Source: Vasconcelosia minhoensis LEGE 07310 | GTDB lineage: Bacteria > Cyanobacteriota > Cyanobacteriia > Phormidesmidales > Phormidesmidaceae | Assembly (NCBI RefSeq): GCF_015207255.1 | Contig: NZ_JADEXG010000018.1 | Coordinates: 1-64,000, forward strand | Length of the DNA: 64,000 bases | Direction of reading: 5' to 3' | Shown here: positions 1-64,000 of the stretch, piece by piece | Position numbering within the stretch: position 1 is the first letter of the stretch | Layout of the letters: each line of letters begins with the position of its first letter | Program-made: the position numbers and the translations under genes | Notes under the pieces: model-generated | What the model was told of the DNA's origin: nothing | Databases searched by the model: none | What the model saw: only the letters and a program-made list of their open reading frames with translations

Positions 1-2
1 CC

Positions 3-1076
3 CCACCACCCACCACCCACAATCCCTCTACTCAAGTCTGGTCCGCTCTCCTACAACAGCTCCTCGATCGCCAATCCCTTTCAGTCGAACAGGCCGCTGC
101 CCTCATGCAGGCTTGGCTAAGGACAGAAATAGCCCCCGAGCTCTCCGGTGCAATTCTGGGCGTCTTACAGGCTAAGGGCGTTTCGGCCAGTGAGCTGGTG
201 GGAATGGTGCAGGTTTTGCGCTCGCACGCCAGTCCTAGCCAGCCTCGCCCTGACAAGGCTGCTCCTTTAATAGATACCTGCGGCACCGGCGGCGACGGAG
301 CTTCCACCTTCAACATCTCGACGGCAGTGGCTTTTGTCGCGGCAGCAGCGGGTTTGCAAGTGGCCAAGCACGGCAACCGCTCGGCCTCTAGCCAAGCCGG
401 GTCGGCAGACGTCCTAGAAGCTTTGGGGATTAACCTAACCGCCCATCCCGACCAAGTTGCTGAGGCAGTTGAAGCAGTCGGCATTACGTTCCTCTACGCC
501 CCAGCCTGGCACCCCGCATTCAAAGCCGTCGCTCCCCTGCGCAAATCGCTGAAAATTCGCACCATCTTCAATCTGCTAGGGCCGTTACTCAACCCCATGC
601 AGCCCACCGGTCAGGTAATCGGCGTCTACGATCCGACCCTAATTGAAACGATCGCGATTGCGCTCAGTCAGCTCGGCAGTCGTCGGGCAGTTGTGGTCCA
701 TGGTCGAGAAAATTTGGATGAAGCCGGGCTAGCCGACTTTAGCGAACTGGCTATTGTCACCAACTCACAAATTCGGATGATGGCGATTAGCCCACAAATG
801 CTGGGGCTGGCGGCCGCGCCTACAGAGGCCCTGCGAGGCGGCGATGTGAAGACCAATGCCGACATTCTAAAAGCCGTGTTGCAGGGCAAAGGAACTCAGG
901 CCCAGCAGCAGGTCGTCGCACTGAATACGGCTTTGGCGCTAATAGTCGGTGAAGCGCTGCCGGCTCGGCTAAGCGAAGTTGACGCCCTTAAGCAAGGCCT
1001 CGCGATCGCGCAAGAAATCCTCAATAGCGGCACCGCCTGGGCCAAGCTAGAGCAGCTGTCGCAGTTTCTACATTGA
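3..1076 (+). CDS. trpD: Anthranilate phosphoribosyltransferase, 5' end outside the window
   Basis: Transfers phosphoribose from PRPP to anthranilate in tryptophan synthesis. The glycine-rich PRPP loop GTGGDGAST and the stretch [21 protein letters not shown] are typical of TrpD. The first ATG is at 105, but the frame is open to the window edge and residues coded from about 33 ([18 protein letters not shown]) already resemble the TrpD N-terminus, so the true start is at or before base 1. Its stop lies 77 bases before the DAHP synthase-EboA start. Duplicate trp/aro genes often sit at the end of scytonemin clusters, which suggests this may be such a copy; that is inference. Confidence 0.93.
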
Positions 1077-1088
1077 GCCAAGCTCAAA

Positions 1089-1146
1089 CCGTCTTCACCC
1101 TTCCAGAACACTCCCCCACTCCTTTACCCCATCACTCCCCTACACA
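1089..1146. repeat. C-rich low-complexity spacer
   Basis: A run of CCCACTCC-like units lies between trpD and the DAHP synthase start. A very similar tract occurs at 5031-5081 before eboD, and the first 25 bases of the window (CCCACCA units) look alike. All three lie just upstream of genes of this locus. Confidence 0.5.
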
Positions 1147-1153
1147 AAAAACC

Positions 1154-3157
1154 ATGATCGTCATCCTCAAATCCGACACCCCCGCCATCGAGGTCACCCG
1201 CATTAGTCTCGACATCAGCCGTCAATGGGATGTCAAAGTCGAAAAAAGTATCGGCCAGAGAACCGTCATCCTCGGCATGATTGGCGATACTGCGGATGCC
1301 GATCCACGACGAATTCAGAACTCCAGCCCCTGGATTGAGCAAGTCCTGCGGGTGAGGAAACCCTTCAAGCGCGTCAGTCGAGAATTTCGCCATGGCGAAG
1401 CGAGTACCGTCTCGGTACCGACGCCTGAAGGGACGGTCCATTTTGGGGAAGCATACCCCGTCGTGATTGTCGCCGGTCCCTGCTCGGTAGAAAGCGAAGC
1501 AATGATTGTAGAAACCGCACAACGGGTCAAAGCGGCAGGTGCCCGATTTTTGCGCGGTGGGGCTTATAAGCCTCGCACCTCTCCCTATTCCTTTCAGGGC
1601 CATGGTGAGAGTGCCCTGGAGATGTTGGATGCGGCTCGCCGGGCAACTGGTCTGGGGATCATTACTGAAGTAATGGATACCGCCGATTTAGAAGGGGTGG
1701 CGGCAGTTGCCGATGTCCTCCAAATCGGAGCCCGTAACATGCAGAACTTTTCGCTTCTGAAAAAGGTAGGCGCTCAGAATAAACCAATACTCCTGAAGCG
1801 AGGCCCTGCCGCCACCATCGATGACTGGCTGATGGCAGCGGAATATATTTTGGCCGCCGGTAACCCAAACGTGATTCTTTGTGAACGTGGGCTCCGAACG
1901 TTCGATAGAAAGTACACTCGTAATATCTTAGATTTATCCGCAGTGCCGGTGCTGCGCTCGTTGACTCACCTGCCCATCATGGTTGACCCCAGCCACGGCA
2001 CAGGTGAGTCTAAGTTCGTCCCGGTGATGGCCAAAGCCGCCCTCTGCGCTGGGGCCGACTCGCTGATGATCGAAGTTCACCCAGACCCGGCCAAGGCACT
2101 CTCAGACGGTCCCCAATGCCTAACGCCAGACGGCTTTGACACCCTGATGAAGACGCTGAACGCGTTAGCAGCGGCAGAAAATCGAGGTTTAGAGCCCGCG
2201 AGCGATGGCACTCACCTAATCTGCTCTTCCCGTTTACTCTTGACAGTTTCTCCTTCTCAGCTTGAGCGTTTGCTTACTTCCCCAACCTTTGCGCTGCTCT
2301 ACGAAAAGCTCAGTCAGCAGCTGTCTACTGCGGCGGCTGACTGGCTAGAGCGGAGCCTGGCTCAGGTGGTATCCGGTCAGAGCAAACGGCACCTGTTGAC
2401 TGCCTTCAGCGCTGCTTCGCGAAAAGTCGGAAAAGCAGATTTACAGGTGACCCCAGCGGATGCTCAGCGGGTCGACTCGCTGAGCCCCGGGTGGGTATTT
2501 CCCCACTGGAGCGTTGATCAAGCTGCTCGGACGCTTTTATTGCTAGGGATTCCCGCGGATCAGGAACAAACGGTACAGATGCTTTTCGACAATGCCGATG
2601 TCGGCGAGCTGATTGCCCTCTACCAAAGCCTGCCGCTTTTACCCAATTCGAAGAGCTACTGTGCTCAGGCCGTCAACGGCGTTCGCAGCTCGATGACGAC
2701 GGTTTTTAACGCGATCGCGCTGCGCAATCCATACCCAGCAGACTACTTCGACCAGTCAGCCTGGAACCAAATGGTTCTCAAGGCGCTGTTTGAGGACAGT
2801 CCGCTGTTTCTAATTGAGGGGTTAGATCGCCGGGCAAATCCTGAACTGGCACGGATGCTGTCAGACTATGCCCATGAGCGGTGGGCTGCCAACCGACCGG
2901 TGAGCCCGGAGCTATGGCGGCCTGTCGGCCCCTTTGCGGAAGCGGACATCGTAGCGGATCTGGAGCGGGTGCTGAATCAGCCTGATCCAGTTCAGCAGCA
3001 GGCAGCGGCGCTAGCCTGTGCCCATTCGCCTGCGGCGCAAAGGCTATTGAATGACCGACCCGACCTCCGGCAGCGCGTTCAGTCTGGTCAGCTGACTTGG
3101 GAAAGTTTCGGGGAGAGTTTTGGAAACAGCGGCAAGGAGAAATTCAATGTTGAGTAA
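1154..3157 (+). CDS. DAHP synthase fused to EboA
   Basis: Residues 1 to about 345 are a class I 3-deoxy-7-phosphoheptulonate synthase of the AroF/AroG type, which condenses PEP and erythrose 4-phosphate at the entry to the shikimate pathway. AGPCSVES, KPRTSPYSFQG and DPSHGTG are visible. From about residue 355 to 667 the frame continues without a stop into an EboA-type domain, normally a separate protein at the head of the ebo operon. The ATG at 1154 is chosen because MIVILK is the usual DAHP synthase start; an upstream TTG at 1073 would add 27 residues translated from a C-rich spacer. The 3' end overlaps eboB by 11 bases. The fusion could be genuine or the result of one lost stop codon. Confidence 0.88.
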   Translation: MIVILKSDTPAIEVTRISLDISRQWDVKVEKSIGQRTVILGMIGDTADADPRRIQNSSPWIEQVLRVRKPFKRVSREFRHGEASTVSVPTPEGTVHFGEAYPVVIVAGPCSVESEAMIVETAQRVKAAGARFLRGGAYKPRTSPYSFQGHGESALEMLDAARRATGLGIITEVMDTADLEGVAAVADVLQIGARNMQNFSLLKKVGAQNKPILLKRGPAATIDDWLMAAEYILAAGNPNVILCERGLRTFDRKYTRNILDLSAVPVLRSLTHLPIMVDPSHGTGESKFVPVMAKAALCAGADSLMIEVHPDPAKALSDGPQCLTPDGFDTLMKTLNALAAAENRGLEPASDGTHLICSSRLLLTVSPSQLERLLTSPTFALLYEKLSQQLSTAAADWLERSLAQVVSGQSKRHLLTAFSAASRKVGKADLQVTPADAQRVDSLSPGWVFPHWSVDQAARTLLLLGIPADQEQTVQMLFDNADVGELIALYQSLPLLPNSKSYCAQAVNGVRSSMTTVFNAIALRNPYPADYFDQSAWNQMVLKALFEDSPLFLIEGLDRRANPELARMLSDYAHERWAANRPVSPELWRPVGPFAEADIVADLERVLNQPDPVQQQAAALACAHSPAAQRLLNDRPDLRQRVQSGQLTWESFGESFGNSGKEKFNVE

Positions 3158-4070
3158 CGATATGTGGGTGATTGACCCCCACATTCACATGAGCGCTCGC
3201 ACGACCTATGACTATTTGGTAATGCGAGAGTTTGGGGTAGTGGCATTGATTGAGCCAGCCTTCTGGCTAGGTCAGCCGCGAACCAGCGCAGGTACGTTCA
3301 AGGACTATTTCAGCAGTTTGGTGGGCTGGGAGCGGTTTCGGGCCGGGCAGTTTGGCATTCGTCACTACTGCACGATCTCGCTGAATCCTAAAGAGGCGAA
3401 TAATGCCGAGATCGCGGATGACGTCATCGATCTGCTGCCGCTCTATGCCTGCAAAGAAGGCGTGCTGGCCATTGGCGAAGTCGGCTACGACGACATGACT
3501 GAAGCGGAGGACAAGTACTTCCGGATTCAGCTAGAGCTAGCTAAAGAGCTGGACAAGCTGGTTTTAGTCCACACCCCCCATCGCAATAAAAAAGCAGGCA
3601 CGACTCGCAGCATGGATGTTTGCCTAGAGCAAGGCATCGACCCGGCTCAAGTGATTATCGATCACGCCAACGAAGAAACAGTAGAAGAGATTTTAGATCG
3701 CGGCTTTTGGTGCGCTTTTTCAATCTATCCCAACACCAAAATGGGCAATGAGCGCATGGTTGAAATTGTCCGTCGATATGGGCACCAGCGCATTTTCATC
3801 GACAGCGCCGCTGACTGGGGCATGAGTGATCCCCTAGCGGTGCCCAAAACAGCTCAGCTGATGCTGGAGCACGGCATCCCAGAAGAGCAGGTTCGTGCCG
3901 TCTGCTACGGTAATGCCCTAGCGGCCTACGGTCAGAGTGGCGAATTCAAGGAAGAAGACTGGCTCAACCCAGCCCCGGTCGATCAGCGGCAGCTCTATAG
4001 CGGCAGCTCGGTCCTGCGTGGTCAGGTGCCTGCAGTCGAAGCCGTGACAGACTCTCTCGTGATTCAGTAG
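3147..4070 (+). CDS. eboB: EboB, TatD-family metal-dependent hydrolase
   Basis: A TIM-barrel metallohydrolase of the TatD/amidohydrolase type. Metal-site motifs are visible: DPHIHMS near the N-terminus, then HTPHRN, IDHANEE and a late DSAADWG. It is the second gene of the ebo cluster, implicated in moving the scytonemin monomer to the periplasm in Nostoc; the substrate of EboB is not known. The ATG at 3147 has an AAGGAGA ribosome site at 3134-3140, so the longer TTG-started reading from 3120 is unlikely. The gene starts inside the last codons of the eboA domain, implying translational coupling. Confidence 0.9.
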   Translation: MLSNDMWVIDPHIHMSARTTYDYLVMREFGVVALIEPAFWLGQPRTSAGTFKDYFSSLVGWERFRAGQFGIRHYCTISLNPKEANNAEIADDVIDLLPLYACKEGVLAIGEVGYDDMTEAEDKYFRIQLELAKELDKLVLVHTPHRNKKAGTTRSMDVCLEQGIDPAQVIIDHANEETVEEILDRGFWCAFSIYPNTKMGNERMVEIVRRYGHQRIFIDSAADWGMSDPLAVPKTAQLMLEHGIPEEQVRAVCYGNALAAYGQSGEFKEEDWLNPAPVDQRQLYSGSSVLRGQVPAVEAVTDSLVIQ

Positions 4071-4081
4071 GGCGTCATTCA

Positions 4082-5005
4082 ATGAGTACAGCTACCGCCG
4101 CTTCAAAAACTTGGATTCGGACTTCGGCCAGCATCCGCGCCTATTTACAGCTGATGCGGCCCGCCAATATCGTCACTGCCTGGGCTGACATCCTAGCGGG
4201 GTATAGTGCCACGGGACTGGTCATGTCCGAACAGACCTGGCCGCCTCTACTGTGGCTGCTGCTGGCGACGACGGGCCTCTATGCCGGTGGCGTCGTGTTT
4301 AACGACGTGTTTGATGCTGAGCTCGACGCGGTGGAGCGACCCGAACGGCCCATCCCTAGCGGTCAATCTTCCTTGAAAGGGGCAATCGGTCTAGGGATAG
4401 CGCTGTTGGGCTTAGGAATTGGGGCGGCGGCGCAGGTGTCGGAGCTGAGTTTGGGGTTGGCGATTGTAATCGCGATCGCGGCCCTGCTCTACGACCGATT
4501 CAGCAAGCATCATAGTCTGATCGGCCCAATTAATATGGGGCTTTGTCGCGGCTGCAATCTGCTGCTCGGAGTGAGCGCAGTTGCCGAACAGACCCAGATG
4601 CTATGGTTCCTAGCCCTGATTCCGCTGGCCTACATCGGCGCAATCACAGCTATCAGTCAGGGTGAAGTTGCTGGCGGACAGCAACGTACTGGCGTGATTG
4701 CGCTACTGCTTCTAAGTATGGTGACTGGTGCTCTGTTCGGGTTGAGCTTCTTGCCGTCGGTCCAAGGTTGGAATCTGTTGCCGTTCACGCTGCTGCTGAT
4801 CGGGCTGGTTTTTCCACCGTTTCTGCAAGCTGCCGATACGCCGAATGCTGATATGATTCGAGCCGCGGTCAAGGCCGGAATTTTGGCGCTAATTGTTCTA
4901 GATGCGTCGCTGGCTGCTGGCTTTGCGGGCTGGCCCTACGGCTTAGTCGTCCTCAGCCTGTTGCCCGGCTCGAAAGGTATATCACGACTGTTCGCAATGA
5001 CCTGA
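4082..5005 (+). CDS. eboC: EboC, UbiA-like prenyltransferase
   Basis: An integral membrane protein of the UbiA family with about eight or nine hydrophobic segments. The prenyl-diphosphate site N-D-x-x-D-x-x-x-D begins at Asn74 and is followed by ERPIPSG, as in UbiA enzymes. The second conserved Asp motif is weaker (YDRFSK near residue 140). It starts 11 bases after eboB. In ebo clusters this is the conserved third gene; its acceptor is unknown. Confidence 0.9.
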   Translation: MSTATAASKTWIRTSASIRAYLQLMRPANIVTAWADILAGYSATGLVMSEQTWPPLLWLLLATTGLYAGGVVFNDVFDAELDAVERPERPIPSGQSSLKGAIGLGIALLGLGIGAAAQVSELSLGLAIVIAIAALLYDRFSKHHSLIGPINMGLCRGCNLLLGVSAVAEQTQMLWFLALIPLAYIGAITAISQGEVAGGQQRTGVIALLLLSMVTGALFGLSFLPSVQGWNLLPFTLLLIGLVFPPFLQAADTPNADMIRAAVKAGILALIVLDASLAAGFAGWPYGLVVLSLLPGSKGISRLFAMT

Positions 5006-5030
5006 AACCCTCTTCTATAACGCCCATAAC

Positions 5031-5081
5031 CCCTCACTTTAACACTCCCCACTTCAATACTCCCTACTCCCCCACTCCAAG
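5031..5081. repeat. C-rich low-complexity spacer
   Basis: CACTCCCC/TCCCTACTCC units fill the gap between eboC and eboD, matching the tract at 1089-1146. No clear Shine-Dalgarno is seen before the eboD ATG, so this tract occupies its leader. Confidence 0.45.
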
Positions 5082-5086
5082 CCCTC

Positions 5087-6325
5087 ATGATTGCCCTATC
5101 CGATCGATCCCAACCCACCTCGCCGTTTGGCTTTGCGCCGATTCGACAGCAGTTTTTAGTCCCCTTTCGCTATGACGTGCACTTTACCGATGGTTTATTG
5201 CAGCCGGATAACCCGCTGCTAGCTCAGGTCGTGAGCGAGCAGCGCAGGCCCAGCCGAGTAATGGTGGTAGTTGACAGTGGGCTGCTCGCTCACAGCGAAC
5301 CGCTCGAACAGATCGGGAGCTATGCCCGGCGCTATGCCGCCCAGATGACGCTGGTTGCCCCGCCGCTGGTCGTCCCGGCTGGAGAAGCGGCCAAAAACGA
5401 TCCGACGCTGGTTGAACAGCTCTGCCAGGCGATAGATGCTGGCCGGTTGTGCCGTCATTCCTACGTGGTAGCTATCGGCGGCGGCGCCGTTTTGGACCTG
5501 GTGGGTTATGCTGCGGCAACGGCTCATCGCGGAATTCGGCTGATTCGGGTGCCGACGACGGTGCTGGCCCAAAACGACTCGGGCGTAGGCGTCAAAAATG
5601 GAATTAACGCCTTTGGTAAAAAGAACTTTCTAGGAACATTTGCGCCGCCGTTTGCCGTGCTCAATGACTTTTCATTTTTAACGACGCTGAGCGATCGCGA
5701 CTGGCGGGCAGGCATTGCCGAAGCGGTAAAGGTCGCGCTAATCAAGGATGCTGACTTTTTTAATCAGATTGAGCAATCGGCTACGGCACTCGCCAGCCGC
5801 AATGTGATCGCCATGCAGCGGCTGGTCTACAGCTGTGCCCAGCTCCACCTAGACCATATCGCCTACCACGGTGACCCGTTCGAGCTGGGATCATCTCGCC
5901 CACTTGACTTTGGCCATTGGGCCGCCCACCGGCTAGAGCATTTAACCCAGTATCGCCTGCGTCACGGTGAGGCGGTAGCGATTGGCATCGCCCTCGATAC
6001 GCTATATTCTCAGCTGATTGGGCGGTTATCCCGACAGGACTGTCAGCGGGTTTTGGCAACGTTACAAAAGCTCGGCTTTACTCTATTTGTGCCAGAACTG
6101 TCTCTCTATTTGGATCAGCCCGAGCATCCTCAGTCTCTGTTTAAAGGACTGCAAGAGTTTCAAGAGCATCTAGGAGGAGAGCTAACGATCATGCTACTAA
6201 CAGCCATTGGTCAGGGGGTGGAGGTTCACGAGGTTGACCTTGATTACTATCGAGCCGCGATCTCGCTGCTGACAGCTCCGTCTCAGTCCTCTGTTTCAGA
6301 CGGTCTGAGCGCGTATTCCCCATGA
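5087..6325 (+). CDS. eboD: EboD, 3-dehydroquinate-synthase-like sugar phosphate cyclase
   Basis: Belongs to the NAD-dependent sugar phosphate cyclases. The nucleotide-binding GGGAVLD lies near residue 130, followed by RVPTTVLAQNDSGVGVKNGIN and the metal-site regions EAVKVALIKD and FGHWAAHRLE. In ebo clusters this gene is annotated either as a dehydroquinate synthase or as an EboD-specific cyclase. The presence of the DAHP synthase in the same transcript makes a heptose-derived product plausible, but the actual substrate cannot be read from sequence. It overlaps eboE by 4 bases (ATGA). Confidence 0.9.
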   Translation: MIALSDRSQPTSPFGFAPIRQQFLVPFRYDVHFTDGLLQPDNPLLAQVVSEQRRPSRVMVVVDSGLLAHSEPLEQIGSYARRYAAQMTLVAPPLVVPAGEAAKNDPTLVEQLCQAIDAGRLCRHSYVVAIGGGAVLDLVGYAAATAHRGIRLIRVPTTVLAQNDSGVGVKNGINAFGKKNFLGTFAPPFAVLNDFSFLTTLSDRDWRAGIAEAVKVALIKDADFFNQIEQSATALASRNVIAMQRLVYSCAQLHLDHIAYHGDPFELGSSRPLDFGHWAAHRLEHLTQYRLRHGEAVAIGIALDTLYSQLIGRLSRQDCQRVLATLQKLGFTLFVPELSLYLDQPEHPQSLFKGLQEFQEHLGGELTIMLLTAIGQGVEVHEVDLDYYRAAISLLTAPSQSSVSDGLSAYSP

Positions 6326-7596
6326 AAATCGATCCTGCGTCCTCCCACCATCTCACCTACTGCACCAACATTCATCCCGGTGAAACCTGGCCCGAGGTCT
6401 TCGAAAATTTGCAGACCTATGTCACCGCTCTGAAGCAGCGGCTCTGCCCAGATGAGGAGTTTGGCGTGGGCCTGCGGTTAGCTAATGCGGCCACTCACGA
6501 GCTGCTTCAGGGCAATGCTCTGGCGGAATTTCAGACCTGGCTAGACCGACAGGGGCTCTATGTTTTTACGCTAAACGGCTTTCCTTACGGCGGCTTTCAC
6601 CATCAGGTTGTTAAAGACCGCGTGTATGCGCCCGACTGGACTGATCCAGATCGGCTCAGCTATACGCTGCGGCTAATCAAGATTCTGGCTATCCTGCTGC
6701 CCACTGATATAGAAGACGGTGGCATTTCGACTCTACCGCTGTCCTATAAGCCCTGGCGATCTGACAATCTAGACAGTGTGTTTGAGCAAAGCTGCTATCA
6801 GCTTGCCCAGGCTGTCGCAAAAATGGCCTACCTAGCGCAGGAAACAGGCAAAGTTCTACACCTAGATATAGAACCCGAACCCGATGGCTTACTCGAAAAT
6901 GCAGCAGAAGTGATCGCGTTCTTTCATCAATGGCTGCTGCCAGTCGGAGGATCGCTGCTAGTCCGGCAGGGATTAACCCAGGCGCAGGCCGAAGCCTGGC
7001 TAAGAGAACATGTGCGGGTTTGCTACGATACCTGCCACTTTGCTGTGGAATATGAGGAACCGGAAACCGCGATCACGCAGCTTCAGTCAACCGGGATTCA
7101 AATTGGCAAACTCCAGCTCAGCTCGGCCTTGCGAGTCTCCCTGCCGCCCGATTCCAACCAGCGGCGATCGCTTCAGTCGCGGCTGCAGCCCTTTGCCGAG
7201 TCAACTTACCTGCATCAGGTAAGCGAGCGACATACCGATGGTACGTTGCACCATTTCCCTGACCTGATCACGGCGCTGCCTCAGCTTGAGCACACCTCGG
7301 CGCAAGAATGGCGTACCCACTTTCATGTGCCCATCTTCTTGCGAGACTACCGGACGCTCAACTCCACCCAAGATCACATCGAAGCAGCACTCCGACTCTT
7401 ACCCGATCGGCTCCGCTGCCATCATCTTGAGATTGAAACCTACACCTGGGACGTGCTGCCTGCTGCAATGCAAATAGACCTACTGGCCTCTATTCAGCGG
7501 GAATACGAGTGGGTTTTGAAGTCGCTAGTGCCTGCTCTCACCCGCCCCCCTACCCAGTCGCGATCATGCAAAAAACCGTCGTTCTCAACGTCGTAG
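6322..7596 (+). CDS. eboE: EboE, xylose-isomerase-like TIM barrel protein
   Basis: Matches the EboE type of metabolite-traffic proteins, a predicted TIM barrel related to sugar-phosphate isomerases/epimerases. Visible barrel residues include HLDIEPEPDGLLEN near residue 180, CYDTCHFAVEYEEP near 235 and the late ETYTWDVLP. The start overlaps the eboD stop by 4 bases and the end overlaps eboF by 31 bases, so the last three genes look translationally coupled. Its reaction is unknown. Confidence 0.88.
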   Translation: MKIDPASSHHLTYCTNIHPGETWPEVFENLQTYVTALKQRLCPDEEFGVGLRLANAATHELLQGNALAEFQTWLDRQGLYVFTLNGFPYGGFHHQVVKDRVYAPDWTDPDRLSYTLRLIKILAILLPTDIEDGGISTLPLSYKPWRSDNLDSVFEQSCYQLAQAVAKMAYLAQETGKVLHLDIEPEPDGLLENAAEVIAFFHQWLLPVGGSLLVRQGLTQAQAEAWLREHVRVCYDTCHFAVEYEEPETAITQLQSTGIQIGKLQLSSALRVSLPPDSNQRRSLQSRLQPFAESTYLHQVSERHTDGTLHHFPDLITALPQLEHTSAQEWRTHFHVPIFLRDYRTLNSTQDHIEAALRLLPDRLRCHHLEIETYTWDVLPAAMQIDLLASIQREYEWVLKSLVPALTRPPTQSRSCKKPSFSTS

Positions 7597-8975
7597 GACT
7601 CACCGACCGACTAATTGGCCCCCATACGCCCAATCTGGCCCGCTGGCGAGCCCAGGGGCAGCAGGCCGCGATCGCGCCGCAGCTGCCCGCCGTTACCTGT
7701 TCGACTCAGGCTACTTACCTGACTGGCAAACCCCCTAGAAAGCACGGCATTGTCGGCAACGGCTGGTACTTTCGCGATGACTGTGAAGTCAAGTTTTGGC
7801 GTCAGTCGAACCGGCTGGTGCAGGCCCCAAAGTTGTGGGAGGTGGCCAGAAGCCTAGACCCAGACTTCACCTGTGCCAACCTGTTCTGGTGGTACAATAT
7901 GTACTCTTCGGTAGACTATGCGGTCACGCCTAGGCCGATGTATCCTGCCGATGGCCGAAAGCTACCGGATATTTACACCCAGCCTGCCGAGATGAGAGAC
8001 TCGCTTCAGGCCGAACTGGGGCAGTTTCCTCTGTTCAAATTTTGGGGGCCGGCCACTGCTATCGACGCTAGCCAGTGGATTGCCGAATCAGCCCAGTGGA
8101 TTGAGGCTCGCTACGCGCCAACACTGACGCTCATTTATCTGCCTCATCTGGACTACGGCCTGCAAAAAGTCGGCTGCCAGCCCGACCAAATCGCTCAAGA
8201 CCTGCGCGACGTCGATGCCGTCTGCGGCGACCTAATCGATTACTACGAAGCTTGTGGGGCTCAGGTAGTCGTCTTATCCGAATACGGCATTACGCCAGTT
8301 TCCAAGCCGGTCCATCTGAACCGGCTGCTGAGAGAGCAGGGATTGCTAGCCGTGCGCGAAGAACTCGGCAGAGAACTGCTCGATGCCGGTGCTAGCCAGG
8401 CTTTTGCCGTAGCCGATCATCAGATTGCCCATGTATATATCAGTGAGGCGGAGCTGCTGCCAAAGGTACGATCGCTGCTTCAGTCTGTGGCCGGAGTGGC
8501 CGAGGTCCTGGATGCAGAAGGCAAGCGCCGCCATCAGCTCGATCATCCCCGCGCCGGTGACCTGGTCGTCATTGCCGAAGCCGATGCCTGGTTTACCTAC
8601 TACTACTGGCTAGACGACAGTCGGGCGCCAGACTTTGGCCGCACGGTAGATATTCACCGCAAGCCGGGCTACGACCCGGCGGAGCTGTTTATCGATCCTG
8701 CCCTGAAACGGCCCATACTCAAGCTGGGATGGACGCTGCTGAAGCAGCAGCTCGGCTTTCGCTACCTGATGGATGTCATTCCCTTAGATGCCACCCTAGT
8801 TAGAGGTTCCCACGGCCACCTACCCAAAAGTTCCGCCGACTGGCCGCTGCTGATTACCCAGACCCCTGAACTGCTGCCCGCTGACAGGCTGGAAGCGACA
8901 GCCGTTTTTCAAGTGTTACTGAACCATCTTCAGCCCGCTTCTGTTAATCAGCCCAACGCCATTTCAGCCCGATAG
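7566..8975 (+). CDS. eboF: EboF, alkaline phosphatase superfamily (nucleotide pyrophosphatase-type)
   Basis: A predicted phosphodiesterase/pyrophosphatase. The nucleophile region TQATYLTGKPPRKHGIVGNG lies near residues 45-65 and further metal ligands are likely in LPHLDYG, SEYGIT and the late RGSHGHLP. The ATG at 7566 (MQKTVVLNVVGLTDRLIG) gives the normal family start; a start 19 codons earlier would only translate the end of eboE in another frame. It is the last gene of the cluster and ends 15 bases before a convergent patatin gene. Confidence 0.9.
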   Translation: MQKTVVLNVVGLTDRLIGPHTPNLARWRAQGQQAAIAPQLPAVTCSTQATYLTGKPPRKHGIVGNGWYFRDDCEVKFWRQSNRLVQAPKLWEVARSLDPDFTCANLFWWYNMYSSVDYAVTPRPMYPADGRKLPDIYTQPAEMRDSLQAELGQFPLFKFWGPATAIDASQWIAESAQWIEARYAPTLTLIYLPHLDYGLQKVGCQPDQIAQDLRDVDAVCGDLIDYYEACGAQVVVLSEYGITPVSKPVHLNRLLREQGLLAVREELGRELLDAGASQAFAVADHQIAHVYISEAELLPKVRSLLQSVAGVAEVLDAEGKRRHQLDHPRAGDLVVIAEADAWFTYYYWLDDSRAPDFGRTVDIHRKPGYDPAELFIDPALKRPILKLGWTLLKQQLGFRYLMDVIPLDATLVRGSHGHLPKSSADWPLLITQTPELLPADRLEATAVFQVLLNHLQPASVNQPNAISAR

Positions 8976-8989
8976 CTCTTCGCCCTTTG

Positions 8990-9589
8990 TCATCTACGGA
9001 CTTCAACAAGCTCATCCCAGCCTACGTTTAATTCTGACCTGGTTGAGATAGCATTAATGGCAATCACCGCTTCAGCACCCATTTCCCTGACGACACTAAC
9101 GGGAACCGGATTGACAACGCCACCATCGACGAGATAGACATTCTCTCGATGCTGAAACGGCACAAAAACGCCCGGAATTGAAATACTAGCCCGAACCGCA
9201 TCGACCATTGACCCTGTCTTAAAGACGACTTCCTGCTTGAGCAGAAAGTTGGTAGACACACACCGGAAGGGAATGTCTGCCTCTTCAATCTGCCTATCCG
9301 ACAAATAGTCGGCGATGAATTCGCGAATCCGATCGCCATTGACCAACCCCGGGCTCGGGAAGGAAATATCTAACAGCGGCAGCAGCGCTTGCAAGCTAAT
9401 GTCCTCAGCTAGGGCTTCCAACTGCTTCAAAGCACCGGTAACATAGACTGCACCGACCAAAGCGCCAATACTGGTCCCCGCCAGATAGTCGATCTGGATG
9501 TCTGCCTCTTCTAGCGCGCGAAGCACGCCGACATGAGCCCAACCGCGCGCGCCGCCGCCGCCAAGGGCTAGACCAACTGTTTTACTCAA
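8990..9589 (-). CDS. Patatin-like phospholipase, short
   Basis: Has the patatin signatures GGGGARGWAHVG (oxyanion hole), GTSIG (nucleophile Ser) and DGGVVNPVPV (catalytic Asp). It resembles the RssA/YlbK group of lipid acyl hydrolases. At 199 residues it is clearly shorter than the ~270-300 usual for the group: it stops soon after the Asp, so the C-terminal helices are missing. The start is a TTG at 9589 giving MSKTVGLALGGG. It may work as a minimal catalytic domain or be C-terminally truncated. Confidence 0.8.
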   Translation of the reverse strand: MSKTVGLALGGGGARGWAHVGVLRALEEADIQIDYLAGTSIGALVGAVYVTGALKQLEALAEDISLQALLPLLDISFPSPGLVNGDRIREFIADYLSDRQIEEADIPFRCVSTNFLLKQEVVFKTGSMVDAVRASISIPGVFVPFQHRENVYLVDGGVVNPVPVSVVREMGAEAVIAINAISTRSELNVGWDELVEVRR

Positions 9590-9619
9590 CAGATTAAACC
9601 CTCAGCTTCAGAAGCTTGA

Positions 9620-9988
9620 TCATGCAGACTTTTCATAGGCGGCTGCGGGTTCGTAGAGGTATTCAAACCAGTTGCCGAAGGGGTCGCGACCGTAGAAGGA
9701 GGCAGTGCCGTCGCGGTGGTCGTGGATTTTGCTGACCTGGACGCCTTCGGACTGGAGGCGGTCGTAGGCGCGGTCGATGTCGGCGCGATCGCTAAATACA
9801 AAGCCAAAATGCGGTCCGGCCTGGTCATAGTCGGGGCTCATCAGCGCCAGCCCGTCCTGACCGGCCTTCAGGTAGGCCCAGTCATTGTCCTGCCAGACCA
9901 GCTTCATCCCTAGATTTTGATAAAACTGGGCTGCTTTGGCAACGTCTTCGACGCAGATGGCCACATGGCCGAGTCGCTTCATTTCCAT
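9620..9988 (-). CDS. VOC family protein (glyoxalase-like)
   Basis: A 122-residue vicinal-oxygen-chelate protein. It begins with LGHVAICVEDVAKAAQFYQNLGM, the first beta-alpha unit with its metal His, and ends with DPFGNWFEYLYEP, where the Glu is a likely second-half ligand. Members include lactoylglutathione lyases, dioxygenases and resistance proteins, so the substrate cannot be assigned. A second ATG two codons downstream is an alternative start. Confidence 0.82.
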   Translation of the reverse strand: MEMKRLGHVAICVEDVAKAAQFYQNLGMKLVWQDNDWAYLKAGQDGLALMSPDYDQAGPHFGFVFSDRADIDRAYDRLQSEGVQVSKIHDHRDGTASFYGRDPFGNWFEYLYEPAAAYEKSA

Positions 9989-10146
9989 AGAAAAAACTGG
10001 AGGGGTACCGCTTTCCTATTCTAGTACAGCAATTTCACGGGTCAGATTATCTGCCGCCTACGGTTTTCGCGAATTTGACCTGGGCCGGGCAGCCGCTAGG
10101 ATAAAATTAGTTCAACTACGTGCGGAATTGCCCAAGGAGACCAGCC

Positions 10147-10497
10147 ATGCAGCCCCAAAGTTCATACGACATGGATAAGCGCAAACTGCTTTCGGCAGTT
10201 TCCCACGGATCGATATTTTTAACGGCCACGGTGCTTTCGGTGGGGATACCGATTGCGGTTATGTTCGTTTCAGACGATCCGGTCGTCAAGAACAATGCCA
10301 AAGAGGCGATTAATTTTCATTTCAATATGTGGCTGTACGGCGTCATTTTTGGCCTTTTGACGCTGGTGTTGATTGGTTGGCCCTTGCTCGGCATTCTTTT
10401 CCTGGTGAGCATTGTGATGCCGATTTTAGCAATTCTATCCAGCCTGAACCGACCGGAGACCGTCTACCGCTATCCGTTTATTTTCCGGCTGCTGTAG
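10147..10497 (+). CDS. DUF4870 domain membrane protein
   Basis: A small membrane protein of about 116 residues. DKRKLLSAVSHGSIFL is followed by two or three hydrophobic helices with a conserved NAKEAINFHFNMWLYG between them, as in DUF4870/Tic20-like proteins. The ATG at 10147 follows an AAGGAGA site at about 10133-10139; an upstream GTG at 10120 is less likely. Function unknown. Confidence 0.8.
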   Translation: MQPQSSYDMDKRKLLSAVSHGSIFLTATVLSVGIPIAVMFVSDDPVVKNNAKEAINFHFNMWLYGVIFGLLTLVLIGWPLLGILFLVSIVMPILAILSSLNRPETVYRYPFIFRLL

Positions 10498-10504
10498 CTC
10501 TGAG

Positions 10505-11113
10505 CTAGCCCGACGCTTCAATCGCCGCGATCGCGCCAAACACCATAAATAAAATGCCGCCCAAAGCCGTCAGCCGCCGTTCTGACATCCGACCGCAGAG
10601 CAGCCGACCGCAGGCTACCGCGATCGCGGCACAAATCGCATGGCCCAACGTAGCTCCGGCGATGACGCTGACGGGCGGATGAGCGGCGGCTAAGGTAATC
10701 GTGGCTAGCTGGGTGCGATCGCCCCACTCAGCCACGAAGGTCAGCGTAAACGCTTTGCTCAGCAGCGAGCCAATCGCAATCTGTGATGACGGCTGATACC
10801 CCACGGTTTCTGCGGCTGCCGTCGCTTCTCGCTTGAGCTGACCAGACTGACAGATGGCCTGATAGAGCAGTCTGAAACCAAAGCCGAAGAATAGTGCGAC
10901 AGTCACCCATTCAACGTAGTGCCGCGGAAAGACTGTGGCAAACTGTCCTAGCAGCACCGACAGCACCGTCATCGCAAACAGGGCTGCCGTCACCCCGAGA
11001 AAGACCCAGCGACGAGAATGGCGCATGGCTAAAATTGCGCCAATGAAGAACGTTTTATCGCCCAGTTCTGAAACCGTAATCAGCAGCAGCCCTGCAGTAA
11101 AGCCAGTTAACAT
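10505..11113 (-). CDS. mnx: Gdt1/TMEM165 (UPF0016) family Mn2+ exporter
   Basis: A six-helix transporter with the two family motifs E-x-G-D-K/R-T: ELGDKT at residues 16-21 and EWGDRT near 128, each in a helix. Cyanobacterial members (Mnx) move manganese across the thylakoid membrane. A yybP-ykoY Mn2+ riboswitch directly upstream supports manganese as the substrate. The gene reads away from the riboswitch at 11191-11305. Confidence 0.88.
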   Translation of the reverse strand: MLTGFTAGLLLITVSELGDKTFFIGAILAMRHSRRWVFLGVTAALFAMTVLSVLLGQFATVFPRHYVEWVTVALFFGFGFRLLYQAICQSGQLKREATAAAETVGYQPSSQIAIGSLLSKAFTLTFVAEWGDRTQLATITLAAAHPPVSVIAGATLGHAICAAIAVACGRLLCGRMSERRLTALGGILFMVFGAIAAIEASG

Positions 11114-11154
11114 CCGAATGTGCCTCTCAGTAGACGAAGCGACTGAGAGAGCAA

Positions 11155-11206
11155 CAAAAAAGACCCCACCCAGCCCACTTCTTAAATGGACTCAGTGAAG
11201 GTCTCG
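11155..11206 (-). terminator. Riboswitch expression platform, intrinsic terminator
   Basis: On the minus strand the 3' arm of the aptamer (AGACC and CACT) can pair with downstream AGTG and GGTCT, followed directly by a T run (GGGGTCTTTTTTG). Terminator formation would compete with the closing helix of the aptamer, so manganese binding would favour read-through into the exporter gene. Confidence 0.6.
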
Positions 11207-11305
11207 CCAACAGCCAGAATGACCCGTCTGCCGCTCGAACCAGGTTCATCACCAGCCTGTTGATTCGAGCGATGGGCTTAACAGCCCGCAGCTACTCCCC
11301 TTCAA
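11191..11305 (-). promoter_or_regulatory. yybP-ykoY manganese riboswitch
   Basis: Read on the minus strand, the leader begins with AAGGGGAGTAGC (about 11291-11302) and ends with GGCGAGACCTTCACTGA (about 11192-11208). These are the conserved first and last blocks of the yybP-ykoY aptamer. It lies 78 bases upstream of the Gdt1/Mnx gene, the expected target. Confidence 0.85.
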
Positions 11306-11334
11306 TTTATAAAATAATATCACCCATTTGCCCT

Positions 11335-12360
11335 TTAGCGGGACTTAAAGAACAGCGATGCCACTCCGCCAACGTAGAGAATTAAGATCAAAAAGCTTTC
11401 AAAGCCAATATTGCCGATGCCGTGCCGTTCGCGCTTGAGCAGGCCCAGCAGCAGAATGCCGGTCATTAGGCCGGTCAGCGCCATCAGGAAGACCTGACGA
11501 TAGGTGATCGCTTCGTAGATGGAGCCGTCGCGGTAGGCAAGGTCAGAAAAGGCAATTAGCATCAGGTCAAAGCAGTTGCCGCCGATGATGCCGCCCACGG
11601 CCAGCGTTAGCGCCCCCTGCCGAACCGCTGCGACGGTGGTAACCAGCTCCGGTAGAGAGGTCGAAACGGCGGTGAGCAGCGTGCCGACGACCGACTCGGT
11701 GAGGCCCGTTTTAGCCGCGATGACGACGCCTGACTGGGCGATAAAGTAGCCTGCGATCGCGATCGTCACCGCATAGCCGAGAAACTTAAGCCACATTTTG
11801 CGCAGGCTTCTAGACTGAACCGCATCATCCGGTTTGTCTACTGCCGTCTCATTGGTTTGGCGGGGCTGCCACATGTTCTCCGTCTGGGACAGCGAGACCA
11901 GCCGCAGACCGGCGAAATAGGCCGCCATCAGCACTAGCGTCGCGGGGTGAACGCCCCAAAAGCTGAGCGGCGGACCCGCAAAGGCCAGGATCGGAATCGA
12001 CAGCAGCGAGAGCAGCAACGTGCCCTGAACCAGATTGGCAATGGAGGCTGCGGCGTGCTCCAGGTTGGATTCTTTGTAAAATAGGTCTGCTACGGCAAGA
12101 AAGGCAGTCTGCGCGGCAATCCCGCCCACCGCATTGCTCACGGCGAGCTCTGCATGTCCACCCGCCGCCGCCGTCACCGAGGTGACAATACCCGAAAGCG
12201 AAGTCGTCCCGCCCAGAAAAACGGCTCCCATAATCGCTTCACCCAGACCGGTTTTATCCGCCAGCCGGTCGGCCACCTTGGACATGCGGGTCCCGACAAA
12301 GGCAACGACGACCGCCGACACAACGAAAATAAGGATATTGATGGCCAGCGAGTCAGGCAT
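11335..12360 (-). CDS. Sodium/calcium exchanger family (CaCA) antiporter
   Basis: About ten hydrophobic segments arranged as two alpha-repeats. The second, GTLLTAVSTSLPELVTT (near residue 225) followed by GGIIGGNCFDLMLIA, is canonical. The first, GAVFLGGTTSLSGIVTS near residue 45, lacks the usual acidic P-E pair, which may affect the ion carried. It resembles the YrbG/Ca2+:cation antiporter group in the cytoplasmic membrane. It starts away from the riboswitch-controlled exporter but is transcribed in the same direction. Confidence 0.85.
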   Translation of the reverse strand: MPDSLAINILIFVVSAVVVAFVGTRMSKVADRLADKTGLGEAIMGAVFLGGTTSLSGIVTSVTAAAGGHAELAVSNAVGGIAAQTAFLAVADLFYKESNLEHAAASIANLVQGTLLLSLLSIPILAFAGPPLSFWGVHPATLVLMAAYFAGLRLVSLSQTENMWQPRQTNETAVDKPDDAVQSRSLRKMWLKFLGYAVTIAIAGYFIAQSGVVIAAKTGLTESVVGTLLTAVSTSLPELVTTVAAVRQGALTLAVGGIIGGNCFDLMLIAFSDLAYRDGSIYEAITYRQVFLMALTGLMTGILLLGLLKRERHGIGNIGFESFLILILYVGGVASLFFKSR

Positions 12361-12671
12361 GGAAGCAAGCGCAATTTATGCTATCCCCAGACTAGGCAGG
12401 TTTTTCTGCGATCGAAACTTTCTATGGGCTGAAACGGCCAACTTTGTTTCACTTCGTCGAATTCAAAAATTGCCCTATGCTCTGGACCATCTATCTTTCA
12501 TGGATCGCCCCTCGGTCAAAAAAAATGTTCTCTATGTCTTCCCAAGAGCGACGCAAAGGCGACACCAGGGGAACGTCTTTCTCGTCCACTATACTTTTGA
12601 CGGAAGCTGAGTCAGACAATATCAGGACTGCGGGGCGGTAGGCATGGGCGAAGATCATTTGCCCCATCCGA
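12361..12671. other. Gap with no gene recognised
   Basis: Between the antiporter start and the truncated DNA glycosylase. A minus-strand reading frame at 12491-12685 encodes a protein-like 60-residue peptide with no recognisable family, and nothing resembles the missing N-terminal half of the glycosylase in any plus frame. The stretch may be replaced or degraded DNA. Confidence 0.35.
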
Positions 12672-13130
12672 GTGGCGGCCACCATTCACGGTCGCTTTTT
12701 GGCGCTGTACCCCAGCCAGGCCCCGACCGCCGCTGACATTCTCCACACGCCAGAGCAAACGCTTCGCCAGGCGGGGCTTTCGCGCTCTAAGGTGAGCTAT
12801 GTAAGAGACCTGGCGGCTAAGGTGCAGAGTGGCCTGCCCACCCTGGAGCAGCTGGCCACCCAAGACGATGACGCCATTATCCAAATCCTGACCCAGGTGA
12901 AGGGAATTGGCCGCTGGTCGGCTCAGATGCTGCTGATTTTTCGGCTCCAGCGTCAGGACGTCTGGCCGACGGACGATCAGGGCATTCGCAACGCCCTCCA
13001 GCGTCTCTATCAGTTGGAGGAGCCCCCCAGCAAAGCCGAGACCGAAAGGTGCGGTCAGCCCTGGCAGCCCTACCGCTCGATTGCCGCCTGGTATCTGTGG
13101 CGCAGTCTGGCCATGGCGGATTGGGGTTAG
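12672..13130 (+). pseudogene. DNA-3-methyladenine glycosylase II family, 5' truncated
   Basis: Carries the C-terminal part of an AlkA-type HhH-GPD glycosylase: VKGIGRWSAQMLLIF is the helix-hairpin-helix and WPTDDQGIRNAL contains the catalytic Asp. Full-length relatives have about 50 more N-terminal residues ending in a motif like QQLS-K-AATTI; here similarity begins abruptly at VAATIHGRF and a stop occurs at 12639. The catalytic domain is incomplete, so activity is doubtful, though a GTG start at 12672 would allow a 152-residue protein. Confidence 0.65.
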
Positions 13131-13171
13131 GCAGCAAGCTATGATCGAGGGTGACGCATCTATTCTTAGCT

Positions 13172-13849
13172 ATGTGTGGGCGATTCACCCAAACCCAGTC
13201 CGGCTCAGCGGTGGCCAAAGCCTTTCAGCTTTCGACCGTGCCCAGTCCGCAGCCGCGCTACAACATTGCGCCGACGCAGCCGGTCTCGGCCATCGTCGAG
13301 AATCCAGAGCAGGGGCGGCAGTACCGCGTCTTTCAGTGGGGGCTGATTCCCTCCTGGTCAAAAGACCCCAGCATTGGCTCCCGGTTAATTAACGCCAGAG
13401 CCGAGACCGTTGCTGAAAAGCCTTCCTTTCGAGCGGCCTTTAAGCGACGGCGGTGTCTGGTGGTGGCCGATGGCTTTTATGAATGGCAGCGGGTGATCGG
13501 GCAAAAGCAGAAGCAGCCGTTTTACATCCAGGTCGGCGAGGGTGACCTGTTTGGCTTTGCCGGTTTATGGGAGCAGTGGGAAAGCGGTGACGGCAGCTAC
13601 ATTGAGTCTTGCACAATCATCACCACCGAGCCCAACGAGCTGATGCAGCCGATCCACAACCGGATGCCGGTGATTCTGCACCCTGAGGACTACGACCTGT
13701 GGCTAGACCCACGCCTGGAAAAAGGCCATTCGCTCCAGCCTCTGCTTCGCCCCTACGAACCTGACCCGATGCAGGCCTATCCGGTCAGTTTGCAGGTCAA
13801 CAATCCCCGGCACGAGGCGGCGGACTGTATTGAGCCGCTGGCCGCCTAG
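13172..13849 (+). CDS. SRAP domain protein (YedK/HMCES family)
   Basis: Forms protein crosslinks with abasic sites in single-stranded DNA to shield them. The start is fixed at 13172 because Cys2 in MCGRFTQ must become the N-terminal nucleophile after Met removal. Also visible are NARAETV, the ADGFYEW motif and the late HNRMPVIL with the conserved His. At 226 residues it has normal family length. Its end overlaps the convergent oxidoreductase gene by 4 bases. Confidence 0.93.
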   Translation: MCGRFTQTQSGSAVAKAFQLSTVPSPQPRYNIAPTQPVSAIVENPEQGRQYRVFQWGLIPSWSKDPSIGSRLINARAETVAEKPSFRAAFKRRRCLVVADGFYEWQRVIGQKQKQPFYIQVGEGDLFGFAGLWEQWESGDGSYIESCTIITTEPNELMQPIHNRMPVILHPEDYDLWLDPRLEKGHSLQPLLRPYEPDPMQAYPVSLQVNNPRHEAADCIEPLAA

Positions 13850-15405
13850 CGTTGACCCAGCTGTTTGACCAGCGCCAGCGACCTGAGCAGCTCCAGGTGC
13901 TTCCCTAGCGGCGCTAGGGTATTGGCAGCAATCATGCCGCTGGCGGCGACGGCAGGCAGCCCAATCCCCGGAAAGGTCGAGTCGCCACAGCAGAGCAGCC
14001 CGTCAATGGGGGTTTTGGGGCCGGGGAAGAGCCCCTGACCGGCGCGGATGGCCGGACCGTAGGAGCCCCGATGCCGCCGCAGATAGCGCTCGTGGGTGAG
14101 GGGCGTGCCGACTAGGATGACCTCGGCGCGATCGCGCACGTCTGGAATAATCCGCTCCAGCGCCTGCCACATTGCCTCGGCCCGGGCCTGCTTCTGCTCG
14201 GCATAGGCGGCACTGCGGCGGTCGAGGCCCTGCCACAGATCGTAGGGCTCATTCCCCGGCGTGTACACATGCAGCGTCTGCTTGCCCACCGGGGCGAGGG
14301 ACGGGTCGAGCTGCGACGGCATCGACACCAGCACCAGATTCTGCGGCGCGGTGATGCCTTCCGCCCAGTCATTCACCACAATATGGTGACAGGCCAGGTC
14401 GGCCGGCAGTCCCGTCCCGTCAATGCCCAAATGCAGATGCATAAAGCTCTCACACTCGGGCGTCGCCTGCCGCTGCTGAACAAACCTGGCCGGAAGCGCC
14501 GCCTTCGGCAGCAGCGGCAGCATATCCCAAACCGATGTATTCGCCACTACCGCCCGCCGCGCCCGAATTTCTTCGCCCTGCCGCAGCCGCACCCCCACCG
14601 CCCGACCGTGCTCGACTAAGACTTGTTCTACGTGAGCCCCCAGCCGCAGCTGCCCGCCCCGCTTTTCCAACCCCCGCACCAGCGCTGCCACCAGGGCCGC
14701 ACTGCCGCCCATCGGATAGTCGAGCTGCACCCCAGGCCGATACCAGTCCGCAAACATAAAGGCCACCGCCGCCGCGCTGGTGCCGTCCGCCGGGAGGCCA
14801 GACAGCAGAAAGCAGAGCATATCCAGCCAGTTGCGAATAAAGCGATCGCGCACCACCCCATCCATAATCTGGCTAAAGGGGCCGGTCAGCCGCACCACCC
14901 GACCGGCCTGCTTGAGCAGCGCTGGAGCAAAAGGAAAGAGCGATCGAGCCGCCCCCCAGTCAAACCGCACTGCCGCCGTCGGCAACGCCACTGCCGCTTC
15001 TGCTAAGGGCCGCATCACCTCTTGTAGCTGCCGCCATTCCGCCACCGCCGCTGGTCCCCGCAGCTTCGCCAGCACCTGACAAAACTGATCCGCCCCCACC
15101 GAGGTGTCAAAGTCACCCTCCGGCAGCCGACAGCCCCAGGTGTCATAGTTGGCCCATTCCACGTCTTCCCCAATCGCATCGAGCACCTGCCGCAGCGGAT
15201 TCGGCGAAGGGCTATAGGACAGCCCCGAATAGAGCGAAGGCCCCGAGTCAAACCGAAAGCCGCCGCGCTCAAACCCATGGGCTGCCCCACCCGGCAAAGT
15301 ATGACTTTCACAAACCGTCACCGCAAACCCATAGCGAGCCAGCAGCGCCCCACAGCACAGCCCCCCAATCCCGCTGCCAATGACCACAACATCAGGCTCA
15401 CTCAT
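13846..15405 (-). CDS. CrtISO/CrtI-like FAD-dependent oxidoreductase
   Basis: A 519-residue flavoprotein. VVVIGSGIGGLCCGALLARYG is the N-terminal dinucleotide fold, followed by ESHTLPGGAAHGFERGGFRFDSGPS as in carotenoid isomerases and phytoene desaturases. The C-terminal GLLCCGDSTFPGIGLPAVAASGMIAAN is the FAD-binding end motif. Cyanobacteria have several such paralogues besides CrtH and CrtP/CrtQ, so a carotenoid or related isoprenoid substrate is likely but unassigned. Confidence 0.85.
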   Translation of the reverse strand: MSEPDVVVIGSGIGGLCCGALLARYGFAVTVCESHTLPGGAAHGFERGGFRFDSGPSLYSGLSYSPSPNPLRQVLDAIGEDVEWANYDTWGCRLPEGDFDTSVGADQFCQVLAKLRGPAAVAEWRQLQEVMRPLAEAAVALPTAAVRFDWGAARSLFPFAPALLKQAGRVVRLTGPFSQIMDGVVRDRFIRNWLDMLCFLLSGLPADGTSAAAVAFMFADWYRPGVQLDYPMGGSAALVAALVRGLEKRGGQLRLGAHVEQVLVEHGRAVGVRLRQGEEIRARRAVVANTSVWDMLPLLPKAALPARFVQQRQATPECESFMHLHLGIDGTGLPADLACHHIVVNDWAEGITAPQNLVLVSMPSQLDPSLAPVGKQTLHVYTPGNEPYDLWQGLDRRSAAYAEQKQARAEAMWQALERIIPDVRDRAEVILVGTPLTHERYLRRHRGSYGPAIRAGQGLFPGPKTPIDGLLCCGDSTFPGIGLPAVAASGMIAANTLAPLGKHLELLRSLALVKQLGQR

Positions 15406-15452
15406 CCCAACTTATCCATCCACCCCTAACCCATCGCCTCGTCTACCTACAT

Positions 15453-15510
15453 GGGCAGGGTAACCCTGCCCCTACCCATCCATCCCAGGCAGGGAAACCC
15501 TGCCCCTACC
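15453..15510. repeat. Two tandem copies of a GGCAGGG/CCCTGCC hairpin
   Basis: GGGCAGGGTAACCCTGCCCCTACC (24 bases, 15453-15476, given here as a unit) recurs with one base changed at 15488-15510. Each copy folds into a 7-8 bp stem. It lies between the GST end and the start of the oxidoreductase, both on the minus strand, so it may act as a terminator or is simply a mobile repeat. Confidence 0.6.
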
Positions 15511-15518
15511 TCTCTTAT

Positions 15519-16205
15519 CTACCGCTTATCTTGGCCAAACAACACCTTCTTCGCCTCATTGGACATCGTGTTGTTAGAATTCACTTCCTGGGCTTTGGCA
15601 TAGGCCCGCTGCACCGCTGGACGGGCCTGAATCGCCTCAAACCAGCGCTTCAGGTTGGGGAAATCATCCAGGTTCTGGCCCTGGGCTTCGTAAGGCACAA
15701 TCCAGGGATAGCAGGCGATGTCGGCGATGGAGTAGTCTCCCGCGGCATATTCGCGGTCGGCCAGGCGCTTGTCTAAAACGCCGTAGAGCCGCGAGGTTTC
15801 CTTCACATAGCGCTCGATCGCGTAGGGAATCTTCTCCGGGGCATACTTGGAGAAATGGTGGTTTTGGCCCAGCATGGGGCCGAGCCCGCCCATCTGCCAG
15901 TAGAGCCACTGGAGCGCTTCGTAGCGATCGCGAATCTCCAACGGCAGCAGCTTACCCGTCTTCTCAGCCAGGTATTCCAGAATCGCGCCGGACTCAAATA
16001 CGCTGATCGGCTCGCCGCCGTCAACCGGCTCGTTATCAGCGATGGCGGGAATGCGGTTATTCGGTGAAATTTTCAGGAATTCCGGCTGAAACTGGTCGCC
16101 TTCGCCAATGTTAATCGGGTGAATGGTGTAAGGAATCTCAGCTTCTTCGAGAAAAATGGTGATCTTATGGCCGTTGGGCGTCGTCCAATAGTAGAGGTCA
16201 ATCAT
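15519..16205 (-). CDS. Glutathione S-transferase family protein
   Basis: An N-terminal thioredoxin-like domain (MIDLYYWTTPNGHKITIFLEEAEIPY) with RIPAI cis-Pro and ESGAILEYLAEKTG, then an all-helical domain. The TTPNG motif and overall length (228 residues) resemble the YghU/YfcG (Nu) class of disulfide-reducing GSTs. The ATG at 16205 is chosen because this is where family similarity begins. The longer frame to 16400 would add 65 unrelated residues and run into the divergent NYN gene. Confidence 0.9.
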   Translation of the reverse strand: MIDLYYWTTPNGHKITIFLEEAEIPYTIHPINIGEGDQFQPEFLKISPNNRIPAIADNEPVDGGEPISVFESGAILEYLAEKTGKLLPLEIRDRYEALQWLYWQMGGLGPMLGQNHHFSKYAPEKIPYAIERYVKETSRLYGVLDKRLADREYAAGDYSIADIACYPWIVPYEAQGQNLDDFPNLKRWFEAIQARPAVQRAYAKAQEVNSNNTMSNEAKKVLFGQDKR

Positions 16206-16398
16206 GGCAGCCAAACCGCTAAATTTCACGCTTACCTTAGCATTTATACCTAGAAGCTTGCCTGAGTTCTCCCCGGCCAGAGTTGAATCCAGAACCTGGC
16301 CTAGATACCCATCCAGATGGCCAGATACAAATTTCCGTAGTTCCCAGCTTGTGTAGGTTTGCAGCGGGTGGCTAAGACAGAGACAGGCCAAGTTACGC

Positions 16399-17172
16399 AT
16401 GGGGCAGAGTATGGTATCTCAATCCAGTAGGTTAGCGGTTCTGATTGACGCCGATAATGCATCGCCCAGCATTACTCAAGCTTTGATGGCCACCGTTGCC
16501 CAATACGGCGTCCTTCAGGTCAAGCGGATCTAAGGCGACTGGACTCGGCCCCATCTGAGCGGCTGGCGAGAGCAGCTGGCGAAATATGCGATTCAGCCGA
16601 TTCAGCAGTTCAGCTATGCCTCAGGCAAAAACGCGACCGATAGCGCTCTGATTATCGACGCGATGGACCTGCTCTATACCCGCAATTTAGACGGCTTTTG
16701 CCTGGTCTCCAGCGATAGCGACTTTACCCGCCTCGCCTATCGCATTCGCGAGGCCGGGCTGAACGTCTACGGATTTGGCAAGGCCCAAACGCCCGCAGCC
16801 TTTGTCAGCGCCTGCGACCGGTTTGTCTACACCGAGTCTTTTCAGAACCAAGGCAGCCAGACCCAGAAGGCAAAAACCGCTCAGGTCCAAAGCAGCCGAG
16901 CCCAGAAGGCCAAAGCCACTGCCGAGCCGAAACCAGCTTCGCTTACCCCGCAGGCGACAAAACTCCTGCGCACGGCCTATATGGCAGCACCTAAGCAAGA
17001 CGGCTGGGTTCACTTGGGCGCTTTGGGATTACAGTTGAGCAAGCTTTCTCCTAAGATTGATCTTAAGCAGCACGGATGCGCCAAGCTTAGCCAGCTAGTA
17101 ACTTCGACCAGCCTCTTTGAAATCAAGCAGACTCAAAGTGCTTACTACATCATGCTCAGAATCGCTGCCTGA
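16399..17172 (+). pseudogene. NYN-domain RNase-like protein with LOTUS domain, interrupted by a stop codon
   Basis: Read through, the frame gives AVLIDADNASPSI (first acidic motif), KNATDSALIIDAMDLLYT and VSSDSDFTRLA (second acidic motif). These are hallmarks of NYN/LabA-type nucleases. A C-terminal OST-HTH/LOTUS domain follows from about LTPQATKLL. One TAA at 16531-16533 replaces the residue between KRI and GDWT, usually Tyr in this family. The rest of the frame is intact, so the change is recent or a sequencing error. Translation from 16663 would make only the later part, lacking the first acidic motif. Confidence 0.85.
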
Positions 17173-17287
17173 TAGATTCTTCTCAATGGATCAACCCTGT
17201 CACACGGAAAATTCTCTATTGTTGTGTAAACTTCATTCGTTTCCAGGCTAGCGGCCTAAGATGGGTAAACGTTATTGACGGAACGTC

Positions 17288-17419
17288 ATGCTTTGTGAAA
17301 ACTGCGATCGCGTCCAGATTTGCCTCATGCAAAAGCTGGCCCGACGCGACCCCAAGATTAGGCAAATGCTAGCGCAGCTCAAGCACTGTGAAATGAGGCA
17401 GATCTTCAGACAGGTGTAG
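17288..17419 (+). CDS. Small four-cysteine protein (43 residues)
   Basis: A short frame, MLCENCDRVQICLMQKLARR and onward, with cysteines at 3, 6, 12 and 33 and a basic middle. The CxxC plus two further Cys suggest metal binding. There is no clear Shine-Dalgarno and no recognised family; it ends 25 bases before cofH. It could equally be chance. Confidence 0.35.
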   Translation: MLCENCDRVQICLMQKLARRDPKIRQMLAQLKHCEMRQIFRQV

Positions 17420-17444
17420 GTTAGCTTTGGGCTATGATGGATGA

Positions 17445-18605
17445 ATGGCAAGCATCCAGACGATTTTAGACCGGGCTCTAGCAGGCGAAGAACTGACGAC
17501 CGAGGAAGGCGTTCTGCTATTGCAGCCGCAGCCTCCCAGCGTGGTAGAGCGCATTCGCGCTACGGCAGACGCGCTGCGGCAGCGGCAGGTGGGCGAAGTC
17601 GTCACCTACGTCGTTAATCGCAATATCAACTATACGAATATCTGCGAGCAGCACTGTAGCTTCTGCGCCTTTCGCCGCGATGCCGACCAGGCGGGGGCCT
17701 ACTGGACGGACTGGGACGGTATTTTAGCCAAGGCAACCGACGCCGCTGAGCGCGGTGCGACCGAAATCTGTATGCAGGGCGGCCTCAATCCGGCTGCCAA
17801 GGTCAACGGCTCTTCGCTGGCCTACTACTGCAAGCTGTTAGAGACTATCCGCAACGAATTTCCGCAGCTGCACCTGCACGCCTTCTCTCCCCAGGAGGTG
17901 CAGTTTATCGCCAGGGAAGACGGGCTTACCTTTCGCGCCGTCCTAAAAACGCTCAAGTCGGCAGGCGTCGGCTCTCTGCCCGGTACCGCCGCCGAAGTGC
18001 TAGACGACGGCGTGCGGCGGGTGCTCTGCCCGGAAAAGATTGACTCAGCGACCTGGCTGGAGATTATTGAGCTAGCCCATGAGGTTGGCCTGCCGACCAC
18101 CAGCACCTTGCTGTCAGGCCATATCGAAACGCCCCGGCAGCAGATTCAGCATTTGGAACAGCTGAGGCATTTGCAGCAGCGTTCTCTTTCGGCTCATCCC
18201 GTCGCCATCACCGAATTCATCCTGCTTCCCTTTGTCGGACAGGAGGCCCCCAAACCTCTGCGCCGCCGCGTTGGTCGCGATCAGCCGGTGCTCTCAGACG
18301 CCCTCCGCCTTACCGCCGTCGCCCGCATTTTTCTCGGCGAATGGATTCCCCACCATCAGCCCAGCTGGGTGAAGCTGGGGCTAGCAGGCGCGACCGAAGC
18401 CCTGCGCTGGGGCTGCGACGATATTGGCGGCACCCTGATGGAGGAGCACATTACCACCATGGCCGGGGCTCAGGGCGGCACCTGCATGAGCGTCGAGGAG
18501 CTGCAGGGCGCAATTGAGTCTATCGGCCGGCCCCACCAGCAGCGAACGACGCTGTATGAGCCTGCTGAAGTCTGTGGTCATAGGGAAGATGCGCTGTTGG
18601 CATAG
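17445..18605 (+). CDS. cofH: 7,8-didemethyl-8-hydroxy-5-deazariboflavin (F0) synthase subunit CofH
   Basis: A radical SAM enzyme that joins tyrosine to the flavin precursor when making F0, the deazaflavin chromophore of cyanobacterial photolyases. The cluster cysteines are Cys67, Cys71 and Cys74 in CEQHCSFC, followed by [12 protein letters not shown] and ICMQGGLNP as in CofH. Near the C-terminus, [15 protein letters not shown] is characteristic. No CofG gene is in the window. Length (386) is normal. Confidence 0.92.
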
Positions 18606-18655
18606 TTGCCTATCAGTTTGTACAATGTCTGCTATTGAGGGCTGCTCATAGCAAT

Positions 18656-18889
18656 ATGGTTATGACACTATCTGAAATTCAAGAGCGGGCTTTAAAGCTT
18701 TCTGTTAAGGAGCGTCGGCAGCTGATCATCACATTGACGCGCTCGGTTCAACCTCTGAAGCGGTCAGTAGATAAGCCGGAAGGGCTGGCAGCTAGCTTAA
18801 TTGGTATTGCTAAGACCAGTGAACCTTCCCCTACGGATGAAGAAGTAAAAGCTATTCTGGACGAGCGATTAGTTCGAAAATATTTGTAA
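18656..18889 (+). CDS. Putative antitoxin of a PIN toxin pair
   Basis: A small protein of about 77 residues with MTLSEIQERALKLSVKERRQ, as in short addiction-module proteins of cyanobacteria, and a C-terminal EEVKAILDERLVRKYL that likely binds the toxin. Its stop codon shares a base with the ATG of the PIN gene. ATGs at 18656 and 18662 are both possible; no strong ribosome site separates them. Confidence 0.7.
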   Translation: MVMTLSEIQERALKLSVKERRQLIITLTRSVQPLKRSVDKPEGLAASLIGIAKTSEPSPTDEEVKAILDERLVRKYL

Positions 18890-19317
18890 TGCAGGTTTTC
18901 TTCGATACTAACGTCTTGCTAGATGCTTTGTTAGTAAGGGAACCTTTTGTTGCAGATGCTGCTTATCTGCTAGAAGCCGTTGAAATGGGGAAGCTCTCAG
19001 GATTCATGTCGGCAACAACAGTTACAGATGTACACTATTTGGTCAGTCGGCAAACTAAGAGTCTTGAGACGGCGATTATTATAGCTGTGACCCGGTTGCT
19101 AGCCTTATTTGAAATTTGTCCAGTAGACCGAGAAGTTCTAGAGCAGGCGATCGTATTAAAGCTCCCTGATTTTGAAGATGCAGTTCAGGTAGCTTGTGCG
19201 GTTTCATTAGGGTTAGAGGCTATTACAAGCCGTGACATAGAAGGCTTTGCCGGGTCACCAATTCCTGTTTTTCTACCTGGCGATTTAAGAATCCAGCTGA
19301 CACAGCCGCAACCCTAA
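18889..19317 (+). CDS. PIN domain ribonuclease toxin (VapC-like)
   Basis: VFFDTNVLLDALL carries the first catalytic Asp. Other acidic residues follow near FEDAVQVACAV and ITSRDIEGFAGSPIPV, giving a PIN fold of about 142 residues. It is likely a site-specific RNase held in check by the preceding gene, with which it overlaps by one base. The reading frame is complete. Confidence 0.85.
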   Translation: MQVFFDTNVLLDALLVREPFVADAAYLLEAVEMGKLSGFMSATTVTDVHYLVSRQTKSLETAIIIAVTRLLALFEICPVDREVLEQAIVLKLPDFEDAVQVACAVSLGLEAITSRDIEGFAGSPIPVFLPGDLRIQLTQPQP

Positions 19318-19514
19318 TGTAGGCTACAGACTATTATTAACACAAACGAGAAATGTAATGATTATGACTAATACAGCGCTCCAGCTTTGATAGCGCCTCG
19401 TGGCTAAACATTGGGAATGCTTAAGCTGACAAACGCTAGAGCGCAACCTGTGGACGTTCAAAATAGAGGAGATGCCGCTACTACATTTGTAAGGATAATC
19501 GTATCCTTGAAGTT
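19318..19514. other. Gap without a gene
   Basis: About 200 bases between the PIN toxin and the 3' end of the convergent glutamine-synthetase-like gene. No gene or strong hairpin was seen. Confidence 0.4.
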
Positions 19515-21014
19515 CTAAGGCAAGCAGTCTAAATACGCTTCCGTATCCCAGTTGCTAACAGTCGCTAAGAATCTTTCCCATTCGTCGCGCTTGTACTGGT
19601 GATAGATATTGTACATCTCGCCTGGCATCGCCGACTGAATCACCTGGTCTGTGGCCAGCCGCTCCAGAGCTTCGCCGAGGGACATCGGCAGCTTCTGAAC
19701 CGCTTTGCCCTGGCCCATAGCGGCATAGATATTTCGCTGCTCCGGCTCGCCGGGGTCGAGCTCACGCTGGAGGCCGTCGTCAAAGGCTTTGAGCAGAGCC
19801 GCCGCCATCAGGTAGGGGTTGACCATGGAATCGACGGCGCGGTATTCAAACCGGCCCGGGGCGGAGACGCGCAGGCCGCAGGTGCGGTTTTGGTAGCCCC
19901 AGTCGGCGTAGACGGGAGCCCACAGGCCCGTATCCCAGAGTCGGCGGTAGGAGTTGACCGTGGAGCAGCCGATGGCGGTGAGTGCGCCCAGGTGCTCGAT
20001 GACGCCGCCGATGCAGTGCAGGCCGACCGGGCCAGGAATGCGGCGGGATTTGCCCGGGACCGGGAGGAACGTATTCTCACCGCCTTTGCGGTAGGTGAAG
20101 TTCTCCGCTAAGCCGGGAAGGTTCTCTAGACCGAGGGGATTCACTGTGTCCTCGCCGTCCCGCCAGAGCGAGAGATTGTGATGACAGCCCGAGGCCGAAA
20201 CGCCCATAAACGGCTTTGACATAAAGCAGGCAATCAGGTTGAATTCGCGGGCGACCTGGGCGCAGATTTGGCGGTAGGTGGTAAGGCGATCGCAGGTTCT
20301 CAGCGCATCGTCAAAGGTAAAATTTAGCTCCAGCTGGCCCGGCGCGTCCTCGTGGTCGCCCTGGATCATGTCGAGCCCCATGGCCCGGCTGTACTCAGTG
20401 ACCCGCAGGAAAACATCGCGCAGCTCCTCAAACTGGTCGATGTGGTAGCAGTTAGGCTTGGTGACACCGCCGTTGGGCTTGCCGTCCGGCCCTTTCTTCA
20501 GCCACATCATCTCGGGTTCGCAGCCGTGGCGCAAGTGCAGCCCGTGGGTTTCCTGAAATTCGGCATGAATCCGCTTCAGGTTGCCGCGACAGTCCGCAGT
20601 GAGAAATGCGCCAGCGTCCGCTTCTTCTTCACGATTGCGGAAGCAGACGCAGTAGACCCGGGCCACGCGCGGGTCCCAGGGCAGCTGACAAAAGGTTTCC
20701 GGGTCGGGGATAGCGACCAGCTCAGCCGCTTCCGGGCCATAGCCGATGTAGCTGCGGTGCCGGTCTAGCGCCAGATTGGCCGTCGCCCCATAGACCAGCT
20801 GAAAACCCTTTTCTGCCGTCGTTTCCCAATAGTCAGCTGGGACGCCCTTGCCGACAATCCGACCCGTGACAGAAACGAACTGGTAGTAGACATACTGAAT
20901 CCCCAGGTCGTCAATCTTGGCCCGCACCTGCTTCACCAGCTCGTCGCGACCCTCGGCTCTGACGTAGGCTTCGAGGTCGGTCTGCTGATCGGTTTTGGTT
21001 AAAACGCCGGTCAT
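19515..21014 (-). CDS. Glutamine-synthetase-family ligase
   Basis: A class I glutamine synthetase fold of about 499 residues. GDHEDAPGQLELNF contains the metal-site acidic residues, GCHHNLSLW the conserved His, and NRTCGLRVSAPGRFEYRAVDSMVNPYL the arginine and glutamate region. The N-terminal part differs from housekeeping GlnA, and the sequence is closer to the GlnA3/gamma-glutamylamide-ligase-like paralogues, so an amine other than ammonia may be the substrate. The ATG at 21014 has GGGAGG about 9 bases upstream; starts at 21074 or 21092 have no such site. Confidence 0.8.
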   Translation of the reverse strand: MTGVLTKTDQQTDLEAYVRAEGRDELVKQVRAKIDDLGIQYVYYQFVSVTGRIVGKGVPADYWETTAEKGFQLVYGATANLALDRHRSYIGYGPEAAELVAIPDPETFCQLPWDPRVARVYCVCFRNREEEADAGAFLTADCRGNLKRIHAEFQETHGLHLRHGCEPEMMWLKKGPDGKPNGGVTKPNCYHIDQFEELRDVFLRVTEYSRAMGLDMIQGDHEDAPGQLELNFTFDDALRTCDRLTTYRQICAQVAREFNLIACFMSKPFMGVSASGCHHNLSLWRDGEDTVNPLGLENLPGLAENFTYRKGGENTFLPVPGKSRRIPGPVGLHCIGGVIEHLGALTAIGCSTVNSYRRLWDTGLWAPVYADWGYQNRTCGLRVSAPGRFEYRAVDSMVNPYLMAAALLKAFDDGLQRELDPGEPEQRNIYAAMGQGKAVQKLPMSLGEALERLATDQVIQSAMPGEMYNIYHQYKRDEWERFLATVSNWDTEAYLDCLP

Positions 21015-21348
21015 GGTAGGGGCCTCCCGCAGCGAAGATGAGGAACATGAGCCAGCCGCCAAGCTGGTCTGCATGTCGTCTAGTAAAGCCAACCTGTTAT
21101 AACAGGTTTGTATTCAAAGCTACGATTTGGGAAGGCTGCACATGTATGGCAGAATGCAGTGCCGACTCTACCAACGCTTGCTGACTTTAAAAAATAGGCT
21201 GTTACTCATTTCAAGGGTGTGAGTGCAGGGGATTTAAAGAAGTAATCAGTTGAGTTGTCCGACCCGACCTTGCAGGGAGATTGCACCGGTTCTCACTTCG
21301 ATAAACCTAACTATTTAGTACGAGGTCAGTTGTTAGGAACGCCTAGCA

Positions 21349-22119
21349 TTACATAATGGCGTTTGCCTGCAATTGACTATCGAGGGCAATGGGTTGATAT
21401 TCTCGTCCAGAAAATGGGCGAAAGTCCTGAGGCCATTCAGCAGTCATATTACACAGTAAACGAAACTGGAGCGGAGTCGGTGCGGGGTTGACTCGCTCAG
21501 CATGCACATGGATTAACTTGGGATTCTCTCGTAGGAGGTCCAGAGCATCTGCCGCTAAGTACCGTGGACAATAACCTAAAATGTGGTGATCCAAAGTGCA
21601 TAACGTTAAAGCCCGAGAGTCGTATGGATTTTGAAATTCGTTTGCCAAATACAACTGTTCGTTGGGCTGTAGTTCACCAATTCGATTAACTGAGCATTCT
21701 GGCAGGTGCCGCAAGCCATGAGAAAAAAAGTGGATATGGTAAAATCCATGAGCATCTGGCTCAGGGCACGGAAACATTTCAAATGTGTCCGTTGCCTTGC
21801 GACCACCATTACGAGACAAAATTGCAATTGGATCATCTTGATGTTGAGGGATATTCATCCACTCAACGTAGGCTTCATAGTCTGGACGAGAAGGACGCAT
21901 CAAGCGGTTGGCAAAGAGAGGAAATAGCTCAACCGACGTATATTCCTTAGTTAGCTCTGGAAAGGAGTGTAAAGGCTGAAATCCATGCTCTTGCTGAGCA
22001 TCTTGAGCGCCATTAATGTAAACAAATTTGTACTGCCCACCATCAAATGTCAGCCGACCAATCGGAAACCAGGAACGGCTCTTGGGTTCTTGCCAAGCTA
22101 AAAACAATGTATGAGTCAT
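21349..22119 (-). CDS. HIRAN domain protein paired with a HipA-like gene
   Basis: A 256-residue protein whose C-terminal half has a HIRAN domain: IGELQPNEQLYLANEFQNPYDSRAL and then GYCPRYLAADA. HIRAN domains bind DNA ends in helicases but also occur next to HipA-like kinases. The N-terminal half (FLAWQEPKSRSWFPIGRL, DGGQYKFVYINGA) resembles the N-terminal part of HipA proteins. Its ATG overlaps the stop of the upstream HipA-like gene by 4 bases, so the two are co-expressed. Confidence 0.75.
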   Translation of the reverse strand: MTHTLFLAWQEPKSRSWFPIGRLTFDGGQYKFVYINGAQDAQQEHGFQPLHSFPELTKEYTSVELFPLFANRLMRPSRPDYEAYVEWMNIPQHQDDPIAILSRNGGRKATDTFEMFPCPEPDAHGFYHIHFFSHGLRHLPECSVNRIGELQPNEQLYLANEFQNPYDSRALTLCTLDHHILGYCPRYLAADALDLLRENPKLIHVHAERVNPAPTPLQFRLLCNMTAEWPQDFRPFSGREYQPIALDSQLQANAIM

Positions 22120-22844
22120 AATTTACCACTGCAATCTAGCAGTCTCTGTTGATTAATTTCCAATATCCTTCGCGCAAACTTGCTCGCAGTTGGGGATATC
22201 CGCTCATTTGGGAGCCGGTTAAATAGGTCTACCGTATTCGTGGCTGACACCATTGCCAGACGTTCCAACCAAATACGGGCTGCTTCAGGCCTAAATTGCG
22301 CTGCTGTATAGTTTTGCTGCTCGACGCGGATGAAAGCCCAGTTTTCGTGATGTCGATCAGTGTTCCCAATCCAAGCATCTAGCAGTATGTAGCCAATAAA
22401 GACATCTGCAGCAGTACAAATGCCCTCTGGTGGTACCCAGCCGCTGGGTAAATTCACGGTTGGCTTCTCAATTACTTGAAAAACCTTGCTGATAGTGTGC
22501 TGAGATGGATTACTTGATCCGCTTGGATAATCGGACATCAGCTGTGCAAGCACCTCATTGCCAGGGATAAGACTCCCAGCTTTAGGTAGGAAACAGGGTG
22601 AAATTGTGCCGCGCGAATTTTCAAACGTGGCTAGCTCATAATCTGCATGGGGCAGCCCCAATAACTCGCATAGCTCGGCTGCTATTTTCTCTGACCAATC
22701 TTCGCCAGTCCCTGGACGGCTTTTCTTGTAAAGGCAAAGCTCACGGTTCAGATCATGGAACCAGAACTTCTCCTTGGTGCCCATCTCTTCCGTTTCTTCT
22801 GGAGCCTTACTGGGAACTTCAACGATAAAGAATTCTTGTGACAC
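22116..22844 (-). CDS. HipA-like kinase domain protein with an apparent internal deletion
   Basis: Shows the HipA C-terminal kinase features LDAWIGNTDRHHENW, with the catalytic-loop Asp, and an N-terminal part that would form the nucleotide lobe. Directly after ENWAFIRVEQQ the sequence jumps to a tail (RPEAARIWLERL to the end) that follows about 50 residues later in intact relatives. The segment with the metal-binding Asp (A-P-x-x-D-x-A-S) is therefore absent. The deletion is in frame. The kinase is probably inactive unless this is a short natural variant. Confidence 0.75.
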   Translation of the reverse strand: MSQEFFIVEVPSKAPEETEEMGTKEKFWFHDLNRELCLYKKSRPGTGEDWSEKIAAELCELLGLPHADYELATFENSRGTISPCFLPKAGSLIPGNEVLAQLMSDYPSGSSNPSQHTISKVFQVIEKPTVNLPSGWVPPEGICTAADVFIGYILLDAWIGNTDRHHENWAFIRVEQQNYTAAQFRPEAARIWLERLAMVSATNTVDLFNRLPNERISPTASKFARRILEINQQRLLDCSGKL

Positions 22845-22870
22845 AAGCGAAGTACCAAGTCTCTAGGGTA

Positions 22871-23000
22871 CATCCCACTTTTGCAGCCCTCACCCTAAAT
22901 CCCTCTCCCAGAGCGGGAGAGGGACTTTGAATCCGGCTCCCCTTCTCCCTTTTTGGGAGAAGGGGCTGGGGGATGAGGGCAAACTTGCAAAAGTGGGATG
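22871..23000. repeat. Palindromic CCCTCA-type repeat, copy 1, with outer 15-bp inverted repeats
   Basis: The core at 22887-22980 contains two hairpins (CCCTCTCCC/GGGAGAGGG and CCCCTTCTCCC/GGGAGAAGGGG) and begins and ends with CCCTCA/TGAGGG. It is bracketed by CATCCCACTTTTGCA (22871-22885) and its exact complement (22986-23000). Further copies are at 28939, 29567 and 63677. Confidence 0.85.
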
Positions 23001-23114
23001 CACTCAGTCTCTGTGAGCTTAACTGATAAAGGTCCGGTATCAGAAAAAAGGCTGAGAGCCGTCATGGGTGCCAAGCTAGAATACATGCACCACTACAGTT
23101 TTGATTAATTAACT

Positions 23115-23732
23115 ATGCTATCGGCTGAGACAGCTGCTGTTCCTCAAGATTTGATCTGGCGCATGGGCGTGGAGCATTACCACGCGATGATTCGCTCTGG
23201 GATTTTGACCGATGACGATCCGGTAGAGCTGCTGGAGGGGTGGCTGGTTTTCAAGATGCCTAAGAACCCGCCCCATCGGGCCGCCACCCGGCTGATTCGG
23301 GAAGCGCTGGAATCTATTATTCCAGCGGACTGGTATGTCGATTCGCAGGAGCCGATTACGCTGGCTGACAGTGAGCCAGAGCCGGATGTGGTCGTGATTC
23401 GAGGCGATACTCGGCAGTATTTAGACCGGCATCCGGGGCCGGGTGAGGTGGGGTTGGTGATTGAGGTGTCCGACACAACTTTGCAACGCGGTAAGCGAAG
23501 CCATGCCTTAGGCTATCGCACCTCCAAAAAACGAGCCTATGCCCGAGCCGGTATCCCCACCTACTGGATCGTTAACCTGCCTGAAAAGCACATCGAAGCC
23601 TATTCGCAACCGACCGCAGCCGCAGGCGCTACCTACGAACTCCGGCAGGACTATTCCCTAACCAGCAATATCCCAGTTCGGCTCGAAACGACCTGTATCG
23701 GCCTACTGCCGGTGAATGAGCTATTGCCCTAA
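23115..23732 (+). CDS. Uma2 family (DUF820) restriction-endonuclease-like protein
   Basis: A PD-(D/E)XK-fold protein abundant in cyanobacteria: DDPVELLEGWLV, SEPEPDVVVIRGD with the catalytic-type Asp, LVIEVSDTTLQ and YWIVNLPEKHIEAY. Length (205) is normal apart from about nine extra residues (GKRSHALGY) between LQR and the conserved SKKRAYARAGIP. These are encoded by a short repeat-like stretch at 23490-23519. Biological role unknown; the gene lies just after repeat copy 1. Confidence 0.85.
   Translation: MLSAETAAVPQDLIWRMGVEHYHAMIRSGILTDDDPVELLEGWLVFKMPKNPPHRAATRLIREALESIIPADWYVDSQEPITLADSEPEPDVVVIRGDTRQYLDRHPGPGEVGLVIEVSDTTLQRGKRSHALGYRTSKKRAYARAGIPTYWIVNLPEKHIEAYSQPTAAAGATYELRQDYSLTSNIPVRLETTCIGLLPVNELLP
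23490..23519. repeat. Short dispersed repeat inserted in frame in the Uma2 gene
   Basis: GGTAAGCGAAGCCATGCC (start) to GGCTATCGC interrupts a conserved protein stretch that reads straight through in relatives. Cyanobacterial genomes carry short repeats of this GCGAAGCC...GGCTATCGC type. Confidence 0.5.
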
Positions 23733-24539
23733 TGCTGTGAAGGGAAACGGCTTTTGGGGAATCCATTCAGCCCAGAGCTGCGCCATCGTGCCGTCGGCGG
23801 CTAGCTCATCCAGGGTCTGGTTCAGGGCGTTCAGCAAACTTTGGCGGGACTTTGGGACGGCGATGCCAAAGGGGACTCGGGTCGGTAGGCTAAAGGCTAA
23901 GCGCAGACTAGGATCGTCTTCGGCGGCGACGATTAGTACGAGCTCATCATCAATTAATGCATCAATCTGGCCATTGTGGAGGGCGTCTAGCATTTCGGGG
24001 AGGACGCGATCGCTCCCTGGAAACGGCACCGCTTCCGCCCCCGGAAAATCTTTAACTAGGGCAATATTCGTACTGTCCGCCAGCCCGCCAACTCGCTTTC
24101 CGACTAAGTCTTGAGCCGAATTCACCTGACTGCCCTGCCGCACCAGTACCGCTTCATCAAACAGGCCGTAGGGCCGAGTAAAATCTGCCCGCTGCTGCCG
24201 TTCGGTCGTAATCGCCTGATTAAACCAGACCACATCGTACTGGCCCGTCTCCAGGCAGCTGTAGAAATCCTCCATCGGCAGATTGTGCCAGACCGGCTCC
24301 AGCCCCAGCCGCTGACAGACAGCCCGAGCTAGGGCAGGTTCGTAACCTATCCGCTGTCCGTCAGCATCGATGGCGCTCATCGGGCGGGCGTCAAAGTCAC
24401 TCGCCACAATCTGGAGCGAGCCCGGCTGAAGGGTAAACAAATCTTGAGAAGTCACGCAGCCTAGCGCTAAATGCAGATCTCTTGAAGCGAACTTATTATA
24501 ACAGGCCAAAGACTGCCTATTTGCAGCAGACTTGGCCAT
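23721..24539 (-). CDS. Family 3 solute-binding protein (amino-acid type)
   Basis: An SBP_bac_3 protein: GSLQIVASDFDARPMS, GYEPALARAVCQRLGL, DVVWFNQAITTERQQRADFTRPY and a second lobe with VGGLADSTNIAL. It would bind a polar amino acid or similar small ligand in the periplasm. No permease or ATPase gene is adjacent, so it may feed a distant transporter or act as a sensor. The N-terminus lacks an obvious signal peptide; LALGC around residue 28 is only a poor lipobox. Its 3' end overlaps the convergent Uma2 end. A decayed copy of its 5' region lies at 29658-29850. Confidence 0.78.
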   Translation of the reverse strand: MAKSAANRQSLACYNKFASRDLHLALGCVTSQDLFTLQPGSLQIVASDFDARPMSAIDADGQRIGYEPALARAVCQRLGLEPVWHNLPMEDFYSCLETGQYDVVWFNQAITTERQQRADFTRPYGLFDEAVLVRQGSQVNSAQDLVGKRVGGLADSTNIALVKDFPGAEAVPFPGSDRVLPEMLDALHNGQIDALIDDELVLIVAAEDDPSLRLAFSLPTRVPFGIAVPKSRQSLLNALNQTLDELAADGTMAQLWAEWIPQKPFPFTALGQ

Positions 24540-24720
24540 TGTGAAAAGAACGCCACTCAGGGTGTACCGCAATTTAGGAGCAGAAGCGCATAGCAGGTCT
24601 AACAAAGCTGACCAACCTAATTGTTTTAATTTTGTCAGATGAAAACACTATGGACATTCCCTTGCAGGGTTACTAGAAGTTCTAGCCTATAACCTGTAAA
24701 ATCAGGGAAATAATCTTACG

Positions 24721-24761
24721 TCAGGGTTGGGCTTAACCTTCAAGGTTAAGCCCAACCCTGA
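24721..24761. promoter_or_regulatory. Perfect 20-bp inverted repeat in the leader of the CheB-CheR-kinase gene
   Basis: TCAGGGTTGGGCTTAACCTT, one base, then its exact reverse complement, ending 10 bases before the ATG at 24772. A short T run follows. In RNA it would form a very stable hairpin next to the start; in DNA it is a possible operator. The neighbouring solute-binding gene is divergent, so it is not that gene's terminator. Confidence 0.7.
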
Positions 24762-24771
24762 TTTTGTAAAC

Positions 24772-27700
24772 ATGACCGATCAAACCTCCGAGCAGCAGAC
24801 CCAGGGCTCAAATGAGCCCTTTCCTATTGTTGGCATTGGCTCTTCCGCTGGCGGGCTAGAACCCACCTCACAGCTCCTGAGCCACCTGCCGGTTGACATG
24901 GGTATGGCGTTTGTGGTGATTCAGCATTTAGCGCCCGATCATCCCAGCCTCTTATCTGAGCTGCTCGGCAGACGGACGGAAATGCCGGTGCGCCAGATCG
25001 AAGACGGGATGAACATAGAGCCCAATCATGTTTACGTAATTGCGCCCAATACTCAGATCACGCTTAATCAGCAAAAGCGATTCAAGGTTGAGCCGCGCGA
25101 CATGAGTCCGGGTAAGTTCAAACCCATTGATCTTTTCTTTCAGTCGCTGGCTGAGGTTTGGGACAGCAGCGCTATTGGCATCATTTTATCGGGTACCGAC
25201 GCTGATGGCACCTTGGGGATGAGGGCCATCCGAGCGGCCGGTGGAATCACGATGACGCAGTGTCGAGATACGGCTGAGTTTAGCCAAATGCCGATCACGG
25301 CAGCCGGCGATGGAGACGTTGATTTTGTTCTGCCGCCTGCGGAGATTGCTGAAGAGCTCGTCAGGATGAGCCAGCATTCTTACGTTATTCAGCCTAGCAT
25401 GGCTCCTGCTGACGAGCCCCCGCCGTCAGAGTCCGATTCTTTAGCGACAGTCTTCAGGCTGCTACGTTCCGAGACCGGTGTAGACTTTACCCACTACAAG
25501 CACAATACCTTTAATCGTCGGCTCATGCGGCGAATGGCGCTGTACAAGTTTGAAAATTTAGAGGACTATATTTCGTATTTGAGAACGCATCCAGATGAGC
25601 TGCAGGCCCTCTATCAAGATGTCATTATTACCGTTACGAGCTTTTTCCGCGATCCTGATACCTTTATTGCCCTGAAAAATCGAATCTTTCCTAGAATTCT
25701 GCAGGAGAAAACCGATGACGCGGTAATTCGAATCTGGGTGCCGGGCTGCGCAACGGGAGAAGAATGCTACTCCATGGCTATCTGCCTGCTAGAGTTTTTG
25801 TCTGAGCAGCAGATTAAACCCAGCATCCAAATTTTTGGTACAGACATCAGCGAAACCGCGATCGACAAGGCGCGGACGGGCATCTACAACGAAAGCGCCA
25901 TGTCTCCAGTCTCCCACGAGCGCCGCCGTCGCTTTTTCCTCGAGGTGGAAAGCGGCTATCAGGTGACTCAATCGGTGCGCGAGCTATGCGTCTTTGCCAA
26001 GCAAAACCTGATCAGCGACCCGCCCTTTTCCAACCTGGATTTGGTCAGCTGCCGCAACGTGCTGATTTACTTTACATCAATCTTGCAAAAGCGGGTGCTG
26101 CCGATCTTTCACTACAGCCTCCGGCCCAACGGCTATCTGACGCTGGGCGGCTCCGAGAGCGTGGGCGAGGCGTCAGACCTGTTTACCGCCGTCGATAAAA
26201 AGCATCGCATCTACGGGCGAGCAGCGACGCCCTCTCGTCTAAACTTTGACTTTGTGTCCAGCGATCAGCTGACGGTGGTGGCTAAGCCCAGCGGCCAGAC
26301 AATAGGAGATCCTCGCACCGGACTCAGCATGCAGCAGAAGGCGGACGAGATTGTATTAAATCAGTATGCCCCAGTTGGGGTCGTGATCAATCAGAAGCTT
26401 GATATTTTGCAGTTTCGCGGCGATACCAGCCCCTACCTCAGACCCGCCTCTGGGGAACCGAGCTTTAACCTGCTGAAGATGATCCGCCCGGAACTGCTGT
26501 TGGAGGTTCGTACAGCGGTAAACCAGGCCAAGCGGCGAGAGGCTCCTGTGCAAAAAACAAAGCTGCGAGTCGATGGAACTTCATCGCTAGAAAATGTCCA
26601 CCTTGAGGTGGTTCCATTTAAAGTGCCAAATGTCCAGGAGCCCTATCTACTAGTTCTGTTTTCCCAAATATCAACGCCGTCAGTGGAGGAACCACCCAAT
26701 GCAATAGACAGCAGCGACTTGGATGCAGAGCCCGAGATCACCCGGCTCACGCAGGAACTCGCCGACGTTAAACAGGAGCTGCAAGAGACGCAGGCCCATT
26801 TGCAAACCACGATTGAGGATCAGGATTCGACGAACCAGAGCCTGACCACGGCCAACGAGGAGATTCTCTCGAGCAATGAAGAGCTGCAGAGCATTAATGA
26901 AGAGCTGCAAACGGCTAAAGAAGAAATTCAGGCGGCCAATGAAGAGCTCAAGACCACCAATGAAGAACTCCACAGCCGCAACCTGGAAGCCCGCCAGGTT
27001 AACAACGACCTGATCAATCTGCTCAACAATGTCAATATCCCGATCCTGATGCTCTCCAGCGAGCTTCGCATCCGTCGGTTTACACCCGCTGCCCAGCAAA
27101 TTTTTAACCTAATTCCGACTGACGTGGGGCGTCCGGTCAGCGATATCCGGCTCAATATTAACGTTCCCGATTTAGAGAATATGCTGCGACAGGTAATTGA
27201 TACGCTAAGTATGCAAGAGCGGGAGCTGCAAGACACCGAAGGGGGATGGCATCTGCTGCGGGTGCGGCCCTATAAAACGACCGAAAATCAGATCGACGGG
27301 GCAGTGATGACCCTCGTCGATATTGACGCGCTTAAACGAACCATCGAACAGCTGGAAGTTTCTCGAAACTATGCTGAAAGCATTGTTGAAACGGTGCGCG
27401 AGCCGCTCATTGTACTCGATGCAGACCTGCATATACAGCGAGCCAATCGAGCCTTTTATGACGTCTTTCAAGTGGTACCAGCGGCCACTGAGCAGCGGCT
27501 GATTTTTGAAATCGGCAATGGCCAGTGGGATATTCCGGAGCTGCGATCGCTCCTAGAAAATGTTTTCACCAACCACGTCGAGCTGCGAGACTATGAAGTT
27601 GAGCAAGACTTCGAGCAGATCGGGCATAAAGTGCTGCTGCTGAATGCGCGCAAGTTTGCGCAAGGCGATGACCATCGCAGAATTTTGCTCGCGATTGAAG

Positions 27701-28899
27701 ACATTACCGACCGCAAGCAGGCCGAGGCTGAGCGCACCCGTCTGCTGCTAGCGCAGCAGGCCCAGGCTGAGGCCGAAGCAGAGAATATTCGAAAAAATGA
27801 GTTTCTCTCGATGCTCTCCCATGAGCTGCGGACGCCGCTCAACAGCATTTTGGGCTGGTCACAGATTCTCACTCAGCGGCAGCCCCGCCCAGAGGTGATG
27901 GCTCGGGCCCTAGAGGCCATCAGCCGCGGCGCTCGCACTCAGGCCCAGCTGATCGAAGACCTGCTCGATATTTCCCGGATTATCCAGGGCAGGCTCCATC
28001 TAGCGGCGCGCCCCACTAACCTGACTTCAATTATACGGTCAGTGATTGAGTCTTTAGAACTCACGGCTGAGCAGAAGCAAATCCGTCTAGAAGCTCAGCT
28101 AGACCCGACTCCAGGTAGCGTAATTGTCGATCCTGACCGGATGCAGCAGGTCTTTGCCAACCTCTTGATCAACGCCATCAAGTTTACGCCCGAGGGGGGC
28201 CAGGTTGAGGTGCGGCTTACCTACAGCGAGAGCGAAATTCAAGCGCAGGTCATTGACACTGGCAAAGGTATTAGCCCTGAAATTCTACCTCATATTTTTG
28301 AGCGCTTTCGTCAAGACGATAGCTCAGCGACGCGCAGCTACGGCGGGCTAGGGCTAGGTCTTGCTATTGTCCGCTACCTGGTTGAAGCCCACGATGGTAT
28401 CGTTACGGCTGAGAGTGAAGGCGAGGGGCAGGGGGCAACCTTTACTATTGCTCTGCCACTAGTCCTAGCGGACGTGCCGCCAGCTCGGCCATCTGCGCTA
28501 CCCGAGGCCGATGATATTCGCCTCACCGGGGCGCGACTGCTGCTAGTCGATGACGAAGAGGACAATCTGGCTCCGCTCAGATACGTCCTAGAGGCCCAGG
28601 GAGCAACCGTTATGACGGCTATATCTGCCGCCGCGGCCCTAGAGAAACTAGTAGAGCAGAGGCCCGACGTGCTGATTAGCGATATCGCCATGGCCGACAT
28701 GACCGGTATTGACATGATTCGCCTGGTGCGATCGCGTCCGCCAGAGCAGGGAGGAGGGGTACCCGCGATCGCGCTCACAGCTTACGCCGCCGACAGCGAA
28801 GTTCAGGAGATCCTGGCCGCCGGGTTTCAGCACCATATTGCCAAACCGATCGACATCGACGAAGTCATCGCCCTGATCGCTAGCCTGGTGAACAGCTGA
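24772..28899 (+). CDS. CheB-CheR-PAS-histidine kinase-receiver hybrid protein
   Basis: A 1375-residue signalling protein. A CheB methylesterase domain (IVGIGSSAGGLEP, SGTDADGTLG) spans about residues 15-205. A CheR methyltransferase (VWVPGCATGEECYSMAI, GTDISETAI) spans about 230-490. A Glu/Asn-rich coiled coil lies near 655-740, followed by one or two PAS domains. Then come HisKA (FLSMLSHELRTPLNSILGW), HATPase (GLGLGLAIVRYLVE) and a C-terminal receiver (LLLVDDEEDN, DVLISDIAM). No chemoreceptor or CheA is nearby, so it probably runs its own phospho-signalling. The ATG at 24772 follows a perfect hairpin; an upstream start would translate it. Confidence 0.9.
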   Translation: MTDQTSEQQTQGSNEPFPIVGIGSSAGGLEPTSQLLSHLPVDMGMAFVVIQHLAPDHPSLLSELLGRRTEMPVRQIEDGMNIEPNHVYVIAPNTQITLNQQKRFKVEPRDMSPGKFKPIDLFFQSLAEVWDSSAIGIILSGTDADGTLGMRAIRAAGGITMTQCRDTAEFSQMPITAAGDGDVDFVLPPAEIAEELVRMSQHSYVIQPSMAPADEPPPSESDSLATVFRLLRSETGVDFTHYKHNTFNRRLMRRMALYKFENLEDYISYLRTHPDELQALYQDVIITVTSFFRDPDTFIALKNRIFPRILQEKTDDAVIRIWVPGCATGEECYSMAICLLEFLSEQQIKPSIQIFGTDISETAIDKARTGIYNESAMSPVSHERRRRFFLEVESGYQVTQSVRELCVFAKQNLISDPPFSNLDLVSCRNVLIYFTSILQKRVLPIFHYSLRPNGYLTLGGSESVGEASDLFTAVDKKHRIYGRAATPSRLNFDFVSSDQLTVVAKPSGQTIGDPRTGLSMQQKADEIVLNQYAPVGVVINQKLDILQFRGDTSPYLRPASGEPSFNLLKMIRPELLLEVRTAVNQAKRREAPVQKTKLRVDGTSSLENVHLEVVPFKVPNVQEPYLLVLFSQISTPSVEEPPNAIDSSDLDAEPEITRLTQELADVKQELQETQAHLQTTIEDQDSTNQSLTTANEEILSSNEELQSINEELQTAKEEIQAANEELKTTNEELHSRNLEARQVNNDLINLLNNVNIPILMLSSELRIRRFTPAAQQIFNLIPTDVGRPVSDIRLNINVPDLENMLRQVIDTLSMQERELQDTEGGWHLLRVRPYKTTENQIDGAVMTLVDIDALKRTIEQLEVSRNYAESIVETVREPLIVLDADLHIQRANRAFYDVFQVVPAATEQRLIFEIGNGQWDIPELRSLLENVFTNHVELRDYEVEQDFEQIGHKVLLLNARKFAQGDDHRRILLAIEDITDRKQAEAERTRLLLAQQAQAEAEAENIRKNEFLSMLSHELRTPLNSILGWSQILTQRQPRPEVMARALEAISRGARTQAQLIEDLLDISRIIQGRLHLAARPTNLTSIIRSVIESLELTAEQKQIRLEAQLDPTPGSVIVDPDRMQQVFANLLINAIKFTPEGGQVEVRLTYSESEIQAQVIDTGKGISPEILPHIFERFRQDDSSATRSYGGLGLGLAIVRYLVEAHDGIVTAESEGEGQGATFTIALPLVLADVPPARPSALPEADDIRLTGARLLLVDDEEDNLAPLRYVLEAQGATVMTAISAAAALEKLVEQRPDVLISDIAMADMTGIDMIRLVRSRPPEQGGGVPAIALTAYAADSEVQEILAAGFQHHIAKPIDIDEVIALIASLVNS

Positions 28900-28938
28900 C
28901 GACTTGGAGAGCATCTTAGTTTTAAAGGTTGCGGCAGG

Positions 28939-29028
28939 CCCTCATCCTAAATCCTTCTCCCGGGGGGAGAAGGACTTTGATCTCTGGCTCCCCTTCTCCC
29001 CGGGGAGAAGGGGCCGGGGGATGAGGGC
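28939..29028. repeat. Palindromic CCCTCA-type repeat, copy 2
   Basis: CCCTCATCCTAAATCCTTCT then a GGGAGAAGG hairpin and a CCCCTTCTCCCC/GGGGAGAAGGGG hairpin, ending GGGGGATGAGGGC. It lies just after the hybrid kinase, near the DUF559 3' end. Confidence 0.85.
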
Positions 29029-29041
29029 TTCGAAGAGCGAC

Positions 29042-29461
29042 CTACCTCTCCGACTTGTACATACACGGTAGCCCTGAGGTGAGAGACTTTGATACCTGTC
29101 CTAGTACCTCTGTCAGGACAAATTCTAGGTGATTTTGCACATCTTCATTTGTCATTCGTAGCACTCGCAAACCACAGGCTTGCATCCAAGCATCCCGCTC
29201 GGCATCTTGCTCAGTTCTACTGTGGTGAATACTGCCGTCTAGTTCAATGACAAGCCGAGCTTCATGGCAGTAGAAATCAGCAATGAACTGTCCGATGTTG
29301 TGCTGACGGCGAAATTTGACACCGTTGAGGCGACGAGCTCGCAAGCATTCCCAAAGTATCTGCTCTGAGGGAGTTTGCTGCTGTCTAAGCTGACGCGCAC
29401 GAGTGAGCAGCGCTTCAGGAATTCGGCGATCGCGGCCTGATAGATGAGAGATATCTGTCAT
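29042..29461 (-). CDS. DUF559 endonuclease-like protein
   Basis: A 139-residue protein of the DUF559 (very-short-patch-repair-like) family. LRRQQTPSEQILWECLRARR is followed by GVKFRRQHNIGQFIADFYCHEARLVIELDGSIH and LRMTNEDV, with the expected D/E-x-K-type acidic residues. The cellular role of these proteins is not established. It is boxed between repeat copies 2 and 3, suggesting that it moved with them or was inserted there. Confidence 0.85.
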   Translation of the reverse strand: MTDISHLSGRDRRIPEALLTRARQLRQQQTPSEQILWECLRARRLNGVKFRRQHNIGQFIADFYCHEARLVIELDGSIHHSRTEQDAERDAWMQACGLRVLRMTNEDVQNHLEFVLTEVLGQVSKSLTSGLPCMYKSER

Positions 29462-29566
29462 AAAAAGAGTTTGCCCATTAAGGCAGGCTTCATCAACCAG
29501 GCTTTCTTTCTCCCCAGGAAGCTACTGTATACATAACTGGAAGATATAGCTGAAAGTATTGACTCG

Positions 29567-29656
29567 CCCTCATCCTAAATCCTTCTCCCGAGGGGAGAAG
29601 GACTTTGATCTCCGGCTCCCCTTCTCCCCGGGGAGAAGGGGCTGGGGGATGAGGGC
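29567..29656. repeat. Palindromic CCCTCA-type repeat, copy 3
   Basis: Nearly identical to copy 2 (same CCCTCATCCTAAATCCTTCT start and GATGAGGGC end). It directly abuts the decayed solute-binding gene remnant. Confidence 0.85.
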
Positions 29657-29657
29657 T

Positions 29658-29850
29658 GCAATATTCGTACTGTCCGCCAGCCCGCCGACTCGCTGCCGAT
29701 CTGAAGTGAGCCGGGCCGAATTGTCAATAAACCTTGAGATGCGACGGGGAGAGTAACGTCATATACAGTTTTGCAAAAACGAACTTATTATAACAAGTTA
29801 ACAGCTGCCAATAGTGCAGCCGACTTGACCGTTTAGCGTCAGCTCAGGGG
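29658..29850 (-). pseudogene. Remnant of a second copy of the solute-binding protein gene
   Basis: GCAATATTCGTACTGTCCGC and the next ~17 bases match 24061-24097 inside the intact gene with one mismatch. CGAACTTATTATAACA at 29780 and the bases after it match 24488 onward at that gene's 5' end. The middle of the gene (about 300 bases) is missing. Orientation is the same as the intact copy, placing its 5' end toward the dioxygenase gene. Confidence 0.7.
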
Positions 29851-29856
29851 TGACCT

Positions 29857-30771
29857 ATGACCTACGAACCCATTCAGCTCACCGCCGCCCAGCTTCAGCA
29901 GTTTGAAGACGACGGCTTTTTAATTATTGAAAATCTGCTGCCGACCGAGCTGGCCCATACCCTAGCCAGTCGCCTCAATCCTCTATTTCACGGCGAATTT
30001 GAAACCGGCATCTATCCCGACGAGTGGTACTGGCGACCCGGCCTTAGCCTGCCCGACGTCACCCGCGAAATGTGCAACGCCTGGAAGTGCGATCGCACCA
30101 TTGCCAGCCTGGTCCTATCCGCCGAAATCGGTCGGCTCTCAGCCACCCTGGCCGGCTGGGACGGCGCTCGTATCGGACAGGACAGCCTGTGGATGAAGCC
30201 ACCGGGGGCCAAAGCGATCGCGATGCACCAGGACGGAGCCTACATTGACTACCTCGACCCGCCGTCGATGATGACCTGCTGGATTGCCCTGGACGATGCC
30301 TCTGTAGCTGACGGCACGCTGATCTACGCCCGGGGTTCCCACAAGTGGGACCTGGTAGACGTCAGCGGCGAATTTCACGCCCCGACTAAGGACTACCGCT
30401 GGGCCATGCTTCAGGCCGCTGAGAAGGCGGGCGTTACCGAGCCCGAGCTGGTCGTCGTCGATGTTCCCGCAGGCGGCTGCGCCTTCCACCACGGCCGCAC
30501 CTGGCACGGGCTCTGCAAAACCACGCGCACCGAAGGCGTCTTCCACAGCATCGGGCTGCATACCCTGCCCGCCCAGGCCCGATTCCACCCCACCAACGCG
30601 CCCGGCTACATCTATGGCCGCTATAAGCGCATCGATGATTTAGAACTGGATGAGAGCTTCTTCCCCATCCTCTGGCAAAAAGACGGCTATCGCACCCCAT
30701 TTTTGAGAGACTACTGCGAAGATGCGCTGCTTTCTAGAACGGTAAACCGTTTGACGACAGCCAGCGTTTGA
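29857..30771 (+). CDS. Phytanoyl-CoA dioxygenase (PhyH) family protein
   Basis: An Fe(II)/2-oxoglutarate oxygenase of 304 residues. QQFEDDGFLIIENLLP opens the domain, AMHQDGAYIDY supplies the H-x-D metal ligands, and FHHGRTWHGLCKTTRTEG the distal His and the 2-oxoglutarate Arg. PhyH members hydroxylate varied small molecules, so the substrate is open. It begins a string on one strand with an acyl-CoA-dehydrogenase-like gene 74 bases downstream and a copper amine oxidase after that. Confidence 0.87.
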   Translation: MTYEPIQLTAAQLQQFEDDGFLIIENLLPTELAHTLASRLNPLFHGEFETGIYPDEWYWRPGLSLPDVTREMCNAWKCDRTIASLVLSAEIGRLSATLAGWDGARIGQDSLWMKPPGAKAIAMHQDGAYIDYLDPPSMMTCWIALDDASVADGTLIYARGSHKWDLVDVSGEFHAPTKDYRWAMLQAAEKAGVTEPELVVVDVPAGGCAFHHGRTWHGLCKTTRTEGVFHSIGLHTLPAQARFHPTNAPGYIYGRYKRIDDLELDESFFPILWQKDGYRTPFLRDYCEDALLSRTVNRLTTASV

Positions 30772-30845
30772 ATCCGGTAGCCTGCAATTGGGGCAGAGCT
30801 CCTCAAAGCTTCCGATTCCAACCTATCCTCAACCTTTACCATCCT

Positions 30846-32282
30846 ATGACCTCTAAAACCTGTCAGGGAGAGCCCTTTGGCGGCTTAGGCTACGACTATG
30901 ACCCGCAGTGGGTGCTGACGCCCCAGCAGCAGCAGCTCCAGACCCGGCTGAGGGAGCTATGCGCGACGGTGCTGAGGCCAAACGCGATCGCGTCCGACCG
31001 AGAGCTGATCTACCCCCGCGAAAACTTCGAAGCGCTGGCTTCCCTGGGCCTGTTGGGACTGCTCGTGCCCGCCGAATGGGGCGGCCTGGGCGAAAATCAC
31101 GTCTGCGCTGCCATGGTAGTCGAAACCATTGCCCGCTACGGCTGTCCCAGCACCGCTATGTGCTACACCATGCACCTGGGAGCCGTCGCCGCTGCCCTCT
31201 TTCGGGCGCAGGACAATCCCGAACTCCAGCAGCTGCTGAAGCGGCTGGACGCAGAAGTCTTCATCGGCACGCTGTCCTACTCTGACCCCGAGACCGGCTC
31301 GCACTTCTGGTATCCGGTCTCCTCCAGGGCAGAGCAGACCGCAGACGGCTGGCAGGTTTTCAAGAAAGCCTCCTGGACGACCTCAGCCGGATTTGCCGAC
31401 TGGTACGTGGTGCAGACCACCAGTCCCAACTTTGACGGAGACTTCTCCGATCTCTCCTGTTTCCTGATCTATCGTGACGAAGTTCAGGCAGAGCCCCATA
31501 AGTGGGACGCCCTGGGCCTGCGCGGTAATCAGTCCGGTACGCTGCTGGTAGATGGCGTCAGCATTCCATCTCAACGGATGATTGGTCCTAGCGGCGATGG
31601 CGCTTACTCGAATGACGAGATTGTTGATCCCTTCTTCCTGCTCTGTTCTTCTGCCTGCTGGAACGAAATTGCCATGGGCGCGATCGACATTGCCAAAAAG
31701 CACGTCACCCGAAAAAAACACGTCGATGTGGGCCTGCGCGTTGCCGACTATCCCACCATCCAGGACTACTTTGGTGAAGCGGTAATTGACACTAACGCCT
31801 GTCGGATGTTCACCCTGTCCATGGGCCAGCTGATGGACCAGCTTACTCATGACTGCGACTGGTCTATTCACCAGGACGCAACCGCTATGCCGCGCTCGGC
31901 CTATCTGCACTGGTACTGGCAGATTAAGTTTGCCGCCGCCAAAAACGTAGCTCACGTCTGCGACAAAATGCTCCACGCCTGCGGGGGTTCCGGCTACAAA
32001 AAAGACATGGAAATCGAACGCTACCTGCGCGATGGCAAGGCGGGCTGGGTGATGGGACCGACCAACGAAGTGCTGCGGCAGTTTGTCGGCAAATCGGCTC
32101 TGCTCGGCTTTGAGGCTCTGGACTACTGGAGCCAGCAGGTGAATGAGCGAGTGCTGCACAACGAGGTGAAAAAGATGGATGCCGAAGGCAAACGCCAGCT
32201 GGCGGAACAGCTTTTAGCTGAAGTTGAAGTTGAAGCCGAACAGCCCGCTGTTAACAAGCCGCTGGTCGCAAGTACGGTTTAG
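30846..32282 (+). CDS. Acyl-CoA dehydrogenase family flavoprotein
   Basis: N-terminal helices, then LLVPAEWGGLGENHVCAAMVVE and a central GTLSYSDPETGSHFWYPVSS. The flavin- and substrate-binding C-terminal part (HACGGSGYKKDMEIERYLRDGKAGWVMGPTNEVLRQFVG) includes the family R-D-x-x region. Such enzymes oxidise acyl-CoAs, but close branches also hydroxylate or desulfurise other compounds. The ATG at 30846 removes 26 unrelated residues of a longer reading that overlaps the dioxygenase stop. Confidence 0.87.
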   Translation: MTSKTCQGEPFGGLGYDYDPQWVLTPQQQQLQTRLRELCATVLRPNAIASDRELIYPRENFEALASLGLLGLLVPAEWGGLGENHVCAAMVVETIARYGCPSTAMCYTMHLGAVAAALFRAQDNPELQQLLKRLDAEVFIGTLSYSDPETGSHFWYPVSSRAEQTADGWQVFKKASWTTSAGFADWYVVQTTSPNFDGDFSDLSCFLIYRDEVQAEPHKWDALGLRGNQSGTLLVDGVSIPSQRMIGPSGDGAYSNDEIVDPFFLLCSSACWNEIAMGAIDIAKKHVTRKKHVDVGLRVADYPTIQDYFGEAVIDTNACRMFTLSMGQLMDQLTHDCDWSIHQDATAMPRSAYLHWYWQIKFAAAKNVAHVCDKMLHACGGSGYKKDMEIERYLRDGKAGWVMGPTNEVLRQFVGKSALLGFEALDYWSQQVNERVLHNEVKKMDAEGKRQLAEQLLAEVEVEAEQPAVNKPLVASTV

Positions 32283-32318
32283 AGTTAGCGCGATCGCACT
32301 AGCATCGTAAGAACATCG

Positions 32319-32371
32319 GTTGGGTAAAGTCCTTCGGGCATGGTTTCGCTAAAGCGGTAGCGCAACCCAAC
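32319..32371. repeat. GTTGGGT/ACCCAAC-bounded repeat
   Basis: GTTGGGT at 32319-32325 and its complement at 32365-32371 enclose a sequence with TTCGGGCATGGTTTCGCTAA, similar to short dispersed repeats of cyanobacteria. It lies between the acyl-CoA-dehydrogenase-like and amine oxidase genes and could separate their transcripts. Confidence 0.6.
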
Positions 32372-32442
32372 AATCTGTATCTCGGATCACCTATACTTTT
32401 CCCAAAATTTACTAAGCCCATCTACATATTGGAACTGAACCC

Positions 32443-34374
32443 ATGACAATTGCCCAGGAAAGAACTTCGTCCAAGGTCGCTTATACCGTCAATCATCCGC
32501 TGTCTCCGCTAACGCCGGAGGAAATTACAGCGGCGGTGGCGATTGTGAAACGAGAGCAGACTTTGGGCGATCGCGTCCGCTTTGCTACCGTGACGCTGAA
32601 GGAACCAGCCAAGCCCACGGTGCTCAGCTTTCAGCCGGGCGACCCGATTGAGCGGCGGGCCTTCCTAATTTTGCTCGACAACGACACCGCCAAAACCTAC
32701 GAGGCGATCGTCTCCCTCACTGAAGAAACCGTCGAGGACTGGAAGCATATCCCCGACGTGCAGCCGCCGATCATGCTGGACGAGTTTATTGACTGCGAGG
32801 CGGCGGTTAAGGCGAATCCTGAATTTCAGGCCGCGATCGCGAAGCGAGGCATCACCAATCCCGACCTGGTCATGGTCGATCCCTGGTCAGCGGGAAATTA
32901 CGGCTTTGAAGATGAAAAAGGTGTGCGGCTGTCGCGGGCGCTCTGCTGGGTACGGGCCAACCCAACCGACAACGGCTATGCCCGCCCGATTGAGGGCGTC
33001 GTCCCTGTGGTGGACCTCAACAAAATGGAGGTGATCCGGGTGGAAGATCATGGCGTAGTGCCGCTGCCGCCGGAGGATGGAAACTATTCGCCTGAGTTTG
33101 TCAGCAACTACCGTCAGGACATTAAGCCTTTAGAGATCGTTCAGCCCGAAGGCCCTAGCTTTGACGTGGAGGGCCACGAAATCCGCTGGCAAAAGTGGCG
33201 GATGCGAATTGGCTTCACGCCCCGCGAAGGGCTGGTGCTCTACACCGTCAGCTACAACAACGGCGGCGTCGAGCGGCCCATTTTCTACCGCGCCTCGCTG
33301 GCCGAGATGACCGTCCCCTACGGCGATCCCGAGCCCCATCACTACCGCAAGAATGCCTTTGACGTCGGCGAATACGGCATTGGTTCGCTGGCCAATTCGC
33401 TCAAGCTCGGCTGCGACTGCCTGGGTGAAATCACCTATTTCGACGGCTACATTACCAACTCCAAAGGCGAAGTGGTCCAGATTGAGAACGCTATCTGCCT
33501 ACATGAAGAGGACTTTGGCATTCTTTGGAAGCATCAGGACTGGCGCACCGAACAGACTGAGGTGCGGCGATCGCGGCGGCTGGTGGTCTCCTTCATCGCC
33601 ACTGTTGGCAACTATGAATACGGCTTCTACTGGTACTTCTACCAGGACGGCAACATCCAGTACGAGGTCAAGCTAACCGGCATTCTCAGCACGGCAGCCG
33701 TAATGCCGGGAGAGCAGCCTAAGTACGGTGTGCTGATTGCGCCCCAGCTCTATGCGCCAATCCATCAGCATGTCTTCAATATGCGGCTGGATATGTGCGT
33801 AGACGGCGAACAAAACTCGGTTCACGAGGTTGACATTGTCCAAGCTGAGGACGCTGAAAATCCCTACGGCAATGCCTTCTATACTAAGTCTACCCCGCTT
33901 ACCACGGAGCAGGAAGCGCAGCGATTGTTCGACCCGTTCAAAGCCCGCTACTGGAAAGTCGTTAACCCCGCCAAAACCAACGCCGTTGGCCAGCCGGTCG
34001 CCTACAAGCTCATGCCCGGCGAAAATACGCTACCCATGGCTCGCCCCGAGGCCAGTGTAATGAATCGCGCCACCTATATGACCAAGCATCTCTGGGTGAC
34101 GCCCTACCACGAGGCAGAGAACTTTCCCGCCGGCGACTATCCCAATCAGCACCCCGGCGGGGCCGGACTGCCCGAATGGACTCAGGCCGACCGCTCGGTC
34201 GAGAACACGGACCTAGTAGTCTGGTATACCTTTGCCCACAGCCACATGCCCCGAGCCGAAGACTGGCCGGTGATGCCCACCGCCTATATCGGCTTTCACC
34301 TGAAGCCACTGAATTTCTTTGACCAGAACCCAGCGAATGATGTGCCACCCTCGAAGGGCCAGAGTTGCCATTGA
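32443..34374 (+). CDS. Copper-containing primary amine oxidase
   Basis: Oxidises primary amines to aldehydes, with release of ammonia and H2O2, using a self-made topaquinone. The cofactor tyrosine is Tyr391 in the N-Y-E-Y motif. The catalytic base is probably Asp307 in FDVGEYG, and the copper ligands His441, His443 (HQHVF) and His601 (HMPRAEDWPVMP). At 643 residues it has the usual length and lacks an export signal, so it is probably cytoplasmic. The preceding oxygenase and flavoprotein may make or process its amine; this is inference from neighbourhood. Confidence 0.93.
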   Translation: MTIAQERTSSKVAYTVNHPLSPLTPEEITAAVAIVKREQTLGDRVRFATVTLKEPAKPTVLSFQPGDPIERRAFLILLDNDTAKTYEAIVSLTEETVEDWKHIPDVQPPIMLDEFIDCEAAVKANPEFQAAIAKRGITNPDLVMVDPWSAGNYGFEDEKGVRLSRALCWVRANPTDNGYARPIEGVVPVVDLNKMEVIRVEDHGVVPLPPEDGNYSPEFVSNYRQDIKPLEIVQPEGPSFDVEGHEIRWQKWRMRIGFTPREGLVLYTVSYNNGGVERPIFYRASLAEMTVPYGDPEPHHYRKNAFDVGEYGIGSLANSLKLGCDCLGEITYFDGYITNSKGEVVQIENAICLHEEDFGILWKHQDWRTEQTEVRRSRRLVVSFIATVGNYEYGFYWYFYQDGNIQYEVKLTGILSTAAVMPGEQPKYGVLIAPQLYAPIHQHVFNMRLDMCVDGEQNSVHEVDIVQAEDAENPYGNAFYTKSTPLTTEQEAQRLFDPFKARYWKVVNPAKTNAVGQPVAYKLMPGENTLPMARPEASVMNRATYMTKHLWVTPYHEAENFPAGDYPNQHPGGAGLPEWTQADRSVENTDLVVWYTFAHSHMPRAEDWPVMPTAYIGFHLKPLNFFDQNPANDVPPSKGQSCH

Positions 34375-34382
34375 GCTATGGC

Positions 34383-36344
34383 CTACCTCAGCTGATGTTC
34401 TTCTCCATACACCAATAGGCGCTCGATGGTGGTGAGGTGATACTGCCAGGTGCGGCGGCGGTAGGGGGCGCTGGCCATGTGCAGGGTGAAGCCGCTGCCC
34501 AGGTGGTTTTGGAGAAGGCGGAGGCGCGATCGCGCTGCCGTCACTCCTTGTCGCGAGGGATTCGCCGCCAGAGCGGCCAGCTCATCCCCCAGCTGATTGG
34601 CCTCAGCCGTCCACTGCTCCAGCCGGTAGGGGGGCATTTCTAATAGCTGCTGAGACAGGAGCCAGTTCCATTCTTGCTGGAGAGCCTGGTAGCGGGCCGC
34701 CGCCGTCGCAAACGGCTGCTGCTGGGGGGGAGGAGAATCGCGGGCGGAGCCCTGGGTGACGGCAAGGATTTTTTGCAGGCTGCCGTTGAGATTTTCGGCC
34801 GCGAATAGGGCGTAGCCGCTGACCGGCAGGTCGCGCAGCAGCTGAATCTGGTCTAGGGCGGCAGCGTTGACCAGGGGCAGCAGGCGAATGCCGGGGATAA
34901 TCAGCGTTGCTCCGTAGTCGGCCTCCACCGTCCAGGGCCGAATTAGGGTCTCAAAGCGGGGCGTATCCAGGGCATAGCTCATCAGCACAATCCAGTCGAG
35001 GTCGCCCTGGATCGCCCAGCGGTTCCAGTCCTGCTGGAGCACCTGCCGCCGCTCATATTCCGACTGGGCAAATACCGCCGCCGAGATTACCAGATTGGGC
35101 CGCAGTCGCCGCAGCTCCTGGGATGCTTCTGCGACAAAGGTGCTGACCTGCTCGACCCGAAAGTCTGTCCACTGCTCCCAGAGAAGCTGCTGGCGCTGGC
35201 GCTCCGGGCCGACCAGCCAGGTGCTGCCGGGCGGGGTGAGGGTGAACGGATCGACGCCCGTCCGCTGCTCAAACTGCTGACGGGCAGCCCGGCCATAGCC
35301 AAAGGTGCGGTTGGCCGCCGGGTCTTGAAAGGGATAGCGAATATAGTCCAGATGAATACCGTCTACGTCGTAGCTGGTGGCAATTTCACCGAGCAGCCGC
35401 TGGATATAGCTGCGCACTTCTGGATTGGCCGGGTCATAAAACGGCTTGGTCTGGCCCGATAGCGTTAGACGGCCCCGGTTGTCGTAGGCGGCCCAGTCCG
35501 GATGCTGGGCCAGCACCGGCCCCGGATAGCTGATCGGTCGGTTCACCAGCGGGTTGTGCCGCTCGTTGCCCGCGGCGAAGACCCAAACCCAGGCGTGGAC
35601 TTCGATGCCGCGCTGGTGGCCAAGGGCGATCGCGGCTCGCAGCGGGTCCCAGCCGCGGGTCAGCGGGTTTTGCTGCGGTGCCACCTGGCTGGGGTATATG
35701 GGATAGCCCGCGTTTACCGTTTCGACGAAGACCGTATTGATGCCCGCTGCGGCCAGCCGGTCGAAGATGCCGGTCAGTCCTGCCGCCGAACCGGCCTGCA
35801 CAATCGTCCCCCGGTCTAGCCAGATCGCCCGAATCTCCGGCTGGGCCAGCCGCTGGTCGGTCGGGAAGCTGGTCTGGAGCGCCTGTCGCGACTGAAGCCA
35901 GCGCTGCCACAGGGTTTCGTAGTCACCCTGGTTTACTAGGCTGGGCCAGTCCTGGAGCAGCTGCTGGGCATGAGTCAGGATAGGGGGTAGCGACCAGCGG
36001 GTGTTAGCGGGAGTTAGGCTGGCGGTGCGGGGGGACGCGATCGCGTCTGCCTGGAGCCGAGTGGGCTGGCCTTGAGCGTTCACTATTAACAATGCGCTTT
36101 CGTACCGTCCGACCAGGTTTTCCAGCTCCTGACGCATGGCGGGCAGCAGCTGCGGGTCAAAGCTCGCCGAGCCAACCGGGATGGCCGGGGGGGCGCTCTG
36201 TCCTTCGGGCGGCAGTGCCTGGGCCAGTCTCAGCTCAGTTCGGGAACTCACCGGCTCAGCAGGTTGGTGAGCGAGTCCGGCTGGGGCCAGCGCCAGCAAG
36301 GCTGTGGTGAGGCTAATGAGGCGGGATGCGATCGCGAAATTCAA
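34383..36344 (-). CDS. Secreted glycoside-hydrolase-like protein (GHL10/DUF187)
   Basis: A signal peptide (MNFAIASRLISLTTALLALA, cleavage near AHQP) leads a 653-residue protein. The core has EIRAIWLDRGTIVQ, NTVFVETVNAGYPIYPS, GIEVHAWVWVFAAGN and DGIHLDYIRYP, where the Asp is a likely catalytic residue of this TIM barrel. Cyanobacterial GHL10 proteins are thought to act on cell-wall or extracellular glycans; the exact substrate is unknown. A helical C-terminal region of about 130 residues follows. Confidence 0.86.
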   Translation of the reverse strand: MNFAIASRLISLTTALLALAPAGLAHQPAEPVSSRTELRLAQALPPEGQSAPPAIPVGSASFDPQLLPAMRQELENLVGRYESALLIVNAQGQPTRLQADAIASPRTASLTPANTRWSLPPILTHAQQLLQDWPSLVNQGDYETLWQRWLQSRQALQTSFPTDQRLAQPEIRAIWLDRGTIVQAGSAAGLTGIFDRLAAAGINTVFVETVNAGYPIYPSQVAPQQNPLTRGWDPLRAAIALGHQRGIEVHAWVWVFAAGNERHNPLVNRPISYPGPVLAQHPDWAAYDNRGRLTLSGQTKPFYDPANPEVRSYIQRLLGEIATSYDVDGIHLDYIRYPFQDPAANRTFGYGRAARQQFEQRTGVDPFTLTPPGSTWLVGPERQRQQLLWEQWTDFRVEQVSTFVAEASQELRRLRPNLVISAAVFAQSEYERRQVLQQDWNRWAIQGDLDWIVLMSYALDTPRFETLIRPWTVEADYGATLIIPGIRLLPLVNAAALDQIQLLRDLPVSGYALFAAENLNGSLQKILAVTQGSARDSPPPQQQPFATAAARYQALQQEWNWLLSQQLLEMPPYRLEQWTAEANQLGDELAALAANPSRQGVTAARSRLRLLQNHLGSGFTLHMASAPYRRRTWQYHLTTIERLLVYGEEHQLR

Positions 36345-36689
36345 AGGAACAAAGGCCGAAAAAGTGGGTCGTCAAAAGGATACTGCAAAGCAGGTTAACC
36401 AAAGTAGCTTAGAAGCCAATCGATTGGGGGCTGCTGGGGCGGCTTTAGAGAGCGGATTTAATTTGCTCAAACCCGCTGAGGGAAATTGGATAACGCTGCT
36501 TCTCAGAAGTACAGAGCCCGTTTGCGTAAGCTACTTGAGAATGCCCAATCTGAGCGAAAGCGGCTAAAACCTGTTAAAACTTGGACAGTACCCAGACAAA
36601 AAAAGCCGGTTTTTGGCGAATTTTTATCGGTTCTAGGGCCGTTTTCGCCAAAGCTATTCGCCTTTCTTGAAATTCCTTAGCCTTAAACT
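36345..36689. other. Gap, presumed divergent promoter region
   Basis: 345 bases between two divergent genes. Two weak frames were read and rejected because their sequences look random and they lack ribosome sites. Confidence 0.4.
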
Positions 36690-38288
36690 ATGCGCGTTCT
36701 CCTGGTCTACCCTCGATTTCCCAAGACGATCGAGTCCTATGAAAAAGTGTTGGAGCTGATTGACCGTAAGGCAACCATGCCGCCGCTGGGGCTGATTACC
36801 GTTGCCGCTATTTTGCCGCAAACGTGGGACTTTCAGCTGGTCGACTGCAACGTGCGGGACATTACCGAAGCCGAATGGAACTGGGCCGACCTGGTGATTA
36901 TGTCGGCTATGATTGTGCAAAAGCCCGACCTGCTGGTGCTGATCCAGGAGGCCAAACAGCGCGGCAAACCGGTGGCGGTAGGCGGTCCCTTCCCGACCTC
37001 AGTGCCGCAAGATTCGCTAGCAGCCGGGGCCGATTATTTAATTTTGGACGAGGGGGAAGTGACCCTGCCGATGTTCGTCGCAGCGCTGGAGCGGGGCGAA
37101 ACCCAAGGTACGTTTCGCTCCGACGGCGAAAAGCCCGACGTTACCGGTACGCCCGTTCCTCGCTATGACCTGCTGGAGCTGAATGCCTACAGCACGATGT
37201 GCGTCCAGTTCTCGCGCGGCTGTCCCTTCCAGTGCGAATTTTGCGACATCATTGTGCTCTATGGCCGCAAGCCGCGGACGAAAACGCCGCAGCAGCTGCT
37301 GGCCGAGCTGGAATGCCTCTACCAGCTGGGCTGGCGGCGGATGATTTTCATGGTGGATGACAACTTTATTGGCAATCAGCGCAATGTCAGGCTGCTGCTG
37401 GCTGAGCTCAAGGGCTGGATGGCCGAGCGCGGATATCCCTTTAGCTTCATTACCGAGGCGTCCCTCGATCTGGCGCAAAACCAGACTCTGATGGAGCAGA
37501 TGGTGGACTGCAACTTTAAGGCGGTGTTTTTAGGAATCGAGACGCCGGATACCGACAGTCTGCAAATGACTAAAAAGTTTCAGAATATGCGCAGTTCCCT
37601 CGTCGATGCGGTCTGGACGATCAACCAGGCCGGGCTGCGGGCCATGGCCGGGTTTATTATCGGCTTCGATGGTGAAAAATCTGGGGCGGGCGATCGCATT
37701 ATTGAATTCGTCGAGCAGACGGCCATCCCCACAACGACCTTTGGCATGCTCCAGGCGCTGCCCAATACGGCGCTTTGGCATCGCCTCAGCCGCGAGGGTC
37801 GGCTGCTGGAAAGTCCCAGCTCTGGCAATCAGACTGTGCTGATGAACTTTGTCCCGACTCGCCCGATGGCAGAGATTGCCGAAGAATATCTCCATGCCTT
37901 CTGTACGCTTTACGAACCCAAGCGGTTTCTCGACCGCACCTATCGCCATTTTCTGCATATGACTCCTCCCCGGCATCGGGCAGCCTTCAAGCGTCCGGCC
38001 CTAGCCGACCTTAAGGCGCTAGCGATCATCGTCTGGCGGCAGGGCTTCAAGCGCGACACCCGCTGGATGTTCTGGCATCATCTGTTCAGCATTCTGAAAA
38101 ATAATCCGGCCCTGTGGGAGCAGTACCTCACCGTCTGCGCCTATGCCGAGCATTTCTGCGAAATTCGTCAGGTGGTACGCGACCAGGTGGAAGCGCAGGT
38201 CGCTCAGATTGGTCAGCAGAAGCCGATCGCTAAGGTAGAGGCGGAGAAGATTGGGGAAGCGGGTTCGGTGGCGGTAGGTAAGCGGTAG
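36690..38288 (+). CDS. B12-binding radical SAM protein, HpnP-like
   Basis: Residues 1-150 form a cobalamin-binding domain (PPLGLITVAAILP, AVGGPFPTSVP). The radical SAM cluster is Cys178, Cys182 and Cys185 in CPFQCEFC, and a DUF4070 tail follows. The layout and many residues resemble hopanoid C-2 methylase HpnP, but several cyanobacterial paralogues share this plan and no hopanoid gene is nearby. Methylation of an isoprenoid lipid is the best guess. The last ~30 residues are a variable tail. Confidence 0.83.
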   Translation: MRVLLVYPRFPKTIESYEKVLELIDRKATMPPLGLITVAAILPQTWDFQLVDCNVRDITEAEWNWADLVIMSAMIVQKPDLLVLIQEAKQRGKPVAVGGPFPTSVPQDSLAAGADYLILDEGEVTLPMFVAALERGETQGTFRSDGEKPDVTGTPVPRYDLLELNAYSTMCVQFSRGCPFQCEFCDIIVLYGRKPRTKTPQQLLAELECLYQLGWRRMIFMVDDNFIGNQRNVRLLLAELKGWMAERGYPFSFITEASLDLAQNQTLMEQMVDCNFKAVFLGIETPDTDSLQMTKKFQNMRSSLVDAVWTINQAGLRAMAGFIIGFDGEKSGAGDRIIEFVEQTAIPTTTFGMLQALPNTALWHRLSREGRLLESPSSGNQTVLMNFVPTRPMAEIAEEYLHAFCTLYEPKRFLDRTYRHFLHMTPPRHRAAFKRPALADLKALAIIVWRQGFKRDTRWMFWHHLFSILKNNPALWEQYLTVCAYAEHFCEIRQVVRDQVEAQVAQIGQQKPIAKVEAEKIGEAGSVAVGKR

Positions 38289-38419
38289 GGGGGTGATGGG
38301 GTTTGGTGTCTGAGTCGGCGTAGTGCAAACCTGTTGGACGTTTGAGAATCTGGCTGTGATGGCGCCGGTCGGGGAACGATAGTTCTTATTGTGGAGTCGC
38401 TGCCCGTGGGACCTTGACC

Positions 38420-41269
38420 ATGCCGCTGACCATTCGACTGGATCTGGATTCAGAATCGGTTCAGGCTCATCTATTAGAAGGGTTAGACCAATGGCGGCGG
38501 CTGGGACTGCTTTCGGACGATCAGATTCGGCGCATGGCCGTTGTGCTGAGCCAGCCTTTGCCTGTCGTTCCCGAGGCCACTGCTGCTGAGTCTAAGACAG
38601 AAACGACAGAGACTGCCGCGCCGAACTTTACGACGGCCTTGGTCCAACAGCCGCGGCGGCCCCGACCTTCGCTGAGACTGCGATCGCTCTTAGCCGAAAT
38701 CAGCGTCGTCTGGCTGCTGTTCCTCGGCGTTTTTCTAGTCGTCGTTTCCTCAGGGGTGCTGGCGGCGATCCAGTGGGACAATTTTTCTCGGGTGGGGCAG
38801 TACGGCATTCTGCTGGCCTATACGCTGGCTTTTTGGGCCGCGAGCCGCTGGACGCAGCGCCAGCCCAGATTGCAGCAGACGACCCGAATGCTGACCCTGA
38901 CGACGCTGCTGATTATCCCCGTCAATTTTTGGATGATGGATGCGCTGGCGGTGGCCCGGGGTAGCGGTCTAATCGTCGCTATGGGAGCCGCTCTGGGCCT
39001 GAGTTTTCTGACGCTAGACCGGCTGAAGCCGCTCCAGCCGTCTAGCTGTTGGTTGTCCGTAATCAATGCGCTGGTGCTGAGCTGGCTGCATTGGGGCTGG
39101 GATTGGGGCGGCTGGCCTTTGCTGGCGACCTATATCGGTACCGTCGGTACGGCGGCTAATCTAACCCACCAAATTGGCCAGCACGGAGCCAGCGAACCGC
39201 TGAATAGATCAGAGAATGCGCCTGAGGCATCTAGCCAAGAGCGGTCCGTTTTTGCCTTTAGCATGCTGCCGCTAGCGCTAATGCTGCTGCTGGCCCGCTC
39301 GCTACTGGTGGCTCAGGTGCCGGTGAGCCAGCTGGGGCTAGCCCTGGGCATCTGCGGCTGGCTGCTCTGTCGGCTGCGTCGCCCGCAGCCCCTGTGGAGC
39401 TGGCCGGGAGCGGGACTGTTGCTGCTGGGCTGGTCGGTATGCGTCTGGCGACAGCCGCCGCTCCAGGCGATCGCGGTTAGCGGCCTGGCCCTGCACCTGC
39501 TGACGGCCCGACTGCAGCGGCACTGGCGCGGCGGCGACCTGCTGGCCCTGATTCTGGTGGCTTTTCAGACTTACTGGCTGACCTGGTTTGTCCTACCAGC
39601 TGCAGTGCGGCAGGGTTTGTTAGCGGGGCTGTCTAACCTGGCTCCGACGGCGGTGATGGCCGAACAGTTTGCCGGGATTGGCCTGTTTCCTGCCGTTTTG
39701 GGACTGCTGGGGCTTGGGGCAGCGCTGCGTCGCTGGCAGCAGCCCAGGCTAGCTCAGCAAACCCGCTATGGTGCCCTGGCGTTGGGAACGCTCCTGTTTT
39801 TGCTCAGTGCCACTAATGCCCTGACGGCAGCCGTCAATCTGCTGCTGTCGGCGCTGACGCTGGGGATTTTGGCGCGATCGCGGGTCGCCCGTCCGCTGCT
39901 CTATCTGACGCATATCACCGTGATCGCGGCTCTGCTGGGCTGGATTAATCTGCTCTGGCCGGGGCTGAGTAGCGATCTCTGGGGCCTGGTGCTGCTGGCG
40001 CTGACGACGGTGGAATGGATTGCATGCGTTGGGGAGCGCTATCGCCGCTGGCGGCAGAGCGCCTGGCATCTGGGCCTGGTACTGGCGGCGGCAGCTTACT
40101 TCCTGCTGCTCGACGGTGCCGCTGCGGATGGGAACTATCCCTGGGCCTGGTTACTCGTACCGATATTGCTAACGGGGCTAGCGAGCCGACAAACTTTTCC
40201 AGAGCCCCAGGCGGCGGTCGTCCTGACAATGGTAGCGCTGATCTGCCAGACGCCCTTTTTAGCGTTGGCCAGTCCCAGTCTGCGGCTGGTCAGCTTTGGC
40301 CTGGGGACGCTGCTGATGGCAGTCAATAGCCGCCGCCTACCCAATTTGGGAGTAGCGCTGTTTACCGTCGGGTCGGGGCTGGCCTGCTTGCTCAATGGGG
40401 CAGATGTCCTGAGTCGAGACGGGCTGGCGTTTGACCAATGGGGATTGCTGATGACAGGGCTGACGGTAGGTCTATGGGGACTGCGGAGTGTTTTTCGCCA
40501 GCGGTCCCCGGCTCAGGTCTATGCGCAAGCCTGCGACCTCTGGGCTAGGTTCATCGCTGGTCTGCTATTGCTCTACCTGTCGGGGCTGTTGGTCTGGGCC
40601 TATACCACTTTCTTAGGACTACTAGAGCCGGGCAGAGCCTTGCGTCTTGGCTTCATCAGCAGCCTGATACTGCTGGCTGGCCTGGTCTATCGCAATCGAC
40701 CCCAGACAGAGTGGGTCAACTGGTTCACTGGCTGGACAGCGGAGGCTACCGTACTGGCCGCGATCGCGCTCATCGAGCCAAGCCTACCTGCGGCTGTAAT
40801 TGCCACCCTGACCCTGGGTCTGATTACCCAGCTAACAGGCGACTGGCGGGTTACAAGATCGCGCTATCGGCCCAGCTGGCAAGGCATCCCGCTGACCTAT
40901 GCCGGGCTGGGAATGCTGAACGGGCACTACGAGGGACTAACCACGACCACGGGATTTTATACCCTGGCGGCGGCGGTGATTGTGATTGGCGTGGGTCGTC
41001 GTCGCCGCCGGCTGAGGCCGCTGACCTATCTGGGACTGGGCTTAGTTTCGGCTGCAGCCTACGAAAAGCTGATCTATCATCTCTTCCTGGTCTCGGGTGG
41101 AGCGGCGGGAGACGGGCTGACGCTGATGGCCGGGCTGGGGTTGGCCATCGCGATCGCCCTGGCGACGGGTCGGAGCGGCTTTGCCCATTTTTACCGTCCT
41201 GAGCACTGCCAGCAGCATTACCCTACCCAGTCTGCTAATTGTCGGTGCCTTCTATGCCTGGCTGGCTAA
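38420..41269 (+). CDS. Large multi-pass membrane protein, first part of a frameshifted gene
   Basis: About 25 hydrophobic segments follow a ~60-residue soluble N-terminus (LLEGLDQWRRLGLLSDDQIR). It resembles large cyanobacterial membrane proteins of unknown function, some assigned to DUF2157-like families. The last ~25 residues (from about HFYRPEHCQQHY) are not hydrophobic, unlike everything before, and the hydrophobic pattern resumes in another frame at 41181. The switch point is near a TTTTT run at 41188-41192. The ATG at 38420 is preferred to the TTG at 38414. Confidence 0.72.
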   Translation: MPLTIRLDLDSESVQAHLLEGLDQWRRLGLLSDDQIRRMAVVLSQPLPVVPEATAAESKTETTETAAPNFTTALVQQPRRPRPSLRLRSLLAEISVVWLLFLGVFLVVVSSGVLAAIQWDNFSRVGQYGILLAYTLAFWAASRWTQRQPRLQQTTRMLTLTTLLIIPVNFWMMDALAVARGSGLIVAMGAALGLSFLTLDRLKPLQPSSCWLSVINALVLSWLHWGWDWGGWPLLATYIGTVGTAANLTHQIGQHGASEPLNRSENAPEASSQERSVFAFSMLPLALMLLLARSLLVAQVPVSQLGLALGICGWLLCRLRRPQPLWSWPGAGLLLLGWSVCVWRQPPLQAIAVSGLALHLLTARLQRHWRGGDLLALILVAFQTYWLTWFVLPAAVRQGLLAGLSNLAPTAVMAEQFAGIGLFPAVLGLLGLGAALRRWQQPRLAQQTRYGALALGTLLFLLSATNALTAAVNLLLSALTLGILARSRVARPLLYLTHITVIAALLGWINLLWPGLSSDLWGLVLLALTTVEWIACVGERYRRWRQSAWHLGLVLAAAAYFLLLDGAAADGNYPWAWLLVPILLTGLASRQTFPEPQAAVVLTMVALICQTPFLALASPSLRLVSFGLGTLLMAVNSRRLPNLGVALFTVGSGLACLLNGADVLSRDGLAFDQWGLLMTGLTVGLWGLRSVFRQRSPAQVYAQACDLWARFIAGLLLLYLSGLLVWAYTTFLGLLEPGRALRLGFISSLILLAGLVYRNRPQTEWVNWFTGWTAEATVLAAIALIEPSLPAAVIATLTLGLITQLTGDWRVTRSRYRPSWQGIPLTYAGLGMLNGHYEGLTTTTGFYTLAAAVIVIGVGRRRRRLRPLTYLGLGLVSAAAYEKLIYHLFLVSGGAAGDGLTLMAGLGLAIAIALATGRSGFAHFYRPEHCQQHYPTQSANCRCLLCLAG

Positions 41270-41810
41270 ACGGCTGGACGCCGTTCGCCTGAGCTATCTC
41301 AGCATTGGGCTGCTGGACTGGGCGCTGCTGCGCTATCTGAGCGATCAGGATTGGATCAATTTACTCTGGCTGGGGCTTCTGCTAGGGCTGTCGCTGCTCT
41401 ACGTAATTCAGCTCGACCCTGGCCTGCAGGCCATAGAAGATCGCGAAAAACGTCATTGGCTGAGACTACTGGCAATCGGCCTGATTGGGCTAACGGCGCT
41501 CTACCAGGTTGAAGTGTCGTCCGCACCGCTGGTTCAGGCCGGGGTGACGCTGCTGCTCAGTACGGGGTTCATCCTGGCCGGGCTGATCCTACACATTCGC
41601 GCCCCTCTCTATATCGGCACGGTCACCTTCGTTTTCCAGGTGCTGCGAGTGATCGGCTTATATATTGACATCAACGGCACCCTGCTCTGGGCGATTGGTA
41701 TTGTCCTGGGACTGCTGTTTATCTGGACTGCCTCCACCTTTGAATCGCGGCGATCACAGGTGAACGAGCTGATGTCCGCCTGGGCCAGTGAGCTGGAAAA
41801 TTGGGAATAG
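41181..41810 (+). CDS. Large multi-pass membrane protein, second part after frameshift
   Basis: Continues the membrane protein with five to six more hydrophobic segments (LIVGAFYAWLAKRLDAVRLSY onward) and ends in a short hydrophilic tail. It has no ATG or GTG start near its beginning, only a TTG at 41181 inside the previous frame, and no ribosome site. It is best seen as the displaced 3' end of the same gene, shifted by one base in the 41180-41195 region. Confidence 0.65.
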   Translation: MPIFTVLSTASSITLPSLLIVGAFYAWLAKRLDAVRLSYLSIGLLDWALLRYLSDQDWINLLWLGLLLGLSLLYVIQLDPGLQAIEDREKRHWLRLLAIGLIGLTALYQVEVSSAPLVQAGVTLLLSTGFILAGLILHIRAPLYIGTVTFVFQVLRVIGLYIDINGTLLWAIGIVLGLLFIWTASTFESRRSQVNELMSAWASELENWE

Positions 41811-41811
41811 C

Positions 41812-44800
41812 CTACTGCGGTTTTGCGCCCAGGCAGCTGGTCAGAACGCTAGCGAGGTTCTCAAGGTAGGGAGACTCGTATAGATGCTGATGTTTGCTCT
41901 CAACCATGTGCAGCTTGAAACGATCCGGGTCGACATGACGATCCCAGCCCAAGAGCAGGCCATCGACTGACTCCACTGCCTGCTGGTTGGCCCACAGCGA
42001 CTGGGGCTGATAGGGATAAAAGCGCGGCACGTAGGTATGGAGCTTGGTTAGCAGGAAATCCAGCTGACCCGGGTAAGGCTTGGGCAGATAGTTCTGCTGG
42101 GCGCGGACAAAGGTTTCGAAGAAGCGATCTTTGATCAGCTGCTCTCGTTCTCTTGCTTTGCCTGAACGAGCCGCTGGCTGAGGAGCGGGAGGCTGCGCTG
42201 AATTATTCGGTTTTCTAGACCCGCGATCTCTGGCCGTCGAAGGCTTTCGGCTAGGACGCTGGAGCTTGTTCTGAACGCCCTGAGTGAGTTTATTCAAGAA
42301 GGAGCCCAGATATTCTATTCGTTCACCAGAATCCCGCTGTTTAAGCTGCTCTAGGTGATAATTTTTGGCATAGCCCAGCCGACGGCGATAGAAATTGGCG
42401 GTGAAGAGAAAATAGCTCCAGTCGAACCGACTGTGCCGGTAGCTCGGTTTGTGATAGTAATAGCGAGCCCGGGCCAGGACGTACTGGTCGAGCTGCGGGT
42501 GGGGCGTATCCAGTAGCGCTGCCAGGGCAACTTCTTCCCCCTGCTGGGTCAGCTGCTGCGCCATCTCATAGACGACGATGCCGCCGGAGCATTGGCCCAC
42601 CAGCTGATAGGGACCGTGGGGCTGAACCGTTTGAATTTCGGCGATGTAGTGCGCCGCCATGGCTTCGATTGTGGGTAGGGGAAGCTGCTGACCGTCTAAC
42701 CCGACCCCCCGCAGCGCATACAGCGGCTGCTGCGGCCCCAAATGCTTCACTAGCTCGCCAATGCCTAACACATCGCCAAAGCCGCCATGGATAAAAAACA
42801 GCGGCAGCTCCGAGCCGTTGGGCTGGATGGGCACCAGCGATCGCCAGCGGTCTGCCGCTGAGTCTTCCTGGTCTAGCAGTGCCGCTAGCTTTTCTACCGT
42901 CGGGTGCTCTAGCAGGACCGTCATTGGCAGCCGCTGTCCAAAGCGATCCTCAATCTGGGCAAAGACCTCGACTGCGAGGAGGGAAGTGCCCCCCAGTTCA
43001 AAAAAGTTATCCTGCCGGCCAACCTGGTCAATCCGCAGTCCGCTTTGCCAGATCGCTGCCAGGGTTTTCTCCGTCTCGGTCTGGGGAGGCACAAACCGGG
43101 CCTGCGATGAGCGCTGCCGCTGCTGCTGAGCTTCTACCGCCGCTAAAATCTGGGCCGGAGTCACCAGGTCTGAGGCAATCCGATTCCACAGCTCGGATAC
43201 GCTTGCTCGGCTGACCGCAGCGCTCGGCTGAGCTGCGGATTTGGCCTGAGCTTGGGACTGAGCCTGAACCGGGGCTTCTGGCTGGGTCAGGCTGAAATGG
43301 AGCGACCGGGCAGCCTCTGTTGGTAGAGTGTAGTCGGTTCGCTGCGCCTGAGCCTGCTCAAAGTCCTTGCCGATAGCGGCGAGGAAATTGGCGACGGGCT
43401 TATTTTTAGCTGTGGGCAGATAGGGTAGGTGAACGGTGTCTAACCCCCGCTCCACCGCTACCTGGCCGAGGTGAGCCACCATTCGATGCTCCACCCCCCG
43501 ACCCAGAACGCGGCAGCTGAGCAAAAAGGTATCGACGCTGAGCTGGCTGGCCTCGGCCCGGGCCAGGATGACGCCTACTAGGCCATAGTCACCAAAGCGA
43601 TCGCGCACCTCCACTACCCAGCAGTCGCCCTCAGACTGGCAGAACTGGCGGATATCGGCTTCTGAACGGCGCACCGTAGTGGCGTTGAACTGGTTGGTGC
43701 GCTGGGTCAGCTGGGCCACCCGGGCCACCTGCTCAGGCTGGACGGGCGTAATCTCAATTTGGAGCTGGAGCCCCTCGATGAAGCTTTCAAAGCTGACCGT
43801 TTCCTGCAAAAAGCGATCGCGCTCAATATTCTGCTTGTAGAGCTGGGTGCGCTGGCTATCAGCCTCGGTCACCTGGAGCTGGTCGAAGGGCCAAGCCTGT
43901 TCCAGAAACTGGGGAATTTTCTCGGTCGCCTGGGGCAGCTGTAGCGTCAGCACCTGGGGACAGCTGGCCCGCACCTCTGAGCATTCGATCGGATTGTCGT
44001 CAATGAAAATGAAGCTGTCCAGCCCCAGGTTCAGCTCCTGAGCCAGGGAGCGAATATTCTCTGACTTGGGCTGCCAGTTAATCCGGCTGCTGACCAGGTG
44101 AGATGGCTTTAGCGGCATATCCTGGCGCTGCCGAAACACTTCATCCACGTCTTCTTCGACGTTTTTACTGCACAGGCAGAGCAGCATCCCCGCCTGGCTA
44201 CGGGCAACCATAAAGTTTTGCAGCGCCAGCCAGGGCGCATCCAGGCCAATCCCCTGCGGCCCAATCTCGCCGCAGACGCCCTTCCACAAGGTATTGTCGC
44301 AGTCCAGCACGATTACCTTATAGGGGGCGCGGGTTAGGGCCGAAAGCTGCCGTGCGATCGCGCTTCCCAGCGCCGTAAAGTACAGGTCGGTGTAGGGGAT
44401 ATGGCCCAAGCTGTCGCGCTTGGCGTCGTAGAAAGCATCGACCGGGTAGCGCTGCGCAATCTGGTCTGCGGTCGTCACGTAGATTCCCTTACAGGGCTCC
44501 AAGGCCGAGACGAGCTGCTGCTGGAGCTGCTCGAACAGCGCCGCGTAGGTTGCTTCGGCAGTGGGTGAAGCGGGAGCAACGTACAGCAGGTAAGGCGTAG
44601 CGGACTGGGCGGCGGCGGACTGGAGGGCTGAGATTAGCTCCTGCACGGTCTGCTCCATTGGGGCTGCGGCTGAATCGGCACTGGCTAGCGCCTCGGCCGG
44701 TAGCAGGTCTTCAAACCGAATTAGAACGACGTTGGCCCCAGCTGAATTTTGGGCCAGCAGGCTAGTCGGGTTAAGCAGCTGCTGAAAAATCTGGTTGTAG

Positions 44801-44985
44801 GGCGCAAAGGTGACTGTACAGTCCAGGCTAAGCGTCTGGCTCCAGAAAGCCAGGCTGTCGGCTAGCGGCTCGGCGGTGAAGGTGGCCGCGATCGCAACCT
44901 GCATGGCTTTTTTAGAATTCTGCTGGCTCGTTGGGACGCTATGCTCACTCAGCTTGGATGCATTCCGATGGGCTTGGCTGACCAT
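41812..44985 (-). CDS. FkbH-like HAD enzyme with carrier and thioesterase domains
   Basis: A 1057-residue, one-protein assembly line. Near residue 228, DCDNTLWKGVCGE is the FkbH HAD site that loads a glyceryl unit from 1,3-bisphosphoglycerate onto a carrier. A GNAT-like part follows (DRFGDYGLVGVI, LGRGVEHRM). The carrier has its phosphopantetheine Ser in DNFFELGGTSLLAVEV near residue 660. A thioesterase (FFIHGGFGDVLG, then GQCSGG) ends the protein, interrupted by a basic Pro/Ser-rich linker. The nucleophile position is Cys, not Ser. No ketosynthase or adenylation gene is adjacent. ATGs at 44985 and 44904 are the likely starts. Confidence 0.85.
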   Translation of the reverse strand: MVSQAHRNASKLSEHSVPTSQQNSKKAMQVAIAATFTAEPLADSLAFWSQTLSLDCTVTFAPYNQIFQQLLNPTSLLAQNSAGANVVLIRFEDLLPAEALASADSAAAPMEQTVQELISALQSAAAQSATPYLLYVAPASPTAEATYAALFEQLQQQLVSALEPCKGIYVTTADQIAQRYPVDAFYDAKRDSLGHIPYTDLYFTALGSAIARQLSALTRAPYKVIVLDCDNTLWKGVCGEIGPQGIGLDAPWLALQNFMVARSQAGMLLCLCSKNVEEDVDEVFRQRQDMPLKPSHLVSSRINWQPKSENIRSLAQELNLGLDSFIFIDDNPIECSEVRASCPQVLTLQLPQATEKIPQFLEQAWPFDQLQVTEADSQRTQLYKQNIERDRFLQETVSFESFIEGLQLQIEITPVQPEQVARVAQLTQRTNQFNATTVRRSEADIRQFCQSEGDCWVVEVRDRFGDYGLVGVILARAEASQLSVDTFLLSCRVLGRGVEHRMVAHLGQVAVERGLDTVHLPYLPTAKNKPVANFLAAIGKDFEQAQAQRTDYTLPTEAARSLHFSLTQPEAPVQAQSQAQAKSAAQPSAAVSRASVSELWNRIASDLVTPAQILAAVEAQQQRQRSSQARFVPPQTETEKTLAAIWQSGLRIDQVGRQDNFFELGGTSLLAVEVFAQIEDRFGQRLPMTVLLEHPTVEKLAALLDQEDSAADRWRSLVPIQPNGSELPLFFIHGGFGDVLGIGELVKHLGPQQPLYALRGVGLDGQQLPLPTIEAMAAHYIAEIQTVQPHGPYQLVGQCSGGIVVYEMAQQLTQQGEEVALAALLDTPHPQLDQYVLARARYYYHKPSYRHSRFDWSYFLFTANFYRRRLGYAKNYHLEQLKQRDSGERIEYLGSFLNKLTQGVQNKLQRPSRKPSTARDRGSRKPNNSAQPPAPQPAARSGKAREREQLIKDRFFETFVRAQQNYLPKPYPGQLDFLLTKLHTYVPRFYPYQPQSLWANQQAVESVDGLLLGWDRHVDPDRFKLHMVESKHQHLYESPYLENLASVLTSCLGAKPQ

Positions 44986-45256
44986 ATTAAATCTCAGAAA
45001 CGGCTGCGCAATATTGATCCGTGAAACTCCGTACCACCCTAGCGTTAGCACCCGTGGCTCGCCGCCTTTTAGCCGGGGCTTTACAGTTTATTTGTTTATC
45101 TATATCTATCTATGTTTTGGAGGTTAAGCTGACCCGGCTGAATATGTCCTCATTTTGGCCGCTAAGGGAGGCTTGCCCCCTATAGCGCCCGCAGCGCGAT
45201 CGGCTTCCATGTTTGGGTAGACTATGTGCTAGGATTATTAACCGTTGGGTGACGAT

Positions 45257-45341
45257 GGGTCGGTGCCCGAGTGGTTAATGGGGGCGGACTGTAAATCCGC
45301 TGGCTACGCCTACGCTGGTTCAAATCCAGCCCGGCCCACCA
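45257..45341 (+). tRNA. tRNA-Tyr (GTA anticodon)
   Basis: Acceptor arms GGGTCGG/CCGGCCC pair with one G-U. The anticodon stem GCGGA/TCCGC holds GTA, and a long variable arm follows, as in bacterial tRNA-Tyr. GGTTCAAATCC is the T arm, and CCA is encoded. Confidence 0.95.
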
Positions 45342-45360
45342 CCTGTAAAATGGAGCAAAT

Positions 45361-45432
45361 GCCCGTGTGGCTCAGTGGTAGAGCACACCCTTGGTAAGGG
45401 TGAGGTCACGAGTTCAATCCTCGTCACGGGCT
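45361..45432 (+). tRNA. tRNA-Thr (GGT anticodon)
   Basis: Acceptor arms GCCCGTG/CACGGGC pair perfectly. The D arm is GGCTCAGTGGTAGAGC, the anticodon loop CTTGGTAAG carries GGT, and the T arm is GAGTTCAATCC. It lies 19 bases after tRNA-Tyr. A T run follows and could terminate it. Confidence 0.95.
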
Positions 45433-45483
45433 TCTTTTTTCAGATACCTACGGCATATTCAGCAACGCTGTCCATTCTTCCTA

Positions 45484-45515
45484 GCGTTTATCTATATCAC
45501 AGGGCGTTTATCTAT
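45484..45515. promoter_or_regulatory. Direct repeat GCGTTTATCTAT, two copies 20 bp apart
   Basis: GCGTTTATCTAT occurs at 45484-45495 and again at 45504-45515. The 20-bp spacing is two helical turns, as for tandem response-regulator sites. It lies about 400 bases upstream of the antenna cluster. Confidence 0.45.
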
Positions 45516-45621
45516 TCGCAGGATTGAAGCGCTCAAAATCTTCCACTCAAAGATAAACATCTCTAAACTTATGTATCTAGTTTTTTGGAAAGCTAGTCAC
45601 ATAAGTTTAAGGGCTTTTATT

Positions 45622-45673
45622 GTTGATACTATCAGCTAAGTAGAAATGCACTTTTGTCGTTGATGCCATCAAC
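45622..45673. promoter_or_regulatory. Pair of related dyads, candidate operator
   Basis: GTTGATACTATCAGC (45622-45636) and GTTGATGCCATCAAC (45659-45673) share the pattern GTTGAT-N3-ATCARC; the second is a perfect 7-1-7 palindrome. Both lie 240-290 bases upstream of the apcD4-like gene. Confidence 0.45.
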
Positions 45674-45911
45674 AGGCGTTTCTCTTACGTACGAGGTCAT
45701 AGACATCGATAACTTGCGAGGGCTAATGTTCGCGCAAGCAAAAGATACAGGGAATGGTTGCTTTAAAGCAATGATTCTTAAAGGCTCCTTATTGAGGTGC
45801 CTGTTAACCTTTCGAGGCTTACCTGACTATTTCAAGATTTATCTTGTTGCCACTAAATACAAAAGCGGATTTTCTCTTAAAACAAAAAACAAACTGTAGG
45901 AGGTTTAGTTC

Positions 45912-46385
45912 ATGAGTATTGTAGCTAAGGTGATTGCTCAATCAGATCGCGCTGACCGATTTTTAAGTAGTGCTGAGCTGACTCAGCTCCAAGATTTTTT
46001 CAACGATAGCGGTGCGCGGATCAGCGCTGCCCAAAAATTAGCAGCCAACCAGCAGAAAATTGTTGAAGAAGGCAGCAAACGATTTTGGGAGCAGTGTCCC
46101 AATACCCCTAGCAACAGCGGTGACAAGCAAAAAACGGCCCTTTGTCAGCGAGATCAAGGATGGTATATCCGCCTGGTGAGCTATTGTTTGCTGGCTGGCA
46201 ATTCTAAGCCCTTAGAAGATATTGGTCTGGATGGAATGCGCGATATGTACGTCTCCCTAAACGTGCCTTTAGCAAATCTAAAACTGGCAATGCGCTGCTT
46301 AAAGCAAGTTGCTACAGGTCTCTTAAGCTCTGAAGAAGCTGCATTAGCTAGCCCCTACTTTGACCAGCTCATCCGAGCTTTTTAA
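45912..46385 (+). CDS. apcD4: ApcD-type allophycocyanin alpha subunit, ApcD4-like
   Basis: A 157-residue phycobiliprotein alpha subunit. Cys78 in TALCQRDQGWYIRLVSYCLLAG is the expected bilin attachment site, and EDIGLDGMRDMYVSLNVPL follows as in ApcD proteins. It differs from core ApcA in the loop before the chromophore, which is shorter and Asn/Ser-rich (CPNTPSNSGDKQK). That is a feature of divergent, red-shifted alpha subunits. It is followed by an ApcB gene and an IsiA-family gene, the order of the low-light cluster. A strong AGGAGGT site precedes the ATG. The number 4 is assigned from context and is not proven. Confidence 0.8.
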   Translation: MSIVAKVIAQSDRADRFLSSAELTQLQDFFNDSGARISAAQKLAANQQKIVEEGSKRFWEQCPNTPSNSGDKQKTALCQRDQGWYIRLVSYCLLAGNSKPLEDIGLDGMRDMYVSLNVPLANLKLAMRCLKQVATGLLSSEEAALASPYFDQLIRAF

Positions 46386-46483
46386 GCTTGTTCATTCGTT
46401 TTACCCTGCCCGCTACAGGTTCTGAAGCTGAGTAGGGAAGCGCTTTTAGCCCGAAGTCCACATTTTCAAAACTAGAAACAATC

Positions 46484-46969
46484 ATGCAAGACACAATCAC
46501 TTCGATCATTAACCCTGCTGATGAGAAAGGCCGCTATCTGGAGGGTAATGACCTTGACAAACTCAAGCAATATCTTCAATCAGGCGCCCTACGCGTTAAA
46601 GCGGCTAGTCAGATTGGTGGAAATGTTGACAGCATTATCAGCAAAACCGTTGAGAAAAGCCTGCTGTACGGAGATATTACGCTGCCGGGTGGCAATATGT
46701 ATCCTACTCGGCGTTATGCCGCCTGCCTGCGAGATTTAACCTATTTCCTGCGCTATGCCACCTATGCCATGTTGGCTGCTGACCCTTCCATTTTGGATGA
46801 GCGGGTTCTCAATGGCTTAAAAGAGACCTACTCGTCCTTGGGCGTCCCGATTGAGCCGACTATCCAAGCTATTCAGGCCATGAAGGAAGTTGTTACCCAA
46901 CGAGTAGGCGCTGAAGCCGGGCAAGAAATGGATGTTTATCTCGATCACATCATATCTGGTTTGAGCTAG
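46484..46969 (+). CDS. apcB3: Allophycocyanin beta subunit, ApcB3-like
   Basis: 161 residues with the full ApcB pattern: Cys81 in [23 protein letters not shown] binds the bilin, Asn71 (GGNMYP) corresponds to the methylated Asn of beta subunits, and [21 protein letters not shown] follows. Together with the preceding alpha subunit it would form an allophycocyanin protomer. The gap to the alpha gene is 98 bases, so co-transcription is likely. Assignment as ApcB3 rests on its place before an isiX-like gene. Confidence 0.83.
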
Positions 46970-47048
46970 GCATTTCTCTTCAAATCTATGGGTCTATTCG
47001 CGAGGGTAGACCCGTGCTGAACATCCCTATTGCTGACGACCTACTGCC

Positions 47049-48476
47049 ATGTACGCTTCTGACAAAACCCAAGAATATCCTTGGTGGGCAGGAAATGCCC
47101 GGTTTATCGATCTGTCTAATACGTTTATCGTTGCTCACGTCGCTCAGGCTGCCCTGATTATGCTGTGGGCTGGGTCATTTACCCTATTTGAGCTGGCCGT
47201 TTATTCTTCCGATGCGCCGCTTTACACCCAGGGCCTGATTCTGCTGCCCCATCTGGCCACTGAGGGCTGGGGTATTGGCTCAGGTGGCGCGATTGTTGAT
47301 ACCAGCGTCTGGTTCTCGATTGGGGCTATTCATATTGTCGCGGCTGCCGTGTTAGCGGGTGGAGCCTATTTTCACTACACTCGACTGCCTGCTAGCTTGG
47401 CGAACGCTCCAAACAATGCCGCTAAGTTTCATTTTGAGTGGCAAGATGCTAAAAAGCTGGGCTTTATTCTAGGGCATCACCTCATCTTTTTGGCCTTAGG
47501 AGCGCTGCTGCTCGTTGCTAAAGCGCAGTACTTTGGGGGGCTCTACGATGCCTATTCAGACTCGGTACGGGTAGTTGCCTCTCCGACGCTTAGCCCGGCT
47601 GCCATCTGGGACTATAGAACGCATCTGTTTGATGTTAGAAGCCTAGAAGACTTGGTGGGTGGACATATCTATGTCGCTGGTCTATTGATTGCAGGAGGCA
47701 TCTGGCACATTCTGGTTCCTCCCTTCCAATGGGTTAAGCGGTTTTTCTTCTTTTCGGGAGATGGCATTTTATCCTACTCGCTGTTTGGTATTGCCATAGC
47801 AGGCTTTGCGGCCTCTTACTACTGCGGCTTCGATTCACTGGCCTATCCTGAAAAGTTCTATGGCCCTACCTTGGAATTGAAATCGTCACTGCTGCCGCGC
47901 TATTACGAGGTTCAGCCAACCATGGCCGACGGCTATACTAGCCGGGTCTGGCTGGCAAATGCTCATTTCTATCTAGCCTTTTTCTTCTTGCAGGGCGGCC
48001 TATGGCATTTTCAACGGGCGGCAGGCTTCAATATCAGTAACCTGCTGGAAAACTGGCGGCGAAATCGGCTTGTGAGCAGTGAAAATCCCACGCTGGCTTA
48101 TCAGCACTCAGAACGGTTACAGCCCGGCTCCGCTGTGACTTTAGGATACGGTATGCCGGAAGCTGAGCCACAGCCCCAGCTGAAAATAAGACAATACGAC
48201 GAGGATTATATCTATCGGCCCATTAGAAGGATGTCTCAAACCGATCTGACTACCATTAATGGCGTCAAAAAGACGCTGTATCAGACGGCCTATCAGTCCC
48301 AGAAAGACAGGTTCTATCAATCTTCTAAGCAAGATAAATCTGAGGCTGAAACCTTGTTTGGATATGGTAAATCCTATTCGGATCGCCTGTATGAGAGACC
48401 TGAAAATTTGGCAACTAAGCCACCTGCATACTCTCGACCCATCGAAACCACAGTTTACGAACCTAGGCTTCAGTAA
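47049..48476 (+). CDS. isiX: IsiA/CP43-family chlorophyll-binding protein with C-terminal extension (IsiX-like)
   Basis: The first ~325 residues are a six-helix CP43-like antenna: WWAGNARFIDLSNTFIVAHVAQAA, LILLPHLATEGWGIGSGG, and the final helix NAHFYLAFFFLQGGLWHFQRAA with chlorophyll-ligand His residues. The large lumenal loop of true CP43 is absent, as in IsiA/Pcb. IsiA proteins end near residue 345; this one runs to 475 with a hydrophilic, Tyr- and Gln-rich tail. Being third after ApcD- and ApcB-type genes, it matches the isiX position in low-light-induced clusters. It would bind chlorophyll a in the thylakoid membrane, and the tail would face the cytoplasm, where allophycocyanin is. Confidence 0.85.
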   Translation: MYASDKTQEYPWWAGNARFIDLSNTFIVAHVAQAALIMLWAGSFTLFELAVYSSDAPLYTQGLILLPHLATEGWGIGSGGAIVDTSVWFSIGAIHIVAAAVLAGGAYFHYTRLPASLANAPNNAAKFHFEWQDAKKLGFILGHHLIFLALGALLLVAKAQYFGGLYDAYSDSVRVVASPTLSPAAIWDYRTHLFDVRSLEDLVGGHIYVAGLLIAGGIWHILVPPFQWVKRFFFFSGDGILSYSLFGIAIAGFAASYYCGFDSLAYPEKFYGPTLELKSSLLPRYYEVQPTMADGYTSRVWLANAHFYLAFFFLQGGLWHFQRAAGFNISNLLENWRRNRLVSSENPTLAYQHSERLQPGSAVTLGYGMPEAEPQPQLKIRQYDEDYIYRPIRRMSQTDLTTINGVKKTLYQTAYQSQKDRFYQSSKQDKSEAETLFGYGKSYSDRLYERPENLATKPPAYSRPIETTVYEPRLQ

Positions 48477-48806
48477 TCGCTTACTGAGAACCCTATTGAA
48501 TAGGCTATGAGCTCCCCTGGAAGCACGGATTTGGTGAGTAAAGCTAAGATCAAGTGCTACGGCGGCTAATCCTGGTTTTGCTCACCTATTCAAGTAGGCA
48601 TAGCTCTACTTGGACTTTTGAGTTCCAAACGGAGGAAAGCTGGAAATATTTCCGTGAAAGCTCCAAAACATTGCTATAACCTATGCTGCAACTACCACCC
48701 AAGCAATGAAGATACTGATTAATGACTGACTTATTCATAAGCTTCTCGCTCGGTTCGTGTTACTTCTCTTGCGCTGATTAAGCGAATTGAATTGCCTCTT
48801 TCTTTA
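48477..48806. other. Gap downstream of isiX
   Basis: About 330 bases without a gene. No strong T-tailed hairpin was found to end the antenna operon. It leads into a patch of gene fragments. Confidence 0.4.
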
Positions 48807-48894
48807 CCGTTTGTCCAACCTTAGCCAGCTCAGACGGCACGTAGGCTAGCGCAATCGGGTAGCCCAGCGTAGACGAGAGAGTGCCGCTGGTGAA
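48807..48894 (-). pseudogene. Duplicated fragment of the gcvT 3' region
   Basis: 84 of 88 bases equal 49629-49716 inside intact gcvT, in the same orientation. It encodes most of SGTLSSTLGYPIALAYVP and the following residues, then diverges. There is no start and no functional domain. Confidence 0.85.
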
Positions 48895-48916
48895 GATAAT
48901 GCAGCACTCACCCGCG

Positions 48917-49342
48917 TCAACCATTAGCAAATACTTGAGGGACAATATCAAAGGGTTGATTCCCTTTGAAACGGCAAATCTTAAAGTCCCGATCAAGCGT
49001 AAAAATTCGTTTTTGATTGAGAGCTTCAGCCGCAGCCACTAAGGAAGCATCTGCTAAATCCATTGGCAAATCTCGATACTGCTCCATTAATGCTTGCATC
49101 TTGGTTTGCTCATCTTCCTAGTTGAAGTGAAGTACAAGGATCTGATTAGTAACGTAACCCCATAATTCCTGCTGTGCCGACCAGCCGCCATATCGACCTA
49201 ACAAGTACATGGCTTCTGTGAAACATGACCATGTCGTAACCAAAGGTGCGGAAAGATCGGATAAAGCATTGACGCAACGAGTATGATTGATGTCACTCTG
49301 GTTAATCAAAGCAATCAAAGGAGACGCATCACAAAGAGTCAC
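48917..49342 (-). pseudogene. PIN domain toxin gene with an in-frame stop codon
   Basis: Read through, the frame gives a 141-codon PIN protein: LCDASPLIALINQSD holds the first Asp, and LADASLVAAAEALNQKRIFTLDRDF the last two acidic motifs. TAG at 49118-49120, after residue 74, stops translation between the two halves, which stay in the same frame. The GTG start overlaps the stop of a truncated antitoxin. The toxin is therefore probably dead. Confidence 0.8.
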
Positions 49343-49428
49343 TGCTCCAATCCTGGTAGCTTGTACTTCTCAACTAGCAGATCTGTGAATGCATCTTTGG
49401 GGAGATAGGTAGAAATTCGTCTGCCTAA
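49339..49428 (-). pseudogene. Antitoxin C-terminal remnant
   Basis: About 29 residues (ending FTDLLVEKYKLPGLEQ) precede the PIN frame with a 3-base overlap, as in toxin-antitoxin operons. An in-frame TGA sits directly upstream at 49429-49431 and no start is available, so the DNA-binding half has been lost. Confidence 0.55.
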
Positions 49429-49549
49429 TCACCCGAAGAAAATGGCAGGCAGGAACTTTCCGCCTAGCTACAGCTGATTATACACTGACAGCCCTAGGCA
49501 GTTTGCCGCGATCGCATCTTGCTGAGGCTTGACCCGTCCCAGATATGGG

Positions 49550-50644
49550 TTAGTTCTGAGTTTGGGCTCGATAGAACGGGCGCTTGACGACGGTTGCAGG
49601 GAAAAGGCGATCGCGAATCTCAACCTCCACCGTTTGCCCAACCTTAGCCAGCTCAGACGGCACGTAGGCCAGGGCAATCGGGTAGCCCAGCGTAGGCGAG
49701 AGAGTGCCGCTGGTGACAATTCCGACTGGTTTATCCTGCGCCATAATCGGGTAGTCATGCCGGGCGATATTGCGTCCCTCTAGCTGAAGTCCAACCAGGC
49801 GACGTGAAACGCCGGTTTTCCTTTGCTGCTGGAGGACGGGGCGACCGATAAAGTTTTGAGGCTTGTCCAAATGCACTAGCCAGCCCAACCCCGCCTCCAG
49901 AGGCGTCGTCGTATCGGCAATGTCCTGACCGTAAAGGGCCATCGCCGCCTCTAGCCGCAGTGTATCCCTTGCGCCTAAGCCGCAGGGCGTGACGCCCTGG
50001 TCTAACAGTGCCTGCCAGACTGCTGCGGCTTGGCTGGCTTCGACCATCAGCTCAAAGCCGTCTTCGCCGGTGTAGCCGGTGCGGGCGAAAAAGACGGGTG
50101 TGTCTAAAATCTGGCCGGTGTGATGGCCATAGCGGGGGATTTTCGTCAGATCGTCCGCCGTTAGGGCTTGCAGCTTGGCAGTTGATTCCGGTCCCTGTAC
50201 CGCAATCAGGGCCTGGTCGCGGGAACAGTCTTGCAGCTGTACCGTTTCGGCCAGGTTGCTGAGCAGCCAATCTTTATCCTTATTCGTGGTGGCGGCGTTG
50301 ACGATCAGGGTGACTCGTTCAGAACCGAGATCGCGCCCCTGGTCATAGACAATCAGGTCGTCAATAATGCCACCCTGGGGATTCAGCAGCACCGTATACT
50401 GGGCCTTTCCCGGCGATAGACGGCTCAGGTCGGTCGGCACCAGCTGCTGTAACACTTCAAGCACCGCCGTCCCCGTGAGCACAAATTTGCCCATGTGGGA
50501 AATGTCAAACATGCCCGCCGCCTGCCGGACGGCCTGATGCTCCTGCTTAATGCTGCTGAACTGCACCGGCATTTCCCAGCCGGAAAATTCCGTCAGGCGA
50601 GCGCCCTGATACAGCGCATGGAGCGGCGTTTGGTGCAGGGTCAT
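49550..50644 (-). CDS. gcvT: Aminomethyltransferase, glycine cleavage T protein
   Basis: Transfers the methylene group of glycine to tetrahydrofolate in the glycine cleavage system, used in photorespiration. TEFSGWEMPVQFSSI, AAGMFDISHMGKF (active-site Asp), QGPES and ARTGYTGEDGFE are present, and the C-terminal barrel is complete. Its length (364) is normal. The ATG overlaps the stop of the upstream hydrolase by 4 bases. Confidence 0.95.
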   Translation of the reverse strand: MTLHQTPLHALYQGARLTEFSGWEMPVQFSSIKQEHQAVRQAAGMFDISHMGKFVLTGTAVLEVLQQLVPTDLSRLSPGKAQYTVLLNPQGGIIDDLIVYDQGRDLGSERVTLIVNAATTNKDKDWLLSNLAETVQLQDCSRDQALIAVQGPESTAKLQALTADDLTKIPRYGHHTGQILDTPVFFARTGYTGEDGFELMVEASQAAAVWQALLDQGVTPCGLGARDTLRLEAAMALYGQDIADTTTPLEAGLGWLVHLDKPQNFIGRPVLQQQRKTGVSRRLVGLQLEGRNIARHDYPIMAQDKPVGIVTSGTLSPTLGYPIALAYVPSELAKVGQTVEVEIRDRLFPATVVKRPFYRAQTQN

Positions 50645-51489
50645 AGAATCTGTCGGCGAAGGAACGGCACCATTGCGTCACTCACCTTCTCAGACCAGTC
50701 TTCTTGAGCATAGTGCCCGACCGCCTCCAGCTTAGCGATATCGACCGAATGCAGCCTCTGGGCAAAGGTCTCAGCCATGCTCACCGACAGCCACTTATCC
50801 TCCGTCCCCCAGACGATCAGCGTCGGCGGCTGCCAGTCGCTGAACCCCTGCTCCAGTCGCGCCATCGTTTCCTTCAGGTTCAGCCGTTTAATCGTCGCCA
50901 GCAGCGCCCGACCGGCGTCGGAGCTTGTGAGGAAAGGACGGCGATAGACATCCAGGTCGGCATCCTCTACCACATAGGGGCCGCCGCCCTCCAGGGTGCG
51001 ATCCACCAGCAGCGGGTCCTGGGTCAGCATGTCACCCACCAGCGGAATGCTCATCTGCTTCAGCTTCCAGGGCAGCTTGGCATCACGGGTTAGCGGCGTA
51101 TTCAGGATAATCAGTCGCTCGATCTGGTCGGGATGCTCTGCCGCATAGAGCAGTCCGGCTGAGCTAGCAAAGCCCTGCACCACCAGCGAAAATCGCTCAA
51201 TTTCCAATACCTTTAGCCAGTCGGAAAAGGCGGTGACGAAAGCATCGGGGGTATAGGCAAAGTCGCGCGGCTCCGGCTTGTCTGAAAAGCCCTGGCCAAT
51301 CCAGTCAGGCGCGATCGCGCGTAGCCCCTGCTTGGCCAGAGCCGCCATCACGCCCCGCCAGCTGTAGCTCTGCGCCACAATCCCATGCAGCAAAATCACC
51401 GGCGGTCGCTCGCTGGGGTTCATCGGCTCTGCCTCGCGGTAAAACCAGGTGAGGTCGCCGACTTTGATTCGCTGCTCTGCTATAGCCAC
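50641..51489 (-). CDS. Alpha/beta hydrolase fold protein without a standard nucleophile
   Basis: A 282-residue alpha/beta hydrolase. ILLHGIVAQSYSWR is the oxyanion loop, PDWIGQGFSD and VGHYAQEDW (catalytic-type His) are present, and TLIVWGTEDKW carries the late Asp. At the nucleophile elbow the sequence is VVQGFASSAGL, where haloalkane dehalogenases have VVQDWGG and esterases a Ser. The nucleophile position is Gly, so hydrolysis is unlikely by the standard route. It forms an operon with gcvT. Confidence 0.85.
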   Translation of the reverse strand: MAIAEQRIKVGDLTWFYREAEPMNPSERPPVILLHGIVAQSYSWRGVMAALAKQGLRAIAPDWIGQGFSDKPEPRDFAYTPDAFVTAFSDWLKVLEIERFSLVVQGFASSAGLLYAAEHPDQIERLIILNTPLTRDAKLPWKLKQMSIPLVGDMLTQDPLLVDRTLEGGGPYVVEDADLDVYRRPFLTSSDAGRALLATIKRLNLKETMARLEQGFSDWQPPTLIVWGTEDKWLSVSMAETFAQRLHSVDIAKLEAVGHYAQEDWSEKVSDAMVPFLRRQIL

Positions 51490-51755
51490 ATTTAACCTTG
51501 GGTCTTGAGTCTTTAACTGGGTAAGTCTGAGCTTATCGCTTAGCGAAATGCCAGCGCAAGCCGCTTCAGCCCGCTGGTTTCCAAACTTAACCTTCCTGCT
51601 TGCTCCTGCTTGCCCAAAGGGGGTTAATGATTGGGGCCAGCCAATATTCAGGGCGTTTTACTTCTTCAACAACGGCCAGATCAATTTTTTTTTGATGGTA
51701 CTATGCAGGCCAGAGCGGGCTGAAAGGGACTGATCTTCTATGACATATTGCAGAT

Positions 51756-53567
51756 ATGGTATTCGCGGCTAGACCTTTTTTAATTGGGGGACTGATTGTC
51801 TTGGGGCAGGTGGGATGCCTGTGGGCGAGTTCCGCGATCGCTCAGACGCCTCGCCCCGACCTGCCGCCCAATATCCTGCCCGAAAGCCTACCAGAGCGCC
51901 CCTTTCCTGAAGAGCCACCCCCAGAGCCGCCGCTGCCAGAAGATCCGCTGCCGCCGCTGCCCTCCCCCGACGAGCTGCTCCGGCCTGAAACGTCTCCGCC
52001 CTCAGATGGCGGATTTGAGGCCCCAGACGAGACCTTCTATGTTCGGGAAATTCAGATTATTGGCAGCACTGTCTTTTCTGAAGCCGACTTTGCCGACCTG
52101 GTAGCGCCCTATGAAGGGCGGTTGGTCAGCTTCAACCAGCTTTTGCAGCTCCGCTCTGACATTACCCAGCGCTATGTCGAGGCAGGCTACATTACCTCTG
52201 GAGCACTGATTCCGCCTCAGACCCTGACCGATAATACCGTCGCCATCCAGGTGATTGAAGGTCGCCTAGAAGAAGTGATTGTGACTGGAACCAAACGCCT
52301 CAGCCCTGGCTATATCCGCAGCCGGATTCAGCGAGTAGCGGACCCCCCGCTCAACGTGGATGAGCTGCTGGCGGGGCTCCAGCGGCTCCAACTCGATCCG
52401 CTGATTGAGACCGTTTCGGCAGATTTACAGGCCGGGGTCAGTCCTGGAACGAGCCGTTTGGTCGTAGATGTGGCTGAGGCAGATTCCTTCGCAGTCAATA
52501 CCAGCGTTGCCAACGACCGGTCGCCCAACATCGGCGAGACCCAGCGCACGATTGGCCTGAGTGAAGGCAATCTGTTCGGCATTGGCGATCGGCTGGCTTT
52601 CAACTACGACAACACCGACGGCAGTGACGGGGTTGACTTCAGCTACACCCTACCTGTCAGCCCCAACAACGATACGCTGGGCTTTCGCGCGGGCTATTCC
52701 GACAGCCGGATTCTCGATTCCGCTTTTTCAGACGCTAGCCCTGATATTGACATTTCATCGGAGAGTTTCTACGCCGAGCTTGGCTATCGGCGACCCCTGG
52801 TCGAAACGCCGACCGAAGAGCTGGCCTTGGGCCTCGACCTGTTTTACCAGGAGAGCCAGACTCGCCTGAGTGTTCCAGGTCTGATCGATTCGATTCCGTT
52901 TCCGCTGTCGCCAGGGGCAGATGACAAGGGCCGGACTCGACTGACGGCACTGCGGTTTTCTCAGGAATGGACCCAGCGCAGTCAGAGCCACGTGCTGGCG
53001 CTGCGATCGCAGTTTAGCCTGGGCCTGCGCCTGTTTAATGCCACCGTCAACGAAGAGACTACTAACGGTACCGGCCCCGACAGCCAGTTTCTCTCATGGC
53101 GCGGGCAGGGCCAGTGGGTCAAGCTGCTGGGAGAAGATACGCTCTTTTTGCTGCGCGGCGACGTGCAGCTGACGGCGGATGATTTGCTCCCCCAGGAAGC
53201 GTTTGGGCTGGGCGGCATCCGCAGCGTGCGCGGCTACCGGCAGGATGCGCTGCTGCGAGATAGCGGGGCGCTGCTCTCGGCTGAGTTTCGTCTGCCCATA
53301 GCTAGAATTCCAGAATGGGATGGCGTGCTCCAGGTGACGCCCTTTATCGATGCCGGTGTGGCCTGGGATAGCCGCAATGATGCAGCAGCTCAAAACAGAT
53401 TTGATACGAATACCCTGGTTGGGGCTGGCTTTGCCCTGCTCTGGCAGCAGGGCGACAACTTTGAAGCCCGGCTCGACTGGGGAATTCCGCTGGTCAACAT
53501 CCCCAATGAGAATGACAGCCTGCAGGAAAACGGCATCTATTTTTCGGTTCGCTACAGTCCCTTTTAG
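51756..53567 (+). CDS. TpsB/ShlB-type outer membrane transporter of two-partner secretion
   Basis: A signal peptide is followed by a ~60-residue Pro/Glu-rich linker and a POTRA region (FYVREIQIIGSTVFSEADF, GYITSGALIPPQ, GRLEEVIVTGTKRLS). The ~350-residue beta-barrel contains the signature FGLGGIRSVRGYRQDALL and ends in a strand with terminal Phe (YFSVRYSPF). It would export a partner TpsA adhesin or similar protein. No TpsA gene is in the window. The gene converges with the DUF928 gene, with 7 bases between them. Confidence 0.9.
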   Translation: MVFAARPFLIGGLIVLGQVGCLWASSAIAQTPRPDLPPNILPESLPERPFPEEPPPEPPLPEDPLPPLPSPDELLRPETSPPSDGGFEAPDETFYVREIQIIGSTVFSEADFADLVAPYEGRLVSFNQLLQLRSDITQRYVEAGYITSGALIPPQTLTDNTVAIQVIEGRLEEVIVTGTKRLSPGYIRSRIQRVADPPLNVDELLAGLQRLQLDPLIETVSADLQAGVSPGTSRLVVDVAEADSFAVNTSVANDRSPNIGETQRTIGLSEGNLFGIGDRLAFNYDNTDGSDGVDFSYTLPVSPNNDTLGFRAGYSDSRILDSAFSDASPDIDISSESFYAELGYRRPLVETPTEELALGLDLFYQESQTRLSVPGLIDSIPFPLSPGADDKGRTRLTALRFSQEWTQRSQSHVLALRSQFSLGLRLFNATVNEETTNGTGPDSQFLSWRGQGQWVKLLGEDTLFLLRGDVQLTADDLLPQEAFGLGGIRSVRGYRQDALLRDSGALLSAEFRLPIARIPEWDGVLQVTPFIDAGVAWDSRNDAAAQNRFDTNTLVGAGFALLWQQGDNFEARLDWGIPLVNIPNENDSLQENGIYFSVRYSPF

Positions 53568-53574
53568 CCTTTTA

Positions 53575-54411
53575 CTACTCCGCAGCGAGCTCAGACGCGA
53601 CACAGCAATCAGCCATGGGTTCTGCAGACAATTCACCCAGCCCAACAGACTCCAACAGACTTGCCCAGCCATTGCTTATAGCAACGTTTTGAGGGTCTTC
53701 TCGATAGCGCTCGCCTAGAACGGTGAGCGCATCCTGCCAAATGCCGTGAGCAGCATAGAGCGATGCGCTTTCTACTGTTGTTGCTGCTAGCTGCGCTTGT
53801 AAACCCGGATTGATGTCGGTGCGAGCAATCCATCCCTTGACGTAGGGCGGCTCGCTAGCCGCAGCCAAATCGCAGTGAACCATGAAGTACCACTGATAGG
53901 GCGCGTCAACGGCTAGGGGAGGATAGCTCTCTGGCAGAGAGACCTGAACAATGCTGGGGCTATCTTGCTCAGCCACAAACCGGGTCTGATAGAGCGTCTC
54001 TCCGCTTTCATCCTGAAAAACAAATTCCAGCGCGGTATCCGCATCCAGCCTATAGGGTACATAGAACCAGAAGGAGGGATGGGCCTCTGTTGTCAGGCTA
54101 AATACAGATTCATAGTTGAGCAGCTCGGATTCGTCAGCAGCTGACTCCGCAGTTGATAGCGAAACCTGGGTCGCGGGCGCTAGCGCCGTCAGGCTAGATT
54201 GACCATCGGCCAGTCCGCAGCTGCCGCGGCTGGCTCCCCCGCGCTGACGGCCGGACGGACGACCCCGGTCGGGGAGCGGCGGCGGCGTGAACTGAATTGG
54301 GTTGACTTCGAGGGCGGTAGACTGGGCCAGGACAAAACTTGGGGATAAGGTTGCCCAGCCCAGCCCCACCGCAAACATACCAACTAAGGCCGTGCTTTGA
54401 TGATGCTTCAT
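53575..54411 (-). CDS. DUF928 protein, exported
   Basis: A cyanobacterial family of unknown function. A signal peptide ends near VLAQSTA, then a basic Gly/Arg linker, and a C-terminal domain with SLTTEAHPSFWFYVPY and YQWYFMVHCD, typical of DUF928. The ATG at 54411 has GGGAGA about 9 bases upstream; the longer frame to 54561 lies in the previous gene. It follows the CHAT-CHASE2 gene by 22 bases. Confidence 0.85.
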   Translation of the reverse strand: MKHHQSTALVGMFAVGLGWATLSPSFVLAQSTALEVNPIQFTPPPLPDRGRPSGRQRGGASRGSCGLADGQSSLTALAPATQVSLSTAESAADESELLNYESVFSLTTEAHPSFWFYVPYRLDADTALEFVFQDESGETLYQTRFVAEQDSPSIVQVSLPESYPPLAVDAPYQWYFMVHCDLAAASEPPYVKGWIARTDINPGLQAQLAATTVESASLYAAHGIWQDALTVLGERYREDPQNVAISNGWASLLESVGLGELSAEPMADCCVASELAAE

Positions 54412-54433
54412 AATGGTTCTCCCAGATAAAACG

Positions 54434-56794
54434 TTAATTCGGTGACTGCCGCAGCTGAGCATAGGCGACGCTCCCTCCCATATTGGCGACGACCGCGATC
54501 GCGGGTGACACCCAGGGCAGCCAGTAGCCCGAACGCACCAGCAGCAGCCAGCACAGCCCAAACAGAGTCAGTTCAATCGCCAAACCCGCTAGCAGCAGCC
54601 TGCCCCAGGAAAAATTGGCGGCGACCTGAACGCCCGCGACTCCGCCCACGGCAGCCCACCCTAAGATCCACAAAATCTCGGCCCATTCCGGCCAGGATTG
54701 GATTAAAGGGCGGTCATCTAGGACGGCGCTGAGCAGCTGACTCACCATCTGCGCCTGCATGAAGACGCCTGCCGTTTCCTGCTGGCCCGCCGACCCCGTG
54801 CGGTAAGGTGTGGGCCAGTAGTCTCCGAAGCTTCTAGCGGTAGTGCCGATTAAGACAATGCGATCGCGCACCGCCTCAGCATTCACCCGGCCCGCCAGCA
54901 CATCGCTTAGGGAAACCTGCTCGGCAATCTGGCTGGGAGCGGCTAGCCTGCGGTAGTTCAGCATCACCTGATGGCCCCGGGCGTCGATGCCCTGATAGCC
55001 GCCGAAGTCAGCTTCCAATGGATTAAGGAGCACCGCTCCCAGCTGCAAACCGCGATCGCTGGCAACAGGCGCTATCCCTTCCTCAGCCAGATATCGCATG
55101 GCCAGTAGAGTACTTAAGGCGTAGGACGCCTGGCAGGGTGAGGCGGGGGCAGGCGAGAGCGCCAGCAGATGGCGGCGAACAACGCCATCGGGATCGGTAA
55201 CAAAATCGCTAAAGCCGACCCGATTTTCCGGCAGCTCGGCCGGTGGGGCAATGCCTGGCATGTCGCTATCCGCATCGCTGGACTTGCAGATGGCCAGCAG
55301 CCGATCGGTGGTCTGAAGCTGCTGCACCAGCTGGGGCTGGCTCACCGGAAAGTCATGATAAATATCGAGACCAATTACTCGCGGCTCCATCGGCTCTAGC
55401 TTTTGCAACAGCGCCGATAGCGCCGCATCGGACAAAGACCCGCGCCTTTGCTCGGCATCCTGAGCCTGAACATCGGCTTCCGACAGGGTAATCACCAAGA
55501 GTCGGTGATCTGGCAGTTCGCGGGGTCGTAGCCGCATCAGCCAATCCAGACCGCGCAGCTCCCAGCCTTGTAGTCCGCCCGACTGGCTCAGGCCTAGAAC
55601 GGCGAGACCAGTCATCAAGCTGGAGGCAGCCAGCACTTTCCAATTGGGTTTTGATCGCGAAGGCTGGCGGCTGCTGACGGATTGAGTCGTCTCGGTAGGA
55701 ACCCCGCTCAAGGCCGACCAGGTTGGCGGCAGCTCCGCCGGATTTTGGCAAATCATCGGCAACCAAGTCGCGCAAGGATAGCGGTCTTCCAATCCCTGAA
55801 GTTTTTCTCGGGCTTCGCGCACCGCTAGATAAAACGTCTGGCCCCGGGCGAAGGCTTCTAGAAAGGATTTGAGAAACTCGTGGGCCACCCGGTCAGGAAC
55901 CGGCTCTCGCATCACCAAGACCTGGGGAATACCCAGGTCTGACAGCGCCTGGGCTAAACCCAACCCATCGCAGGAGTTGAACAGGGCAATCTTCAGCCCG
56001 CGCTCAAGCGACTTGCGCAGCGCATGTTTGAGTTCAGGGATGGACAAGCTGTCGGTGGGATTCAGGTAGAGCCGACCCGTAGTTTCGGTTTGCGAATGGG
56101 TTTGGCTGAGGCTATGTCCGGCAAAAAAGAGAATATCCCACCCTTTTGGGTCCCACAGGCGCTCGTTTAGCTGCCGACGGCTGGGCTCGACTAGAAACTG
56201 AACGTCCGCATGAGGCAAATGGTTGAGCAGGGCCTGGTCAGTCTGCACGTCTATCCCCTGGCTGTGGCCGAGGATGGCCAAAATTCTCACCTGCTGGCGG
56301 CTGACGGAGGGCTCGCCGACGCCCTCATAGGCCGGGGCGCTGAGGGCAATTTCGGCTTTGGGATAGCGATCGCAGATGGCCCAGGCATGCCACGGCAGAT
56401 GCTGCACCGTCGCTTGCGGCGTCTGCAAAATGATCCGAATCTGATCCTGTTGGGCAAGCTGCTCCAGCAGCTTATCGCGCAGCGGCTGGAAGCCGTCTGC
56501 ACTGAGCCAGTGATTGAGCTGTTGACTAAATTCTTGAGCAACCTCGAAGCAGTCTTCGACTTTAGACACGTTTGTCGCAAAGCCACTCGCTATGCTCTCC
56601 AGCCGATAGGGCACCCCCAGTCGGCGATAGGCGATCTGCCAGCGCTGATAGATGTGCGCTAACTCGGGCGCTGGGGGCAAAAAACCGGTCAGCTCTACGC
56701 TGGGCCGCTGACCATCCTCCCCGATCTGGAGAATGACTGAAAGGCCCGCTTCCAGGCTGCCGTCGCCTAGTTTTAGGGTAACCAGCTTTTCCAT
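54434..56794 (-). CDS. CHAT protease-like and CHASE2 sensor membrane protein
   Basis: 786 residues. The N-terminal ~370 form a CHAT (HetF-associated caspase-like) domain with the dyad His227 (FFAGHS) and Cys275 (LFNSCDG). A transmembrane helix near residue 395 leads to a periplasmic CHASE2 domain (MRLRPRELPDHRLLVITLSEADV, GLDIYHDFPV, RIVLIGTTARSFGDYWPTPY). Three C-terminal membrane helices close it. A sensed extracellular signal could thus switch a cytoplasmic protease. It sits between DUF1822 and DUF928 genes. Confidence 0.87.
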   Translation of the reverse strand: MEKLVTLKLGDGSLEAGLSVILQIGEDGQRPSVELTGFLPPAPELAHIYQRWQIAYRRLGVPYRLESIASGFATNVSKVEDCFEVAQEFSQQLNHWLSADGFQPLRDKLLEQLAQQDQIRIILQTPQATVQHLPWHAWAICDRYPKAEIALSAPAYEGVGEPSVSRQQVRILAILGHSQGIDVQTDQALLNHLPHADVQFLVEPSRRQLNERLWDPKGWDILFFAGHSLSQTHSQTETTGRLYLNPTDSLSIPELKHALRKSLERGLKIALFNSCDGLGLAQALSDLGIPQVLVMREPVPDRVAHEFLKSFLEAFARGQTFYLAVREAREKLQGLEDRYPCATWLPMICQNPAELPPTWSALSGVPTETTQSVSSRQPSRSKPNWKVLAASSLMTGLAVLGLSQSGGLQGWELRGLDWLMRLRPRELPDHRLLVITLSEADVQAQDAEQRRGSLSDAALSALLQKLEPMEPRVIGLDIYHDFPVSQPQLVQQLQTTDRLLAICKSSDADSDMPGIAPPAELPENRVGFSDFVTDPDGVVRRHLLALSPAPASPCQASYALSTLLAMRYLAEEGIAPVASDRGLQLGAVLLNPLEADFGGYQGIDARGHQVMLNYRRLAAPSQIAEQVSLSDVLAGRVNAEAVRDRIVLIGTTARSFGDYWPTPYRTGSAGQQETAGVFMQAQMVSQLLSAVLDDRPLIQSWPEWAEILWILGWAAVGGVAGVQVAANFSWGRLLLAGLAIELTLFGLCWLLLVRSGYWLPWVSPAIAVVANMGGSVAYAQLRQSPN

Positions 56795-56808
56795 GCTTGC
56801 CTAAGCCA

Positions 56809-57810
56809 TCAAATCACAAATTCTTCTAGATAGCGGGCATCTTCCAGCGTAATTCGGATCCTAAAGCGCTCACCCGGCTTGCCGCTAAATCGAAGCTGAA
56901 TATAGTTGTCGGCCTGCCGCGACTGGGCCTGCATAAAGACCGCGTCTGACGGTTCCAATATAGCCAGCTCCAGCCCCGAGGGCAGGTAGGGTTGCCCGGC
57001 CGCTGGGTGCACCTGTAGACCAATATAGGTCTGCTCGGAGGCTTCTGGCTGTAAGTTGACCAGCAGCACAACTTGCCGAAGTCCGAGCTGCACCGCTAAG
57101 TCAATTAGCTTGGCGCGTCTAATCCTGCTAGGGGTGAGCTCAGGCGTCGTTCCTTCGTCGATACCGACGCGCCTAAAGCTCACCGCCGGGGCCATACGGT
57201 CGGGATTCAGTACCGATTCCACCGCCTGCCAGCTGGTTTCAAAGGTATCGTTGAGCCACTGGCTCAGATTTACGGCCGCTTCGACGGCCCCTGCGGCCAG
57301 GCCATCCAGCGCGGGGAGCAGACTCGCCTGCCTCAGGGTATACAGATGATCGAGCAGGTCTTCGAGCGGCAGCAGCTTGGCGATCGGCAGCTCTTCCGTC
57401 GTGACGGCAGGGGTAAAACCTATCAGCTGTGCAGACTGCAGAGCATCATCGATTTCGACAACGACGTACCCCACTCGGCAGTCCCACACCTCGGGCGGAA
57501 CAAAGCAGGTTTGCGCTTCAGACCTGACCGGGCGACATTCTAGCCGCCCAATCTCCGGCAGGACCAAATCGGCCACATTGGCCATAACCTGCACCACCGG
57601 ATTCCAGCTGTCGCTGTGATCAAGCTCGGTAGGAATGTCCATCATCTGACAGTAGTCATTCACCACCCAGACAGCCAGCGTATTCAGCTGTACCTGTTTT
57701 GCCTTTTCAGGCGTTGACTGGATCTCTGAAAACCGCTGGGCGATTTGGCGAGCTTGCTCGGTAATAGGTAGCCGAAGCCCTAGGTTTTTAATTTCTAACG
57801 GGGTGCTCAT
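56809..57810 (-). CDS. DUF1822 family protein
   Basis: A cyanobacterial family with no known activity. The start (LGLRLPITEQARQIAQRFS) and the central NDYCQMMDIPTELDHSDSWNP are typical, and the C-terminus LRQVVLLVNLQPEASEQTYIGLQVHPA to GERFRIRITLEDARYLEEFVI completes the domain. ATG 57810 follows CAGGAGAAATC, a good ribosome site. It lies between the sigma-factor-like gene (38 bases) and the CHAT-CHASE2 gene (14 bases), so the string is one operon. Confidence 0.88.
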   Translation of the reverse strand: MSTPLEIKNLGLRLPITEQARQIAQRFSEIQSTPEKAKQVQLNTLAVWVVNDYCQMMDIPTELDHSDSWNPVVQVMANVADLVLPEIGRLECRPVRSEAQTCFVPPEVWDCRVGYVVVEIDDALQSAQLIGFTPAVTTEELPIAKLLPLEDLLDHLYTLRQASLLPALDGLAAGAVEAAVNLSQWLNDTFETSWQAVESVLNPDRMAPAVSFRRVGIDEGTTPELTPSRIRRAKLIDLAVQLGLRQVVLLVNLQPEASEQTYIGLQVHPAAGQPYLPSGLELAILEPSDAVFMQAQSRQADNYIQLRFSGKPGERFRIRITLEDARYLEEFVI

Positions 57811-57848
57811 GACTGATTTCTCCTGAATGAGCTGATGTAAGTGGCCAT

Positions 57849-58496
57849 TTATAGATAGCCCTGGGATTTGCCAAACTCGCGCAGTAGGGGCAGACACTGA
57901 CGCTGGTAGAAACTGCTGAGGGTCCCGATGGGAACGCCGAGCTCTGTGGCCAGCACTTTCCACGGCGTTTCTGGGGGCAGCCGCTTCAAGATCAGGAGCT
58001 GACAGGTGATATGGGGATGGTCAGTCAGATGGATGCAGGTGAGCTGATGGTCCGACTCTGCCCAAGCTCTGACGTTTTCAAGCAGAGGGGGGACATCGGG
58101 TCGAGCGGGTAGCATATCAACCGGATCGAGCGGCTGCCCGTCGGCACTGGCCCGGGGACTGCTCGCGACTGTAGCCCGCTGCTTTTGTAGCTCGATGTAG
58201 CCATCCTGTAAGCGACGCTTGAGATAGGCATTGAGCCAGGTCACGACATTGGCCTTCTCAGGATCATAGGCGCGTCCCGTAGTGGCTTCACACAGGTTCC
58301 GGCAGAAATAAACCCAGGTTTGCTGCAGGGCATCCTGGTAATAAGCCGTATTTTCTTTCCAGAGCCGACCGGAAATCAGCCGAATCACCTGGGTGAGCCG
58401 TCTCTGCCGCTGGGGGCTGCCCGCAGGATGACGACAGGCTTCAGCAATCAATGTCTGGACTCGTTCCTGAAGTTCATTCATCAGCGGTTCATCCAT
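57849..58496 (-). CDS. Sigma-70-like factor (ECF-type group)
   Basis: A 215-residue protein. ENTAYYQDALQQTWVYFCRNL is a region-2-like helix set, DPEKANVVTWLNAYLKRRLQDGY the segment before region 4, and PWKVLATELGVPIGTLSSFYQRQCLPLLREF a helix-turn-helix of region 4. It heads the string of DUF1822, CHAT-CHASE2 and DUF928 genes, an arrangement that recurs in cyanobacteria. It may direct RNA polymerase to this or related secretion genes. Confidence 0.8.
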   Translation of the reverse strand: MDEPLMNELQERVQTLIAEACRHPAGSPQRQRRLTQVIRLISGRLWKENTAYYQDALQQTWVYFCRNLCEATTGRAYDPEKANVVTWLNAYLKRRLQDGYIELQKQRATVASSPRASADGQPLDPVDMLPARPDVPPLLENVRAWAESDHQLTCIHLTDHPHITCQLLILKRLPPETPWKVLATELGVPIGTLSSFYQRQCLPLLREFGKSQGYL

Positions 58497-58895
58497 TTAA
58501 CCGAACATGCCTCAGCGGTCTTCATAGACCTATCAGAATCGTTCATCCTTATTATGCAGAATTATGGAGCACAGCCCAACGGGCGGCCAGAAGTTTTGCT
58601 GACTCTATCGAAACATTGTTTTAAGGTAGCCAGGCTAAACCATATTTCTGTGAAGTTACGTAATAACCGCAAAACTCTTGTCGCAATGACTGAAAGGTAA
58701 TCAGAAGCACATCAAGCCTAGATACCAGGAATGTTTTACTTCTGTTCAAGCCACGGCTAAGAGTAGGCACTTGTTATTAACAAAATAATGCATCTTCGCT
58801 GCAATCACTGCGGCGGCGTTTTGTTATAGACCTACCTGGCCTGGTCAAAATCTGCTTTTGAAATTTCTCGCCATCTATTAATTGGAGAACGAACA
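58497..58895. other. Gap, divergent promoter region
   Basis: About 400 AT-rich bases between the sigma-like gene and the RTX protease. TTGGAGA (about 58879-58885) serves the protease ATG. No gene or strong repeat was recognised. Confidence 0.4.
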
Positions 58896-60848
58896 ATGGC
58901 TTACGGATTTGGCACGAGCACAGTTGGTAATACCTCGACAGGCGACAACAACGTGGATGGACTGATCGCTGATAGGCGCTGGACATCTAGAAACGTAACT
59001 TTTAGCTTTACCAGCAACTTTCGCAACGATTACGAAGATGAGACTGGCTATCCCAACAGTGGGACTCATGCATCCAGCTTTTCTACGCTCAATACTATCC
59101 AGCGATCAGTTACGCGCAAGTGGATGGATATGTACGAAAGCGTATCAGGTCTCAATCTAATTGAACTCACTGGAGCCTCTGATCGCGATGCGACTATTCG
59201 CATGGCTGAATCAAGCCACCCTGGCACGGCTTACGCCTATCTTCCAGGGAGTTCTTATGTATCCGGTGATATATGGTTCAATCGAACAAGCTATAACAGT
59301 CCAACTATGGGCAGCTATGCCTATCATACCTTCGGTCATGAAATTGGTCATGCCCTAGGACTAGAGCACGGACACGAAACGGGTGGAATACGAAACGTTG
59401 CGATGAATTCCAATCGCGATTCAATGGAATTCTCGATTATGACCTATCGCTCTTATGTCGGAGATCCGCTCTCCGGTGGTTACTCGAATGAGGCATGGGG
59501 ATACGCACAGTCTCTAATGATGTATGACATCAGAGCCATCCAGCAGATGTATGGTGCTAATTTTGGCCATAATGCGACTGGCACAACATACACGTTCTCA
59601 ACCACAACTGGAGAAATGTCTGTCAATGGAGTTGGTCAAGGCACTCCAGGAGGCAATAATATCTTCCGCACGATTTGGGATGGCAACGGCATTGATACCT
59701 ATAACTTCTCAAACTACAACACAAATCTCAGGGTTAACCTCGCGCCCGGGGGCTGGAGTGACCTCGACGTCGGCGGGAACACCCAGCGGGCCTACCTCGG
59801 AAACGGTAACTATGCCCGAGGCCACCTATTCAATGCGCTACAGTTCAACGGCGATACGCGATCGCTGATCGAAAATGCCTACGGCGGCTCGGGGAATGAT
59901 CGCATCTATGGCAACAGTGCCAATAACTATCTACGTGGCAACGATGGCAATGACTATCTCTATGGATATGACGGCAACGACAGCCTCAACGGCGGCTCTG
60001 GTAGCGACTACCTCAGTGGCGGCACGGGCAACGACTATCTCTATGGATATGACGGCAACGACAGCCTCTATGGCGGTTCGAGCGAGGACTACCTCAGTGG
60101 TGGTAACGGCAATGACACTTTGAGGGGCGAATCTGGCGGCGATCGCATTTACGGCGGCGCTGGTAATGACTGGATTGACGGGGGCTATGGCCTCGACCGA
60201 ATGGATGGCGGCTCCGGTATCGATACGTTAGACGTACGGTTCTGGAGCGGCATCTACGAGCTAGACATGAACACAGGCGAAACCAACTTCGCAGGTGAAA
60301 CCGCGACGAATTTTGAAAACGTCTACACGGGCGCTGGCAATGACAAAATTACGGGAACCTCAGGCGCTAACTCTATCAATACGGGTGCCGGTAATGACAC
60401 CTTATACGGCGAGAATGGCAATGATACCCTCACTGGCGGTAAGGGCAATGACTACCTGGTCGGCGGACTGGGTGACGACTACCTGAACGGGACGGACTAC
60501 TCTGCTCAGGGTACCGGCGAACGGGATATCCTTCGCAGCGGTAGCTTTGGCGATCGGGATATCTTTGTCCTAGGCGAACGAAAGGGCGGCGGTCGCGTCT
60601 TCTACAATGACAACGGCAATAGCGATTATGCCTTGATTAAAGACTTTGACGTCCACAATTTTGTCGGCGACGTCGCCGACAAAATTCAGTTGCTGGGCAG
60701 CTCGTCATCTTACTCTATAGCTGATGTGTCAGTAAATGGCGTCCTAGGTGCTGGCATCAATTTCTTTGGCGACCTGATTGGTATCGTCCAAGATTTCAGT
60801 GCTTCTAGCCTGAACCTGTCTGACTCGAAGCAGTTTATCTACGTCTAG
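58896..60848 (+). CDS. Serralysin-like RTX metalloprotease
   Basis: An extracellular M10 protease of 650 residues. The zinc site HEIGHALGLEH (His148, Glu149, His152, His158) and the Met-turn SIMTYRSY are complete. GGxGxDxLx calcium-binding RTX repeats fill about residues 330-530, including a duplicated block (GNDYLYGYDGNDSL at two places). There is no signal peptide, as expected for type I secretion. The C-terminal ~110 residues resemble the secretion end of cyanobacterial RTX proteins. No secretion genes are nearby. Confidence 0.92.
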   Translation: MAYGFGTSTVGNTSTGDNNVDGLIADRRWTSRNVTFSFTSNFRNDYEDETGYPNSGTHASSFSTLNTIQRSVTRKWMDMYESVSGLNLIELTGASDRDATIRMAESSHPGTAYAYLPGSSYVSGDIWFNRTSYNSPTMGSYAYHTFGHEIGHALGLEHGHETGGIRNVAMNSNRDSMEFSIMTYRSYVGDPLSGGYSNEAWGYAQSLMMYDIRAIQQMYGANFGHNATGTTYTFSTTTGEMSVNGVGQGTPGGNNIFRTIWDGNGIDTYNFSNYNTNLRVNLAPGGWSDLDVGGNTQRAYLGNGNYARGHLFNALQFNGDTRSLIENAYGGSGNDRIYGNSANNYLRGNDGNDYLYGYDGNDSLNGGSGSDYLSGGTGNDYLYGYDGNDSLYGGSSEDYLSGGNGNDTLRGESGGDRIYGGAGNDWIDGGYGLDRMDGGSGIDTLDVRFWSGIYELDMNTGETNFAGETATNFENVYTGAGNDKITGTSGANSINTGAGNDTLYGENGNDTLTGGKGNDYLVGGLGDDYLNGTDYSAQGTGERDILRSGSFGDRDIFVLGERKGGGRVFYNDNGNSDYALIKDFDVHNFVGDVADKIQLLGSSSSYSIADVSVNGVLGAGINFFGDLIGIVQDFSASSLNLSDSKQFIYV

Positions 60849-60872
60849 TGGCCGTCGCTTAGCGGTTAATCT

Positions 60873-60908
60873 GACGCCCAGTACTGCCAACGTGCTGGGC
60901 GTCTTTTT
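60873..60908 (+). terminator. Intrinsic terminator after the RTX protease
   Basis: GACGCCCAGTA pairs with TGCTGGGCGTC (one G-U) across a short loop and is followed by TTTTT at 60904-60908. It ends the protease transcript 25 bases after the stop. Confidence 0.85.
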
Positions 60909-61101
60909 CCAGTTACTAGCGCTGCGGCAGAGAAAAGACTAGATACTTGCGATCGCACCTCCGCGTTGCCCAAGCCACTGCCGCTTGACCACCCGTCTGC
61001 CAATTGACTCATACCGCTGTACTGCGATTTTGGGGGTGAGATAAGATTGACATATCTACTCAAAACTGGACTCAATTAACCTCAGGCTGGAGGATGGGAC
61101 A

Positions 61102-61245
61102 ATGCATCTAGACCAAATCGTTTCCTGCGACTCGCAGGTGATAAATGGATCGCTGTTTATTGCGGGAACGCCTGTTCCAGCTAAGATTCTTATACAGCAC
61201 TTGACAGCAGGAGACTCATTAGATATTCTTACTGTGGCTTTCTAA
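61102..61245 (+). pseudogene. DUF433-like antitoxin fragment
   Basis: 47 residues: MHLDQIVSCDSQVINGSLFI, then AGTPVPAKILIQHLTAGDS. The family pattern is G-x-P-x-x-x-G-T-R-I-P followed by a helical second half of about 30 residues, which is missing here. A GGAGG site (61089-61093) precedes the ATG, so expression is possible. It is probably a C-terminally truncated copy. Confidence 0.5.
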
Positions 61246-62199
61246 TTGTTACATTCGAACAGACAGTTTCTTTTCTGAAGATGACTGTCAAAGAGGCAGA
61301 AGTCAATTTTAAGCTCGGGAACCGCAATATGGGCAAGGAAGGCTGAGACGGAAGGCGTGATCGCACCCCCTCCACAACCCACCCACTCTAGCTCAGGAAA
61401 TCCTCACATTAATCGTCGGTAGGCATTGCCATAGAAATTTCTAACTAAACCTGCCACCCATAGCTATACTATGTCGCTTCTGAATGTGTCCAAGATTTTT
61501 AAGATAGGTGTCGGTTTAGCTAGCGAGTCAAACTCCTCGGCAGCGTCTAGGGAGCCTCGAGATTGATGTGGGCTCGATCGCAAAACTGCTGTAATCGGTT
61601 AGATAAAAAACATAACTTCAGCAATGCTGACAAGTTTAGAATCTGTGCATAAAAGTTCAGACGCTGTCCGATATATAATTGTGCACTTCATCGATATAGA
61701 TACCTTAGATGTTTAGGGCATATAAGGCAACGGATACGAAAGCCCCAAAAAATTAGCAATCAATTCTTTAGTTAAAAATCAACTAACTTTTTAAGTTTTT
61801 TTAATAATATTCTCGCTTTCTTGCTTTTTCTCGCCTTAGTATGCGAACTTATGTTTAGTAGTGGCAGATGTAAATTATCCTTTTCCTTTTACTGGTTTTC
61901 AGCTCGGGAGTAGGACATAAGTTTTAAAGGAAAAATTATTTTACTTAATGCATCTATAGCTATTTAGTAATCATCTTGATATTATCCTTCAATATCTGAT
62001 GCGGGCTTATTTAGAATCAAGACAGTCAGCGTCTTACTTTTTAGAACAATGAAAAATGACAGCTCAAACATAATGCTTCCCATAGTAGAACGTCAATGGC
62101 ATTTTAGCTTCTCAACAGCCTAACCCCTCAAAATGCAATAGTGTTTTGGCGGGTAGAATTTGCTTTAAAGAATTAGAATCTTGAAGATTTAGAAAAGGA
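61246..62199. other. AT-rich intergenic region
   Basis: About 950 bases, distinctly richer in A and T than the rest of the window, with no credible gene. It and the following gene look like DNA of different origin from the GC-rich neighbours. Confidence 0.5.
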
Positions 62200-63465
62200 A
62201 TGATTGTCGTGGTTTTTGTAGCTCGCTGTATACTGATATTGGTTTTTTCATTGGTGTCCTTGACGCTTGCTCAGCTACCTGCTCATGCACAATTTATCGA
62301 TTTTTCAGAGAGTGGCTGGATTGAGACATGTTTACAAAATTCAAGTGATCCTATATGTGACCCACAACTTTTGAGTATTGGAGGCGCTGCTAATGATAAT
62401 CCCCTCATTATAGTAGAACCTGAATCAGTCGATCGAAACCTATTTGTAAAAGGCTTAAAAGGTGCTTCTACTGACCCTAGAGATATTAAACAGCTGGTAG
62501 AGGACGCTGTAGCAGTTTGGAAAGCCGCTTACAAAGATGAAAGCTTTCCCGAGCTTAACCTACATGTAGGCTGGGCTAATTTCGGAATTGTAGAAAGAAA
62601 TGCGGAAATCGAAAGAATCGCAAGGGTTTTGGACAAGTTTTCCAAGCAAGATGAACAACTTTCACTTAATAGAGAACTTTCAAGGGAATCATATTTTAGG
62701 GGGAGCTATCTCGAAAACAAAAACTCTAGGGATCTGTCTGGTTTAACAGACGCCACAAAAAACCGGAGATTGTCTAACAATTTAGACAACGGAAAGCCTT
62801 CACTATCTGACAAACAATCGCCTGATTGCAACGAAAAGCAGCCTATTGATACTCTAAATCTAATTTACAGAGATATTGTCAACGAGCGTGGTTCTTCAGG
62901 AGATGCAATTGCCCTGCATATTTGCGGAGCACCTTCAGAACCCAGCATATCGCCATCAGAGGACTGCACTAATACAGATCGCAAAGAAGCAACCATACTA
63001 TTTAATAGCGAAATTTTGAAGGTTAAAGATTCTGAAGGAAATGAATTGGGCTCAGTTAAATACTTTCTAGATTCTAACCCCTTTGATTCATCAACCTTCG
63101 GCCCATTGACAGAGATTAAAGAACCTAATTTCATACAAAGATCTGACTTCAAAATTCCATTTACCATTGACCTCTTCTCTGTAGCACTCCATGAAGTTGG
63201 GCATGCACTTGGTTACTCCCAAATAAATAATAAGATTACTCCTCCTGGACATATTGACAATTCTTATTTACCTCATGTTCTCAACCAGTATCTGCCTTTT
63301 TCTACGCGAAAGTGCCCATCAAAGACGGACGTTAAAAGCGTTGCATCTGTTGGCTCATATATACCTGGAGCACCTGCTTACGTATTAGCCAATCCCGATA
63401 ATCCAGAACCCTGTTCGAACAATCCTACAAGACTATCGTTCCCTACTACGGTTACCTCCTATTGA
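62200..63465 (+). CDS. Secreted metzincin-like protein with an altered zinc site
   Basis: A signal peptide (ARCILILVFSLVSLTLAQL, cleavage near AHA-QF) precedes a 421-residue protein. HEVGHALGYSQ at residues 331-341 is an HExxHxxGxxH site in which the third His is Gln, and no clear Met-turn follows. DAVAVWKAAYKDE near residue 105 resembles the N-terminal matrixin helix; a long low-complexity insert lies between. Zinc binding may be weak. The ATG at 62200 sits almost on AAAAGGA; a GTG at 62209 has better spacing. Codon use is AT-rich, unlike the neighbours. Confidence 0.7.
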   Translation: MIVVVFVARCILILVFSLVSLTLAQLPAHAQFIDFSESGWIETCLQNSSDPICDPQLLSIGGAANDNPLIIVEPESVDRNLFVKGLKGASTDPRDIKQLVEDAVAVWKAAYKDESFPELNLHVGWANFGIVERNAEIERIARVLDKFSKQDEQLSLNRELSRESYFRGSYLENKNSRDLSGLTDATKNRRLSNNLDNGKPSLSDKQSPDCNEKQPIDTLNLIYRDIVNERGSSGDAIALHICGAPSEPSISPSEDCTNTDRKEATILFNSEILKVKDSEGNELGSVKYFLDSNPFDSSTFGPLTEIKEPNFIQRSDFKIPFTIDLFSVALHEVGHALGYSQINNKITPPGHIDNSYLPHVLNQYLPFSTRKCPSKTDVKSVASVGSYIPGAPAYVLANPDNPEPCSNNPTRLSFPTTVTSY

Positions 63466-64000
63466 GCCTCGTGAAATCTATCAGTCAGAAATATTTCTGC
63501 TAAGTGTATGGCTAAATAAATTAGTACAAACCGCTAGTTTTAGCTAACTATTACTAAGCTGTTCTTTCAAAATTGCCTCACAAGCATATTGGTACTAGCG
63601 ATATTTTTAGCCATCTCTTAATACCTCGGCAATAATGAGCACTTGAGAGCATCCCAATTTTGAAAATTACTGTAAGCCCTCACCCTAAATCCCTCTCCCC
63701 GGGGAGAGGGACTTTGAGCCACACTATGGCTTTTGGCCCAGTTCCGGCTCCCCTTCTCCTCGGGGAGAAGGGGCGGGGGGATGAGGGCGCTAGCCTGGAT
63801 CTGCATAATCGGGATGCACCCTGAGCACTGAGCACTTCGGCATCGGCAGCAGCTATTTTTAGCATAACCTTTATAATTATTCAGATTCGGTATCTGCACA
63901 AGGTTTTAACAATAGCTAATTTGACCAGTACTAATGCTTGTCCACAGATTGTTGGCAGTTAATCGTGATGTTATCTCAGAAGAATTTTCCATACGAGCAA
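63466..64000. other. Right end of the window, no gene
   Basis: AT-rich sequence interrupted only by repeat copy 4. No frame with a recognisable product was found to the window edge. Confidence 0.4.
63677..63788. repeat. Palindromic CCCTCA-type repeat, copy 4
   Basis: CCCTCACCCTAAATCCCTCT, a CCCC/GGGG hairpin, ACTTTGA, then about 20 extra bases before the second CCCCTTCTCC/GGAGAAGGGG hairpin and TGAGGGC. GGGATGCAC follows at about 63813, as it also does after copy 1. Confidence 0.8.

Follow-up and report, generated by a model that had tools for sequence, protein, structure and literature searches.

The window analysed here, 64,000 nucleotides of Vasconcelosia minhoensis LEGE 07310 (contig NZ_JADEXG010000018.1, positions 1 to 64,000), contains a cassette of three genes, apcD4, apcB3 and isiX (Table 1). 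Direct reading of the open reading frames shows that all three are intact and run in the same direction, with spacers of 98 bases between apcD4 and apcB3 and of 79 bases between apcB3 and isiX. Pfam places ApcD4 and ApcB3 in the Phycobilisome protein family (E = 1.7e-51 and 4.6e-55) and IsiX in the PSII/CP43 family (E = 1.9e-52), and IsiX scores above the NCBIfam cut-off for chlorophyll a/b-binding antenna proteins. All three genes look to be under purifying selection, judging from dN/dS ratios against the nearest relative of 0.045 for apcD4, 0.043 for apcB3, 0.081 for the IsiX domain and 0.23 for the IsiX tail. Upstream of apcD4, the sequence is conserved among relatives mainly around the ribosome-binding site and the start codon, and we claim no conserved promoter motif there. 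A pattern scan for terminators around the cassette returned 4 patterns where 4.5 were expected, that is, not above chance for the region.

Table 1. Features of the cassette in the window (positions without prefix) and at related loci (prefixed L).
Feature	Position	Strand	Basis or remark
AGGAGG Shine-Dalgarno	45898..45903	+	8 bases 5' of apcD4 start; direct reading; conserved in relatives
apcD4, far-red allophycocyanin alpha subunit, 157 aa	45912..46385	+	PDB match, clade, residues, BE-loop deletion
apcB3, allophycocyanin beta subunit, 161 aa	46484..46969	+	PDB match, clade, residues
isiX, whole ORF, 475 aa	47049..48476	+	
isiX six-helix IsiA/CP43-family chlorophyll-binding domain, residues 1-332	47049..48044	+	phmmer, tree, model helices
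isiX C-terminal tail, residues 333-475, invariant Tyr; candidate nanotube-binding linker	48045..48473	+	no Pfam match; low pLDDT; tail profile
Possible intrinsic terminator 3' of isiX, weak	48589..48614	+	pattern scan
Tail-only IsiX ORFs	L072:9179-9700, L074:7621-8142, L076:9407-9940		two isolates and one MAG
cpcBA/linkers, cassette, RcaE/RcaF/RcaC-like block	L072:3759-14847 and matching parts of L074 and L076		

Identity of the three proteins

The best PDB matches of the alpha and beta subunits (phmmer) are 8ddy_A (E = 1.9e-79) and 8ddy_B (E = 1e-75), which are the ApcD4 and ApcB3 chains of the Synechococcus A1463 nanotube (PMC10038336). In a tree of phycobilisome proteins the alpha subunit lies inside the ApcD4 clade (support 100/99) and not with ApcA/ApcD1, a grouping set beforehand as a test, and the beta subunit lies inside the ApcB3 clade (99/99). 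Both fall outside the FaRLiP clades (ApcD2/D3/D5 and ApcB2), the FaRLiP copies of the host being separate, on contig C150. The residues reported as diagnostic (PMC10038336, PMC11614940, PMC12279586) are all present, namely Ser11, Phe58, Cys62, Lys74, Cys78 and Cys92 in ApcD4, which also has Trp84, and Thr4, Pro11, Tyr18, Pro74 and Cys81 in ApcB3; alpha-Ser11, beta-Thr4, beta-Pro11 and beta-Pro74 are described as helix-forming or ApcB3-specific (PMC10038336, PMC11614940). Furthermore, compared with ApcA and ApcD1 of its own genome, ApcD4 has a three-residue deletion in the BE loop that marks far-red allophycocyanins. Position 75 of ApcB3 is Thr, not the Trp75 that the beta subunit of Halomicronema hongdechloris requires for its 728-nm band (PMC12279586), so that, by analogy, the ApcD4-ApcB3 pair of the window is more likely to absorb near 709-710 nm.

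Residues 8-332 of IsiX match the IsiA structure 6k33 (E = 2e-125, phmmer against the PDB), and its AlphaFold model contains six long helices, the mean pLDDT of the whole model being only 52.5. We tested whether this third protein groups with plain IsiA: it does not, and falls in an IsiX clade (support 99/100) that is sister to IsiA. Trees and diagnostic residues thus bear out the sequence-only reading, which had named the genes ApcD4-like, ApcB3-like and IsiX-like in the order apcD4-apcB3-isiX. By its sequence, the cassette is a further member of the known LoLiP type.

The derivation of IsiX from IsiA could also suggest an iron-stress antenna of the IsiA type that neighbours allophycocyanin genes by chance, as could an Rfam call for IsrR, the isiA antisense RNA, inside isiX (47439-47616, minus strand). 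We rejected this RNA, since the Rfam model also hits psbC, with the highest score (159.7 bits), as well as every other IsiA-family gene that we looked at; the match in isiX therefore reflects coding homology. Moreover, the host has a separate isiA-like cluster on contig C43, and the helix-6 His of IsiA (QGH) is replaced by Gly or Ser in every IsiX that we compared, the IsiX of the window having QGG. We hold such an iron-stress antenna to be most improbable.

The IsiX tail and tail-only IsiX

No Pfam family matches the C-terminal tail, and the tail is predicted to be disordered, residues 342-475 having a pLDDT below 50 in the model. Eleven columns are invariant in 15 tails (W4, Y19, Q20, Y35, Y57, L68, L78, Y79, Y91, Y116 and Y138), and Tyr accounts for seven of them (hypergeometric p = 2.3e-6, indicative only, the sequences being related). 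In raw counts, a profile of the tail matches 5 of 386 genomes of a phylum sample, the same five that have ApcD4 and always at the cassette, and 19 of 65 family genomes; one family genome, G419 (1050 contigs), has a tail match but no ApcD4 match. The tail has been proposed to run through the nanotube as a ruler (PMC10038336). Our literature search found no demonstration of contact between tail and nanotube, and no earlier description of tail disorder with seven invariant Tyr or of the co-occurrence of tail and ApcD4.

The tail varies in length. Genomes G391 and G405 show two tail matches in one frame each, the tail of L090 comprises 235 residues, and a repeated unit is seen in the lengthened tails at L090:9118-10824 and G391 C1:782818-783411; the longer tails (L090/G405 and G391) are consistent with duplicated units. 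On the other hand, three assemblies carry a tail-only IsiX: Pleurocapsa CCALA 161 (L072), a Myxosarcina MAG (L074) and Pleurocapsales LEGE 10410 (L076). In each, the ORF that follows apcB3 retains ~28 N-terminal residues together with the tail but lacks, in frame, the ~300-residue chlorophyll domain; the junction is shared by L072 and L074, and L076 has small insertions at that point. Tail dN/dS is 0.14-0.26 between the trio and full-length relatives and, where computable and with few changes, 0.46-0.48 within it, the L072-L074 pair having no synonymous change and hence no ratio. The apcD4-isiX segment of L076 is 85-93% like those of L072 and L074, against 76-85% for most flanking cpc and regulator genes. 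Because the cassette segment is more alike than its flanks, its sequences point to possible exchange between strains, and we do not count the trio as three independent losses. A tail without its chlorophyll domain in three assemblies implies that docking through that domain is not universal; it fits, and does not prove, a tail that binds the nanotube. The role of the tail, a hypothesis in PMC10038336, becomes testable with these natural tail-only proteins and naturally lengthened tails.

The same three loci share their surroundings: upstream of the cassette lie cpcB-cpcA and genes for two linkers and a CpcD-type linker, and directly downstream are genes for a GAF-PAS kinase, a CheY and a regulator with two receiver domains (domains and names were checked on the L072 and L074 members, those of L076 by protein-family membership). 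We rejected an RfpABC-like identity for these regulators: the kinase has no PHY match and the GAF domain of its L074 member matches RcaE (7ckv, E = 3.7e-62), for which reason we read them as RcaE-RcaF-RcaC-like. A PcyA-type bilin reductase is present in L074, with an ORF of the same family in L076 and none listed for L072. At L099, where IsiX is full-length, the kinase and the CheY follow the cassette before the contig ends (L099:2874-5331). In the window, we saw no RcaE/F/C-like genes next to the cassette. As judged by ApcD5, FaRLiP is present in tail-only genomes G442 and G444 and absent from G443. The cassette itself is of a known kind; tail-only IsiX and RcaEFC-type neighbours are apparently new, no earlier description of either having been found in the literature.

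Neighbourhood, distribution and FaRLiP

Beside the cassette, the ORFs examined encode a PP-binding/thioesterase protein, a GcvT-like protein, a hydrolase-like product and ShlB; the protein adjoining the cassette, of 1079 aa with phosphopantetheine and thioesterase domains, lies at 41812-45051 on the minus strand. With about half of the long ORFs of the window scanned, one histidine kinase was identified, ~17 kb from the cassette and with no GAF match, and no LcyA-like cyanobacteriochrome was found beside the cassette, nor was LcyA recognised at the other cassette loci. Positions 24727-28899 (plus strand) encode a CheB-CheR-PAS-histidine kinase-receiver hybrid protein.

A trnY-trnT pair (tRNA-Tyr and tRNA-Thr, 45257-45432), found in most family genomes searched, stands 480 bases 5' of apcD4. 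The GC3 of the cassette genes (0.44-0.52) is below that of about 96% of 82 sampled host ORFs (mean 0.654, sd 0.079), and at the other loci the cassette is flanked by none of the genes that lie within 8 kb of it here. These features fit horizontal acquisition of the cassette, as read from sequence. In an empty-site comparison at trnY-trnT, the 13 relatives examined share nothing with the window beyond the two tRNA genes and the sequence right next to them, and we set no insertion boundary. Low GC3 and non-recurring flanks would also suit a cassette recently acquired and not used, a reading that we find very unlikely in view of the three intact frames and the low dN/dS against the nearest relative.

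The sequence-only reading had found no RfpABC or other far-red genes in the window, which agrees with the part scanned, and had gone on to favour a low-light rather than a FaRLiP type. This argument holds for the window only and fails at the scale of the genome. Among 18 phycobilisome-family matches in the host genome, four lie on contig C150 and belong, together with an ApcE2-like protein, to a FaRLiP cluster that comprises apcD5/B2/D2/E2/D3, psaA2/B2, psbC2 and rfpB-rfpA-rfpC (rfpB at L020 16138-18105; rfpA from L020 18207 into L067; rfpC next), the RfpA orthologue being at C150:38207-40714. With a full FaRLiP set in the same genome, the cassette cannot be called a purely low-light system.

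ApcD4 is present in 5 of 386 phylum-sample genomes at 69-100% identity, the next matches being FaRLiP subunits at 54% or less, and a scan of contigs yielded 31 ApcD4 loci at 66-93% identity, with next matches at 43%. The order apcD4-apcB3-isiX is kept in nearly all of about 30 relative loci, isiX being reversed in L097, L098 and L108. No relative of ApcD4 was found on viral contigs. Within the family, ApcD4 occurs in 15 of the 59 genomes sampled, and FaRLiP in 10 of these 15 versus 2 of the 44 others (Fisher p = 2.6e-6, not corrected for relatedness).

An alternative that we regard as quite possible, though short of probable, takes the cassette of this strain for a far-red-light module, controlled by RfpABC and acting as a far-red emitter for chlorophyll f/d complexes, instead of a low-light system. 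The host FaRLiP cluster with its rfpB-rfpA-rfpC genes speaks for it, although host cassette and cluster lie on different contigs. Judged by ApcD5, 14 of the 33 distinct genomes with apcD4 have FaRLiP and the other 19 do not; ten duplicates with identical coordinates were removed before counting. In Nodosilinea LEGE 07088 (G434 C33, L152:121-14089), psaB2, two unassigned ORFs, rfpB, rfpA, rfpC, a small ORF, apcD4, apcB3 and isiX stand in one row, the sole RfpA match of that genome thus adjoining the cassette, and in G414 the cassette is ~23 kb from FaRLiP genes. Published expression data point both ways: far-red light raises the H. hongdechloris cluster (PMC6416890), whereas in C. fritschii far-red light does not raise the genes and RfpABC does not control them (PMC4658448, PMC6424891). 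The absence of the 728-nm residue Trp75 also argues against an RfpABC module. The regulation of LoLiP is an open question according to the 2025 Bryant memorial (PMC12214013), and it becomes testable with a host that has both a LoLiP-type cassette and FaRLiP and with a relative in which rfpBAC is contiguous with the cassette.

Published clusters and a proposed antenna

The cassette shares ApcD4, ApcB3, an IsiX with a C-terminal extension, and the diagnostic residues of helix and BE loop with the LoLiP clusters of Synechococcus A1463 and related mat strains (Olsen 2015, PMC4477158; Gisriel 2023, PMC10038336). It differs from them in the FaRLiP of its host, in a tail of 143 residues versus the 127 reported, and in the adjacent LcyA, found in those strains though not in every published cluster and not at the cassette of the window. 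In H. hongdechloris (psbA-apcD4-apcB2-isiA2; PMC6416890, PMC12279586) the cluster likewise sits in a FaRLiP host, with no local photoreceptor or rfp genes, and its IsiX-type tail of about 150 aa resembles the long tail of the window; contrary to the window, its operon includes psbA and its beta subunit has Trp75 (728 nm) where ours has Thr75, so that the 728-nm band is not expected here. That ApcD4/ApcB2 pair is reported as a heterodimer, and the species has no LcyA (PMC12279586). Chlorogloeopsis fritschii (apcB3-apcD4/isiX; PMC6424891) is a FaRLiP host with the same three gene families, but its isiX is on the opposite strand, unlike the co-directional genes of the window.

We consider it probable that the three genes provide an accessory far-red antenna. 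By analogy with their orthologues, ApcD4 and ApcB3 would each bind one phycocyanobilin and co-assemble, probably into the helical nanotube solved for the A1463 proteins, where it was observed with recombinant protein (PMC10038336), and the ApcD4 bilin would absorb near 710 nm. IsiX is a six-helix chlorophyll protein derived from IsiA. Its long, disordered tail would hold on to the nanotube by means of the recurring Tyr motifs, a step that we infer here, and, as suggested for the orthologues, would bring the nanotube to a photosystem, probably PSI. The far-red allophycocyanin FRL-AP absorbs near 710 nm and copurifies with IsiX (PMC10038336). The cassette may be induced by dim light, by far-red light acting through RfpABC, or by the two together.

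An extension of this antenna model, which we put forward tentatively and as rather doubtful, would make the tail a separable linker that binds recurring ApcD4-ApcB3 sites through its conserved Tyr motifs and determines the length of the tube. The tail might then have been lengthened by repeat duplication in some lineages (L090/G405 and G391) and, in Pleurocapsales, uncoupled from the chlorophyll antenna. In such strains the acceptor served by the far-red nanotube would be a different one, and several kinds of light regulator would have taken over the cassette: RfpBAC in a single genome and the RcaEFC type at four loci.

Two further observations concern isiX. A Tyr spacing of 22 residues, at ~3.3 angstrom per residue, comes close to a helical repeat of 72.6 angstrom; we noticed this post hoc and do not count it as evidence. 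The gene is split over two frames in SynAce01 (L089:9182-10701) and in a MAG (L078:3778-5251), by frameshift or sequencing error.

Follow-up and report, generated by a model that had tools for sequence, protein, structure and literature searches.

Tyrosine motifs in the C-terminal tail of IsiX and the company of the tail with far-red allophycocyanin genes

How are nanotubes of far-red allophycocyanin (FRL-AP) attached to the photosynthetic membrane? The C-terminal tail of IsiX bears on this question, and one such tail is encoded in Vasconcelosia minhoensis LEGE 07310, within the window analysed here (the whole stretch of 64,000 nucleotides at the start of contig NZ_JADEXG010000018.1). An earlier note, made from the sequence without database searches, had described a hydrophilic tail of ~135 residues on an IsiX-like protein and had suggested that it could tether the chlorophyll antenna to the neighbouring allophycocyanin. 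Both are already published and are thus a rediscovery, not a discovery made here: IsiX was named in Olsen 2015, with an extension of nearly 100 residues and a suggested extra transmembrane helix (PMC4477158), a Gln- and Pro-rich extension of ~150 residues, its function called unknown, was described on Halomicronema IsiA2 in Chen 2019 (PMC6416890), and 127 extra residues were reported in Gisriel 2023, where the tail was proposed to thread the FRL-AP nanotube as a 'ruler' or to wrap around the nanotube (PMC10038336). Gisriel 2023, citing Soulier, also reports that FRL-AP co-purifies with IsiX (PMC10038336). In the literature searched, there was no mention of repeated motifs in the tail or of IsiX forms without the membrane domain.

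The isiX gene is the last of the apcD4-apcB3-isiX operon, with all three genes in one direction and apcD4 and apcB3 directly upstream of isiX (Table 1). Its product was assigned to the IsiA/CP43-type six-helix proteins from its matches to Pfam PSII (E=1.9e-52) and, above cut-off, to TIGR03041, from its hydrophobic helices and from its histidines (12 of the 14 compared columns kept). Identity was 60-81% to IsiX of relatives and, for residues 8-331, 59% to a paralogue of the IsiA type; the fold is that of IsiA/Pcb, but the His of the QGH motif present in those proteins is lacking (Gly317). ApcD4 was 75-93% identical to ApcD4 of other LoLiP operons, and the best PDB match of ApcB3 is the beta subunit of the FRL-AP nanotube. 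The IsiX locus (LoLiP) of A-type Thermostichus/Synechococcus strains (Olsen 2015, Soulier 2022, Gisriel 2023) and that of IsiA2 in Halomicronema hongdechloris share with this one the operon, the six-helix domain and the C-terminal extension. A gene for an LcyA-type photoreceptor was not detected in the window, in contrast to the LoLiP IsiX clusters that have one, which are only some of them; the H. hongdechloris cluster likewise has no neighbouring LcyA (PMC12279586). After isiX, ~1 kb without a clear gene (48477-49550) is followed by gcvT on the other strand, with no LcyA-type gene 3' of isiX, in contrast to L126 and L121-L123.

Table 1. Coordinates of the operon, of the parts of IsiX and of the mini-IsiX genes. 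Positions are those of the window unless a locus is named.
Feature	Position	Strand	Evidence or remark
apcD4, far-red allophycocyanin alpha subunit	45912..46385	+	Phycobilisome E=1.7e-51
apcB3, far-red allophycocyanin beta subunit	46484..46969	+	best PDB match 8ddy_B, E=1e-75
isiX, 475 aa	47049..48476	+	six-helix IsiA/CP43-type chlorophyll-binding domain and C-terminal tail
IsiX N-terminal segment, residues 1-28, MYASDKTQEYPWWAGNARFIDLSNTFIV	47049..47132	+	counterpart retained in mini-IsiX
Six-helix chlorophyll-binding domain, ~residues 29-324	47133..48020	+	helices; mini-IsiX deletion boundaries
C-terminal soluble tail, residues 325-475, ~150 aa	48021..48473	+	
Amphipathic stretch at the tail start, residues 329-345, holds invariant Trp336	48033..48083	+	low-confidence model helix; hydrophobic moment
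Tyr351 (LAYQ), anchor 1	48099..48101	+	100% of 44 tails
Tyr367 (GYGMP), anchor 2	48147..48149	+	100% of 44 tails
Tyr389 (IYRP), anchor 3	48213..48215	+	100% of 44 tails
Best conserved block, residues 399-423, DLTTINGVKKTLYQTAYQSQKDRFY	48243..48317	+	invariant Tyr411 and Tyr423
Distal motifs FGYG(439), LYERP(448), AYSRP(461), VYEP(470)	48363..48458	+	Tyr in 55-93% of tails
mini-IsiX	L121:4622-5143	+	
mini-IsiX	L122:5042-5563	-	
mini-IsiX	L123, about 5653-6186	-	

The sixth hydrophobic helix spans ~residues 298-324 and ends near residue 324 (codon ~48018); it is followed by the amphipathic stretch and then by ~130 polar residues. The soluble tail described in the earlier note was therefore confirmed as ~150 residues past helix 6; the previous figure of ~135 fits once the amphipathic stretch is left out, and the quoted peptide YQTAYQSQKDRFYQSSKQDK is present. 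The contrast drawn with IsiA/Pcb also holds, as those proteins end about 10-20 residues past helix 6 with no soluble extension, whereas the window protein has ~150 extra residues, a longer tail with more distal motifs than the 127 residues of Gisriel 2023. The 141 residues from position 335 include 13 Tyr, 12 Gln and 11 Pro. No hydrophobic 19-mer was found in the tail (maximum Kyte-Doolittle -0.19), and the extra transmembrane helix of Olsen 2015 was on that account rejected for the window IsiX. In CP43 and IsiA, six helices place both ends of the protein on the cytoplasmic side. With six membrane helices and this topology, the tail would lie on the cytoplasmic, allophycocyanin side of the membrane, so that a lumenal placement, one of the two refuters named in the earlier note, did not come true.

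Searches against Pfam, NCBIfam and PHROGs identified no domain in the window tail, with no Pfam match at E up to 10, including Pfam00427/Pfam01383, and 12 tails searched at E up to 1 gave no linker domain; weak Pfam matches in individual tails (E 0.0034 at best) were inconsistent and were dropped. When the tails were used for a profile search of the PDB, chance matches alone (E 0.28 or worse) and no linker domain came up. The earlier remark that no known linker domain could be recognised was correct at the level of sequence. The tail was not found in the plasmids, phages and viral contigs searched. An AlphaFold2 model of IsiX built from five sequences had a mean pLDDT of 32.5, and only the helix pattern was taken from it.

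A tail not conserved among IsiX homologues had been set beforehand as a refuter; in the tails of 44 distinct relatives, the tail was conserved. These tails form three divergent groups: that of the window, L017 and its kin (with small genomes, likely a thermophile group) and family f25. Profile comparison ties the window group to each of the other two (E 2e-14 and 7e-13), and tails of L017 and kin are homologous to the window tail over about 97 columns. All three groups use the motif hydrophobic-Tyr-[Gln/Glu], which occurs six times in the window tail (0.6 expected from shuffles, P about 2e-5) and 247 times over the 44 tails (about 25 in shuffled tails); the enrichment was also seen in single tails of separate lineages (P 2e-5 to 2e-4). 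Since the motif is enriched and a homologous tail was conserved in every intact IsiX found, the tail is not a chance sequence.

Five tyrosines (Tyr351, 367, 389, 411 and 423) were invariant in 44/44 tails, as was Trp336. Conservation of the distal motifs was less strict than that of these anchors. Tyr415 and Tyr470 were kept in 93% of tails. Tyr columns were far better conserved than the rest, with a mean majority frequency of 0.81 vs 0.50 in all columns. The spacing of the invariant tyrosines is 16, 22, 22, 12 and then variable, i.e. conserved but not strictly periodic. In L014 (1456-3096), a tandem duplication of 59 residues in the IsiX tail (51/59 identical), including the counterpart of block 399-423, adds four motifs; the tail of L015 is also longer. 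This ordered array of tyrosine motifs looks new.

The distribution of the tail was compared with that of ApcD4 (E 1e-52 or better) in 293 genomes of the order of G062. The tail was detected in 19 genomes and ApcD4 in 18, each of the 18 also having the tail. The sole genome with a tail but no ApcD4, G528, has a decayed LoLiP locus (L124:6175-6995), where isiX is broken, split and rearranged and a remnant of apcB3 is left, and no true apcD4 was found in that genome. Among 65 genomes of the window's own order, the tail and true ApcD4 (79-100% identity) were each present in 19 and together in 18, the two exceptions lying at contig ends. Ordinary IsiA and Pcb genes of these same genomes have no tail. 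The tail is thus in obligate company with apcD4, and this strict co-occurrence is an addition to published knowledge.

The tail also occurs apart from the chlorophyll domain. In three species of one genus (G122, G623 and G615), the operon reads apcD4-apcB3-mini-IsiX and is followed by a same-direction gene for a PAS-GAF histidine kinase in place of lcyA. Mini-IsiX has 173-177 residues: helices 1-6 have all been excised, and the complete tail follows in frame on the first ~28 residues of IsiX. The possibility that the ORFs of 178 aa are independent tail genes was rejected, as each is one ORF with the N-terminus of IsiX fused to the tail. Full-length IsiX was not found elsewhere in the three genomes, where the nearest matches were IsiA- and PsbC-like. 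Because the junction is common to the three species, mini-IsiX counts as one event. The tail is therefore separable from the chlorophyll domain, and IsiX relatives of this kind, with the tail but without the whole chlorophyll part, look like a new addition.

Whether mini-IsiX tells us much about function depends on its state. In the codon model, omega of its tail was 0.86 on the crown branches, no different from 1 (2dlnL 0.1) and above the background of 0.19 (2dlnL 11.5), and 0.59 with the stem included; selection on mini-IsiX, expected from dN/dS, was not seen. We read this as relaxed constraint on the tail of mini-IsiX, and possibly as decay; the tail may thus matter less after loss of the chlorophyll domain. 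It is a serious possibility, though short of an even chance, that a single ancestor lost the membrane part and that the tail is drifting, so that the gene tells little about function. Against this, the reading frame is open in all three species over 34-35 substitutions and three indels (3, 12 and 3 nt), all multiples of three; a frame free of stops would be expected with a probability of 0.15 after 30 random substitutions, and the open frame with in-frame indels speaks against a free pseudogene. None of the five invariant tyrosines has been lost, and ApcD4 and ApcB3 of the same species are under strong purifying selection (dN/dS 0.08-0.13). Decay of mini-IsiX would concern one line of evidence and not the linker explanation as a whole.

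Family f25 keeps the motif array of the tail despite the loss of four histidines retained by other IsiX and IsiA (H68R, H95L, H143N and H306Y), positions which are probably chlorophyll ligands. In f25, isiX is convergent to apcD4-apcB3 (L125:4124-6645), and the positions in the relatives L046, L076-L081 and L083 agree with this arrangement.

Taken together, we consider it fairly probable that the IsiX tail serves FRL-AP nanotubes as a multivalent, membrane-anchored linker that has no Pfam00427/Pfam01383 domain. Of the tether idea in the earlier note, the link between tail and FRL-AP is strongly supported by the co-occurrence and mini-IsiX, while physical tethering is what we infer. On the cytoplasmic face of the thylakoid, the tail would act as a disordered linker that docks, through its ordered array of hydrophobic-Tyr-[Gln/Glu] motifs, on repeated, near-equivalent sites of the helical ApcD4-ApcB3 nanotube. 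Docking would most simply occur in the nanotube lumen, beside the inner beta-phycocyanobilins, and a chain presenting one tyrosine to each successive nanotube site would fit. The docked tail would hold the nanotube to the membrane and probably set its position and length, whereas the six-helix part would anchor the tail and normally pass energy to a photosystem.

In toroidal allophycocyanin, the exposed space next to the beta-bilin is occupied by a linker (PMC11614940), and the phycobilisome cavity is lined by aromatic residues of linkers, predominantly Tyr and Phe, which are thought to aid energy transfer (PMC8448738, PMC11614940). The space beside the inner beta-bilins is empty in FRL-AP tubes solved without IsiX. 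FRL-AP also assembles into nanotubes in vitro when IsiX is absent (PMC10038336), which makes the tail dispensable for assembly.

The geometry of the nanotube is a constraint on the mechanism, not proof of it. Seven protomers measure 72.6 Å, and each of the two consecutive 22-residue spacings, fully extended (~3.3 Å per residue), equals this axial repeat, a match that is possibly a coincidence. A straight chain of 150 residues would be about 490 Å long vs about 104-135 Å for in vitro tubes of 10-13 protomers; a ruler would therefore need a chain spiralling from protomer to protomer. The number of motifs hardly tracks tail length (r = 0.20), so support for a ruler from this correlation is weak.

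That the tail wraps the nanotube on the outside, or cross-links neighbouring tubes and membranes, without threading the lumen, seems rather unlikely: outside wrapping was named as an alternative in Gisriel 2023, and the 22-residue spacings would, possibly by coincidence, fit the 72.6 Å repeat on the inner or the outer surface, but in known phycobiliprotein discs the linkers occupy the central cavity (PMC8448738, PMC10322944). We find it unlikely that the main role of the tail is to dock IsiX on photosystem I or a different membrane partner, with FRL-AP held otherwise and the operon co-inherited only because all its parts serve low-light acclimation: IsiA-type proteins do ring photosystem I (PMC10038336) and the co-occurrence with ApcD4 cannot tell which partner is bound, but IsiA and Pcb, its relatives, attach to photosystems although they have no comparable tail, and the IsiX tail moreover remains where the membrane domain that would sit on photosystem I is lost.

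A linker tail on IsiX would resemble CpcL and ApcE in principle, as a membrane-attached protein that enters a cylinder of phycobiliproteins and links it to a photosystem; those proteins use folded Pfam00427 domains, whereas the IsiX tail has none and looks disordered. EPYC1 and CsoS2 are multivalent scaffolds in which a disordered chain binds a repeated protein assembly through short motifs that recur along it. The analogy is without sequence relation, and IsiX differs in being membrane-anchored and in its target, a helical pigment tube. More specifically, and tentatively, the tail may represent a kind of linker distinct from Pfam00427/Pfam01383, a disordered array of Tyr motifs binding successive nanotube units, with mini-IsiX, an amphipathic anchor plus tail, alone tying FRL-AP to the membrane in those cyanobacteria that have given up the chlorophyll antenna; we would put this combined reading below an even chance.

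Two further gene groups were observed in the host genome. At G000:C150:17358-25595, CP43- and CP47-like genes lie close to genes for three alpha subunits of the ApcD type (46-50% to ApcD4); this is probably a FaRLiP (far-red photoacclimation) cluster, in which case the host may have both systems. At G000:C43:135367-140008, four IsiA/Pcb-like genes lie in a row on one strand.

The conserved tyrosines of the tail are precise targets for mutation. The duplicated tail segment of L014 is a natural and direct test case for the published ruler idea, and the mini-IsiX species amount to natural deletion strains in which the need for the chlorophyll domain in FRL-AP membrane binding and photosystem feeding can be addressed.
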